A stretch of 64,000 nt of DNA from assembly GCA_947034885.2 (NCBI GenBank), contig OX344750.2, positions 1,674,001-1,738,000 of the forward strand. Reading direction: 5' to 3'. Every line of letters starts with the position of its first letter. The stretch's first letter is position 1. Below the pieces are notes generated by a model. It had not been told where the DNA came from. It made no database searches and saw nothing but the letters and a program-made list of their open reading frames with translations. Origin of the DNA: Thuidium tamariscinum. Its lineage: Eukaryota > Streptophyta > Bryopsida > Hypnales > Thuidiaceae. A program made the position numbers and the translations under genes. This document shows, piece by piece, positions 1-64,000 of the stretch.

Positions 1-244
1 AAGGTTATATAGATCTAACTTAATTGCGTAATTCTTTTTAATTCCTGAATCCCCGGTAATTAGAAAATACTGCAATTCGACTTAGTCTACCTATTTGGTT
101 AAATCCTTAGTGAATACTCTATTCTAAAGAGATTAATGAAAATCTAATGGTTTGTTGTTTTAGTTCTTTCTTTGGTTTTAAAGTAATATTCAAAACCTAA
201 ATTGATTCAATTTAAATTCAATTATTTTGAATTGGAAATTAGTG

Positions 245-452
245 TCAAATCTTTTCAAATCTAATTAATTTTTGAAATTACGTTAATTCCTTAAAGAAAT
301 TAGTTGTCAATTTGTCCCTTTCCTCTTGTCTTATTAGGATATTTTTAAAAAACTATCATCAAATCCTTTCAAATCTAATTAATTTTGAAATTACGTTAAT
401 TTGTAAAGAAATTGGTTGTCAATTTGTTTGTTTCTTTTTGGCTTATTAGGCC
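245..452. repeat. Two-copy tandem duplication, period about 114 bp
   Basis: Copies at about 245-340 and 359-452 share TCAAATCYTTTCAAATCTA, then ATTACGTTAAT, then AAAGAAATTRGTTGTCAATT in the same order, with small indels. Sequence observation only; no function inferred. Confidence 0.7.
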
Positions 453-1394
453 TAATAAAACAAAACCAACAAAATCCAAGCCTTCTAAGAATCTAATTAA
501 TGACTAACTACCAAAGAATGTAGAACATTCCTAAAGATCAAGAACGATTTCAATAGTAAGATTCCTTTAAAAATTGGTTTTTTATTCCCAAGGGTCAAAG
601 GCCGGGAATAAAGAATCCAACTCTATAGTGTTATTCCTAAAGAATTAGTTTTTTAATACCATCACCTTGCTTACAAGTTATTCCCTTTCCCTTAATTCCC
701 TTTGCTTCCTCCTCCTTCCTCATTCATGTTTGGAATGGTTTGCAATGTTTGGAAGGAGAGAGGTTGGCTATGGAGATGGTTTTTTGTAGGAAATTTATGA
801 GAAATTTTTGTAATGCCAAATTTTAGATTTGTGATGAAAATCGAAAGATGGTTGTGGCTTCAACTGCCAACCAAGATTTGATTTCAAATCCAATGTTTGG
901 AATTCCAAAGTTTGGAGTAGTACCAGTATGCAAGTCCGACCGCACTCTCTGTTTGGACCCCGACTCCCCTTCTGGACTCCGCTCTCTGACTGGACTCTGC
1001 TCCCCTCTAGATACCTGACCGTTCGGCTGATACCCGGCTGTTCGGTCCTGCCCACTGGCTGCCGGTCTGCCTTACTGAACTGCTGGTCCGCCCACTGGTT
1101 TGCCGGTCCGCCCATTGAGTGGAGAACTGGCTGCTCTGAGTGTGGTTTTAAGTCTCAAATTCGGATTTTGGGTTCTCTTGTTCCCACACCTAAATTGGTT
1201 TATGGGTACTAATTCACTAATTGGGTTCCGGTGTTTGATCTTTGTTCAAACTGATCGTTCCCGTGAAGGTAATATTGTCAATGAACCGAACTCTTGAGTT
1301 TCACGATTATTCGTGATTTTACTAAACCACGGACATGGGAGATTGACAATTCGCTTCTTAAATGTTGATAGCTTCGCTGCTCAAAGCATTAGTT

Positions 1395-1570
1395 GGTATT
1401 TCAAGAATTTTATTCGCAAAAGGAGGTACACATGATAGTGTTTGAACCAAACTTTCACTTAAAATCCTTGTAATTTCTTAGTATTTCAAGATTTTGCCAC
1501 CAAAGGAGGTACACATGACAGTGTTTGAACTGAACTTTGGCGCTCAATACTTAAAATGTCCTTGAAAAGA
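1395..1570. repeat. Two-copy tandem duplication, period about 85 bp
   Basis: GTATTTCAAG, then AAAGGAGGTACACATGA and AGTGTTTGAAC recur in the same order at about 1395-1479 and 1480-1570. The copies are diverged outside these words. Confidence 0.65.
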
Positions 1571-2050
1571 TAGTTAACTAGAACTTGAGGCTTAGCCTCG
1601 AGTACCTGTAAGATAATGAAAATTAATTGAAGGGGCCCTAAGCCTTCAAAATAAAAACAAACAACAAAAAACTTGGCCAAATCTTTTGGTCTAAGCAGTG
1701 CTCCGACCACATCGGTAGCACGAAAGAAGAACAAAGTGTCGGTGCGAGAAAAACAATGATACTGGCAACCTCGAGGGGGGCCCTTATATACCCGTGGCTG
1801 GGCCCTTCTCGGTAATTGCCGGTGAAAACACTTTGTTACTTCTTATCCTAAACTACCCTAATGTAATTCCAAAATAATAGTTGTTTAATGGTGGAAATTT
1901 CTAAAAACATCCCCATTTGGCTAATGAAATCTTAGCCAAATCAAATCCAAGATCTTAACCCAAGATATTTTGGAATTAACCCTAATTTACGTAGATATTT
2001 TGCAAATTAACCAAAAGTCATTTTGAAAATTGTCTTTCTTTAGCCCAAAG

Positions 2051-2340
2051 CATTAGGAGGGATTTGAGGCCAGCAAAGGGCCGTTTCGGGACTGTTCCTG
2101 AAACAGGGTCTGGGAACGGCTGGCTGCTGGTCAGCATTTAAAAAAATAAAATAAAATTTGGGGTCCTGAAATATGAAAAAAAGTCCAAAAAAAAAAATTT
2201 TTTCGGAAAAAAAGAGTCGATGACGTGGCAGTCGCTCGACCACGTCGGATTCCTGCAGAACTGTGTTCCCAAACCCTGTTTTCGCGATTTCGGGCTGTGG
2301 GAACTCACAAGCTCCCATTGCCCTCAAATCCCTCCTAATG
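2051..2340. mobile_element. MITE-like element with terminal inverted repeats
   Basis: The 290-bp segment starts CATTAGGAGGGATTTGAGG and ends with its exact reverse complement. Inside, GAAACAGGGTCTGGGAAC near the left end is mirrored by a close match near the right end, so the inverted similarity runs about 70 bp inward. There is no coding capacity. The target-site duplication is unclear, so the superfamily is not assigned; PIF/Harbinger or hAT are possible. Confidence 0.7.
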
Positions 2341-3689
2341 ATGGCTTTTCACGCAAGAAAGAGATCTTGACCAAATCCAATCTTTGATTTTCCAAGAGAT
2401 ATTTCCAAAATCACTCTTAATTAACCGCAGTTAACGATTAAAAAGTCAAACTAAGAGCTGACCCTCTCTATCTTTTAGGGAACAACTCAAAATGGAAAAC
2501 CGTTTGCGCCATTGTCTTTAGAAGACCCCAATTAGCCTAAGGGACCCCTTACCCCTCACTCCTAGGTTGTTTGCGCGCCCAAATTGAAATTACGGTAACT
2601 CCAATTAAAAGTCAAAAATCTAACTTTTAGGATTTGCGCATTTTGATGAATTTGTTAGGCCAGGGTTGTTAGGAATGTCCGTGAGAGTAAGGAATGACTC
2701 CTTATTTGCAACAATCGGACATCATTCGCTCTTGATACGCCGGTCAACCCGCCGCCAACTTCTAAATTCCATTGAAATTCGATGTCGAAGCCGGTTCTGG
2801 TAGTTGGGAATGTCAGAATGTCTTCAAATTTGATTGGGCGCTTATTAAGCACACAAAAACCTATCCTAATTTTTAGTGAGATTTTACCGCATCATACGTA
2901 ATTTCTAGGAATTTACGAACAATTCTATGTGCGGTTGACTTCTCATGGAGTCAACGTGGAATTTTGGAAAAATCCGAAATAAATTGGGTAACATCTAAGG
3001 CACTCCTAGATTCTTAGTGTAAGCTCCACGCAACCTTGCACTATTCTAATTTTAGTAATTCGGAATTACTTTACCCAATTGGACAATTTAATTCCCGATG
3101 CCTGGGAATCTTAGACAATTGTTTAATTCTTGTTCGCTCCTGGCATGCTCCTACCCTTGGAACACCTTTCTGTAGTCTTCAATCTCCAATCCCCATCTTT
3201 CATCTTGTAAAATTCCCATTCTCCAAGTCATTTGTAATTGTTTTACTTTTAAATCCAATTTGTTCCAAAATTGAATTTAAGCCTTGGTAACTCTTCTAGG
3301 CTCATAGTAAACTCTTTTGGCTTAGTCAGTATGTCATGTGCATCCTTAAAAGGTTGATTTTGCACAGACAGACACTAAGACTGACTAACTCTCGATTCCT
3401 TATTTTTCTCGGAATTACTAAATCTTCACACAAACTTACTTTAGAGACTTAGAATGATACAAATTCCTAGAATTAGGAATTTTCCACCTTCTAAGTTGGT
3501 TTTCCACCATTTTGGCATAGGCTGACACCAAAACTCCTTCAACGCTCTTTTTATATCTTTTTCTTGTGTATTTTAGCTAATTTTCGCTATTAAATCGTGA
3601 AAAATGGACCCGGAGTCCTGAGTGCCATCTCGAGGGCTCACAACCACCTCGTGAAGCCTAGCTAGAGTTAAAAGCTAGTTTTCAACAAA
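2341..3689. other. AT-rich spacer, no gene seen
   Basis: Nothing coding is recognised. ORFs on both strands are short and lack family motifs. The segment ends at the start of a Harbinger transposase remnant. Confidence 0.5.
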
Positions 3690-4411
3690 TATGCAAATTG
3701 CCTACAATAATGGGTGCTATTGACGGGATGCACTTTCCTATTGCCAAGCCAAAATTTGCACCTGTAGATAGTTTTTATTTCAAAACAAGTGTGTACACCA
3801 TACACTACCTAGCAGTTGTAGATTCTTTGAAGCACTTCATCAATTTAAATGTAGGAACGCTTGGATCTACGAATGACTCCAGAGTCCTTCGTAGGTCAAC
3901 CTTGTACTATTGAAAACAACATAGCACTCTCTAGGACACAGGAATAACTTTCTCAAGCTTCAGTCCGTTCTTCATTGGAGGCGGTGGTTTTCCTCTCTTG
4001 CCATGGTGATGATTCTTCATCGACAACATGTGCGTCTCTCCATCCCAACTACACTCTTCAATCAATGTCTCAGTTGCGGATAGGCTGTTGTAGAAAACAC
4101 ATTCAGGACTTAATTTGAAATACACTTTTCAAGAATTATATAAGAAGTCTGAGCTACACGTGATTTTTCTTCTTGATGTAGTCCTATGTTGTACAATTTT
4201 ACACAATATATTACTCAAGGATAGTCATGAAGAAGTGGAAAGGCTTCTTCGAGTCTTACAGGCAGAGGATGCACCTATCGACACTGAAGATAGTACCAAT
4301 GTAGAAGTCGTTAGTCACCAAATAGATGTCCACGATGAAGATGACTCAATAGTGGAAAAGAGAGAGGATTTTAGTATATTCTTGATACTACAATGGCTTC
4401 AGCACCTTTGA
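3690..4411 (+). pseudogene. PIF/Harbinger (HARBI1-like) transposase remnant
   Basis: The translation from 3698 has the DDE_Tnp_4 pattern: GAIDGMHFPI with the first catalytic Asp, then YTIHYLAVVDS, then GSTNDSRVLRRS. A second piece near 3970-4010 reads GGGFPLLPW in another frame, the family's G-x-GYPLLPW motif. From 4115 the C-terminal LYKKSELHV...VLCCTILHNILL and an acidic tail appear. The pieces lie in different frames with stops between them, so this is a dead gene lacking its N-terminus. Harbinger transposases cut and paste with a Myb-like partner; a matching partner remnant lies convergently at 6040-6718 and probably belongs to the same former element. A domesticated HARBI1 host gene is unlikely given the breaks. 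Confidence 0.8.
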
Positions 4412-4449
4412 AGCTTTAATGTGCATGGTCAACATATGAAGAGTCCACT

Positions 4450-5183
4450 GGGTGGTTGCAAGAAACACCGGTCCTATTCTCTGTTACAATTGGAGTGACG
4501 TTGTTCTTTTCTGCTATAACTTTTGAATTAAAATATTCGAGAATATGAAATAATTATTGGAACTCTCTAACTTGATGATTTTTACATCCCTTATTTTTCA
4601 GAAATTAAAAAAAAACATTTTATATTTAAAATTATTTTTTGTTAATTTGTCACAAACTGAGGTTTAGGGGTTTTTACTACGTTAGGAGTACCCAAATTTA
4701 ATGATCTAAAGTTGAAATTTTCATGGTGCATTTGCATAGTAGGAAAGCATATTCCTATCGAAGGGAATCTAAAAATACATTATTTTATGTCCTCCACATG
4801 CATGCAAACAACACTCTCATTGCACGCAATTTCTGACCATTGATAATAAAGTTGAGATTATTTTTTTGATGACATATCATCACCATCGACTCTTCCCAAA
4901 TGGCCAATTTTTAGATTCAAGAAAAATAACTTTTCTTATTTTTTACAAATTAAAATGTAAATACGCCTATTTTCATGAGATTTTCCGCTTTTCTAGTTCT
5001 CCTACTTGGAGAATTTTCCTAAGATTTTCCTTCATAGGATACCTTCTTCTTTAGGTTTTATACATTAGACATATTTTTCATATTTTTTTAAAATTGGTTT
5101 TCTAATTAAATAGTACTCCTAAAGAAAACAACGTCCATTTCCAAAATGCTACGGAAAATGGACGGTGTTTCTTGCAACGACCT
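4450..5183. mobile_element. Family I non-autonomous TIR element, copy A
   Basis: It starts GGGTGGTTGCAAGAAACACC and ends with the near inverse GGTGTTTCTTGCAACGACCT. The 4-bp direct duplication CACT flanks it (4446-4449 and 5184-5187). It is a close homologue, roughly 90% by eye, of copy E at 62601-63310. There is no transposase. It sits between the two Harbinger remnants, so it inserted into that older element. Non-TTAA 4-bp duplications fit few DNA-transposon superfamilies; Sola or Academ are candidates, not established here. Confidence 0.85.
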
Positions 5184-5187
5184 CACT

Positions 5188-6039
5188 AAAACATGCCATA
5201 AGTGACTATTGATGATGCTCTTTTACAAGGAAAATTGCCTTTATTAATTCTTGTAGTATTCACAATTGCACATCTATAGAACCATTTCCTGTGTTTGGCA
5301 TCTAAATCCAACCAAAAGTGTGCAGCACATGAATAGTAGCTTGCCTAATAGTACATAGCAAATGAAGAAGAGAACTAACTTGTTGACAACTGTACAAGCA
5401 AAAATTTTAGCGAAGCTGACAACCATTGGGAGAGCCCTCATTCAGACTTGACCTAACATGAAGTCCATCGGGGCGAGGAAAACTGCCTTCGTTATAGATA
5501 ATGAGCAGCATTGACGTTCGTGTCGGATGCCAAACAAGAAGACGGTCCAACAGCATTAGTATTTTTGGGCACAGTTGACCTTCCTTGGAATGTAGTTGAA
5601 TCTATAGGCACTGTATAAACCGCCTACAGCCACTACTAGAATCCTAGTGTCAACACTATAGATAGATACGCCAGACACATAACTATGTCGCCTTGCTTTT
5701 CAACCAATTTTACATTGTCAGAAGTGTCTCTGTCTCTAGCATTGTCTTGTAGATGACTGTCCAGTTGAAGTTGATATTATATTTGCTATTTGAATAGTTT
5801 CATCTGAAGCTCCATTTTTGACTTTTCCAACTTACATGATTCCTTTGTTAGTATCTTCAATTGTTCTACCATTGCCTTTCTAAATTTTTGGATCCATTCA
5901 GCCGTCAAAGAGTGTCCAGAGAGAGACTCCCAATGTTTGTTGGTTGACTTTGACTCGAATCATGTGCTGTGCCGGAGGATTTCAACAGTTGGGTCGCCAC
6001 GCCCGGGGGAATACTAGTCTTCTTTGTTGTAGCTATCAT
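5188..6039. other. Probable interior of the decayed Harbinger element
   Basis: No intact ORF is seen. Base composition is less AT-extreme than the outer spacer. Its position between the transposase and Myb-like remnants suggests it is leftover internal sequence of the same element; this is inference from position. Confidence 0.35.
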
Positions 6040-6718
6040 CTAAATTGGTACTACGAGGCTGCGTATCTGAATCGATGTCAGCATGGCATTCACGTGAACT
6101 CCATCTACAAAGTTGGTGGACTCTGATTGATCAAGAGAATTTTCAAAAACTTCAACTGAGGGTACTGGATCCATGAATGCTTCCTTTGTGTTGTCTTGCT
6201 CATCAAGGTCCTCATCAACATCCTTTGGGCTTTGGAGGCCAAAAGTTTTTTTCATCACAAACTCATTACTCTCATCCATGTGGAGGCGACACTGTAGGGC
6301 GTAAGCTGTAACATTCCTAGATGAAAAAGAAAATATTCTAAGGGAAGAATTTAGGTAGGTTCTCGGATTTCCGTTCCACTGCATTCATGTTCCAATAATA
6401 AAGGCCGTTATTGCTACTACACTTAAGAAAATCAGCTATGTGTTTAAAATCAATGGACAATTGGTGCCACTTTATTTTGCATGCATGTGCATCACAATGG
6501 CAAGTTGAAGTTCCTGCTTCGTGCACAACAACACGAATCTACTACCACTTTGTCATATCATTGGCTATGATCGTGTGTCCGTCCTTCGCGTCCAATTCTT
6601 CTAAATATTTAATTCTCTTTGCTTGAATGAGTTTTTTGATTTCAAGTGGATTCCAATTCGGCCCCCTCTCTTTTTGTGCATCTTTTGGCAAGGAAGAGGT
6701 AGCTGCATTATTTGCCAT
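6040..6718 (-). pseudogene. Myb/trihelix-like protein remnant, probably the Harbinger partner ORF
   Basis: Reading the minus strand from ATG 6716-6718 gives MANNAATSSLPKDAQ..., then GPNWNPLEIKKLIQAKRIKYL, then after two adjacent in-frame TAG codons KIKWHQLSIDFKHIADFL, YYWNMNAVERKSENLPKFF, and an acidic tail in another frame (...EDLDEQDNTKEAF). The W-x(4)-E-x-LI-x-AKR block, the C/K-x-KW-x-QL-x-DFK-x-IADF block and YW-x-M-x(3)-ERK-x-x-LP are the pattern of Myb/SANT-like trihelix proteins that travel with plant Harbinger transposases. It is broken by the stops and at least one frame change. An old host trihelix gene is the alternative. Confidence 0.65.
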
Positions 6719-6848
6719 ACTAGAAGATCATCAAAGTCTAAGCAATGAGTGAGGGGGACCAACTTAACTGAGAACCACATTTAGCACTAACATTGCACAA
6801 CACCAAAATTCCAGTGCCATAAGTAGAAGGGAAGATACTCACTATCTT

Positions 6849-7079
6849 TGTTGTAAACAGTACACAAGCTTAACAAACCAAAATGATAATCAAGCACACA
6901 AAGCTTTACTGAGACGGTTGATCTTATACACATTGCTTAGATGAACTGTGAATGAATTTGAACTAACTAAGATGAATGCTGTAAGTAACGGCTACAGAAA
7001 ACTACAGTGATCGATATCTACAGTGATGATGTACAGTAACGATCTACAGTAACGATCGAATAGGATCGTTATTCCAACA
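6849..7079 (-). repeat. Ty1/copia 3' LTR
   Basis: 231 bp, starts TGTTGTAAACAG and ends TTATTCCAACA as read on the plus strand. The internal words TACAGTAACGATC are repeated. It has 10 bp not present in the other LTR. The adjacent polypurine tract marks it as the 3' LTR of a minus-strand element. Confidence 0.93.
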
Positions 7080-7170
7080 TCCCCCCTCGCTCACGACATC
7101 CTTTGAAAAGTCGTGAGTGTTACATTTTGAGGTGCATTCTTCGTGTGCTGTCTGTTACAATTCAAGGAAG

Positions 7171-7676
7171 ATGTCGCGGAAGCTGTGGAGGAGCTTCACG
7201 ATTATGGAAACCGCTTGTCGTTGGTAAGTTCAGATCATTGTTGGTCATAGTTTGAAAAAATGAGGTTTCTTATAAGAGCGATAACTGAGTGCAAAATTGC
7301 ATGTGTAGGTGGGTTTGATCTTCATGTTGGTGTGGTTTCTAGCCTTCATCGCGCGTCGAATATGTGACATTATACTTGAGGCTTGTTTCTTCGTGTTTGA
7401 ATTGATGCAGGGAAGTCTTGAAAATTCTCGTGTCAGAGGAGTGCCGTCAAGTTCGTCCAGTAATCCTGATAGGGTGATGAGCAGGATTAAAGATACCGGG
7501 GGTAGTACTAATGAAAAATTCTAGGAGCTATACTTTGAAAGACCAGAAGATTGGTGGGATAACAGGGAGACAAAGCGTCATCTGAGAGGGCCGTATTTTA
7601 GACATAAGGCTACTAGACAGGCCTTGTGGATCGACAGTTGGGCGACACCTGACTGGGTGAAAATTAGGTTGAAGTA
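7171..7676 (+). pseudogene. Captured OSB-like single-stranded-DNA-binding protein gene fragment
   Basis: Inside the copia element, but on the opposite strand, the translation at 7525-7676 reads ELYFERPEDWWDNRETKR, then GPYFRHKATRQALWIDSW, then PDWVKIRLK and a stop. This matches the PDF motif of plant organellar ssDNA-binding OSB proteins (WWDNR-x-x-K, P-x-F-x-HK-x-T-x-ALW), which act in mitochondria or plastids. Upstream, ATG 7171 opens a short exon ending at 7223 before GTAAGT. A TTGATGCAG acceptor at 7410 joins in frame to CRQVRPVILIG, resembling the start of an OB-fold strand. The OB-fold itself is missing and stops intervene. Retained introns fit antisense capture, since they could not be spliced from the element's transcript. 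Confidence 0.62.
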
Positions 7677-10600
7677 GTATCATTAAGATATATTAAGCCG
7701 ATACTTCTTCTGTTGGATATAAAACCAGGATAAGATAGTGGTTTGGTTAGAAAGTCAACCTGCTTCGATGAGGTAGGAACGTGATGTACTTGTAAGATTC
7801 CATCTTTCGAAACTTCACGAATAAAATGTTGTTGTATGCCGATATGTTTTGTCCTTGAATGCATAACAGGGTTTTCTACGAGCTTGATACATGATTGGTT
7901 GTCACTCAATAAGGAGGTTGGTACAACTGTATCCAAGCCTAATTCACTTAAGATTCTTCGAAAATATATTATGTCTTTGGCAACGTCTGTGAGAACACGA
8001 TATTCAACTTCCGTACTAGAGAGGGAAACTGTGGGTTGTAGTTTGCTTGACCATGAGATACTTGATTCGCCCAGCTTGTGAATAATTCCTGATGTTGACC
8101 TTCTTGCATCTAAGTCACGGCCCCAATCTGCGTCTGCATAAGTGTGGTAGAGATTGTTTGTAACTGTGGGCATGAAGATTCCATAATCTAGAGTTCCGCT
8201 GAGATATCGTAGGATTTTCTTGGCAACTTGAAGGTGATCAATTTCTGGGTCCTCCATATACTTTGAAACACAACTGACTGCATAACAAATATCCGGGTGA
8301 GTATTTGCTAAGTAAAGAAGGCTGCTGACCAAAGACCTATAAGTCATCATATCTGCTTTACCTGAGCTTGTGTTCTTCTATAACTGTACTTTGGGATCCA
8401 TAGGAATGTTGGTGGGATTGCAATCAAGGAGATCAAATTTTTGTAACAATTTCTGAATGTAAGCTCTTTGTCCAATGAAGATACCATTTTCGTTTCTGTA
8501 AATTTCTGCTCCCAAGTAGTTGCTAGCCTCACCTAGATCTGTCATTTTGAATTCCTCCTGAAGTGCACTTTTGAGACGAGAAATTTCCTCCTAGTTGTCA
8601 CTTGTAATGAGTAAATCATCTACGTAGAGGAGCAATATCGTTAATTTTCCATTTTTATCAGAGAAGTAGAGATTTGGATCATTTTCGCTACGTACTAGCC
8701 CTTGTTGAAGAAGCCATGTGTTGATTCGACCATACCATTCTTTTGGAGCTTGCTTGAGTCCATATAATGCTTTGTTTATTTTGCAAATCTTGCTTGAATC
8801 TCCTGCAAAAGGAAAACAAGGAGGTATTTCCATGAATATTTCCTCATGGAGAGTGCCATTCAAGAAAGCCGTAATTACATCCATTTGCAATAATGGTCAA
8901 TTTCGTTGAGCGGCTAGGGCGAGAATAAGGCGGATGGTAGACCATCTAACTACAGGTGCAAAAACATCATGATAATCTATTCCTTCTTGTTGCAGGAAGC
9001 CACGAGCCACTAGTCGAGCCTTGAATTTATTAATATCCCCATGCATATTCCGTTTGACCTTGAAGATCCACTTTGCTGTTATAGAACGCTTGCTTTTCGG
9101 TCGATCCACTACGTCCCAGGTTTTATTTTTCAGTATGGAGTTAATTTCACTTTGGATCACACTTTGCCAATCCTTTTGCTAGCTAGCTGTATAAAAATCC
9201 ATTGGTTCTTCCATGAACTCGAACACCAGAGTCCAAAAATCCTTCAATTTTGTAGACGGTTTGCGGATGCGGCTGGAATATCGCCGCTGAGCTGGTCCAG
9301 CGGCCCTATTTATGGGTAAAGGTCTTGGAGACCCTGATGAGCTACCTGGAGAACTAGAGGTCGAGGTAGGAGGCACAGTAGGGGGCAAGGAGGGGTCTAG
9401 TTTGTGGTGGGTGGGTTCTATACTGAAATTGGGTTGTTTTGACTCTAGTGGGTCATGGGTATTTAAGATATCATATTCTGTAGCTAATTCTGGGGTTGGA
9501 AAGTCAAGTGGATCAGAATTTTGTGTGTCAAATACAGAGAATTGGAGGCTTTCCTCGTTGCTATTTGAGTCTCTTATATATTGATAACCTACTTTGCTTT
9601 CGTCAAATACGACATCTCGGCTAATAATGACTTTGCGATGGGTTTGATCATAAAGTCTGTAAGCTTTAGTTTCTGAATCAAAACCTAGAAATAGACACCT
9701 TTGTGTCTTACTGTCTAATTTGTTGCGATGTTCTTTTGGGATATGTACGTAGGCCAGGCAACCAAAAATACACAAATTCAAAATGTCAGGCTGCATACCT
9801 CTATATTTGGTCTCTGGAGTTTCGCCGAGGTTAGCTTTTGTTGGACTTCTATTAATTAAGTAGGTTTCCATAGTGATAGCTTCCGTCCAAAGAAAAGTTG
9901 GTAGTTGGCAGTCGTGAGACATACTTTGTGCCCATTCCATGATTGTTCGATTACGCCTTTCTAATATGCCATTTTGTTGAGGGGTATATGCTTGCGTAAG
10001 CTCCCTCACAATTCCGTTGTTGGAGCAAAAGCTAGTACAGTCGTCTGATAAATACTCGCCGCCACGATCTGATCGTAAGAAGCGAATTTAATTGCCTGTT
10101 TCAAGTTCGACTTGTTGCTTGAAGATGCGAAATTTCATAAAAGCCTCACTTTTGTGTTGTAAAAAATATGTCCAAGATTTTCGTGAATAATCATTTGTGA
10201 ATACCAAAATGTACTGTGAGCCTCCCAAAGATGGTTGTGGCATCGGTCCCATAATGTCTGTATGAATCCTTTCAATAGATTTTGTTGAGCGAGTAGTTGA
10301 TTTTCGAGGAAATCTTTCACGATGTTGGTTTCCTGTCAAACAGCAATGACATATTTGCTTCTGGCCATTTAGTGGTGGGAGTCCAATGACATGTCCTGGT
10401 CGGGATAAAAATTGTAGACTGGTATGATTCAAATGCCCCATATGTCGATGCCATAATTGCGTCGTACTGATATAATCAGCAGCTAATGCATGAGCTATTG
10501 GCTTAAATGAATAAAGACCATTTTGAGAATCACGTTGTGCGGATGCCACAATATGATTATCAGTATCAACAATCCAACAATATTGCTTCAAAAATAGAAT

Positions 10601-12075
10601 ACGATGACCAGCATCAGCAAGAGCACCAATTGATACAAGATTTTTCGTCATACTAGGCACATACTGAACTTCCTTGAGTTTTATTGCACCCGATTTGGTA
10701 CTCACAATGGCTGTACCAAATCCTTTTACACCATGAGGCTCTCCGCCTCTAGTCCTAATCTCGTTAATTTGTACTCCTAATGAACTAGAATTGGAATCTA
10801 GCTTATTGTAGTCTGCTGCGATATGCCCAGATGCTCCATTGTCCAAATACCACGGTCCATGCCCCTAGTGGTAGTAGGGGTCATGATATTGCTGAGCAAT
10901 TTGAGATTCAAAAAATTCAGCTGAATTTGCAAAAACCCATACCTTGTGGTGCCATTGCTTCTTGAACCTTTTGTAGATTTGATGATGATCGACAATCTCG
11001 TGCATAGTGTCCATTCTTTCCGTAGTTGTAGCATATCAGCACTTCTGGTCGTTGTTGATATGATTGATATGGACGATACGATCCTGAATAGCCTCGCCCA
11101 GGAAAACTTCCTGGTGCAGGAAAACCTCTTCCTCGATATGGTTGAGGCCATCTTCCGCGCCCCCAATTCGCTAAATTTTGTAGAGATGCTTGTTGATTGA
11201 AGCTAGCTGCCAATGCATCTGTGTCTCTGAGTTGTTGATTTCGATGCTCCCTTCGATGTAACTCAAACAATAGGCTTGCACGAAGTTGTTCGAACGTCAT
11301 TGTTGCATTGAGATGGATGAGAGTCTGAATAGTATTCTCGTAGGATCGAGGCAGTCCATTCAAAATAATTTGATTGACGTTACGATCTGAGATCTTTTCG
11401 CCCATGCCTCCGAGCTTGTTCTTGAGCTCCCTTGCTTTCTTGAGATATTCTTCAACTGATCCTCCCTCGTTCATCTTGAGCGATTGTAACTAGCCCATTA
11501 ACGTCAGAATTTGCGACTGATCCCCAAATTGAAATTGATCCTTGAGTGCTTTCCATGCAAGCCCTGGATCACAGTACTCTGCAATAAGATCCACAAGATC
11601 ATCAGAGACAGACAATATAATGAGTCTACATGCTAGGACCTTTTTCCTTCGTAACTGAGTTTTAGTATGTGATTCGCCGTCGATGGTAACTAGGAACAGT
11701 GTGCGACTCTGCTTTGTTGTTGTAACTGACCATTGACCCTCTGCCCTGAGAATCGCTCTCATTTTGAGAGCCCACACATAATAGTTTCTCATACCCTTTA
11801 ACTTGTCTCCCTCTCTAATCGTTATGCTCGAGCTTTCTGCCATTTTCTATCTTCCCGTACTTTCAAACTATGTACGTAATTTAGGAGCAGGGCTCAACTA
11901 AGTTCGACTTCTCTCCTGACTAACGTTCTAAAGTTTGTATCTTTCCATACTTCGAGATTGTGCACGCAGCTTAGGAGCAGGGCTCAACTAAGTTAAACTT
12001 CTCTCTCTTGACTCTTCTGTCTGTATAATCGTAAGTGTGTTGATCTAGACTTCTACGACCTATGCTCTGATACCA

Positions 12076-12296
12076 TGTTGTAAACAGTACACAAGCTTAA
12101 CAAACCAAAATGATAATCAAGCTTATTGAGATGGTTGATCTTATAGACATTGCTTAGATGAACTGTGAATGAATTTGAACTAACTAAGATGAATGCTGTA
12201 AGTAACGGCTGCAGAAAACTACACTGATCGATATCTACAGTGATGATGTACAGTAACGATCTACAGTAACGATCGAATAGGATCGTTATTCCAACA
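12076..12296 (-). repeat. Ty1/copia 5' LTR
   Basis: 221 bp, near-identical to 6849-7079. It is followed immediately on the plus strand by the duplicated ATCTT. The adjoining primer-binding sequence at 12064-12075 (TGGTATCAGAGC on the minus strand) identifies it as the 5' LTR. Confidence 0.93.
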
Positions 12297-13547
12297 ATCT
12301 TAGTGTGACGTAATAATAGTATGTAAGAAGTTGTAATTTCTAAAACTGCTTAGATGATGACACTGTGTATATGGAAGTGTCTACATAATGAATATAGAAG
12401 AGAAAATGAAAGTGTAATTTGAACACAGACGCGAAGAGCGCACTCACCGTTCATTCTAGAAGTCGTAAGTGGGTGAGGGCTTGTATCAATCAATGATGTA
12501 CAAAAATGTCTATTAACATTTTTTCAGCGTATACGTAACTACTATGCTCATAGCAGAGCAGAACGCTAAAAACGACAACGGGGTTCTGCCACAACATTAC
12601 TATGGCATATTGGCATTCAATAGGGAAAGTGAAGATGGATGACAAGTCATCTGAAGTGCTGGCAGCATTATTAGTTGCTGGTGGTCCCAACGTCTATGTG
12701 AGATTCTGTTGCTCCATGAGATTTGCTAATTAGAAGGTCACCCAATCATAAAACTAGGTAGTTTTGTAGATTCCAGCATTTTCCATCACATTTTTGAATT
12801 CACTGCAAAGAAGAATTGAACAACAACGGAGAACCTATGTACGTGCTTGCTCTGCTTGTCCAAAAGCGCACTCCTCCTTCAACGTCCTTGCTCCAAATTT
12901 GGATTTATGCTCTTGTACATCGTTGATTTGTACTGATTAGCACTCATGATTTCCGCTCTAACGCTCTTCTTGCTCATGACATATTGGGCACATGACAGCA
13001 GAGTCTTTGTTTGTACTCTATACCAATTTTTATCCCTCGTTATTACAACCAATAATTTACATTAAAGCCACCGCTATTGTATAATAATCTTTGCCACATC
13101 CCTATAAACAAGCAACAATATTGTAGTCCTCATATCTACAATTACACAAAATGTATTGCTTCCTTAATTCCGATGATACAATTGCCGTTGCCCACTCTAC
13201 ATTCACCAAGGCGTCTAAAAACAGTGCTACTAGAAGCTGCCTCCGCAGGTGCCATGAAGGATCAATTAATAACAACTTTAGCCAATGTGAAAGGCCCTCA
13301 CTATGTACTTTTATAATCACCATGTACTATTGTTGTTTGCCTCTGGTGCAAACGTACCATTAGTACAATAGATGGTGAGAGTAGAGGGCATTTACTATGT
13401 ACCTACAACCATAGGGACCTATCACTTTCCTTGAAGTATGATAGTAAAAACAAAGAATGGACTCTTGATTACATCAAAGCATGATAAGAATTGTTTTTTT
13501 AATTTCTTCAATGAATGGTTTAAGATCCACAATGGGTTCATTCCTAA
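12297..13547. other. Spacer, no gene recognised
   Basis: This is the sequence interrupted by the copia element. The short ORFs at 12490-12690 and 13077-13363 overlap on both strands and show no family motifs. It may include further Harbinger remains, but nothing identifies them. Confidence 0.4.
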
Positions 13548-14482
13548 TTAACCCCTAAAAAACCAAAGTGCCTTTTTTGGCAACATAGCAATTTTGGACA
13601 AGTATGTGTAATTAGAGATTTCAACATTTGGGGACCAAAATTTAATAGAAGGGGTGGACGAGGAATATCTTTAAAGCCCAATAATTTTTTTGAATTTTGA
13701 CTACATGGTTAAAAAGTTATTGCATGATATGTTGTTTCATTCTCAACTTGGGCAATTTGGGCAGACCAAAACAATTTCTTTTTTTGAAAATAAAAATTTG
13801 AAATTGGTTTTATAGATTTATATATATATGGAAAGCTTTGAATCATTCCATTTGGATTAATGAGTCAAAAGTTATGAAGAGTTTAGTTTGTGGGTAGTTA
13901 TGGATTCTCAACTCTATAATAAACTTTGAAGTCCTTTATTGTACTCCATTTTCAATATTTTTGAAAAAAAAGAAAAAAAAAAAGATGCAAATTGTTTATT
14001 ATAACATTTGAACCTTTGGGATTGGCAAGATTCAATTTCAAAAATAAATTCTTAACAATTTAGTATTTTGAATCACTCTCTAGTTCTTTCTACTTACTAT
14101 TTTTTTGTACATGTTGTACAATTCCAAATGATTTGAAAATTTTCAAGCATGTAGCCAACTTGAATTGAAGAATTAATATAAAGAATTACAACCATTTTGG
14201 ACATTTTTTCATACAAATGTGGTTGTCTGAAGTGCAGCTGCCCGGATTTTTGTAGTGGTAAAAAAAGGATTTTTGTAACTTCAAACACTAATAAATATCT
14301 TGCAATTTACATGGCTGAAATTTTTGAAATTTTTTCTACATATTCTGAAATTAGTGCACTAAGAGATCCTATGGTTATATTATTCCAAAAACGTTTTTCC
14401 CCTAAAATTTGGTAGCTATCCTAGAAATGACAGTTTTGGAGTGGTTTTGGTGGAAGCATAGTTGGGGTCCTTCAAGGATTAA
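13548..14482. mobile_element. Family II TTAA-type TIR element, copy 1
   Basis: It begins TTAACCCCTAAAA at 13548 and ends in a degenerate CCTTCAAGGATTAA. The interior matches copy 2 (15270-16220) over most of its length: GGAAAGCTTTGAATCA, GAGTCAAAAGTTATGAAG, then GTGAAGTGCAGCTGCCC-type words in the same order. It is non-coding. Confidence 0.7.
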
Positions 14483-14942
14483 GTGGATACATGTTTACTA
14501 ATTTTATTCAAAATAAGAATTGACAGTCTAACTACCTTCTTACAAATGTTAAAAAATATGAAATAATGATTGATTCAAGCATTCATTTCAGATTTAGAAA
14601 GGGCATCATTTTGAAACCATCTCAATTATTTTTCATATGTAGTAATGTTAGTTTTGAACAAAGCCATATTCTTTTTCAAACCAAACATGTGTGGATTTTG
14701 AAGGCCTACTAATCACAAATAAGGCCCTATGCAAGATTTTGTTTGAAAATTCATAAATAATTCATAATGCTTTAAAATTATAAAACAACTTATGTAAGAT
14801 TCCTCATCTATTTTTCTTTAATTGAAAAATGAGCTAAAAATATTTTCATATAAGAAAATACATAAAAAAAAGGTGAACCAGCCCTTAAATGAGCGGTCTG
14901 TAAGCCTCCTCCCTTAGTACCATGAAAAAACAATGTATACAT

Positions 14943-15209
14943 TTGAGTTATTTGTAAAGTACACTAAACTAGGGTTTTAACCCATGAGTTTTGTGAAAAA
15001 GCCGGTTGAGTTAAAAAAGTCAAAATAAAAGTGGATATGAAACTTATTTTTCCATCAAAATGGTGCTTAAAAAATTTTGGTCCCCACTTTTGAAGTCGTA
15101 TGACATAACTGGTATCTTGCAAAAAAGTTTGATGCTTCAACTATAGTTGCCTTCTCAACTTCAAAAAAAGTCATGTCCAAAGTGGGGGGGGACTTTACAA
15201 ATAACTCAA
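14943..15209. mobile_element. Short TIR element (MITE)
   Basis: TTGAGTTATTTGTAAAGT at 14943-14960 is perfectly inverted as ACTTTACAAATAACTCAA at 15192-15209. The 267-bp span has no coding potential. The target duplication is not clear. Confidence 0.65.
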
Positions 15210-15269
15210 TTACAATGCAAGTTTAGGTCTACATGGCTCAAGGCAATGCATAAAATTGTAGTGTATGTG

Positions 15270-16220
15270 TTAACCCCTAAAGTCGTGAACAACGTTTTCT
15301 GAGATTATAAATTTTTTGGGCAGCTCACTATGGTTGGAGATTTTTTTTTTCTTTGAAATTTTGATACAATGTGTGCCCAAGGAGTAGCTTTAAGGCCTGA
15401 CAATTTTCATAACTTTTGACTTCATGATTAAAAAGTAGTGGCAGGATATGTTATTTTCTTTACTCAACGGGTAGTCCGGGCAGCTGAAAAAACTTCTTCA
15501 AAAAAACTTCTTTTTAAAAAGTGAAATTTCAAATTGAATTTTTAGGTTTATACAGACATGGAAAGCTTTGAATCAATTCATTCCGATCAATGAGTCAAAA
15601 GTTATGAAGGTTTTGAGTTTGGGGTAGTTTGCGGCCAGTTACAGAATCTTTACAATACAAAAAAAGTTTGAAATTCTTTATTTAATTCAATTTTTCATAT
15701 TTTTGGAAAAAAATTAAAATAGAAGGTGTAGATTGTTTATTACAACATTTTGACCATTGGAATTGAAAATTTTCAATTCCGTGAATAAAATATTCACAAT
15801 TTAGTATTTTGGCTCATTTTTTACTTCTTTCTACTTACTTATTTTTTCCTATATGTTGTACAATTCCAAATGGTTTGAAATTTTTTGAAAATGTATCCGA
15901 CCTGCATTGAAGTATGAATTCAAAGAGTAGCTACCATTTTGAATTTTTTTTCACACAAATGTGACCTTGTGAAGTGCAGCTGCCCAGATTTTCGCAGGGA
16001 TAAAAAAACAATTTTTGTCAATTCAAATGCTTATATCTTGCAATCTACATGGTGGAAATTTCTGAAAATTTTCCCACATGTTTATAAACCACATTACTAC
16101 AAGATCCTACGATCACATGAGTCAAAAATGTGTTTTAAGAAAAAAATTTGCACTTGTATTAGAAATGGCAGTTTTGGAGCATTTTTGGTGAAAACATAGT
16201 CAAAAACCTTTAGGGGTTAA
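15270..16220. mobile_element. Family II TTAA-type TIR element, copy 2
   Basis: The best-preserved copy: TTAACCCCTAAAG at the left and CTTTAGGGGTTAA at the right, with TTAA at both edges (15270-15273, 16217-16220). Ends of the form TTAA-CCC(C)TA are characteristic of piggyBac-type elements; Kolobok elements also duplicate TTAA. There is no transposase, so it is non-autonomous. Confidence 0.8.
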
Positions 16221-17530
16221 CAAACATATAATACACACCATTCACAAGAAGTTTTAAAAGATGAAGAGCATGCCATGTCCAAGGTTCCTATTTTCAAATG
16301 CAATAGGATACTAAAGAACTTTGAACTAAGGCCAATATGATGCTTGTGACCTGCACATTAAAACAATACAACATCAATGAAGAAAGCACATATGAATCAC
16401 TAAAAAAAATTGCATACAAGAAGGAAACACACACAGATCACTGAAAAAAGAAATGCATACAAATGCTCAAATACAAATTTGAAATTTTTCAAGAAAATTT
16501 GAAAAAACTCCACCATTGTAAAGTGTAAACAAAAACCCTAACGTTGAGAAATTTTCATTGAACATCCAACCACCTACTCACCCCGCCACTCAATCACTAA
16601 CTAAACTAAAGTACCTAGCTAGAGTATCATTCATTCATCTTTATTTAAATCTATACAGCAGGCACATGGAATTCTAATCAACCCTTAATAAACCATAAAT
16701 TCTTACACCTTTGTGAATTCAATGTACAACTCATGGATTTGTACTATACTAAGTATATTATAGAAAGTTTAAGTTTTTAGAGGGGAATTTTGGTGGGCTA
16801 CTTTAGAAAAAAGAAATTGATAAAATTTAGTATTTTTGTATACCCTTCATTATTTATAAAGTTTAAAAGCCCATTATATAGATGCTAGTTTATTTTGAAT
16901 AATTGTATAAAGTTTAGGTTTAAGGCAATTAAAATTATCCTTCGTTAGTTTGCACATTGACATCAAAGAAATGGGGAGTGCACCCCGCAGGCTTAAAGGT
17001 CTTGCATGTGGTGTTAAGTTAATCTTGGTGGAAGCCATAGTTTTGTGGAAGAACCCAGAAAAAGATTTAGTATTTTTTTCTAATCTAAGCAATATCATAT
17101 TGACAATTTAGATGTAATGGTCTAGAGGTTGATGGTGAAGTTGACTAACTTCCCAATGTCTAAAACTTTTTGTATTTGAATGTATATTTGAGCAAATAGG
17201 AAAATCTTTCAACATATTGAACCCTTTCATTTTAGGGCTTGGTATGTTACAGTGAATCCTTGACCATCACATGATTGGTAGGTTGCCATATTTGAATCTT
17301 GTTAAGGATATAATAATTGTATGCTAATTGTCTTAATATTTAAAAATTTAGGATTTAAGTAAAAGAAAAATGTTAATTTTAAAATTTGAAACTAGTCATA
17401 CAACAACTTGAATGAAAAAAGTTAGAGTCAGTTGTAAAGTATGTGCAATACAAGACTAGGAGTTGAAGTTTGGGAAAATACAAGATAGAAATCTTTAGAG
17501 TACCAAAACTAAAGTCTTATAGAATTTAGT
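16221..17530. other. AT-rich spacer, no gene seen
   Basis: No coding or structured repeat is identified in this stretch. ORFs are short and lack motifs. Confidence 0.45.
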
Positions 17531-18395
17531 AGGATGATTGCAAGAAATACTTATTGATTTTGTTACATTTTCATGATTTTTTTGGGAGTACTTTCAGATT
17601 TGAAAAGTACTTTTCAAAAGATTTGAAAAATATTTAGTAATATTTGAAAATACTTGAAAGGTAAATGGAAAGTATTTGAGATCATTTAAACACATTTAAT
17701 ATACATTGTCTTCTTACATCATTAATTAAAAATAAAATTAATCTCACCATAGTTTTTGAAAAAAAAAATCATTTATAACTAATGTATACACCTTTAAGAC
17801 AAGGGAAACCACCAAAGGAAATGTATAGGAAAATTCTTGTAAGTATGAGAATTTGAAAATTGCCAAATCTCAAGAAAATACACGCTTTGATGTTTAAATT
17901 AGGAAAAAAATAGGTAAAAATTTAAAATAAAATAAAAATTGTTCATTTGCAACAACTTTATAGAGATGGCCATTCATCAAAAAACTCACCAAAATCATTC
18001 TTTACATGTTTCAAAATGCAAGCAAAAGAGGCTCACTTTGTTGAATTCTACACCACGTAAAAAAAAAAAATTGAAATCCTTACATAGCTACAATTCTACT
18101 AGAAGACCATGTCCACCAAATTTTAGCTGAAATTTTGTTTTTTGGGGTGCTAAATATTAAGTACTAAAAACCTTCAAATTTGCAAGTGTCACATGACATT
18201 GGGCTCTATTCTTAGATAGTTAATTATTTTTTTAAATTAACAAAAAAATCAAGCAATGTGTATAATAGTAATAAGTACCTTTCCAATAAATATTGAATCA
18301 TTTAGAGCCAAATCACAAAAGTTATTAATGGGCAAAAAAATGATCAATACACATCTTGTGTCACAAAATAGTACAAGAGTTTCTTGCAATCACCT
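17531..18395. mobile_element. Family I-related TIR element, diverged
   Basis: Left end AGGATGATTGCAAGAAATAC at 17531 and right end GTTTCTTGCAATCACCT at 18379-18395 are inverted to each other and match Family I termini. The interior shares only short words with the standard copies (CACAAAAGTTAT, then GGGCAAAAAA near the right end). No clear direct duplication is seen. Probably a diverged subfamily. Confidence 0.55.
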
Positions 18396-18489
18396 ACTAG
18401 GCTACTACCGTGTTTCTTTTCTACTATTCTTAATCAAACCTTTGTTAGACACGTGAACCACAACCACATGACAAACTTTTCAATTAATT

Positions 18490-18811
18490 CTATTAAGGTA
18501 GGAAGCTTGAATTCCGACCGGGCATTAAAAGCAAATATGTCTCAAAGGTATATTTTACTTTCTTCAATGTACCAAATCTCCACATTTTAGAAGGTCGTTG
18601 CTTTTGATGACTACAAATGATTACTTTTTTTCAACTTCAAAAATTTGTAACTAATTCAATAAAGATTTAAAAATATGAAATAGCTTAAATTAGATGCCTA
18701 TTCAACTTATCTTTCAAGGAAAATTTATTGAAAAATATTTCAAGATGTTCCACCTCTCCAAAATTCAGTTCCAATCCTTAGATGGCCAATTTATAGACCT
18801 CCTACCTTATG
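18490..18811. mobile_element. Family III CACTA-like MITE, degraded copy
   Basis: The right end GACCTCCTACCTTATGTG and left end AAGGTAGGAAGC are imperfect Family III termini. The interior shares CTTAGATGG, TTTCAAGGAAAATTTATTG and ATATGAAATAGCTTAAAT with other copies. Confidence 0.5.
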
Positions 18812-18908
18812 TGTTAAAAACTTTGAATTGACCTAAGCTATATAAGCACAAGAATCTAGTTGGTTTATTGAATACATAGTTTGATTTTGGAAAAGGAAAC
18901 TTGTAATA

Positions 18909-19240
18909 ACAAAGGAGGTCTATAAAATGCTCAGGCTCTAAAACCGCCTACCTCCTCAAATGTACTCTTTTTGTACATGTTGCTATTTCAACTTTAGAGA
19001 AATGTACAAACACCATACACTTGAGGAATGAGGAGGTGGACAGTTTCAGAGCCCTATGCCATTTCGACTTCAAAAATTCATAACTAATTTCACAAACCTC
19101 CAAAAAAGTATGAAATGACCTAAGTTGGATGGCAATTCTGTTTTTTCAAGGAAAACTTACTGAAAAACATTTCAAGAAGTTTCACCTCCCCCAAAGTCAG
19201 TTTCAGCTCTTAGATGGGCATTTTATGGACCTTCTCCCTT
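18909..19240. mobile_element. Family III CACTA-like MITE, degraded copy
   Basis: AAAGGAGGTCTATAAAATG at the left and TTATGGACCTTCTCCCTTCAT at the right are diverged, inverted Family III ends. A central CTCCTCAAATGTACTC is shared with the family. It abuts the 5' side of the RCC1 gene. Confidence 0.45.
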
Positions 19241-19244
19241 CATA

Positions 19245-19692
19245 TTGATCATCAACTGAGTGCATCGATGGCATCCTTGCAGCGCCTTGTTAGCGGCCCT
19301 TGTGGTCCCCGGGGGCGTCGGTCCGTCATGAAGTTCGTCCATCCGTCCCGCACGGGCCTGGCTGCGTCCCTCTCCGCCTTTCCGCTTCCGGTGGATGGAT
19401 GTAAGCTTAGATTGCAGACACTGGCACACCTCCACTCACGCAGACCACGGCAGCTTGCTCTCCATCGCCGGACTGTGGGCATCGTCAACGCAATCCCTGC
19501 TTACCTGCCAATTCCTCAACTTAATTCACTGGGTCGTTGCCGTCGCTCCCACATTCGCACACACGACGGCCTTGCTCGGGAATGGGCTCACGTTCGGCAC
19601 TTCTGGGCTGACGACGGTGGAGCTGGAAGTGGAAATGGGAGCAAGTAGGCAGTCGGAAGAGTGACGGCGCCCATGATAGGTTCACTGACGCT
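19245..19692. other. GC-rich 5' region of the RCC1 gene
   Basis: Composition changes abruptly to GC-rich from about 19260. It probably holds the promoter, leader and an unresolved first exon of the RCC1 gene. Overlapping ORFs in several frames (for example 19214-19648) have no family resemblance. The frame of the first recognisable RCC1 exon is open back to 19612 but has no ATG there. Confidence 0.45.
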
Positions 19693-22600
19693 GTGAACGA
19701 GTTTAGCGTGCAAGGGGGGAAAGTCTTCGTTGGTGCTGTTGGTTCGTGGGGAAGGGGGATGGCGGGGCGGGCGGTGGAGAATGCGTATGAAGGAGATCCC
19801 GGAGCGTCGACGGCGACGACGGTGGTGCAAGTGGCGGTCGGAGAGGCGCACACTCTGGTGCTCACAGGTGCGTCGTCGTCGTCGTCCTACCAGTACTACT
19901 CTATTTACGGCCTCCTTGCCATTTACACTGGAGCGGCCAACGTTCAGTTTCAGTGCGAGAGAGACGAGAGATTGGATCAATGCGGGTCCGTGAGTGCTTG
20001 TTTGGAACCGTGCCGTTAGTTTTGAATTTGACACAACGTTTGAGGTTGAATTCGGAGAACTTTCGGCCAGGTGGAGCTTGCTTCCCCTGTGTCAATAAGC
20101 CTGAGCTGTAAACTCTTGGAATCGTTAGACTGTTTCAGGAGATTTCTTTTAGGAAAGATTATTAGCAGTGACGTAGCTCTCGAATGGAAAACAGTTACCA
20201 GTCGCTGGGAAGCGAAAGATTTGGTCAATGCATGCCTGCAGATTTGCTCTGTCGGTGTCGAGTTTTGCACAGTGCGCTTGCCTGCTTATTTGGATCATTC
20301 TCAGCGTTTGAGAATGATATTATGTCGGGGGTGCAATGCTTGAATTGCGTTCCCGTTTGTAGCGAAGCCAGATGATCTGTAAAGTCATGAATATATCTGT
20401 GCTGTGGTCGCATTGATTTTCTAATTGTAAAAGTTGCGTCTTTGAGTGCAGCCAGCGGCAGTGTGTACACATGTGGCCGAGGTCAATTTGGTCGCATGGG
20501 CATGGGCGTGTTCCAAGACGAGCTTGTGCCAACCCAAGTAGAGATTATACCAATGGAAGTGGAGCTGGACGAAACGGGCCCGGACGCCCCGGAGAGCACT
20601 AGGGATTCAGACCGGGATCCAGCTGAGCGATCCCGGATTACCCAAATATCGGCAGGAGCGTATCATAGTCTGGCTCTGTCAGGTACCACGCTAATATCTT
20701 CCATCACCTTACTGTAGAACTCCGAGGGTCAACCAAATTTGCATTACACTACCATTCAATCTATGCATGCACACTCCGTAATCTATATTCAAAGCACAAT
20801 CAGTATTTGCTGAATTAAACTTGGTTTCTGACAAGTATGGTGATTCATTTGATCGAACAGGTGACGGGACAGTATGGTCATGGGGATTCAATGCCTGTAT
20901 CCTACTTGAAACGATCAATCCTCTCGTCAAAATTTTGGAATTGGTTGCAGTTGAAATCCTGTCATCATGATCTGGAAACGTCGAATTTGTTAAAGATGGC
21001 GAAAATTTGAGAATTTCACACTTTTTAGGCACCCGTCTGGAACCTCAGATCTCTACCGGTCTTTGTTTTGGGGACTTTGAATGTTACAATTATGGAGCTG
21101 TGAATCACACCAGTTTAACGAATTTGATCATTGCAAGAGTTGGTGGGAACGAGTTGATTATTAATTTGATTGGGATGTTAATGTCACTCCTTAATTAATA
21201 CATGGACGGTCAGCTGGGTCGCGACGGGGCCGCGTCGTACCCCGCACCGATCTCCTTTCGCCGTCCCAACAGCTTCTCCTTCGACGCCGGACGGAATAAC
21301 AACTTCCGGGGATCTCAGAGCACGGGCAGCAGCACGACTAAGGTACGTGCAGAAATTCTACCACCAACTTAATGGTAGCGCTACCATTTATTGCATGCAT
21401 GTTCGGGTGTGCGAGAATTGAGCGATGGTTGTCGATCGATCGGACTGCAGATGGTGGTGGTAGCAGCAGGCGGTATGATGTCTAGCGCCATCGACCAGGA
21501 CGGCGGGCTCTGGCTGTGGGGTGCAGTGCCGGAGCCCTCGGCCGGCGTGCAAATTACGGACTCCGACGCGTACCACAAATCCGACGCCTTCGAGCTAGCC
21601 AACATTGACAAGCCAGGCCGTGTGCTCGCACTTCGGGATCAGCGAGTGCAGCGAGTCGCATGTGGAAACGAGCACATTCTCGCAGTCGTCGAGGGTCGCA
21701 ACGGCCCCGGAGTCGAATGCTACGCGTGGGGAAGCAATTCATACGGGCAGCTGGGGCTCGGCGACTTCGAGGCGCGCGACATGCCCACGCTCATCACGGC
21801 CGTGCCCGCGATGGGCAGCACCACCATCGTGGACTTCGCATGCGGGGCTTTTCACAGTGTCGTCGTCACCACGAAAAGGGGTGGAGGCAAGGAGGCAGAG
21901 TTGGATTCTAGCTCCTCCATGGCAAGGAATAGGCAGGGACTGGGACATTCGATGGATGAGGTGACGCCCGAGGAGTCGCCGGCGTCGCCGCAAGCGCTGG
22001 CTCGAGAAAATCCTTACAATGGCCGGATGCAGAGTAACCATGGGACCGATGGAAGCTCTAGGGCGTACTCGCAGGGCTCCATGACGAGTTGGGCGGCAAG
22101 TCATGGCGGTAGGACGCCTGCGCGAGTGTCTGGCCGATTCTCGACGTGCTGGACGTTTGGGCAAGGCGATAATGGGCAATTGGGCCATGGCTCTTGCGCG
22201 ACATCGCACACACCCGCGGCTGTGGAGGCGCTGCCGACGGGCGAGAGGATTCTTGCTGCCGTCTGTGGTCTGTTCCACACCGCGGTCGTGACGGAATCCG
22301 GCGATGTTTGGGTGTGGGGGATGGAAGGCGGGTTGGGAATGTGCCCCGGGATTGGACCGCCGGGTTCTAGGAGTGGTGACGCGCTCAAGCCAGTGCGTGT
22401 GTTCGGGGAGTCGTCGGCGACGTGTAACCCGATCACGGGCGCCAAAGGGATCGCCTGCGGCGCCGCGCACACGGTAACGGTTTCCCACAGCGGGACGAAT
22501 CTCTGGGCTTGGGGGCGGGGTAAGAATGGAGTGCTGGGATTAGGCCATCCCTCTGATTGCTGGTTTCCGAGCCCCGTGGTGTGGCCGCCCGGGTCACAAT

Positions 22601-23586
22601 TCGAGTCTGACGGGGACACGTATCCCGACCTTTGGAAATCGCTCAGTCGCGCGTCGAGCCACGGTGGCTCACGCGGCCGCGGGGACGACATCCGCCCGTA
22701 CGTTCGCGACGCGGAGTCTGATTCCAAGGTTTCTCGCAGCAATTCATACGGTCGATTACCAGAGCAATATGTGGAAGATCGACCGTCGCGAGCTGGTTAC
22801 TCCAATATTCGCACAGGTTGGGAGTCCCCAGGTGGATCCAATCGGTCGTCGCGACGAGGAGAGCAATCAGGCCACCCTTTACGGCGAATGGGAGACCAAA
22901 CGCTGCAAGAGGACTCGCCAGGACGCGAGTCACGCGATCGAGGAATGTTGTCTCCAAGCAGATCTTCTCGACGCGGCGATCATTTCTGGCCCTCGGAGCT
23001 GGAGAATGCACGTCGCTCCTTCTCCGGGAGCGCATTGCAATCCGAAGACGTGGCAACTCTGAAAACTGAGCTCAGCGAGTGCCGTCGCTACGCCGAGAGC
23101 CTCCACGCAGCAGTGTACGGCGGAATTGAATCGTTCCCCCTCCCCCGCAGCAACTATCATGACCCCGGATCCAATGCGAGGAAAGGAATGTACGAAGTCT
23201 ACGGCAACGGCAATGGCAGCGCCGCCGCGGTGGCGTTGCAGACGTGGCAGCAGCGCATTGAGCAGGCCCCTGTGGAAGAGCTGGCAAAGCTGGAGCTGTT
23301 CTACAAAGGCATGCGCAATCGATTGAAGGACGTGCTGTTCCAGCGCAAGATGGAAGATTGGTACCGCCGCACCATTTCAGGGATCGCGGAGTCGTCGTAC
23401 CAGCAGGCCGAGCCTCCGCCGGTGCGGGATCCCTACTCAGCGCAGAGCACGCCCTACTTTGATGGGCCTGACGATCATGCGCTACGCATGTCGGGCATAC
23501 AAGGTGACCGCGGTGAGATGCCTCCGCAGGCTGCATTAGCGACTTCTCTGGCCGAATTGCGAATGCACTTGCTGCGGCACCGCTAG
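19693..23586 (+). CDS. RCC1-repeat (beta-propeller) protein
   Basis: Proposed exons: about 19693-19867, 20452-20682, 20861-20896, 21206-21342 and 21451-23586, with consistent phases, giving roughly 905 residues. RCC1 blades follow in order: VFVGAVGSWGRG...VGEAHTLVL; GSVYTCGRGQFGRMG...AGAYHSLALS; GTVWSWGFNA-YGQLG...; GGLWLWG...CGNEHILAV; CYAWGSNSYGQLGLGD...CGAFHSVVV; CWTFGQGDNGQLGHG...CGLFHTAVV; GDVWVWG...CGAAHTVTV; and a final LWAWGRGKNGVLGLG that closes a seven-blade propeller. A Ser/Arg-rich disordered stretch and a helical C-terminus (ATLKTELSECRRYAESLHA, EELAKLELFYKGMRNRLKD) follow. RCC1 propellers serve as exchange factors or protein-binding scaffolds. The partner is unknown, and neither true RCC1 nor UVR8 is indicated. 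The true start is unresolved: no in-frame ATG lies in the first exon. Nearly all antisense ORFs here are GC-driven shadows. Confidence 0.85.
20897..21205 (+). other. Candidate U12-type intron with GT-GG ends
   Basis: The donor GTATCCTA matches the minor-spliceosome 5' consensus (R)TATCCTT. CTCCTTAAT at 21187-21195 matches the U12 branch consensus TTCCTTRAY, and the branch A at 21194 lies 11 nt before the proposed 3' end. Splicing GCCT to ACGGTCAGCTGGG restores the RCC1 motif WGFNAYGQLG in frame. The nearest AG (in GTCAG) would put the downstream exon out of frame and meet a stop. The GT-GG terminus is therefore inferred from the reading frame, not observed in RNA. Confidence 0.6.
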
Positions 23587-26028
23587 TATCGCGCAACCTC
23601 ACTAGGTCAGGAGGTCTGGCGTGTGGACTCTGGCTGCATGCTTCTTCTTCCAATTCGCAACCAATGCAATTTCCTGGGAAGACACCGCTAGGTTGTGAGC
23701 ATTAACTGGAGAGATCGGTAGGCACCATTAAGGCCTGTACAAAATTCCGGAAGTTCTACCAAGGTACAAAAATTGGTTCTGCAATCAGTGCTGTGGAAGC
23801 ACGGAGACTAATATTCCTAGAGATTGCGTCATTGCGACGAACGTCGAAACAGACTTGGCAGAGACCCTTTCATTTCCGGGCTTCTCAATGCCGACATTAC
23901 ACTAGTTGAAATTTCAGGGCATGACTGTGTACAATACATACGAATGAGAGTCATTGATTTGATCTTGCGGATAGAATCTGATCCAGGGCTGAGTGTGGAC
24001 TTGATGCTGGACTTGACATTCGAGCGTGATATCACAATGTATTATCACCTACTATCTTTATGTCTGACAGTTTCATAAGTAATTAATACCTCTGCATGTG
24101 ACGTCAATTCTATTACGTGCGCGTGATGAAGAGCGCCAGAATTGTGCCGTTGCATTGCACAAAACTCTAAAAACTAATTCTGATCACTTGGTGGAACAGA
24201 TGCATTAGGCTAGTCCCCAGTGTGTATGCCTGTTCCTGGATTCTGGTGTCAAGATTTGAGTTTGTTCAAAACTTTCGCTCATCAGCGAAGCTGCCCGTGG
24301 GCGTTGAGCGCACCAGCTTGCAACATTGTCGGTCACTAGCAATCAAAGTCGGTCTATTTTCTTCTGAAAAAAATCTGTTCTAAAAATGCAGTTGTCTAGT
24401 GATCGGCAGACGCGGCAGGCGTGCACAATTCATAATTCTAAGTTTACAACTGAATGACTGAAGGAAGTTCGCTGCTCCAGAAAGTAAAGTAACTTGCTTG
24501 TGGCTAATATTTTACACCCATGCAGTAGGCGATTGACGGACGCACAGTACGTAATCCCCGGAAAGATCCGCCTTTTCTGAGAATCATCGACCCAATTTAG
24601 GAGATAATTCCACTTTTTTCATCACGGTGACCCCAATCATCTGGACGAAATCGAATTCGAAGTCGTCAAGCGCGCACGGCCATTCAGGAGGCCACCACCG
24701 TGCTTCACGTGTTTCCCTTTCTGAGGAGAAACTATCATCCACCAGGTCACTAGATTTCTAATTTTGGAATGGAAAGCCTGTTTTAGCGTACATTGGTCAT
24801 TCTCAAATTCTCACTCGTTTCGATTGCGGTGCCAGGAAAAGCGAAACGCCATGTCAGTCTGCTAATATGCGATGCCGAGCAGCCAATGAGGGTGCACACG
24901 TGAAACGCTGGTGCTCACGATCAGTGTAACATGGAGGAGATGGAGGGATGGAGGATAGAACAATGCCGTCATGTTCCCGTCGGTCGTTTGGGCAGTTGTA
25001 GATCACGTTCATTCGGACCTCTCTAATATCACCTTCTCTACGCTTACACGCACACCCATTCCAGAAGCCACTGCATTATTGTGTTTGTATTTTCACTACA
25101 GCATTGCATTCTCTTATGCTTCAAGAATTTACGTCGATGCTCATCAGGAGTTCAAACATTCTGGAAGAGATTCAAGCCCAACTTTACACTAACAATCTTG
25201 GTTCTTCTTGAATTTAACTCTTATACAAAATGAATGCTCACTCAAGTAGTGAAACCAGAAGTCACCAAAAGTGTTGATAATTGCAAAGTCGGGCACCAAT
25301 TGAAGGAGCTTACAACTTGCTTTTGAAATTGTACAGAAATTACGTTTTCTAATTTGGGAGAGTCCTTCGTACCTTGTTGACACCAATGTAGATCTTTATC
25401 TCACTCAAATTAAAGCATTTGAAATCAACATCTTAAATGATGAGTACCAACTCTAAAATTTGTAAGATTCTTATTGGAATGAGCATATTGTACTCAATCA
25501 TGTGTTCCATGTCAAGTTTGAGAGTGCAATTTTTTATTAGATAACTAATGATGAGCCACGCTAGCAGCGAATCGGTTATCATATATAACCAATTGTTGAC
25601 TTTTCAATCAAAACCTTTGATCTTCATGATTCAAGAATATAGCAAGCAAGCTGAAAGGAGAAAAGGTTATGAGGTGCAACTCAGGATGGTAATAATGACG
25701 GGTTTCCAATGGGATAGTGCCACCGTAGTATTGAAAAGTCAACAACTAGTTATGAAATCATCTTTAGTTTCCAACTCCAAATGCCACACCCCTTCTAATT
25801 TTCCATCAAGGAATTTATACCTTAGTCACATGCTTCAATTTTTAGGGGGGCAATGATAGACGGTGAGTTCCCTCACAACTTCTATAAGGTAGTCTCTCAT
25901 AAATCAACCATCTAAGCCTACCTAATAACTCATCATTGACAGTAATACATATTTCAAACAACATGTCCTTTGTTCCTAGATAGGGATCACATTGAGAACA
26001 CAATCACTTTTAGAGTAGAGTAGTCTAA
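23587..26028. other. 3' flank of RCC1 gene and spacer
   Basis: Composition stays moderate to about 25000, consistent with the RCC1 3' UTR and flank, then becomes AT-rich. ORFs at 23824-24078 and 25548-25856 have no recognisable motifs. Confidence 0.45.
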
Positions 26029-27096
26029 CTTAGTAAGGTAGAAGGCTCTTAAATGGAGTGGGTTCTAAAATGGCGCCCTACCTTAAATGTACAATATTTG
26101 GGTGGTTGCAAGAAACACTTACCAGTTTTGGCTCAAAATGACTCAAAATCAATGAATCCTGTGACTCCTATGACCTTTTGAAATAAAAAAAGTTTTAATT
26201 GAAAAAAATATGGATAATTTGAAGAGCAATGAGAATATTATGTCTCTTGAAATTCAGACCTAAGAATTTTTTTTCTCTAAATGTTATAGACAATGGAAAA
26301 TACAATGAAAATAGCTCTTTTTTCACTAATTTGGTAAAAATAGTAAAAAAATTCAAAAAATAAAAACAAAAAATCTATTTTTTCTTCAAGTAAAGGTCTT
26401 TCTTTTCCAACAAATTTCATCTTTGGAAAAAACAAATTCTATTCTCTACACTTGCGCAAAGTCAGACACTTTGACGACATGTGGAGGTTGAATAGTATAG
26501 TATTTTTTTAAAATCTCTTCGTGGTCTTGTGTAACTTTAGGTGAGGTCCTTGCATGCCAATTTTCAGCTCAAAATTTTCATTTTTGGGTCAAAAATAGGA
26601 CTAAAATGGCCAAGGTAGACAGCCAATCGAGGGCAGTTTAAAAATAGTAAAATAATTTTTTTTAAATTGAAAAAATTACACAATATATAAAACTTTTGTG
26701 TGCACCTTCATTCCAAATTTCAAGTTGATAGGGCAAACTATGCAAAAGTTATGAGCAAAAAACTACTTGTTAGAGGTCAAGGGGACAAAAAAATAGGACA
26801 AGTGTTTCTTGCAATCACCCATTTGTACATGTTGCTTTTTCATAGCCTTCATTAGTGTACGGACAGTGTACATTTTAGCTAGGGCACCATTTTAGAGCCC
26901 TATGCCCTTTCAACTTCAAAATTTGATTACTAATTCCATAAAGCTTAGAAAAATATGAAACGACTTGGGTTAAATGTCAATACTACTTCTCTTTCAAGGA
27001 AAATTTACTGAAAAAGATTTCAACAAGTTTTACCTCCCTGAAATCCTACAGGTTTCAGCCCTTAGATGGTCCATTATAGGACCTCTTACCTTAGTG
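26029..27096. mobile_element. Family III CACTA-like MITE split by a Family I insertion
   Basis: The left end CTTAGTAAGGTAGAAGGCTC and right end GGACCTCTTACCTTAGTG are inverted. About 350 bp of Family III sequence is interrupted by a complete Family I element at 26100-26820. The right half carries the family words TTTCAAGGAAAATTTACTG and CCCTTAGATGG. Confidence 0.65.
26100..26820. mobile_element. Family I TIR element, copy B
   Basis: GGGTGGTTGCAAGAAACACTT at the left, AAGTGTTTCTTGCAATCACCC at the right, direct duplication ATTT on both sides (26096-26099, 26821-26824). It is a close relative of copy C. Inserted into a Family III MITE, so it is younger than that copy. Confidence 0.88.
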
Positions 27097-28126
27097 TAAC
27101 TTCGTACTGTACAACTGTGCTTTTGAGTTAGAATTTGAGTTCAAGTGCCCAGATAGACTACTAATTGCTCCCCAAAACTTGGAGCAGGAACTCCATTGGC
27201 GAAATGTAAGTTAGACTGAAATTCAAGACCAATTCATTTGGGAGAACTTGGATCTGTTTCTAGATGGCAACTGAGCCCATCCAGTTCCGGATGAGCAGCT
27301 CTGCACAGGATTTGGAGAAGGCCTAAGTACCCAGAATCTGGAACCTCTGTGTGATCGACTTCTCAAAGAAAAAAAAATATTAAGGTACCCATGCGTATTT
27401 GTGTCATCCAATTGCTGCCAGTGTGAAAGGAGTGATCCATAGCATGTGCACTTGAAGGTCACAATATTGACACTTTGAAGCATGAATGATTTGTACCAAA
27501 CATGGTCTTAACGTATTAACGCAAAAACTAATTTGCAGCATGAACACACTTGAACTGCAGCCTCTTTTCGAGGCCTTGATCCTATTGAAATTGATATAAG
27601 TCTAGTCATAAGTCTAAAAGTCTATGCAAGTTGGTTGATACAGTTGGTGGGGTTGATCCCTAAAGGTCCAAGGTCTTTTTGGGTTTAAAAACATCATTGC
27701 TTTTGGAGTGTTACAAATAAAAATGTTGCTAAGGTATATAAATTTCAACCTTGCAATTTTGTAGTGTATGGGTTGTAGATGGCATGATATAAATTTGGAG
27801 TCATTTGGCTACATAGATTGCAAGTTTTTAATGTTTTAGTGTTGAAAAAGGGTGCTGGAATTTTGGTAGAATTGCATTTGGAGGTCAAATTGGATATCTA
27901 AACCTACTCAAATGGATAAACTTAAAACTAAAAAGTGCTTCAAAGTAGCATACAAACACATTGGTGAAAGAAAATATCATTCAATTGAATCATTGAGTCT
28001 GCAAAATGGATTTGAAATGTCAAAAAATAGTTGCAATAAACACATCCATGGTTGAGCCTCTTTCTACTAAATTGCTTTTGAGTCACTCAAGAATTCTTGG
28101 ATCAAAATGATATTTAAACCACACAA
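27097..28126. other. AT-rich spacer, no gene seen
   Basis: There are no coding signals. A lone Family II-like terminus, TTGATCCCTAAAGG at about 27652, may be one edge of a decayed element. Confidence 0.4.
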
Positions 28127-28148
28127 ACTAGCCCATAAAAGTCCAAGG

Positions 28149-28876
28149 GGGTCGTTGCAAGAAACACTTACCGATTTTGGCTCAAAATGGCTCAAAATCA
28201 ATGAGTCCTATGAGTCCTATGACCCTTTGAAATAAAAAAATTTTAAATTGAAAAAAATATGGATAATTTGAAGAGCAATGAGAATATTATGTCCCTTAAA
28301 ATTCAGACCTAAGAAAATTTTTCTCTAAATGTTATAGACAATGGAAAATACAATGAAAATAGCTCTTTTTTCACTAATTTGGTAAAAATAGTAAAAAAAT
28401 TCAAAAAAAGAAAATGAAAAATTCTTTTTTTCTTCAAGTAAAGGTCTTTCTTTTCCAACAAATTTCATCTTTGGAAAAAATAAATTCTATTCTCTACACA
28501 TGTGCAAAGTCATCCACTTTGACGACATGTGGAAGTTGGACAGTTTAATATTTTCAAAAATACTTTTTAGGGATTGTGTAGCTATACTATATATCTAAGC
28601 ATGCCAATTTTCAGCTCAAAATTTGCATTTTTGGATCAAAAATAGGACTAAAACCCCCCAAAATGGCCAAGGTAGACAGCCAATTGGGGGCAGTTTAAAA
28701 ATAGTAAACTAATTTTTTTTAAATTGAAAAAATTACACAACATATAAAACTTTTGTGTTCACCTTCATTCCAAATTTCAAGTTGATAGGGAAAACTATGC
28801 AAAAGTTATGAGCAAAAAACTACCTATTGGAGGTCAAGGGGACAAAAAATAGGACAAGTGTTTCTTGCAATCACCC
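28149..28876. mobile_element. Family I TIR element, copy C
   Basis: GGGTCGTTGCAAGAAACACTT and AAGTGTTTCTTGCAATCACCC ends, with direct duplication AAGG (28145-28148, 28877-28880). It inserted within the outermost 25 bp of the long-TIR element. It is near-identical to copy B across its length. Confidence 0.88.
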
Positions 28877-29321
28877 AAGGGGTTAGGACAAAATACAAAT
28901 GTGTTATAAAATATAAGCTCTATAACTTTTTTGAAGTTAGCATCAAAGAAGATAATGCGAAGCACAAAAATTAGAAACTATCTAAATGGTCAAAATTGTA
29001 AAATTATTTTTAGATTCTCTTCAAGTAACTTTTGGAGATATAACTTCAAAAATTCACAAAAAATACAAGTTCTATCTTTAGAATTTGAAATTTGTTTTTG
29101 ATTGGTTAAAATTGTGGTTTCTATTGATTTGTAAAAAAATGCAAAAGATCTAATAATGAAAGCATCAATAATTTCTCTAAATAGTAAGTTTTTCAACACA
29201 AGGAAATTCTTAATACCCAATATTTTCAAAATTTGAAAAAAAACATTTGAAAAAAGTTTTTTTTTGTCAAAAAATTCTACCCAAAATTGGACAATAACCA
29301 AAAAATGGTTGCTTGAGCACT

Positions 29322-29582
29322 AAGGGTTGCTATTATGTGTGCTTAGAAGTATAAGCCTATGAGCCTAGAAGACTAAATAGCATACACTTATAATATAAGT
29401 GTCTTTACTAGAAAACCATCTATGATTATAGTATGTTTATATTATAGATACGTATATTATGGGTGACATTTATATTATAAACAACTTCAATGGTAGTAGT
29501 ATATCAACTTATATATATATATATATATATATATACAAGGCTCACATATTCACATTTTCATGCTCACATACTAGCATCATTG
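29322..29582. mobile_element. Family IV MITE, copy 1 (Mutator-like)
   Basis: Left end AAGGGTTGCTATTATGTG and right end CACATACTAGCATCATTG are imperfect inverted repeats. They are flanked by 10-bp direct duplications CTTGAGCACT and TTTGAGCACT. The 9-11-bp duplication suggests a Mutator-like origin. A (TA)n tract occupies about 29513-29534. Confidence 0.7.
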
Positions 29583-30935
29583 TTTGAGCACTTAGGGGCT
29601 AGACTAGCATGTACAACTTTTTCAAATTATTTTACCATAAATGGGTACCAAATGAAAAAAAAATAAGCTATCAGAGTTCAATGTAATCCAAAAATGTCTG
29701 GTCTTAAAACTTTGAAGTGCTTTCGAACATTCAAAACAACTTAGATTGACATTTTTGGATTATCGGACAATTTTATTGTAGCAACCAAACTTCAAAGGAA
29801 ACATACTTTAACAAATTTTATTGAAAACATACATTCGATGAAGGAGATATAAGCCCTTGAAGTTGCATCCATCAAATGCAACTTGGTGAACCTAAATTGA
29901 CCCTCACATTTTGATTGCTTCTTCAAAAACTAATGCATCTTGGATCAATTTGAAACTTTTCTACTAAACTAGAAGAAAGAGTGTAAATTTACCAACAAGT
30001 TTTATTGAATTTGGACATGAAATAAAAAATTTAGAGCACTTAGAATTGGACTTTTAGACTATGAAGACGCTTTTGGGCTCTAGGGGTTAATTAAAGTCAA
30101 ATTGATGACTATTTGTAAACATTCTAGAGATGGAGAGTCATAAAGGCTTGGTGATTGGTCTTGAAGTGATTGCTAAGGTAATTTGTCCTTAATTCCTAAG
30201 CACTCAAACAACCATTTTTGGTCACTGCCCAACTTTGGGTAGAATTGTCGGGCAGAAAAAAACTTTTTTCAAATTTTTATTTTTTTTCAGTTTTGAAAAA
30301 ATTGGGTTGCCTTTCAACATTTATATTCAAAACTAAGATCGGTATGGTCAAAGAAAAGTTATAAGAAAAAATAGCACAAAGTATTTAGAATTGCCTAGTG
30401 TTGAAAAACTTACTATTTGGAGAAAGTGTTGATGCTCTTATTCCAAAATCTTTTGCATTTTTTCACAAATCAATAGAAACCACAATTTTGACCAATCATA
30501 AAAAATTTCATGTACTAAATATAGAAATTGTATTTTTGGTGAGTTCTTGAAGTTATATCTTCAAAATTCATTTGAAGAGAATCTAAAAATAATTTTATAC
30601 TTTTGACCGTACGGATACTTTCTACATTTTGTGCTTCACATTATCTTCTTTGCTACTAACTTCAAAAAAGTTATAGAACTTATATTTTATAACACATTTG
30701 TATTTTGTCCTAACCCCTTGAGCTTTTAGGGGTTAAAGTAACCTTTTAAGAGCAAATTGCATAGAAAAAGAAAAACTCCTTGAAACAATTTTTTATGAAT
30801 TTGGTTAGGAAAAAAAATGAAATTGACATCTAACATAAGTCATTTCATATTTTTTGGACCTTTGTGGTATTAGTTACAAATTTTTGAAGTTAAAATGTAG
30901 CTGCTACTAGAGTGACCGCCTCTTGAAATGTACAA

Positions 30936-32323
30936 TGGGGTCCCAATCAAAATGGCGTTTTAGGATCCACAGTGAAAACAATTTTAGCTTTGCCACCTTT
31001 GATAGCCTCTCCAGAGCTCAAACATTGATATTTTACTATGAGATTTTTTCTACAACATTATTTGTAAGTTAATAATATGCATGCCAAATTTCAAGGCCAA
31101 AAGATTTACACAAAAAATATATTCAAAATCTACCAACATATGTAGCGATGAAAAAAATTTCACTACTTTCAATTTTCACACCCTTGTAAGGATTGAACTT
31201 TTTCTTCTTGCCATGAATTTTTTGTCATGAAATAAAATTTATGTTCTCAATATGTGTGAAAAATTTCAAGGTCAGAAGATTGACTTAAAAAAAGATATTG
31301 AAATCTCCCAACATGTGTAGTTTTGAGAAAATTTTCACAATTGCCTACTTTGACACCTTCCCAAGGGCTCGAAAATTGGTTTCTTACTATGAATTTTTTT
31401 TCCTATGAAGTCACCTCTATGTTGATAACATGTGTTCCAAATTTCAAGTTCAAATGAATTACCAAAAAGAAGATATCCAAAATCTCCCAACATGTATAGC
31501 TCTAAGAAAATTTTCACTATTGTCAACTTTGACACCCTCCTAAGGGCTGAAAATTTGTGTATTTACCATGAAATGTTTTGCATGAGATAATTTCTATATT
31601 GATAATATATGTTCTAAATTTCAAGCTCAAAAGACTTACCCAGAAAAAGATACTCAAAATCTTCCAACATGTATAGTTGTGAGGACGAGTTTTTACATCC
31701 ATGTCAAACTTTGACCCACAATAGTGAAACTATACTAAGGGCTCAAAAACTCATCCTCACAACTACACGTGTTGGGAGATTTTGAATATCTTTCTATGGG
31801 TAAGTCTTTTGAACTTGAAATTTGAAAAACATGTTATCAACATAGAGATGACTTCACAAAAAAAAATTCATGGCAAAAAACCAAATTTTTAGCCCTTGGG
31901 AGGGTGTCAAAGTTGGCAATTGTGAAAATATTCTCAAAACTACACATGTTGGGAGATTTCAAATATCTTTTTTTCAGTTAGTCTTTTGACCTTGAAATTT
32001 TTCACTTATTAAGAACATAGAATTTATTTCATGCCAAAGTTTTCATAGCAAGAAGAAAAAGTTCAATCCTTGGGAAGGTGTGAAAGTTGAAAGTAGTGAA
32101 TTTTTTTCACCGCTACACATGTTGGTAGAGTTTGAATATCTTTTTTTTGTGTAAATCTTTTGGCCTTGAAATTTGGCATGCATGTTATTAACTTGTAGGT
32201 AATGTTTGAAATTTTTTTTATAGTAAAATATCAATTCTTGAACTCTCGAAAGGTTGTCAAAGTTGGTAGAACTGAAATTGTTTTCACTATAGATTCCAAA
32301 ACACCATTTTGATTGGGACCCCA
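30936..32323. mobile_element. 1.4-kb foldback element built of about 180-bp subrepeats
   Basis: TGGGGTCCCAATCAAAATGG at 30936 is inverted at 32304-32323. The two halves pair almost throughout, around a short spacer near 31690-31740, with similarity near 87% by eye in the outer 350 bp. Each arm consists of tandem units of about 180 bp; each unit carries an AAATTTCAAG word followed by an AACATGTGTAG-type word. There is no ORF. A foldback element or a hairpin-RNA source are the options. Confidence 0.8.
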
Positions 32324-33303
32324 CTGCACACTATTGGTGCATACATACATTGAAGAAAGTAAAATATACTTTTGTATTAGTAGTTGCTTATAGAGCAAAA
32401 ATGCTTTCAAACCAACCTAACTTATAGATTTAAAGGTAGATAGACTCTCCATTTCTTAAATTTGTTGTAACAATCCATTTACTTGTTCTATGGACAATTG
32501 GGCTTTTGGATTAGGGATGAAATATAATCGGATCAAATGAAAAAGGTTTACTATTATATTTTTATGGCTTTTTTATTTGGACGATTTGAAATTTCAAGCT
32601 TGTTTATGTGTGGGTAGTTAATTTCCTTTGATTGTCTTAAAATTTTTGGGGTAGTCATTTGAGAGCTAACTATTTAAAACTTTCATTTTCCAATGGAGAA
32701 AGTAAATATTTGATTATTGAAAGGTCTTTAAAGGCATAATTATATGTACCATTAGTGAAAGAATAACGCTTGCCAATTTTACTTCATTTCTTGGCTTCAA
32801 AAATTTCAAGGTAGATTGAGTAATGAGTTTGATAGCTCTCATGTAAAATTAAGCTTTTAGGAAGTACATTTTAGTATGCTAGCAATTTTTAGTTGTTCAT
32901 GTCACCTCCAATGTCAAAAAACTTTTGTATGCAAAATCTAAAACATTGTGATGAAAAGTAGCATATTAAAATAGAAAATGTACATTTCTTTTGTTATAAT
33001 ATTCTTACAACTCCTTTGCAATTTTGCACTCAAAATTGTTATGCATACCAATAAGCAAATTCTTTAATTCTCTCTCTCTCTCTCTATATATATCGTTAGA
33101 ATTTGAAAGAAAAAGTAGCAATTTGCTTCATTAAGGGTAACTACAAGCCAACACTCTTTTTTTTAGTTACAACTCACTTGGAATGGCTTAAACATTTTGG
33201 ATTAATCCCAACAAGATCAAGGTACATTTTGAGTAGAAATCATGAAAAATTGCCATTTTCTAGATAGTAAGAATATTTTTTAAATACAAAAATTAAAAGT
33301 TAG
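32324..33303. other. AT-rich spacer upstream of the LINE
   Basis: No gene is seen. A (CT)n/(TA)n microsatellite lies at about 33069-33091. The LINE reading frame opens at 33304. Confidence 0.5.
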
Positions 33304-36300
33304 AAGGTAGAAATTCTAAGTGAACAACTTAGAAACGCCCTAAACGATTCAGGAAGACTAGGAATAATATATAGAGGACTCATTCACCATATATTAGCCA
33401 AATATGGAGGGGCAAACAATATTCCTAGAATCAAACAACAAGACTGTGTCAAATCGCTTACAACACGAACTCTATTTCTTCTAAAGCATGAAGCAAACAT
33501 TCACCTTAATAGCGTAATAGAAAACTTTCAATTACATTCAACAGAAATTGAAAAAGAATGGATGTCACAAACTACTCTTATTCTACCACATATAAACTCC
33601 AAACTTTCCTTTAAAATGCTACATAAACTCCTTCTGCACAATATATATAAAATAAAACACATTACACTCCCTAATGGCACAAATTTAATGACACCAGATG
33701 ACTTTAAAATATACTATAAAACTCCAACCAAAATTATAAAAGCCGCTTTAAATATAGCTGAACAACTATTTTGTTATCCAAGGTGTACACTTGAATGTTT
33801 ACACCCTTGTCAAAGACACACACTACCACGAACTTTAAAAGCACAATACATTTCAGATAATCGAGATTTAATTCCAAGAACTTCATGTAACCTCCGGCAT
33901 CCACCAACACTACAAATACCACAACAACAAAATCCACCTTTGCACATCCAAAATAATCCACTTAGCTTCCCTATACATAGGATAACAGACCACCAAACTA
34001 AAGAAATAAAAGATAAATATAAAATTAAAAAAAATTTTAATATATATCTATGTCAATGGACAATTGCAGATAATAACATTTATACTAAATGGGTACTACA
34101 AAGAGATCTCTTCCCGCTAAATCAACCAACGGTAATTGCACACAACATCAATCTATTAACACAATATTATAGAGAACAACAACATAAATACTACAAAAAC
34201 CTCATCACGGTAAACTTTAACCATGAACAATCTAGAGATACTAGATTTATCCTACCTCCAACAATAATCCCACTTTTGCAAATCTCTACTATTGAATGCA
34301 ATCCAGAAAAAGACATAACAACAAACACACATATCATACTAACACAAAATGAACTAACACATATATACCTTGACACTGGTAACTACCTCACAACTATTCC
34401 AACCACTAGACTACAATGGCTGTGGAAACAATATCAAACTATTATCCATAATACACATGGCTTAATACCACCTACACAATCATTTGAAACCGAAATTGCA
34501 TGGCTATATCAACGATACAAGTATAAAAAATCTAATAAAAACACGCTAAGAACATCACAACATACCCTTCCAAAAAACATATTAGATTCCCTAACAACAA
34601 CATTTGACATTTCCCACTCATATTTTTCATCACCAATCACCTGTTCTACACTAATCACACAATTTTACTCCTTATTTGAAAGAGACAAAGTATTTGGATC
34701 ACTTGGCACAGCATTTCAATACAAATGGAAAGGCAGAGGTTTTGCACATCCACAAAATGAAGAAATAGCCCAACGAGCATTACATTGGGCAAGACTAGCA
34801 GCTAAATATGATCCAAACACCATGACCATATTAGTCATGCCGGATATAAATTGGTATCACAACTTCTCCCCATATATTGGACCATTTGAAGATACACACG
34901 TTATTGCACATTTTACCGCAGACACTATCATATATGAAGAACCAACAATCCCAATTGAATTAAACAAACAACCACGCACCGAGTCTCTTGCAATACATAT
35001 TCTATGCATACATCACCAAAACCATAATATTGGCCCACCAAACCAACTAGCCCCCCTCTCAGTGATCCTCCAAAATATGCAAATACCACAATACTACATA
35101 CAAATTCCTACACCAACACCTAGTAATGTAATAGTAAACAAAAATTCAAATTGGAATAAACTCACTTACAAAAGCAACTACAATTCAATAAATTTATATA
35201 TACCCCCGTTACCAACATATACGTCTATCCCTCAATTAAAATTCCCATCGCAATACAACTACTATACAGATGGATCATTTATACCACCTCAAAGACATGC
35301 AAATGGCCATTGGATACGTGAAAAAGCCGACTATGGCATATACAACTCTTTTAAAGAAGAAATTCAAATCTCTAAATGACTCCCTGGTTTACAAACCGTC
35401 TTTAGAGCAGAGCTCATGGCCATACACAAAACATTAGGTATAATCACTACCCAATATCCACATGAACCTGCACACATATTCACTGATTGCTTAAATTGTC
35501 TATATGTCCTTAATACACAGCTAAAGCATCCTACACTACACCACAACCATGCAGACAAGATTATATTAGAATCTATGATAGCGATGCTCCAAAAACGAAC
35601 ACAACCTACAACAATTTCCAAAATTAAAGGCCACACTAATATTGCAGGCAACGAACAAGCAAACAAACTTGCAAAAAATGGCACAACAAAAGAATATAAA
35701 TTTGCCTCAAAAAATCACGAATTTGCACACACTACTCCATTTTATTACCAAAAAGATGAATGGCCAGGTCAAGCCCATCGTCCTAACAAAGGATCAGTTA
35801 AATGTCTTGGAACATACATCATCAAACATGATCGTGATAAAAATCTTGAAGTAATGGCGCAACGATTTCCTAACATCAGTAAATGGACCCTTAATCCCGA
35901 TATAGATAAGGAACTCTCTAATGAATTCTGGTCTAACCCCGAAATAACAAACTCACAAAAAACAAGCATATTAAAATTCCGCACTGGCCAATACATGGGA
36001 AATGCTAGGAAACAATTATTTTTTGGCATTGAAAGATTCCCATCCATCACATGCTCCATTTGCAACTCTCATGATGTAGATACATGGCTACATGTACTTT
36101 TAAAATGTAAGCAACATCATATTCACGCCCTCCGTGTCAAAAGGCATAATAAAGTAGTATGGGAATTAAGAAAACTAATCCTATCTACAAAAAAAAGTAG
36201 ATATTATACCCTCATGAATGCAGGAACATTCAATAACAATCGACAAGAAAATACAGTCCCCTCATGGTTGTTACCTTGTTCCTGTCAACGACAACGATGT

Positions 36301-36714
36301 CACTCCAACGCTAGATTTAAACCGGATATCCTTTGGATTAAAGGACTATCATACCAAAGCAATCCACCAAATGTCCCAGATAAGAATCTCACAATACAAT
36401 TCATTGAATTTACATACTCCAGTGATAGATTTGGACAAATAACAATAGATAACAAAATTCAAAAATACCAACCATTAATAAATAGCATCATGGCCCAAGG
36501 ATGGAATGTAGATCCACTCATTGTCATTACAGCAGGAGCTAGAGGAACAACACACATTCCCTCACTGAAAATCCTTGAAACTAAACTTAAATTAATAGAA
36601 ACCGCTCTAACACACACTTTCAAAGCAATCAATACCATTGCCATACAATATGCTGGATCAATCATTTTACATAAAAGGAGAATTGAGAACAATCAACCAC
36701 TCCCAATAGAATAA
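33304..36714 (+). pseudogene. LINE polyprotein, C-terminal part
   Basis: One frame of about 1,136 codons with a single in-frame TGA at 35377-35379. Order: a post-RT thumb-like segment (LNDSGRLGIIYRGLIHHIL); an unassigned Gln/Pro/Asn-rich region; a methyltransferase-like block at about 34610-34900 (FSSPITCSTLI, RDKVFGSLGTAFQYKWKGRG, ILVMPDINWY); RNase H at about 35262-35700 with YTDGSF, RAELMA, FTDC and GHTNIAGNEQANKLAK, where the last catalytic Asp is Asn; a C-x2-C-x8-H-x4-C finger (CSICNSHDVDTWLHVLLKC) near 36052; and a C-terminal RFKPDILW...FIEFTYSSDR...NKIQKYQPL pattern like a PD-(D/E)XK nuclease. The TGA falls between the first and second RNase H acidic residues. Codon use is A-rich. Confidence 0.72.
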
Positions 36715-36781
36715 GAAATCCCACAATACATACTATAATTCATTCTTTTCAATCAACTTTAATAAATAAATAAATAAATAA
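33304..36781 (+). mobile_element. 5'-truncated LINE (non-LTR retrotransposon), Dualen-like candidate
   Basis: An open frame starts abruptly at 33304 without an ATG and runs to a stop at 36714, followed by a short 3' region ending in a five-unit AATA tail (36761-36781). A simple-repeat tail and 5' truncation are LINE hallmarks. No LTR is seen. The RT domain is absent, lost with the 5' end. The order RNase H, Cys/His finger, possible restriction-like endonuclease recalls Dualen/RandI elements of green algae; that assignment is inference. Confidence 0.75.
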
Positions 36782-37449
36782 CTTGACGACAAATTAATCT
36801 AGTTTAATCTAATAAAATAAAATAAAATATTTTAGGTACTTTTTAATTTGTTTACTTGTTACTTTAGTGTCTATTTTCGAAAGGAAAGAGTAGTCTTGCA
36901 TCAATGGCCCTTGATCCTGTGGACATTGGCTCATTGTCATGACGAACAGACACTTTATTCACGCCGGCCTACTTTCAGTTGACCGGAGTTTCTATCTATC
37001 TAGAAATTCTAACTTTCTCCATCAAGGTCAACACTTTTTAACACCTCCTACAATGAAATTTTATATTCAAGTTTATATTGTGTATGGTTATTTTCTTGAC
37101 ATTTGCATCTTATATCATGTATGTTACATACTTGCCAAATTCTAGAAGTAGAAAAAGAAGTTTTGCGCATGCTATCCAAAATGTTAGGATGATATAACTT
37201 TTGGTCAAGGCACCCTAATTGGAAAAAAAGTTGTTTACCCAATGAAGGGATAACTATGTGTTAACATCTTCTATCAAAATTTCATGAATATTCAACCAAA
37301 ATTGACTATGCTTGTGATTATATAAGATCTCTTGTATACATTGAATGATACTTCGTCCTTGAAGGGTTAATTATGACAGTTTCACATCCATTGAGATAGA
37401 AAATGTGTGTCAATCAAATTTTGAGAATTTGACAACAATGAAAGAGGTA
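36782..37449. other. AT-rich spacer, no gene seen
   Basis: This lies between the LINE tail and a Family IV MITE. No coding or repeat structure is recognised. Confidence 0.45.
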
Positions 37450-37459
37450 CTAGCTTGAC

Positions 37460-37944
37460 GAGGGTTGCTATCACTAGAAGAAAAATGCAGAAAAACAGGT
37501 TTATTTAAACAGAACACGTCAGGTAGATTGTGTTGAGACTGCGTTGCTGAAAACGCAAGACAATGCTAGAAACGGAAAAAAAACACAAAAAAACGCAAAG
37601 AAACATAGAAAACGCGTTTTTTTGTGTTATTTTGTGTTTTTTCCGCATTTTCAGCAACGTAGTCTCAACACAATCTACTTGACGTGTTCTGTTTAAATAA
37701 ACCTGTTTTTATGCGTTTTTCTTTTAGTGTATTATGTGAGCATAAAAATGTGAGCCTATGAGCTTAGAAGACTATACATCTATGATATAAGTGTCTATAC
37801 TATAGTAACCTTCTATGTTAATAGTATATATATGCTATAAGCACCTATATTATAGGTGTTTATGTTATAAACACCTTCAAATGGTTGCATATACATACTT
37901 ATCTATATGCTCAAGGCTCACATGCTCACATACTAGCACCGTTG
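37460..37944. mobile_element. Family IV MITE, copy 2, carrying a nested CACTA MITE
   Basis: A perfect 10-bp direct duplication CTAGCTTGAC flanks it (37450-37459, 37945-37954). The left end GAGGGTTGCTAT and right end TACTAGCACCGTTG are imperfect inverted repeats. Without the 258-bp insert and its 3-bp duplication the element is about 224 bp. The 10-bp duplication points to a Mutator-like mobiliser. Confidence 0.82.
37472..37729. mobile_element. CACTA-type MITE with long palindromic arms
   Basis: It starts CACTAGAAGAAAAATGC and ends GCGTTTTTCTTTTAGTG. About 100 bp of each arm pair (for example CAGGTTTATTTAAACAGAAC against its inverse). It is flanked by the 3-bp duplication TAT (37469-37471, 37730-37732), the CACTA norm. 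The empty site is preserved in Family IV copy 1, which reads GGGTTGCTATTATGTG. Confidence 0.88.
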
Positions 37945-37954
37945 CTAGCTTGAC

Positions 37955-39660
37955 AATTGAAAATCTTGAAGTAACTAGTCTGAAATTTACCACAATTTAC
38001 CACACTCAACAATGAATTGCTTCAATGAGCTCATCAAATAGCAGGCAACATCATAATTTTGTCAATTAAGGAATCCCTTCAGCATATTGCTTAAGCTCCA
38101 AGATACAAAACCGGCATAAAAATCATATTTTTTGGTTGCTTTGCTAGTGCAAGGCACATCAAGAGCCTTATAACCAAGAGTCTTTAGAGCATCCCCATCG
38201 TTGCACTTTAAGCGGCTCAAACTCAGTATCACCACAAAAGAAAACAAGGAATTGAATGACTCGTCCATAGAGTCATTGTGGACAACAATAATTACAAAAC
38301 TGTCATTTTATAGTCATTTTGTAGTCATAATTGCTATCCACAATGATTCTATGAATAAGCCATTTATTCCCTTGTTATTTTGTAGTGTATTTGGCCATGT
38401 GGTATGAAAGTGAGTGCCCCACCGATGACATAGCCAAGTTGAAAAACAAGCCAGCCCCGGCCAAATTTAGAAGTTGGAGACGGCGAAATGCAGAGTGTTG
38501 GCGAGGGCACGCTATGTAATCTGGTATTGTTTCCAAAGTACAAGTTGCACACTTTTCTACAATTATGATGGTGGATGACGACCACCTATTTCCCAGGATT
38601 AGCCAAATGAGGCTACTTGCCACGCTCGAATAAGTTGTCGAGCTTCCACAACCATGCTCAATAAAGATACCCAAGCTGGTTTCTTTCCCCATGTGTTATT
38701 TTGAGTCTTGGCATAGGGCTCTCTACCACCACATGCCCCCGCCGCATTTCATGGCCCCTCCATACCTAGCATGGCAAGGCTTCTTGCTAAGGGGCGGTTT
38801 ATACTTGGGGCCTGATTGAAGGCCAGCCAAAACTCTTCAAGTTTGGACAAATAGGATCACTCAATTTCTTCAAATCTGGCCCAAGGGGTTTATACTTGGG
38901 GCCGGCGAGAACAATAACTCATCCTATGTGTCATCTTACGTGGCATGGTTTTGGCGCCAAACCATTCGGCCCCAAGGGAGTAATTGGAATGAGGTTGGGG
39001 TGACTAGAACTCCCATCTAGGGTCCGATTGGGCTCCTCCGTTGGATCAAAGAAATCTCTACCTTCAATTTTCTAAACTTCACTTTTGTTTTCTTGAATTT
39101 TCTATTGTTTTTCTTAGTTGTTTGTCTTGAAACAGTTTTTTGTTTCTACAGTTAGAATTAAGTATAATAAGCTTACATGGATGTTTTGATTTGTGCCTAT
39201 GCATACATGCCGGTTGTGATGTTCTGTTTGATGGGTTAGGAATGCAAGGAGTATGAATTTTAATTCAAATAACTATTTAAGTAATTTTAATTCAAATAAT
39301 AATAATAATAATAATATTTTTTTAAATTATAAAATTAAATTAACCTCAAATGGTTAACTTTAAAAAATTTATTTTGAAAACTATTTGAATAAATTTAATT
39401 GTTTACTTGCTGAAAGCTACCATTAAAACTAGTTCATATTTCTCTATTTCATTGTTTGAATGTGAAATGAAGTTCCTATAGTCAAAAGAACGCGGCATTT
39501 GGATACTATATTATATTTCTATATTCTAAAATAGTTTAAGCAAAATATGGTAGTCTTCTTTTCAAACTACCATTTAAGATCTTATTGACTTCTTAAGGAA
39601 GTTGAACTATTTCAAATAATTTTCAAAAAATTGTAGAAAGAATAGAATTTAATTTGGCAT
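37955..39660. other. Spacer with unassigned gene-like scrap
   Basis: The minus-strand ORF at 38375-38692 (MGKETSLGIFIEHGCG...) and its neighbours are less AT-rich than the surroundings and could be a decayed gene piece, but I recognise no family. GGTTTATACTTGGGGCC occurs twice (about 38806 and 38888). An (AAT)n run lies at about 39295-39314. Confidence 0.35.
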
Positions 39661-40025
39661 TTAACTCCTAAAGCCCTGAACAACATTTTTTGAGATTATA
39701 AATTTTTTGGGCAGCTCACTACGGATGGAGTTTTTTTTTTCTTTGAAATTTTGATACAATGTGTGCTCGAGGAGTAGCTTTAAGGCCCAACAATTATCAT
39801 AACTTTTGACTTCGCAGTTTAAAAGTTATGGCAGGATATGTTGTTTTCTTTACTCGGTGGGCAGCCCGGGTAGTTGAAAAAACTTCTTTAAAAAAACTTT
39901 TTTTTCAAAAGTGAAATTTCAAATTGATTCTTTAGGTTTATACAAGCATGAGAAGCTTCGAATCATTCCATTTGGATTAATGAGTCAAAAGTTATGAGAT
40001 TTTTTAGTTTGCGGGTAGGTATGGA
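39661..40025. mobile_element. Family II element, truncated copy 3
   Basis: TTAACTCCTAAAGCCCTG at the left, then the family words TTTTGGGCAGCTCACTA, GAATCATTCCATTTGG and GAGTCAAAAGTTATGAG. The match to copies 1 and 2 stops near 40025 and no right terminus follows. Confidence 0.65.
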
Positions 40026-40131
40026 GTATATTTTTCTTTGACAAAAAAATAAGTTCAAAATATTTGCATCAAAAGAAATACATGAAAAAAGGAGATCAGC
40101 TCTTAAATGAGTGGTTTCTGAGCCTCCTCCC

Positions 40132-40600
40132 TTAGGACATACATTCTGGACAAGGATTTTCTGTGAACAGATCCTGAGCTGCCGCTTCCAACTCAAGGAC
40201 ATCCCATTCATCAAATGAATGTTCTCGATTGCCTCGCAGAGCTTGGCATACAAGAACATGGATTGTGTGGTCCCTTGGTATACGTAAACCAGTGTTGTCA
40301 AAGGGTGCTATCTTGATGACCTCGAGAATCAAAAAACAAACCAGAGAACCACAAAATCCCTTGATCGGTCCAGTGATCGATAGCAGCCGTCATGTTCTTG
40401 CCACCATCAAAAAAATTAAACAAACGGGGGCATGCACCTTAGTTTGCTGGAGAGAAAGAAATTCTAGCCACTCTGGTACCCCACTGCTGAAGGACAGTAT
40501 GTATCTCATGCGCTGAAATCCACGTGCTGGACAGCCGAGCTTCCCCAAATGCAACTTGCACGTCGTCTCCATGCACCTTGGTGAATTTGTAGTTGGCAAT
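40132..40600 (-). other. Unrecognised gene-like fragment
   Basis: Minus-strand reading gives IKIAPFDNTGLRIPRDHTIH, then VLVCQALRGNREHSFDEWDV, then LELEAAAQDLFTENPCPE and a stop at 40132. Another-frame segment upstream reads HEIHTVLQQWGTRVARISF. Composition and residue balance look like former coding sequence, but no family is recognised and several frames are involved. It may be a decayed host exon or transposon piece. Confidence 0.3.
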
Positions 40601-40620
40601 GTGCAGCTGAGGTTGCAGGG

Positions 40621-41449
40621 GCGGCCAGGCTCGTCACCAGGGATCCCAGAACGGTTTTAGGGGAATTCGCTTGAAAGCTATTCCCATGTAAAAAGGGAGC
40701 TATACCCGTGAATATTTCATTTTTTTGGAAAAAACAGAGGGATAAATTCTAGTTATGAAAGTTGTTTTTTCACTACAACTTTTTTTCTTATATTGCACAA
40801 GTTGCGATTCTTCAATAACTTTGGGAGTGCATTATGGGCTATATGAGGTGTTCTGCAAGTGCTTCACTTGCTAAGTGCCTGCAACAAATGTCTTAAATTT
40901 TGCAACTTTGGAATAACAATGTTGTACATTGTGAAATCAAACATTCTCTGGAAGAAATAATGTGAACACTCAAGAATAAACTTAGACAAAACAAGTGCAC
41001 AATTGACAAAGTAATTCACTAACAAGGGAGTTGAACCCTTCTTGCATTTGCAAGACTGCCCAAAATGCAGTGTTAGTGTCCCTGCATAACACCAAACAAG
41101 CCACATTAGATTAAAAAATTCCCAATTCCCCACCCAAAAAAATAAGCTCCGTTGTCCGCTTCCGCAGCCCACAAATGCACCACTCCAGCGCTTTCTAAGC
41201 CGAAAAAGACTTGGCAGAAAACTCTCACAGGCCCACTACTCCCAGTCTCCCACCATCGCAGGCCCACCACTCCCACTAGCACTCGAACTGCTGTGAAATC
41301 GTGAACTCCACTAGTCCACTGTCACACACCTCCAGCAGCCTACCCAGGTATCAAGGAATCTAATTTGAGCGGCTAAGATAGCAAAATCTCATTAAAACTA
41401 AGAGTAAAGGAATTGGCAAGTGCAATTGGAGGATACTACTAAGTTGGAA
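40621..41449. other. Spacer, no gene seen
   Basis: No supported ORF. The minus-strand ORF at 40864-41172 lacks motifs. Confidence 0.4.
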
Positions 41450-41656
41450 TTACAAATTGCCTTGTCGGCCGGCCTTGCAAGCTAATCTCCAAGAATTTAT
41501 AGCTTCCTTGTAAGGGAAATTCTCAAGGGAAAAGAAGCTCTGACCAAACATGCGCACAACAAGCGGAAGATGCTTTCCTAATCTATTCCTATGGCATGAT
41601 TTTAGGAACTTAAGGTTAGAGAAACAACGCTCGTCTTCAACAGAGCCCAAGACCAA
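41450..41656 (-). pseudogene. hAT transposase C-terminal fragment
   Basis: The translation contains SVEDERCFSNLKFLKSCHRN followed by RLGKHLPLVVRMFGQSFF. This fits the hAT dimerisation domain pattern (S-x-x-x-ERCFS-x-L-x-x-x-K, R-x-RL, L). Only about 68 residues are in one frame; sequence upstream on the minus strand to about 41800 shows further scraps (GRF, ALAEAFPVTTLDFLDSIVL). This is the last remnant of an autonomous hAT element or of a domesticated gene. Confidence 0.6.
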
Positions 41657-42098
41657 ACAACAGCCTATTTCTGCTAGTTTAAAGTACTATGGAATCAAGG
41701 AAGTCAAGTGTTGTGACTGGGAAAGCTTCCGCTAGAGCTGTATCAGAGGATTCACATCAGAAGCGACCCCACATGCTGCGTCACAGTTGGCCTGCATGGT
41801 CACTTTGAACAAACCCTGTTGCAAATCCAACTTAGACGCTGAAAGCATCTCGGAGGCAACAAAAGACTGCCCAGGACTGTTCACATTTTTGGCGTGGCCA
41901 TAAAACTAGAATACAATCCAATGAAGTGGCTTTTGTGCCACATATTTCACTTCTTGATCCACTTTCTCATTTGAACTTCTTGGCCAATCTTGTAAAGAAC
42001 TAGGAGAGGAGAGAAGCTCTTTATACTAGTGGGATAGTGGTAGGTGAAACAAACCATGTGAGATATGTGAATTAGGACAAAGAAGAGCTTCACCACTC
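41657..42098. other. Possible hAT remnant and spacer
   Basis: Scraps of the same minus-strand translation as the hAT fragment appear to about 41800 with stops; beyond that nothing is recognised. Confidence 0.3.
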
Positions 42099-42512
42099 AT
42101 GGTTAAGTGAAAACGTAGGAATTGTGATAAAAGTCAAATTTCAGACCTCATTTAGACATAGTACAATAATTTTTTTCAAAAACTTCAAACTAGGAAAAGT
42201 TGCGGAATCAAGTGAACTTTTATTTCCAAAAATCGTTTGAGATTTTAGTACTCCATCTAAAAGTTATGGACAAATTTTAGAGAGGGGCTTTGAAAATGTC
42301 CCAAAAAATCTCCCTTCCACACACCCTCTAGAATTTTGTCCATAATTCTTACATGAAGCTCTAAAATCCCAAGTAGATTTTGGGAGATAAACATTAACTT
42401 GGTTCTCCAACTTCTTTTAGTTCAATTTTTTAAAAATGGAGCTATTACATTATACCCAAATGAAGTTAAAAATTCAACTTTGAACATAATTTTTGCATTT
42501 TCACTTAACCAT
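42099..42512. mobile_element. Foldback/TIR MITE, about 414 bp
   Basis: ATGGTTAAGTGAAAA at the left is inverted as TTTTCACTTAACCAT at the right, and the two arms (about 200 bp each) remain alignable, sharing AAAAGTTATGGACAAA-type cores. A related single arm lies at about 57340-57490. Confidence 0.65.
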
Positions 42513-43069
42513 TAGTAGCTGGATTCAATATGAAAAATATTTAAAAAATATTTAAAATAGTACAATCCTAGAAGTAGAGAATTCTCTACTTGAGTAAGTG
42601 AACCCAATTATGATCCACATATTAAGTTGATAGTCTTTACAAATTTTTATCTATTATGTACAATACTATTGTAGGAACACTAATTTCTTAGCATTGTGAA
42701 TTTTTTTTTCATTCATATGTTGTCTACAAAAATGCATTTTAGGATATTTTAGAGTACTCTATTGATTTCTATTAATATCCTACAAGAAATTAGTAGTTTC
42801 TATAGAATGTGCAATTGCATATTTTGTCACATATAAGCATACTTACTTTATGAGAATCTAAGTAGTGATGTTTTTATAGGCAAGTTGTGCACTAAAGTGG
42901 AAAATGAAGTAAAATTAGGAAGCTTTACTCTCCACTAATGTTTCATATATGCCTTTGAAGACCCCTAAATAATCAAATAATTACTTTTATCTGTAAAAAA
43001 TGAAAGTCTACAATTAGTTAAAACTAAAAACTGCCCAAAAAAATTTTCAAAACGATCAAAGGAATTTAA
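42513..43069. other. AT-rich spacer, no gene seen
   Basis: No coding or repeat structure is recognised between two TIR elements. Confidence 0.4.
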
Positions 43070-43797
43070 GGGTGATTGCAAGAATGACTTGTCCTATTTG
43101 TTGTCCCCTAGGCTTTGGACAGGTGGTTTTTTGCTCATAACTTTTGCATTATGTCTTTGTTTGCCATGAAATTTGGAACAAAGGTACACACTAAAGTTCT
43201 TGACATTCGGTAATTTTTTGAAATTTTTTAAATTATTTTACTATTTTTAAACTGACCCCGATTGGATGTCTACCTTGGCCATTTTGAGGGGTTTTAGTAC
43301 TATTTCCAACCCTAAATTTCAAATTTGAAGGTGAAAATTGGGATACAAGGACTTTTACTATAGTTACACAAGCTTGTGAAGAGATTTTCTAAAAATAGTA
43401 AAGTATTCACCTTCCACATGTGCTCAAAGTGCACTACCAAGGTACACTTGTAGAGAATACAAAATAACTTTTTTGAAGATGAAAATTGGCAAGAAGAAGC
43501 AAATTTAAGTTAGAAAAAATCGATTTTTTTGGTTTATTTTTTTGAATTTTTTTACTATTTAAAAATAAATAAATTCGAAACTACCTATTTTCTTGTATTT
43601 TTCATCACTCTTTGAGAGAGTATAACTTTTTGAGATAAATTTTTCTAAGTTAGAACTTTCATCTACATACTATTTAGAGTGTTCTTAAGAGTATCCATAT
43701 TTTATTTCATTAAAAAAAAATTTATTCCAAAAGTCACAGTACTCCAGTACTAAGGCCATTTTGAGACAAAACCGTGAAGTCATTCTTGCAATCACCC
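43070..43797. mobile_element. Family I TIR element, copy D
   Basis: GGGTGATTGCAAGAATGACTT and AAGTCATTCTTGCAATCACCC ends, flanked by the direct duplication TTAA (43066-43069, 43798-43801). The interior is a reversed-orientation relative of copies B and C (GCTCATAACTTTTGCAT). At 728 bp it is the same length as copy C. Confidence 0.85.
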
Positions 43798-43801
43798 TTA
43801 A

Positions 43802-45411
43802 CTGCCTATTTAGATTTGAGTTGAAATTTTCTATGCGACGATATATAGTTGCTAATGCAGTTAGGGGTTAAGGTTGATATCTCTTCAAAATGATGAGACT
43901 ATAAATGCAACAAACACTATGTCAAGAGTTATGAATGTCAATATTGAAGTTCATAAATCAATGATTGCTAATCTTCGAGCCCTTATTGATCGTCTCTTTT
44001 ATTGACAACATTCAATTTTATCAATATATAGCCATTAAGCAAGATGCTAGCATTATAGTGGTTAACATGGATGATCCAAATGTATAGACCTGTGACTTTG
44101 AGGAGAACATGCACTTTTACAAGCTAACGATGCTAATGGTGTTGGAGCAAACTTGAATTCTATTGAACAACGTAGAGACATCTTGCATGTTGCCATTGTT
44201 TATGGAAGAGGTTTCAAGTCAACTTTGGATACACTGTTTTCTACCCATGGACTTTGAATGTATTTATTTGAAACAATGCCTACAATGCAACAAGGTGAAT
44301 TAATCTACGAGTGTGCAAAGTCCTTCAATTTAGAGTAATACTCTTAGATGATCGTAATGGCATGGTTTTGATCAGAGGAATACTTGAACATTTTTGCACC
44401 ATACCATTTGCTATACATTGATGGGTGGATAATTTATATTAGTTGGTCTTTTATTTTAGCTAGGATAAATAAAATGTGTATTATGTAAAAGCATCAAGGA
44501 CTCTATCACTATGGTTTTGTGTAATGTTTGTACTATGGCATTTATTGACTCCACCATTATATTAGATTCTTGTTAGTTCATTGATTGTATTCACTTTGTG
44601 TTTCCAATGGTAGTTAGTCACTATAGATATTATTACATCAAACTTTTGCAATTGGTATTTTTGAGACTTCAAAGGAATATGTTATTTTTTACTTATGTAA
44701 AAGGAACCACAACATTGGTGACATGATTCTTTGCTATATTAAGTAAAATGATTTATTTAGGAGGATTATATAATTATAAGTTTTTAACATTTGAGTGTCA
44801 CTTTTTGCCAATTTTTTGAATTGTTACTTCCGTTACATCCTACATCCTAATTAGGGTTGAAATTTTTTAACAAATATTGTATAAATTGCTACCAACATTG
44901 AAGAAGCAACAAACTTTTTGAAAACGCTTAGTAAAACCAACAATATGCACCACATGATTCATTATTAATTTTAAAGTATATCATTCTACTTCTTTTTTAT
45001 AATTGTTTACTTTTTACTCTACCTTTTGTACCATAAATCAAACCTAATATCCTCTATTATTTTTTGCATACTTTTACATACACCGTAGACTTTAATATTT
45101 CAGGCGGCCCATAGTCAATTCCTCTCACAAATCAAACCCAACGTCAGTAATGTAGGTAAATGTATAATTAACACTTCCAGAAACTACCAAGGTAAGTTAT
45201 CATATGACAAGACAGGTACCGAACTCTTATAAGTTATATTAACTTAATATAATGATATTCGGAAGCCCACTCCTCACTTGCAGTACACTCCGTCATCAGT
45301 TGGCGTTACCACCGGCCCTGTAGTGGAAATTTGAAAGTACTGGAGAGGAGAAAAGCTACTTTAAAGTCGTAGGAAGGTGAAAGGGAGAGGTGCCCGGGGC
45401 ACAGGGGCCTG
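43802..45411. other. Spacer and upstream region of the ZNF598-type gene
   Basis: No gene is recognised. Composition turns GC-richer after about 45260, marking the promoter and leader of the downstream gene. A Family II-like terminus TTAGGGGTTAA lies at about 43861. Confidence 0.45.
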
Positions 45412-45498
45412 GTGACTGAGAAGCTTCCGCTCAAGGGGGATCAGCTAGGGTTGATTGCTGGACAAGCACGCGCGATTGCTTTCATTGCGCCCACAGCG

Positions 45499-45530
45499 GA
45501 GAGGAGAGGGAGAGAGAGAGAGAGAGACTC
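45499..45530 (+). repeat. (GA)n tract in the 5' leader
   Basis: An alternating GA run about 75-100 bases upstream of the start codon. GA/CT tracts are common in plant leaders and core promoters; no specific role is shown. Confidence 0.7.
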
Positions 45531-45601
45531 TGTTTGTGTGTGTAGATTGTCTATTTTCGCGGCAGTATTCGTGCCAGTTTTGCTAATTTTCCGAGCCAGC
45601 C

Positions 45602-48600
45602 ATGGAGGAGTGCTGTGCAGTGTGCGCGGAGCCGCTGATTTGGGTGGCTTATGGACCCTGCGGTCACCGGGATGTGTGCTACGAGTGCACCGCGCGAATG
45701 CGTTTCATCATGGAGGATTCGCGGTGTTGTATTTGCAAGCAGGATTGCCCTAGTGTTTACGTCACTAAGGTGCGGATGAAGCGGATTGGTTGAATTAGGG
45801 TTTCGGCTTTGAATTCGTGGGCTTCGTGGGTGAGGTTGGATTAGGCTTTTGGGCTTGAATTGGTAGTTATCGAGGATCTAACGGTGTTTTTGCGGTCAGG
45901 CACTAGGAGATTTCACGAAGGTGGTGACGAATTTCGAAGGGTTGGGAGAGGAGTTGCGTCGGAAAGATAAGGGAGGCACCCGTCTCTATTATGAAGACAA
46001 TGTTCAAGCCTACTTCGATGATGAGGATCCGTTCCGGCGGATTAAAGCCATGTGTCGTCTGTCCTGCAGCAAATGCGAGGAATGTGCCCCGCTTCCTCCA
46101 GATGAGCCATTACCAAAGGGTGCGGTAAAAAAGGGTCACATTTTCAAGAGCATAGAGTCTCTCCGACGCCATCTTTTTCAAACTCACAAAGTCATTATGT
46201 GCGAATTGTGTTTAAAAGGGCGGAAGGTAGGTACTAATGTTTTCAGTGTTCTGTCTGTTTTTCACGTCTTGAATACGCTACCTCGTCTAGGCGGATGATG
46301 ATTTTCCTGTGATTAAGCTAGTGTGGAGGTTCATCCTGCTTCTGTTTCTTTTCGCCTTTCGTGCTCCAGATTGTTCGTGATTTTGCGATTCTGTTACGCT
46401 GTTGTGATATTAGTAATTAAAATATGCATGCTTTGTTTGCGACTTAGGGTTTTCTCAAACACAGGTTGCCTTCTAATTATTCGAGTTGAGGGGAGAATAT
46501 CACTGGTGCTGGTGCTTTCAATGCATGCAATTATCTGGTTTTAATGTTCGCAGAATTGTTGGACGCTATGTTGAGACAGGTATTCGTATGTGAACAAAAC
46601 CTGTTTTCAAGAAGCCAGCTGGATCGGCATTCAGAAAAAGGTGACTCTGAAGTGGATGGTACTGAAGAGGAGAGAGGAGGGTTCACTGGTCACCCAATGT
46701 GCGAGTTCTGTAGGAAGCGTTTTTATGGGGAACATGAGCTGTATCAGCACATGTCCACCGAGCATTACACTTGTCATCTTTGTCAACGGTATGTTAATTT
46801 ACTTTCTGTTCTTGCTGATAGATGATAACTGATTGTGACTGATGTATCCGTCTCGTGGAACCAGCGCGTACATAATGTATGGATGTGGCTTAGTTTACAG
46901 CAATTTTGCTGCAGAAACACGTTCTGATAGATTGAATCTTCTATGAATTTATACACCCATGATTGACTCTTACATTGTTTGCTTGCAGAGCTAGGCCAGG
47001 CCATTTCGAATATTACCGCAACTATGACGACCTTGAGGTAGGTGGTGGTTTCTCTCCTTGTTGCCCTGGATTGGTAGTGGTTTCTTACCACTGATTTGTC
47101 TTTGAAGTTGATATATTTGAGGAAGACGCTTTGCTTTGTTGCTGACTCCGAGTAGTGCATGAAGGTGATCCTTTCTTCATCGGTTGTTTCCTTCATCTGA
47201 CGATCGTCAATGTTGTGTTGGAGGGTTGAACAGATGCATTTTCGAGACAAACATTCACTGTGTGAGCATCCGGACTGTTTAAGCAAGAAATTTATTGTCT
47301 TCGTAAGCGAAGCAGAGTTAAAGGTATGCGTCTCATCTCATCTAGTTTTTGCTAGTTTATTTGCGTACGAGTCGTGTTTGTTTACCTCTATTATACCGTT
47401 CACGGAGCAAGTAAGGACAATTCAATTGGTTTATTGCAAAATCTCCAGGGGAATTTATGTCGTAATTTTGCCATTTATTAATGTGTTGTAACTCTTGTTC
47501 TGCAGCGTCACAACGCTACAACACACGGAGGCAGTATGTCCCGCTCTCAACGCAATGCAGCACTGCAGGTAAAGTCTACGACCTTCTCCACGTCATTTGC
47601 ACGAATTGCCCAGCGGTGAGATTCTCAATTTTTTTCATGTGATTGCAGGATTGATTTGTGCCCACTCGGAGAAATTCAAATCCTTAGCTCATGTTAATCT
47701 AATTGAAACCTGGTCTAATAAGAAATTATTATGTTCCTTTTTATTGAAGTACATACACCTGTGTTCCGGTGGAATTTTTATGTGAAGGGAATGTAATCCA
47801 CTGGCCTGCCTCTTTTTAAAACAAGTTCTTCGAAATATTCGTTTCTGAGTTCTAAGCTGGTTCCTCTTGTGATAGATTCCAGTCGCGATTGAGTTTCGAA
47901 GACCAGGACAGGCCAGTGGTGAAGGTGGCAGAAATGTTAGCAGCAGTAACAGCAGCCGGGTAAATGGCCGTGGTAGGGGCCGAAGAGGAAACGTGCAATT
48001 CGAATCCGATGTTCTGGATGCAGCTGTTCAAGCGAGTGTTGAACAAGCAAGCTTAGACGACGCAGTCCGAGAGTCAGCAGCAATGGCTGCCAGTGCCAAT
48101 GATTCGGAATCACGTGAGGGTCAGAATTCATTTGCAGCACTAAGTGAAAGTGAAACTGAATTAGTTGATGGAGAAACTGTGGTTCTACCCTCACGATATG
48201 CCAGCGCAGTTTCAGGAACGGGTCCTTCCACATTAGCCGACTCCGCATTTCCACCCCTTCCCGGAGGAAATGCGAAAGGCAAGCATAAACTAAAGAATCA
48301 GAAAGGTCCAGCAACCATGGCTGCCCTTTTGGGTGGGGGGGGTGGAAGGGGTGGGGCTGGTATTCGAATTTTAAACACTGCAGGTCCGAGGCCTCCTTCA
48401 GCTGCAGGATCATCAAGTTCTCGCCCATCCTCTGCCAATGGAGATTCGCATAACATAGTAGGAGGTTCTTGGGCTAGCAGCAACAATTCCCGTCCATCCA
48501 CGGCTAGCGCTGAGGTAAGGCCCGGAGCCAGCTGGACGAGTGTCAGTCCGAATCGGAGGCCTCCTCAAGTTGTCTCCAGTCGTAACAACTTTCCAGAGCC

Positions 48601-49687
48601 TGAATCTTTCCCCGTAATAGGTGCGGGACAAAATGGAAATCATAGCAACAGGGCGAAGTCTGATACACCTGCAGCGTCAGGAAAGAATGTTGAAGTTGTG
48701 CAGCAGCTTAGCAGGGAGGAGCTACGCACAGGCAATAAGGCCCTGATCGAAAGCATTCAAGCTGGCCTAAGGGGCAACGAACAAGCATTTGCGGATTTCA
48801 AGGATGTTTCAGCACGGTACAGTAAGGGAGAGATGAACACTTTGGATTATTACAGACACATCATACGGCTGGGCCTTTCTCGCATAGTGCCCGAGCTCGG
48901 TAGGCTTTGTCCAGATCCTGTAAAAGGGAAGGAGTTGATCGAGGTGCATGCAGCTCAGCTGGCTCGTGAACAAGAATTTCCTGCAGTGGCATCCGGCTCC
49001 AATTCTTCTGTCGCGACTAAACCCAGATCATCTGGAATAGCAGGGAAGGTGAAGGTAGAATCAGAACCGAGCACGCAGACTTCTGGCAGGGTATCCCCGC
49101 AGCTACCTAGTAGTGAGGAGGTTGAGGTGTTGTCTAGAGACGGCTACCGCACTGCGAAAGGGAAATCTAGAGTTCAAGAGGAACCCAGCGCAAGTACCGC
49201 GTCGGGAGTTACAGATTCTGGCAATGAAGGTATAAGCCGTAAGCCGCAAGTATTGGTCAAGGCGAGTACTGGACTTTTGTTAGAGCCGGAATCTGTGATT
49301 AATCAGCAGGCCGCAGGGTCACAGGGTCCAATGAAAAGTTGGACTTGTGAAACGTGCACTTTAAGTAACCGAGAAGATGCTGCAGAGTGTCTGGCGTGTG
49401 GTAACGATGGTCCTAGCTGGACCCTCGCTTCGAGATCAGGAAAAGGCACAGGTGACATTGCCGAGAAGCGCAAGAAGAAGGTTTCCAAGTTTCAAAGAGT
49501 GCGACTGGGCGATGGTTCTGCAGCGGCGCTCCTGGACAGTGTGGCGAATCCAAACCCTTGGGGTGTCATTTCTGATGTCGGAATTCCAGCGGTGCCTCCG
49601 GCTGCTGCCGAGGTGAGAGGGTTTGGTCGGGGAGCTTGGGCCAACGGCGGTGGTAGTAGACTCATGTCGAGCAGTAAAAGGAACTGA
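45602..49687 (+). CDS. ZNF598/HEL2-type RING E3 ubiquitin ligase
   Basis: Seven exons with matching phases: 45602-45769, 45900-46226, 46580-46788, 46989-47037, 47234-47323, 47506-47568, 47876-49687; about 905 residues, like human ZNF598. The N-terminal RING has C5, C8, C20, H22, C26, C29 and a closing C-x2-C in RCCICK. C2H2-type fingers follow (SLRRHLFQTHKVIMCELCLKG; MCEFCRKRFYGEHELYQHMS; YTCHLCQR-ARPGHFEYYRNY; HSLCEHPDCL), then FIVFVSEAELKRH, the family core. This ligase binds collided ribosomes and ubiquitinates small-subunit proteins to start ribosome-associated quality control. A conserved helical region lies near the middle of exon 7 (FADFKDVSARYSKGEM). A RanBP2-type finger lies near the C-terminus (WTCETCTLSNREDAAECLAC). 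The start codon is the only one giving a full RING. Antisense ORFs are shadows. Confidence 0.93.
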
Positions 49688-52589
49688 CCGAATTCGTTGA
49701 CGGGTCCTCGAGTAGAAACCAAATTGTTGCTCAATTGGATATCAAGTGGTATAGCGTGTGAAAGGAGACTGGTCAAACTTGGACTTTCTGTTCGTTAGAT
49801 CCATTGGAAGACTCGACGAGCTGAGACCACGCAGTGACTGCAAAAACAATGTGCGGTGTAGGTACCAAATTACTACGCGTCCATGCCTTTTGGAGTGATG
49901 CTTGCACTGCTTCATGGTGCAATTGTTTTGCAACCAATTATCAGAACGTTGTTAATTGTCTGTAGAAAGGGTACGGTGTAGGTACCAAATTTTCTCTCTG
50001 GAAAGCGCCCATAAACTGAGTAGACTCATTCCCTGGGATGTTTTGATACAGGGATATGTAGATGAGTCTGAGGCTATTCAGCGGTCACTTCATACTTGTA
50101 GAAGTTCATGCCGGTTTTCTGATCCGTTTCGGACTGCTTTTGTATCTTTAGAACTGGTAACCTTCCCAACCAGGCAACTGAACCCAGGAATCAGTCTGCC
50201 TGCAATTTTGTGCCGTACAGGGACCTACTTGTTAACTGTGAAGGATTCGGGTGAGTTAGTTATTTTGACTCGTCAAGAGTTTTTGGAAGTGTCCATTTCT
50301 ACATGGAGAGCTAGGAGTAACTACTGGCAATACCAGATTGCCGGCAAGGTTGCAAGGGCGAATTAGCCACGCACGATGTACAAGTTTTCAGTGGTGAGGT
50401 GCGATATGATAGAAGTGAGGTTGGAAAGCCATAGACAGACTGCGCCGTTAGGGGCAAATCAGGTCTACCCGCCTTGTGTGCTGGTTTGAACATATTCAAA
50501 CCATTTCAGTGACGAGAAGAATGGGAGCCGCATCCAGTGCACGCAAGTAGATTCTATTTGGGGGATTCTGCAATGAATGAGATGTGATTCTCTAGACTTT
50601 GTGGCCATGAGGTGCTATTCAAGTCCATAGATGCTTGCCATGAATGTGAAGCAGTTACAGCACAAGAAAATGTCCATAATCTGCACCAAACTGGTCGTGT
50701 TAGGTGAGACCCTCATGCGCCACAGACCCGAAATCCCTGCATTGGCAAACGGAGGGGCATTCCACGAGGCTTACATAGTGCAGGGCTTTTTTTAGAACAA
50801 AATGATCTAATGCAAAGCTGGCAATCGAAACATCAAATAGATTTATGGAGCATTATAAAAAGAAAGGAAGGACAAAGTTCTACAATACAAAAGACTTCTC
50901 ATGCAAACAAGGGAAGGTTGCATTTGACTGGCACACAATACAATGCAGGAAAATGTATGAAAATAATGACTCTTTTTACAGCAATCCGACTTGCATTCAT
51001 TTACATTTTGCAAATTTGCAAATCTTGAGTGGATGCATATTGAGGCCATGGAAGTGGAAGACTCGTAACAGTTGCATTGGAGTTGATTTTTAATTTTAAT
51101 TAACAAAGTTCTCGATAGAGTGTCCATGTTCTTTCAATACCAAATAGTTTTAGAGCCTCTACTTTAAAGACTTTGATCCTTCATCATTTTCGCATAAGGG
51201 TATCCAAATGTTATGTTCTTTGGTGGGTTGGAGCCTCCTCTTCCGTACCAACAAGCTAATTTGACAAATTCAATCCTAGTAATTAGGCACAATAGCAAAA
51301 AGTGTCAATTAGGGGTGCCTTCCATAATATTCAAAATCTTTACAAAATGAAGAATAGTTGTCATGATTTCCAATTTTCACGAAACATTTCTCTAAAAAGG
51401 ACCCACCAATATCTTGAAAGTTGTGTACATATTCATCAATTTTTCATTGCTATTGGCTATTGTGGTTTAATTATATAGGCAACTCTTAGAGTATAGATAG
51501 ATTATACATTATCTTATTTACCATGCTCAAAACCCACCCAACATAGGCCTATTGCTTATTCCATCAAAGCTTTTTTGCATCTTAGTGAAGATAAAATGTA
51601 TACAGAGAAGTAAAAGTTAGAAAAATTCTCACCAAAAGCATAGTACAAAACTAAAGAACTTAAGAACTAAAATAAAATAAAAGATTTTGCAATCCATGCA
51701 CAAATCTTTATCCTAATCTATATAGCACATGGCATAGCAAGTTGGCCATATTTTAAACTTTTGAAGGTTATATTCTATTCTATTGGGATTAATATAATCT
51801 ATCCAATATAACTTATTTAGTTTTGGTATCACTTTGCAAACTAATTTTGACACTCTTGGTATTTAATCTAACTTTGAACTTTTTCTAGAAACGTTAAATT
51901 TTTTTAATTTGAGGCTAACTAACTATTAGATTTTATTAATACCTTAAGGACTAAGAAGATACACTATTTCCTCTTCAAAATTTTAAGACCAACACTCAGA
52001 AGTGTGAAACAAATCTCAACATTTTGTAAAGAAGGATCTTATAGAATAAAAAGATGACATAATTACTGTATTTTATTCATTTTCAAAATTTCAAAGTAAG
52101 AAATGTAACTTATTTAAAATATTATTTGAAAAAATATAGTCAAGTAGGAAAAGTGAAAAAAATCTAATTCTTCCCAATGAAAGGAATAGTAGAGATGGGA
52201 AAAAAACATTTTTAGGGTACATTTAGTCTTCATTCTACACAAATAATTTGGATTTAGAAAGTTTTCTTAAATTTAAAAAAAAAATTATGAACATACAAAA
52301 TTCAATATGGTGTAATTAGGAATACAAAATCATTAAAACGATTCTAAATTTTTTTAAGATATTCTAAATAAGATGATAATAATACTAATTGTTAAATTTT
52401 AAAAATTGACATGCATATAAACATTTTAAAATTTTGTAGGATTCAATTTGGTGAGTTTTTGCTTTCTACTCATATAATTAATGTGTATAAATTTGAGATA
52501 TATATATTTTTTAAATTAAAAAATAATGAATTTACCTTAGTGTTTTGTTTAAAATCTATAAAATCTATTTTTTTATTTTAAATTTCATG
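49688..52589. other. 3' flank of the ZNF598-type gene and spacer
   Basis: The ORF at 49956-50366 lies where a 3' UTR is expected and shows no motifs. GGTGTAGGTACCAAATT occurs twice (49855-49871 and 49976-49992). From about 51100 on it is AT-rich with no recognised gene. Confidence 0.45.
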
Positions 52590-53285
52590 AATTTCACTGT
52601 ATTGAGTTCTAGTATGGCAATGAACTTAGTGTTTTGCAACAAGGCATGAAATTTGCCATGAAGAATGAATCCAAAGAAGCACCACCATTTTGGGCATTTT
52701 TTCATAGAAATGTAACCTTGTGAAGTGCAACTACTTGATTTTTGGCAGGGACAAAAAAGGATTTTTGTCAATTCAATTGCTAATATCTTGCAATCTACAT
52801 GGTGGAAATTTCTGAATTTTTTTTCACATCATTTGACACTAAGGTAGGAGGTCCTTAAATGGACCACTTACCAGCTGATTTGCATTTTGGGGAAGCTAAA
52901 ACTCCTTGAAGTATTTTTCAATAAATTTTTATCAAAAGAGAAATGGAATCGACATCTAATCCAAGTTGTTTCATATTTTTTGGACCTTTGAGGAATTAGT
53001 TACAAATTTTTGAAGTTGCAAAAAAGTTCATTTCAGTGGGCTCTTAAATGGATCACCGTGTCAAATGTAGACTGCTTGTACATTGAAGAGTGCAAAATGT
53101 ACCTCTAGAGCTTGTTCCATTCTAGAGCCTGTGCCATTTTAGGACCTCCTACCTTAGTGTACTAGAAGATCCTATAGTTAGATGTGTCGAAAAATGTTTT
53201 TTTTCAAAAATTTGATGCTTGCAGTAGAAATGGCAGTTTTAGTGTGTTTTTGGTGAAGACATAGTCTCTAACCTTTAGGGATTAA
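52590..53285. mobile_element. Family II element, copy 4, split by a CACTA-like MITE
   Basis: It contains the Family II words CATTTTTTCATAGAAATGT, GTGAAGTGCAACTACTTG and TTGCAATCTACATGGTGG, and ends CCTTTAGGGATTAA at 53285. A Family III MITE interrupts it. The left end is not defined; 52590 is approximate. Confidence 0.6.
52837..53159. mobile_element. Family III CACTA-like MITE, best copy
   Basis: CACTAAGGTAGGAGGTCC at the left, exact inverse GGACCTCCTACCTTAGTG at the right, 323 bp. It begins with the CACTA pentamer expected for that superfamily. The 3-bp duplication is not evident. It is nested in a Family II element, so it is younger than that copy. Confidence 0.75.
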
Positions 53286-54765
53286 GAATTGAATATTTTA
53301 TTGCAATTTGAACATTGGATGTATTTTCAATGTCTATTGTATTCTAATTATGCAAGGACATGGAAATTAAGTGAACACCATTAAGGTTTTATGAGATAAT
53401 TCTCTATTTCATATCATTTCCTCATCATTTTTTCTATAGAAACTCTTATGAAAATCAATTTTCGTAAGAGAAATCAATATTTCCTATGATTATAGTGGAC
53501 AAGACATGTCATTTTATCTTTGAAAGATTCTTCAAGAAATTTTCATGTAAACAGGAAAAACACCCAATATCGCACTTCTCCCTTGTGTGGGACCCTAGGT
53601 TCATCCAATTGTGTTCATAGACTTTAGTGAATGTCTTCGCCAAGTGTTTGACTCTAATTTGCTGAAGAATAATTATGAAGGACACAAACTAAAATCTAAT
53701 TGGCTCACTATTGATTGTAGCTACCATCAAAAGCTCATTCCCTGCAAGGATACTATTGACAGGTTTCTGGATGAAATTGAGAAGGCGGGCAAAGGCAACC
53801 CTCAGTGAGGCTACTGCGTGTTATGTGCGATGTAGCAACAAGAGCAAGACGAAGAATCCCGGTCAAATTGGGCTGGTGTGATTGAACAAACTGTCCACAC
53901 GGGAGTCCACGCAGGAGTCCACAAGACTACTCAACTGAAGGGTCGAATTAGCTCGTGCAGCCGAAAGAAAAGCACAGTGCGCAGTGCCAGTACCTCACTG
54001 CACCAGTCAGTGCCTTTGCGTTCCAAGAGAAGCTTGTGACGAGCTGCTTGATAATATCAATCTAGTGCATTCTCTAGTCTCTGCCCACGCTACAAAAACT
54101 TGAATATACACTGAATCTCTACGAAATAGATTCACACCCGCACCCTTCATTCCGATCTCCGGAATCATGTATCACACATATATGTGCCTATTCTTAACTT
54201 AGTTTGCGCGGTCTGCAGGTAAATCTGAATCAACGCCTTGTCAGCTCGTGAAGAATATACTCTGTGAATCAGTCATCTGCGGACGACCAGGACAAGTACG
54301 ATCTCCACCGGGCCAACCTACTTCCACTTCCAAAATCCACGGCACAGGTGCATGCTTTCCAGTCGATCTGCACCATCCCCACAATTCTCGCAGTCAACGG
54401 TTCACTTGGGGACCCGGGTTTGGGGATCCATCTATCCAATTCGGTATTTAAAATTCAGATAAACCTCCTCATCGAGGGAGGTCGAATCTCGACGCGGTTA
54501 AGTTTAAGATACACCTCCCCGACGCACCACCGATCACCGCTTCGTTTGTCAACATCACATGTTTTAATTTCCTCTCAGGTATCGATCTGTCGAGGTACTT
54601 TGCAGGTGGAGATCAGTTGTGCAGGCTGAATTCTTGAGACAAGCGATTCGAGGAAACCTTTTCGCTTGTTGGGAATTCTCGGAAACGCGCGCGCGCGTGA
54701 AGAAAAATAAAATGATGAATCCCGGCCCTGGTATATACCCAAGTTGATCCCCCACCCCAGTGCTG
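53286..54765. other. Spacer and promoter region of the dirigent gene
   Basis: The ORFs at 53611-53808 and 54248-54629 show no motifs. Composition rises in GC from about 53800. A short (CG)n run lies at about 54686-54698. Confidence 0.45.
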
Positions 54766-54772
54766 TATATAA
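54766..54772 (+). promoter_or_regulatory. TATA box candidate for the dirigent gene
   Basis: TATATAA lies 218 bp upstream of the start codon, in a GC-moderate stretch. It would imply a leader of about 190 bases. A second weaker candidate, GTATATACC, lies near 54731. Confidence 0.5.
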
Positions 54773-54895
54773 CTGCAGAACACTTGCAGATCGATTCACA
54801 ACTCTTCAGTACGTACAAACTGAATTCACTTCAATTCTCTCTAAATCCGCAGCGCGTAGTACGTTCACGAGTGCATGTGTGACTCCTTCTGGCTC

Positions 54896-54972
54896 CTTTT
54901 GCTTCGACCATTAATTTCGATTTCTTTTGCTTCGATCATTTCGATTTCTTTTGCGTCGGTCATTTCGATTTC
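54896..54972 (+). repeat. Three imperfect tandem repeats in the 5' leader
   Basis: CTTTTGCTTCGAYCATTTCGATTT-type units of 24-28 bp occur three times directly before the dirigent start codon. They are pyrimidine-rich on the sense strand. Confidence 0.75.
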
Positions 54973-54989
54973 TGATCCGCACGCAAGCT

Positions 54990-56082
54990 ATGGCTGCGTC
55001 TCCGGCAGTGTCGTCGTCCCTGGTGGTGCTGGTCTTTGTGGTGCTGTTGTCCGGTGCGAGTGCTCGCCTGGACCCGAGGCACAAGACGCACAACGTGACG
55101 TTCTACGCGCACGAGGCGATCGAAACCGGGGATGATGCGACGGCGCGCATCGTGGCAGGGCCGGGCGGGAACGTGAGCGCGCTCCAGTTTGGCGCTCTGG
55201 TGGTGGTGGACGACACAATCAGGGCGACGGCCGACCCTAAGTCTTCGCCGCTTGGGAAGTTGCAGGGCTTGTATGTGCTTGACGGCGGCCAGAAGTATCG
55301 CGTGCAAGTGACGGTGATTATCGACCAGCCCGGCGATTTGGTGGAGACCACCTACGAGGTACGATCATCTTCATCTTAATTGTATGGCATGGAAGTCCAG
55401 TTTGTTCCTGGAAAGCCTTTAGCTTGCGCAAGCATTTCAAGGACATTTGGTTCCAGCGTGAGACACAGTATGGTTGAAAGGACATTGCCATGTCACTAGT
55501 CTAGGTTACATTGAGTCTCTACATGTAAGGATCATTGCAAGAAACTCTTAGCATTCTTGTCTAAATTAGGAACTAATTGGGGAATAGCAAGAACACAGAG
55601 AACTCAGGAACAAACTCCTTGTTTGGGTCCAAAATGGAGCTCTTTTGAGTTTTATCTCACATTTAACTTCCACCCATGTGAATTCAAAAGCATGCAACAT
55701 GTGGAATTAGGGATCATAACCATGACTCTAGACCTTAACCCAAGATGACGTGGTAGACCACAGAGCACTTAAACTTGGCTTGCAGCTCCACACCAAGTGT
55801 GGACTACTTTGTCATGAACTCTAATATGAAGATTCATGTTTCTACGTGTTAATTTTTGTTGTGACATTGTTTTCTGATTCTGTTGTGACTTGTATACAGA
55901 TTGCGGGACAGCGAGCGTCGTTCAATGTCTCCAACGACAGGCAACTGGCCGTGCTGGCAGGGACCGGAAACTTCTTGGGCCAGAAGGGATACGCCCTCGT
56001 CTCGACCGTGTCGCAGAAGCTGGTGGGGAACTTTGGCGCGCAATACAATGTTCAGAAATGGACTCTTGTCGTTGGAAAATAG
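54990..56082 (+). CDS. Secreted dirigent family protein
   Basis: Two exons, 54990-55358 and 55900-56082, phase 0, giving 182 residues, the family's usual size. A signal peptide is clear (MAASPAVSSSLVVLVFVVLL, cleavage near residue 26). Dirigent motifs follow: HNVTFYAHEAIETGDD; SALQFGALVVVDDTI with the paired acidic residues; SSPLGKLQGLYVLDGG; then NVSNDRQLAVLAGTGNFLGQ and KGYALVSTVS, matching the G-x-DR...V-x-GGTG-x-F...GYA signature. Dirigent proteins form an eight-stranded barrel in the apoplast and steer stereoselective coupling of phenoxy radicals (lignans, lignin-like polymers). N-glycosylation sequons are present (NVT, NVS). The intron is 541 bp. The substrate cannot be inferred from sequence. 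Confidence 0.85.
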
Positions 56083-56130
56083 AATGGAAAGATCGACAGA
56101 TCTCCAGTACATAGCTCACATCAGAGCGTA

Positions 56131-56242
56131 CAACATTCATCGGTAGACGTTGTTGAATTGATTTTAAGACATTTTTAGTTTCGAGACAACATTCATCAGT
56201 AGACGTTGTTGAATTGATTTCAAGACATTTTTAGTTTCGAGA
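56131..56242 (+). repeat. 56-bp tandem duplication in the dirigent 3' region
   Basis: Two adjacent copies starting CAACATTCATC at 56131 and 56187 differ at two positions. They probably lie in the 3' UTR. Confidence 0.85.
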
Positions 56243-57025
56243 GTCTTGTCCAAAATCCACAAACAGTAGAACTGAGACTGATTCTTCACTACGATTGTGA
56301 TCAAATCCCTGTACAACGACTTGCTCAGGAATATTCGAGGATCGACCATTGCCATAACTTTCGAGCGCAATGACTCTTTGGGCGATATCCCATGATTTCA
56401 GAAAAGGATGGGCGTAATACATGCACAGGCCTGGTGATTCAAGCCCAGTTTGTAAAGCGATAACTTGCCATACATTTGATTCACGAGACAAGGCAATCTC
56501 TCAGGGAAATCTTCGAGAAAAAACATCAGAAACAGTGACCCTGCATCGTACAGTGAGACCGTTTCCAATATTTTAGTCTGTAATATCAGACAAGGTTCTC
56601 TCACCAAATCGAAAGGAACCGACCGCTTTCTTCTTTCCAACTCACTATCTACTCTCACTATCACTAGTAGAAGTTGCGTACAAATGTAATAACGACGATA
56701 AATACGACAAGGAAAATAGAGATAATAGACAAACTCGTAGACTCCTGCAACCAATGTACTTCTTTTCAGCAACCACAAGTACTTGACAATAAGTTACACA
56801 AGACTACATTGTTAGGAACGCCAGAACTCTTCCCATGCTGGCAAAAGACTTAGTATACACAAATGATTCACCCATGGCCTATCGAATTCTATTTGACATG
56901 AGGTGGCACTCAGCAATCTGAAATTAGCTTGACGAGCATCTTACTTCAACGACCCTGCTTCCCAACAAGTTTGTGTACCACCAAATGTGGTTAATGTGCC
57001 CTCAACTCCCAACCTCTGAAACATT
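56243..57025. other. Spacer; unassigned minus-strand ORFs
   Basis: Minus-strand ORFs at 56231-56491 and 56398-56778 (MWLLKRSTLVAGVYEFVYYL...) overlap in different frames. I recognise no family. They may be chance or an old gene scrap. Confidence 0.3.
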
Positions 57026-57726
57026 CACAGGGAGGTTTTTTTGCTTTGCTACCTAGCAAAACAGCACATTTTACTACCCATTTTATCATCTATTTTACAC
57101 TAAAGTAGTAAAAGACACAATGTAATAAACACATTACCATCTCTACATTTTGAAAGTAGAGAATTTTACTACATTTTAAATGTAGTAAAAAAAATATGTT
57201 GTTTTAATCAATAAAAATCAACTAGGTTTGAACCCAAGACTTCATGTCTAATAATCCAAAGACCTTACCAATGCACCAACATTTGGCTTTCATGTTATGA
57301 GATGAAAAAAATTTCTTACTTATAAACTCAGCAGACTTTGATGAACATTTTGGCAAAGTAGAATGATTTTTTTCAAAAACTTTGAACTAAGAAAAGTTGC
57401 CAAATCAAGCTAACTTTCACCTCAAGAAACAATTTTGTGATTTTGAATTTCCATTCAAAAGTTATGGACAAAAATCAGAGAGGATGTTTGAAAATATGAA
57501 TGTGGTGTTTTCCATGATTTTACTACATTGACAATGTGAGAAAATAATTTTTCACATTGTATGTTTGAACTAATAGTAAAAACGTGCAGTTTACCATATT
57601 ACGTAGCAAATTGATTGAAATTCTACATAGCAATTCTAAATCTCCACATGTTAACACTTTTGATAGTAGTGTTTTCCATGATGTTATTACATTGATAATG
57701 TAGTAAAGCAAAAAAATCTCCCTGTG
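57026..57726. mobile_element. TIR element of about 700 bp
   Basis: CACAGGGAGGTTTTTTTGCT at the left is inverted as AGCAAAAAAATCTCCCTGTG-like sequence at the right. TTTTCCATGATTTTACTACATTG-type words recur inside. The CAGGG start recalls hAT ends, but no 8-bp duplication is clear. The inner left portion resembles one arm of the 42099-42512 family. Confidence 0.6.
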
Positions 57727-57827
57727 ATTCTGTTTGCATGTAGTTCTCTTTGGAAGCCACTTTAAGTACGCTAGTATAACTAAATCCTCCAATCAATGGA
57801 TCATTCAAATCAAGCGGAGGACGGATT

Positions 57828-58085
57828 TCAAGTAGCCTTAAAAAGGGTGACATCCTTGAGCACTTCAATGATCCCCGCCACACCTATAATCAAGGCAGCA
57901 ATGGAAACAAGAAAGGTAATGAAACTAAGCAACTGGAGGAGGATATACTCCCGACCCCATTTCTTCACATGGGTTTGGCACATGTACATCTGGATCAGGA
58001 AGTAGACTGTCAAGGGCCATAAACTGATGGCCCCAGAATGCCCATCACCGAGTTGAAGAAGGGAATGACTATGGAGATGATGATT
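57828..58085 (-). pseudogene. Amino-acid permease (AAP/AAAP family) C-terminal fragment
   Basis: Minus-strand translation gives IIISIVIPFFNSVMGILG, a one-base frame change, then AISLWPLTVYFLIQMYMCQ, then WGREYILLQLLSFITFLVSI and IIGVAGIIEVL with a stop at 57828-57830. This is the conserved last part of plant amino-acid permeases (IPFFN-D-V-x-G-x-LGA-x-FWPLTVYFP-x-EMY-x-x-Q, then two membrane helices). About 85 residues remain of a protein of roughly 470. Upstream sequence is replaced by a Family I-related element. It is a truncated pseudogene, or the last exon of a lost gene. Confidence 0.8.
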
Positions 58086-58099
58086 ATCATACACCTGAC

Positions 58100-58690
58100 C
58101 TAATTTTTTCATAATTTTCAAAAATAATACAATATTCAAAGATAGACCCAATTGAATTTTACAATTGTCAATTTGGAGGGTTTTAGTACCATTTAGGACC
58201 CTTAAGATTGATTTTTGAGGTGAAATTTGGATGAGGTGGTCTTCTAATAGACTTGTACCTAATGGCTAACGGAACTTTTTAAATAATTAATTTTGTGTAG
58301 TGTGGAAGTCTACAAAAAGAACTTCTTTCTCTTTGTTTTTTGAAACATAGAAAATTTTATTTTAGTGAGTTTTTGGTAAATGACCATTTATGTAGAGTTT
58401 TTACAAGTACCCAATTTTTATTTTTTGTATTCATTTATTTTTACTATTTTTAACTAATTTAAACATCCAAATACCTATTTTCTTGAGGTTTGGCACTTTT
58501 CAAATTCTCTTACTTAGAGAACTTTTCTAAGCATTTTCTTCCCTAGGTGCCTTCATCTTAAATGTATATACATAAGTTGTATATTTAAAATCGTAAAAAA
58601 AATAATTTTCGAATTTTAAAATACCTCAAGAAAGGTCATGAATATTGTTGTAAAATACAACAAATAGTACCAAAGTTTCTTGCAATGACC
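58100..58690. mobile_element. Family I-related element, left end missing
   Basis: The right end GTTTCTTGCAATGACC at 58675-58690 and interior words such as GGGTTTTAGTACCATTT match copy D. No left terminus is found before the permease fragment. Confidence 0.5.
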
Positions 58691-59593
58691 ATAGGGAGTA
58701 CTTAAAATTAATGATCCAGAGCTAAGATTTCTAGGGTCTATTCGGGCCACCCTAGGTAAGCATGTGTCTTAGAGTTGTTTATTCCAACGTAACGTTGGAT
58801 TTTTTCATAAGGATGTATGTCACTATTCATTGCGACATGTCATGATGCATCTAGATCGCAGTGCAATGCAAATGTTGGCCAAATTTATTTATTTATTTAT
58901 TTCGACTAAATGGCTATCAACGGCTTCTTCATCATTGATCTAGATGGTTGTTGATGGTCTAGCCGTCTACCGTCAATGGACCATCTAAATTGATGAAACA
59001 ACAACTAGACCATCCAAGCCAGTTTTTTTTTTTTTTTTATTTTATTTTTTTTATTTTTTAATATTGATGGACGTTAAAGTTCAATCATGACATTTTGTCG
59101 GTTAGTTGTCCATCCAAACATGATGTGATGGGTGCGATTTTTGATGTGCCTACCAAAAGTCACTTCAAAACATATTATTATATGACTTCTATGTTCATAT
59201 AAATAAAGCTCTCTTGCGTATGTAATTTTGAACATTAAAAATAATTTCAATATCATTGATTCTTTTGGTGAAATTTAATTACCATTAAGTCTTTTCAAAT
59301 GGTCAATTTTTAGTTGAAAAAAATCTTTTATTATTTTTTACAAATTAAAATGTGAAACTATAGTGAAAGTTACAATTTTCATGACATTCTACACTTTTCT
59401 AGTTCTCCTACTTAGAGAATTTTTCTATACTTTTCCTTCCTAGGGTACCTTCTTTTTGAAGTTATATACATCAATCATATTTTTCACATTTAAAAAAAAT
59501 TGTTTTACTAATTATGCAATACTCCTAAAGAAAAAATGAGTATTGTGCAAAATGTTACATTTTTTGGTAGGTCAATCTTTCTTGCAATGACCT
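58691..59593. mobile_element. Family I element (A/E type), split by an insertion
   Basis: GGGAGTACTTAAAATTAATG at the left and the TCTAGTTCTCCTACTTAGAG...CTTTCTTGCAATGACCT right part match copies A and E. About 58755-59225 is foreign: it contains TTATTTATTTATTTATTTC, an inverted TTGATGGTCTAG/CTAGACCATCC pair and a T-rich run. It was probably inserted into the element. Confidence 0.5.
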
Positions 59594-61179
59594 ACTTCAT
59601 TTGCCCTACACTACTCACGATGTGCCAAAAAATGGATTAAATAAGTGCTTGACTATGGGTACCTCTACCTTATAATGCATAACATTTAGTAGAAATGACA
59701 AGAATTGCCTTCTCCTAGATGGAATGGTGTGGAACATTTCTCACCATATTAATAACTATTGATTTCACATCGTTGCTTGGGCAAGGTGTCAGGGTGAGTG
59801 GGTTGGAAGGCCGGGCAGGCTTCGTAAAAAATTTACTTAGCTAGATCTTGTCCAAAGTTAACACTCACCAAGTTAATCTATGCGGTCATGTTAACCCAGT
59901 AACACCGCACCCATGACCGTGGGTCCAAAGCTTCCTTGCCTGTCACTTACTTTGTGACCATTTTTTATCTAGAAATGTTTAAAAAAATTTACATTTATTT
60001 TTCAGAGTTGAATTCACATGTCTTCTTCATCTCACAAAAAACTTAGATTTTTTTAAAGAAATTTGATTTTTATGAGAGTTTCTGAAGAAAAAGTGAAGAA
60101 AAAATCATATCAAATAGAAATTTAGTTCGAAAAATCTGAAAATTTCACCATGGATATACATTGTAGTGAAAAACATCATGGTGTAAACTCCAGTACCGTT
60201 TACATCTATAATTTGAATATAAAAGACATCAAAATTACATCCAAAGTTCAAATCGCAATAAAATACTCAATATTGCAAATTTTTCTAAAATCCTAGTTGG
60301 AGTAGAAACTAGAGTAGGTGAACTTCATTTTGTTAGTTGGTCTCAAATTCAAAAGAAATTATTTTCAAGGAGGAATTTCAGATTTAAAGTAGGAGCAAAA
60401 TACACTAAAATGGCAAATTTTACCATCCGTTTTTTTTCTCAACTTCTCATTCATGTGAAGAGAAACACTCTCATGAGTGCAAGCTCAAGTAGATACTATT
60501 CCCAACCCAAAATGCAAGGTGCACAAACAAAAAGCGGATGAAAAAATCATTATGGAGCTCTTCAGCTCGATTTTTGTTCATCAGAAAGCTATAGAATAGC
60601 TCTCTCGTTGTTTAGGGGTTAATGGACAATTGGCATGGTTGTGATAATTGAAGTAGTCAATTGGGACTTAGTTGGCAGGTGCTCTATCACTCATTGATTG
60701 GGTTCATTTAATTTATGGAATTTACGGAATTTACAAAATTTCAGGAAATAAATTGTATAAATAAAATTGTCCAACTTCATTTAGGTAGAATAGGCACTCC
60801 ATTTATGGTAGGTAACTTAGTTCAATTGGAAGAAAGGAACGTTGAAGCATTAGAGAAATCACTAGAAAAATGGACTATTAGTGGACTAGAACTGAATTTT
60901 AGGAAGGTTATTAAATCCTAAAATAGTTTGCACTACATTTTCTTTGAAAGACAAGTGGAATTGACATCTAACAAAAGTCATTTCATAAATTCCACAATTT
61001 TGTAGAATTAGTTATAAAATACATAAGTTGAAAGGGCATAGGCCACTAGCATTCTTCACTTCTTGAAATGTATCATACTTGGCAACTCTCAAGTCTCAAT
61101 CTCCCCCCCCCCCCCCATTTTGCCATCCTAAATTTTTTTCGTTTAGTATAGAATATAAATGGCATTTTTTGTCTTGCAT
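59594..61179. other. Spacer, no gene seen
   Basis: No supported gene. A Family II-like terminus TTTAGGGGTTAA lies at about 60612. A C-only run of 15 lies at about 61102-61116 and may be a sequencing-length artefact. The short ORF at 60715-60921 lacks motifs. Confidence 0.4.
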
Positions 61180-61865
61180 TATGAACATTCGATTCTCATG
61201 CAATTCCAATCAAACATACCAAATGTCCAAATTTGAATTTTTTTAAAACAAAATTTTGTTTTTGGTGAACTTTTCTATTAAAAATTCATGGTTTTACATG
61301 ATAATTGATTAAAAATCATTGGTGATGAATTCTGTGAATTTGATTGCATAAATAGGTAGAAAATATCCATATGCACATCTTTTTGTTAGTGAGCATCTAC
61401 AAAAAGTTTTAGAATTTCTTCACATTGATTTTAAAGGGTCAAGTGACAATGTCCAAATTGTGAGGAACAGATATTTCTATGTTATAATTAGATTTTTCTA
61501 TTTGAGTTTCACATTGAGACTAATTTTGTACATTTCACCATGAAGGTATAGTTGCCTTGCTGAAATCAAATTACAATGAAGAAATACCTATTTTTCAAAA
61601 TTTGAACATTATAACCCTAATTTTTGAAACTATTGTGACGAAATTCTAAATTATTTTGGAGATGCTTATTGAATTAAAGATGTGCATATAGGTGTTTTTT
61701 ACATATTGCCACAATTGAATTTTACAAAGTCATCATTAATATTCTTCAATGAATTATTATATAAAATCATTCAAATTTAATGGAACACTTCACCAAAAAT
61801 AGAATTTTGTTTTTTTACTCCAAATTCGGTATGTTTTCTTGAAATTGCATAATACTTCAATGTTA
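61180..61865. mobile_element. Diverged foldback element
   Basis: Left and right halves of about 300 bp pair around about 61510: AAAACAAAATTTTGTTTTTGG against CCAAAAATAGAATTTTGTTT, and ATATGCACATCTTT against AAAGATGTGCATAT. It is non-coding and more decayed than the 30936-32323 hairpin. Confidence 0.55.
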
Positions 61866-61880
61866 ATAACACCACACACA

Positions 61881-62124
61881 CGGTTGCTAGTATAGTAGTA
61901 TGTAAGCATAGAAATGTGAGCTTATAAGCCTCAAAGATGATGTACCTATAGTATAGGTGTTTATATTATAGAAATCTTTTATGTTAAGAGTATATTTATA
62001 CTATAGGTACCTATATTATAGGTATTTTTATTATAAACACCTTCAAACATGGTAGTGTATTTACTTATATACATATTAGAAGCTCACATGCTCGCATGTT
62101 CATGCTCACATACTAGCATCATTG
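61881..62124. mobile_element. Family IV MITE, copy 3
   Basis: Left CGGTTGCTAGTATAGTAG and right CACATACTAGCATCATTG, with the same internal TATTATAGGTATTTTTATTATAAACACC layout as copies 1 and 2. The flanking duplication is unclear here. Confidence 0.65.
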
Positions 62125-62600
62125 ATACTACACAAGAAATGTCAATAATATCATACATTCTACAAATCTCTTCGGAATGGTAGAATTGGGGGGACGATTG
62201 AGAGTTGTTGGGTAAAGTACATTGTGTATATGTTGTTGAAGGGTACAGAAAAGCAACATCTACAAATCATAAATAGTAAAGGAGGGTGGCCATTTGAAGG
62301 CCTCAATAATTTTTGAACTTGTTAGTTCACCTTCTATTGTAGGTCATTATGTTTCTCCAAAAAAGGTACGTATGAGGTTCGTCATTTCCATAGAGTGGAG
62401 ACCATGACAATAAGTCCATAGACAAGTACAATAAATTGCATTCCGAGACATGAAATGTTTCTAAAATATAAATGAATACATTTTTTTGGAAGAGACAAGA
62501 AGTAGGCTTCTATCCCATTAGTTAAGAATTAATGAAGTTGAAAGGGTGTAGGACTTCAAACTGCCAATATTTCAAGATTGTTGGTTAAGTGGCAGTATTT
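62125..62600. other. Spacer, no gene seen
   Basis: No coding or repeat structure is recognised before Family I copy E. Confidence 0.4.
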
Positions 62601-63310
62601 GGGTGATTGCAACTTGCAATTGGAGTGAAGTTGTTCTTTTCTGCTATAACTTTTGAATTAAAATATTGAAGAATATGAAATAACTATTGGACCTCTCTAA
62701 CTTGATGGTTTTTACATCACTTATTTTTCAGAAATTAAAAAAAATCATTTTATATTTAAAATTATTTTTTGTTAATTTGTCACAAATTGAGGTTTAGGGG
62801 TTTTCACTACGTTAGGAGTACCCAAATTTAATGATCTAAAGTTGAAATTTTCATGGTGCATTTGCATAGTAGGAAAGCATATTCTTATCAAAGGGTATCT
62901 AAAAATATATTATTTTATATCCTCTATATGCGTGCAAACAGCACTTCCATTGCACGCAATTTCTGACCATTGATAATAGAGATGAGATTTTTTTGGTGAA
63001 ATGTCATCACCATCAACTCTTCCCAAATGGACAATTTTTAGATTCAATAAAAATAAGTTTTCCTATTTTTTACAAATTAAAATGTAAATATGCCCATTTT
63101 CATGAGATTTTGCACTTTTCTAGTTCTCCTACTTGGAGAATTTTCCTAAGCTTTTCCTTCCTAGGATACCTTCTCCTTTAAGGTTTATACATTGGAAATA
63201 TTTTTTCTATTTTTTTTAAATTTATTTTCTAATTAAATAGTACTTCCAAAGAAAAAAGCGTCCATTTCCAAAACGCTACGGAAAATGGATGGTGTTTCTT
63301 GCAATGACCC
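62601..63310. mobile_element. Family I TIR element, copy E
   Basis: GGGTGATTGCAA at the left and GTTTCTTGCAATGACCC at the right, flanked by the direct duplication ATTT (62597-62600, 63311-63314). Nearly the same sequence as copy A 58 kb away. The left terminus is slightly shortened: the AGAAACAC part is replaced. Confidence 0.85.
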
Positions 63311-64000
63311 ATTTTTGCCATAGTGTTCAAAGAATGTAACATTGTACAAAACTCATAGCACTTGCAACTGTTAAGCATAAAATGTACTCTTCAAAAGGTC
63401 AAGAAGAAAAATAGTCACTTATTTAGTAATTTTGTCAACACTAGAAGCACCATACACTCACATTTTCCATTGCTTGAATTATTAGAGAATTCTTTTTGAT
63501 GTTTTTCTAAAAGTACAAGCTCTAGAGAATCACTATCCCGTTAGCAAACAATACGAATTTCTAGCAAGATTTTTTGGCTTGCATTTCTTATTATAATTTA
63601 TGAAACTTTGTTGAAAAGTATAAAATAACAATTACCTTGATGACAACATCACTTTTGTTTCAATTGGTGTACATACGCAATAGTGAATACGCTACAAGCC
63701 TAGTCCATTAGGTATGAATGTAGTCCAATGTAATTCAATAGTTCTTTTTTTCAATAAAGAATCATAGACTAGAAGACTTGTTGTCAAACCACATTGAATG
63801 ATTGCATTATTCAAAAAGCTTTTGACATAGAGAAATAACTACCGTGATCATTTAGAATATTAATATCAAAAATCAATTACCTACAACTATAAATACAATT
63901 TGAAATGATTTCTTCAAATATTTGTGTATAAAAAAAATTAAGAGCTCAAAATTTCATTCAACATAATCTTCATTTGGAATGTTTTAAATTTTGGAAAGCA
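63311..64000. other. AT-rich spacer, no gene seen
   Basis: Nothing coding is recognised to the end of the window. Confidence 0.45.

Follow-up and report, generated by a model that had tools for sequence, protein, structure and literature searches.

A dispersed land-plant LINE family with two predicted endonucleases and a conserved CAPAM/PCIF1-like domain lacking the catalytic motif

Plant L1 elements have two ORFs, an APE-type endonuclease and a C2HC finger, and R2 elements, in which a restriction-like endonuclease (RLE) is the only nuclease, target the rDNA. The Dualen/RandI elements have both kinds of nuclease: as far as the available parts of the sources cited here go, they are described with an APE alongside a PD-(D/E)XK-like endonuclease (PMC3636483, PMC4640811), an RNase H (PMC4640811), and in further accounts (PMC8226300, PMC3747384). 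Their position is one argument in the discussion on the replacement of R2-type by APE-type endonucleases in LINEs (PMC4640811). In 2015, green algae were the only hosts listed for Dualen (PMC4438587); annotations in cryptophytes came later (PMC12747079). Among the matches listed in the literature searched, the coverage of which stops short of subscription papers and Repbase, neither a land-plant Dualen nor a PCIF1-bearing LINE was found, and the available part of a paper on Physcomitrium transposons mentions two LINEs and leaves Dualen unmentioned (PMC7466625). Methyltransferases captured by retrotransposons are represented by SymbioLINE-Dnmt and KnitGypsy-Dnmt3, whose cytosine DNMTs are maintained at Ka/Ks < 0.2 (PMC5890265, available part).

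In the window, which is the whole stretch of 64,000 nucleotides that was analysed, we found one copy of a LINE family that resembles Dualen/RandI. With a probability of about 0.76, this copy is judged from its sequence features to belong to an autonomous, probably recently active land-plant LINE family that carries two predicted endonucleases, an N-terminal APE and a C-terminal RLE. The likeness to Dualen/RandI was drawn from the published domain layout, and consists in the APE-like and RLE-like endonucleases and the RNase H. The host differs, appearing to be a land plant, whereas green algae and cryptophytes are the Dualen hosts in the literature searched. Two features stand beside the published layout, a CAPAM/PCIF1-like domain between the RT and the RNase H and a 2A motif upstream of the APE. 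The family is best described as Dualen/RandI-like with two additions, namely a conserved CAPAM-like domain without the catalytic motif, and 2A. Two-nuclease elements were previously reported mainly from green algae, and a multicopy land-plant family with long open frames provides a further system for assigning each of the two nucleases to the strand that it cuts.

The window copy is a 5′-truncated LINE insertion at 33320–37000 of the plus strand, and its homology with the other copies extends from 33319/33320 to about 37000. Exact 12-mers, TAGAAATTCTAA, flank it as target-site duplications at 33308–33319 on the left and 37001–37012 on the right (both on the plus strand); these are the only two occurrences of the 12-mer on the plus strand of the window, and base 33319 is assignable to either the duplication or the element. 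The first-pass annotation had placed the element end at 36781, a position that has to be moved downstream because the homology ends at about 37000 and the duplication begins at 37001. The copy begins with the C-terminal remnant of the RT (33320–33573, plus strand), which matches residues 419–513 of the RT query, and closes with a 3′ UTR (36715–37000, plus strand) that has a short TATC-repeat tail at its end. Close copy pairs exist; for instance, the window copy and the locus L002 share 98.3% nucleotide identity over 3121 nt. A Dirigent protein domain is encoded in the same window, and the LEAFY-type domain PF01698 gives six matches over the cut-off in the genome. LEAFY is also present in charophyte algae; the LEAFY-type and Dirigent domains together point to a land plant.

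The genome searched comprises 363 Mb in 19 contigs. With the last 444 aa of the element as the query, at least 96 matches were obtained, of which at least 30 cover all 444 residues; 95 of the 240 candidates were scored, so that these counts are lower bounds. A 513-aa RT query yielded at least 86 matches, at least 29 with the complete query (84 of 256 candidates scored). Three long copies (L031, L032 and L033) were examined for the ORF layout. An ORF1 of about 580 aa, which had no significant match in Pfam, is followed by ORF2, which overlaps it by about 30 nt and lies in the −1 frame. The ORF2 frame has about 2,475 codons: it occupies 1648–9078 in L031, where it is broken by one stop, and is open over 2,385 codons in L032. 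The order in ORF2 is the 2A motif (GDIETNPGP), APE, RT, the CAPAM/PCIF1-like domain, RNase H, the C2HC finger and the PD…E…K domain, these names standing for predicted enzymatic roles. The E-values in Pfam are 1e-27 for the RT, 4e-14 for PCIF1_WW (in L031) and 1e-14 for the RNase H. The finger is present in L031 and L032, and the PD…E…K stretch in L031; the frame of L032 departs upstream of the PD motif. In two between-subfamily comparisons (L031 with the window copy and L031 with L002), the dN/dS values are low in all four domains: 0.14–0.19 for the PCIF1-like domain, 0.10–0.11 for the RNase H, 0.01–0.02 for the finger and 0.14–0.16 for the RLE. The older relatives L039–L043 (about 30–47% identity in the main matches, with many stops) were left out of the alignments because they are too decayed. 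No relative was found in the viral contigs scanned with ORF2 pieces.

An APE-like domain N-terminal to the RT was recognized in L032 by PF14529 (E 5.7e-6) and PF03372 (E 9e-4), at scores slightly below the curated cut-offs of Pfam (26.6 against 27.4 bits and 19.5 against 24.5, respectively). The motif strings N, E, D-N and SDH, whose roles we presume to be those in an APE, were found there in this order. Together with the R2-like finger and PD…E…K domain at the C-terminus, this gives a dual-endonuclease layout, which supports the comparison with Dualen/RandI-type elements drawn in the first-pass annotation. When compared with the proteins in PDB, the element RT is closest to two of the three R2 proteins (9nl2, 5e-30; 9nl3/9dou, about 2e-29), followed by human L1 (6.8e-20), with R2Bm (8.8e-16) below it. 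A control RT from an L1 of this genome showed the opposite preference, with 2e-39 for L1 and 1.5e-18 for R2. The order of the BLASTP scores of the element RT is 9nl2 (122 bits), R2Tg (112), the five L1s of this genome (92–100), R2Bm (87) and human L1 (79). In an RT tree of 11 rows, including the element, three R2s, human L1 and the five genome L1s, the L1s are placed opposite the element and the R2s with a support of 94/93, just under the 95/80 mark; the tree is limited by the long branches of R2Bm and human L1 and by the absence of Dualen rows.

The RNase H domain of the window copy lies at approximately 35254–35685 (plus strand; PF00075, E 3e-8), and its motifs run from YYTDGS (35260) through ANKLAK (ending at 35676), in agreement with the earlier placement at 35262–35700. 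An in-frame stop is located inside it at 35377–35379, and the last catalytic Asp of L031 and L032 is replaced with Asn. The finger occupies 36052–36108 (plus strand), as had been claimed, and its spacing was found to be C-x2-C-x9-H-x4-C rather than C-x2-C-x8-H-x4-C. Directly after it, at 36142–36153 (plus strand), there is RHNK, which is common to R2. The RLE domain, delimited approximately at 36295–36711 (plus strand) by the R2 alignments, the conservation and dN/dS, has its signposts KPDI, FIEFT, NKIQKY and GARGT at 36319–36330, 36400–36414, 36451–36468 and 36535, respectively; the PD-x(n)-E pattern noticed at the outset is real. Among the 30 best-scoring loci of the C-terminal search, a sample that favours good copies because it was picked by score, KPDI is kept in 27, and FIEFT, (K/R)IQKY and RHNK in all 30; the finger is also found in 30 of 30, Tyr being permitted for His. 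This retention, with the low dN/dS over the PD domain and the finger, marks the motifs as going beyond chance. The early domain list of RNase H, finger and PD motif thus holds for its three entries and was incomplete, as the CAPAM/PCIF1-like domain in the 5′ part was unlisted.

The database searches with the C-terminus gave nothing in Pfam at E ≤ 0.001 (the best being DUF4177 at 0.018), and profile searches of PDB with the C-terminal alignments gave only a GTPase (E 0.37–0.91), which was taken as chance. When a long ORF2 piece was compared with PDB by HMMER, a weak second stretch of R2Bm was found over the finger (score −0.7, conditional E 0.008), in which C..C, ET..H.L..C and then R..RHNK are aligned. 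Direct comparisons were made with three R2 proteins (R2Bm, R2Tg and 9nl2), each against 2000 shuffles. The finger scores 62 with R2Bm (shuffles 24.0 ± 4.7; reached in 0/2000), 40 with R2Tg (6/2000) and 46 with 9nl2 (1/2000). The RLE scores 40 with R2Tg (shuffles 22.4 ± 4.1; 6/2000) and 31 with the short piece of 9nl2 (8/2000), while with R2Bm the RLE alone scores 24, which is at the shuffle level (859/2000) and not significant. For the whole stretch from the finger to the RLE, the scores are 62 (R2Bm, 0/2000), 46 (9nl2, 2/2000) and 43 (R2Tg, 24/2000). An hhalign comparison of the finger plus RLE with R2 gave an E of 7.7e-5 and a probability of 62% from shallow profiles. KPD and K..KY are common to the element and R2, as is GARG..H in the case of R2Tg. 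The Glu of FIEFT was paired with the Asp of R2 by hand, hhalign not aligning them, and the spacing from PD to E is 26 residues in the element as against 12 in R2Bm. AlphaFold2 gave a pLDDT of 36 for the C-terminus (18-row alignment) and of 32 for the PCIF1 region (16-row alignment), values too low to confirm either fold and ascribed to the shallowness of these alignments. The comparisons with R2 show homology, at the sequence level, of the finger and the PD domain to the finger and the restriction-like endonuclease of R2; we take the C-terminal domain as a real RLE with a predicted fold and nuclease role.

How far do these data leave room for other explanations? The element shares the APE, RT, RNase H, C2HC finger and two ORFs with plant L1s, and an RNase H is also carried by these (PMC4640811, available part). 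Nevertheless, it is highly improbable that it is an ordinary plant L1 with an RNase H in which an N-terminal APE is the sole endonuclease. This explanation is contradicted by the RT, which falls outside human L1 and the five genome L1s at a support just under the mark, and by the order RT, PCIF1-like domain, RNase H, finger and RLE, with the finger after the RNase H. Such an ordinary L1, one of the outcomes that the first-pass annotation had set against its own proposal, was not seen. The element also departs from R2: although it resembles R2 in the RT, finger, RHN motif and RLE-like domain, it has an APE-like domain, an ORF1, an RNase H and a PCIF1-like domain, and its copies are dispersed, often with 11–13 bp duplications. 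As for the C-terminal tail, a chance PD…E…K pattern of no RLE origin might be suspected from the Pfam and PDB searches and the low pLDDT. We regard this as very improbable, because the finger, RHN, KPD, K..KY and GARG..H follow one another as in the R2 proteins, and because the shuffle tests (finger with R2Bm, RLE with R2Tg) and the hhalign E-value argue against it. A domain of R2-type RLE descent that no longer cuts and binds the target DNA or RNA, with the APE making both cuts, deserves more weight, and is still unlikely in our estimation. The longer PD-to-E spacing, the insignificant comparison of the RLE with R2Bm and the presence of the APE-like domain are compatible with it, and an APE alone suffices in other LINEs; on the other hand, the retention of the PD, E and K positions in 27, 30 and 30 of the 30 loci and the RLE dN/dS speak against it. 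We retain the RLE as a predicted second nuclease.

The CAPAM/PCIF1-like domain of the window copy was located at 34468–34848 (plus strand; PF12237, E 9.6e-14), and PF12237 matches all 16 of the aligned element copies. This Pfam family has been re-described as a CAPAM-like methyltransferase instead of a WW domain (PMC7641849). PCIF1_WW has 46 matches in the genome, 45 of them over the cut-off, and every one of the 46 lies within 2.5 kb upstream of a same-strand match to the element C-terminus; this adjacency indicates that the domain belongs to the element. In the alignment to the PCIF1 structures 6irx and 6irv, FxSPxxC and FGSxG are kept, while HPQN (in GFAHPQNE, 34738–34761, plus strand) occupies the position of NPPF, a motif that is itself present in both structures. 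NPPF is the catalytic motif in PCIF1. At this position, HPQ[ND] is seen in 28 of the 30 loci and NPPF in none; the remaining two, L005 and L007, have other sequence. The domain is therefore probably no methyltransferase, and may be called a pseudo-methyltransferase that has lost the catalytic motif. Its dN/dS of 0.14–0.19, however, indicates that it is kept, and it most likely serves as a non-catalytic module that binds RNA or the cap. It thus differs from PCIF1/CAPAM both in this motif and in residing inside a retrotransposon polyprotein. With SymbioLINE-Dnmt and KnitGypsy-Dnmt3, it shares the capture and maintenance of a methyltransferase-type domain; in contrast, the cytosine DNMT of the former is in an upstream ORF, whereas the adenine/cap-type domain here is in ORF2, and the latter keeps key functional residues, whereas the domain here is without the catalytic motif (PMC5890265, available part). 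Among the matches listed in the literature searched, there was no CAPAM-like domain of this kind, conserved and yet apparently without catalysis, inside the polymerase of a retrotransposon; it makes the conversion of a cap enzyme into a retroelement part accessible to testing.

The 2A motif in ORF2 reads GGDIETNPGP, or CGDIETNPGP in L056 and L057. GDIETNPGP fits the 2A core (D/G/C/N)(V/I)ExNPGP, and 2A in APE-type LINEs is already known (PMC12846837 for the core; available parts of the sources). The 2A region has 39 matches in the genome; among 14 loci examined, NPGP is intact in 10 and altered in 4. In all 10 intact loci, Met directly follows NPGP; an upstream in-frame Met is absent in five of them, and one or two are present in the other five. 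The dN/dS relative to L031 is 0.34–0.55 before the motif and 0.12–0.21 after it (five loci each), and 0.06–0.11 in ORF1 (two loci). The value before the motif is below 1 in all five comparisons, as counted with no significance test. The higher dN/dS before the motif fits a shed leader, and also a partly translated region. A programmed −1 frameshift was set aside, as no canonical slippery heptamer was recognized by eye in the ORF1/ORF2 overlap.

Two further alternatives concern these additions. The domain could still be active as an adenine methyltransferase despite the change in its motif, working on the RNA or cDNA of the element itself, an idea that the PF12237 match, the low dN/dS and the retrotransposons with cytosine methyltransferases at Ka/Ks < 0.2 (PMC5890265, available part) would favour; the prevalence of HPQ[ND] and the lack of NPPF among the 30 loci make it quite improbable. 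Less remote, and yet disfavoured, is the idea that the 2A motif is unused and ORF2 starts either at the Met that directly follows NPGP or at one located upstream. The constant Met after intact motifs, the upstream Met in half of these loci and the rise of dN/dS before the motif are in its favour, but the fit to the core (PMC12846837, available part), the intact motif in 10 of 14 loci and the dN/dS below 1 before the motif speak against it.

Under the reading of an autonomous two-endonuclease LINE, ORF1p, putatively RNA-binding, and ORF2p would be translated from one RNA; ORF2 occupies the −1 frame, and the 2A motif may serve to release its leader. By target-primed reverse transcription, ORF2p would bind the 3′ end of the RNA and, once a nuclease had nicked the target, the RT would copy the RNA starting at that nick; a cut in the other strand about 12 nt away would yield the 11–13 bp duplications. 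The first nick may be made by the APE, and the finger/RLE module, from its R2-like placement, may make the second cut or dock the target. A bolder proposal, which we offer as speculative and consider doubtful, is that these dual-endonuclease LINEs form a deep lineage of land plants, whose polymerase protein has taken in a cap-adenosine methyltransferase and made it a catalytically inert module. By gripping the capped 5′ end of the RNA of the element itself, this module would ensure that full-length templates are in place when the APE and the R2-like nuclease work on the two strands of the DNA; a 2A skip would split the protein output.

The copies are dispersed on many contigs. Exact target duplications of 11–13 bp were found in 9 of 13 copies (the window copy and L069–L080) under one rule for all, except that for L069 the start was shifted past its U2 part by hand; in one of the four negative copies, the duplication is missing because the 5′ end was not retrieved. 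A 78-nt 3′ end used as the query gave at least 40 matches (40 of 92 candidates scored). Twelve of the 40, L069–L080, had no nearby coding match, and all of them proved to derive from the 3′ portion of the element, with about 78–411 nt aligned; no SINE family with this 3′ end was thus seen among these 12. L069 fuses approximately the first 43 nt of U2 snRNA to the 3′-terminal 92 nt of the element and has an 11-bp duplication. Since L069 alone covers the U2/element junction (1 of 16 matches), it is a single-copy chimera, which we interpret as the mark left by a template switch in the course of target-primed reverse transcription.

The 3′ end of the Dualen/RandI-like LINE was found in a chimeric retrocopy in the host genome (locus L069, in the region of C1:50571392, minus strand), in which the first ~43 nt of the U2 snRNA are fused to the last 92 nt of the element. 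The chimera is flanked by an 11-bp target duplication (TGCTACTAAAG), and such a junction is present in 1 of the 16 matches.

Older families of the element's lineage are also present in this genome, since decayed relatives of ~30–47% identity occur at five loci (L039–L043). Moreover, a single isolated relative of ORF1, the first reading frame of the long copies, was found at C4:32087330–32088673 with 33% identity: it has an open frame of 470 aa, the match contains one TAG and one TAA, and it represents either a family of old age or, possibly, a gene that has been co-opted. In two long copies, inspection by eye showed that a sequence of the type CTCGCCCAGCTCATCGAAA recurs several times, in near-identical form, in the presumed 5′ UTR (L058, 1036–2050; L059, 1046–2100), and these may be promoter repeats.

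In the window, a long imperfect palindrome, also noticed by eye, lies shortly 3′ of the element (37480–37730) and is perhaps a foldback or MITE-type element. A broken polyprotein of a Copia-type LTR retrotransposon was recognized on the minus strand (7664–11846) from its ORFs and an SH3_retrovirus domain. Domain matches identified three host genes, all on the plus strand, which encode an RCC1-repeat protein (21379–23583), a ZNF598-like protein (PAH_ZNF598; 47876–49684), and a Dirigent protein (54915–55376).
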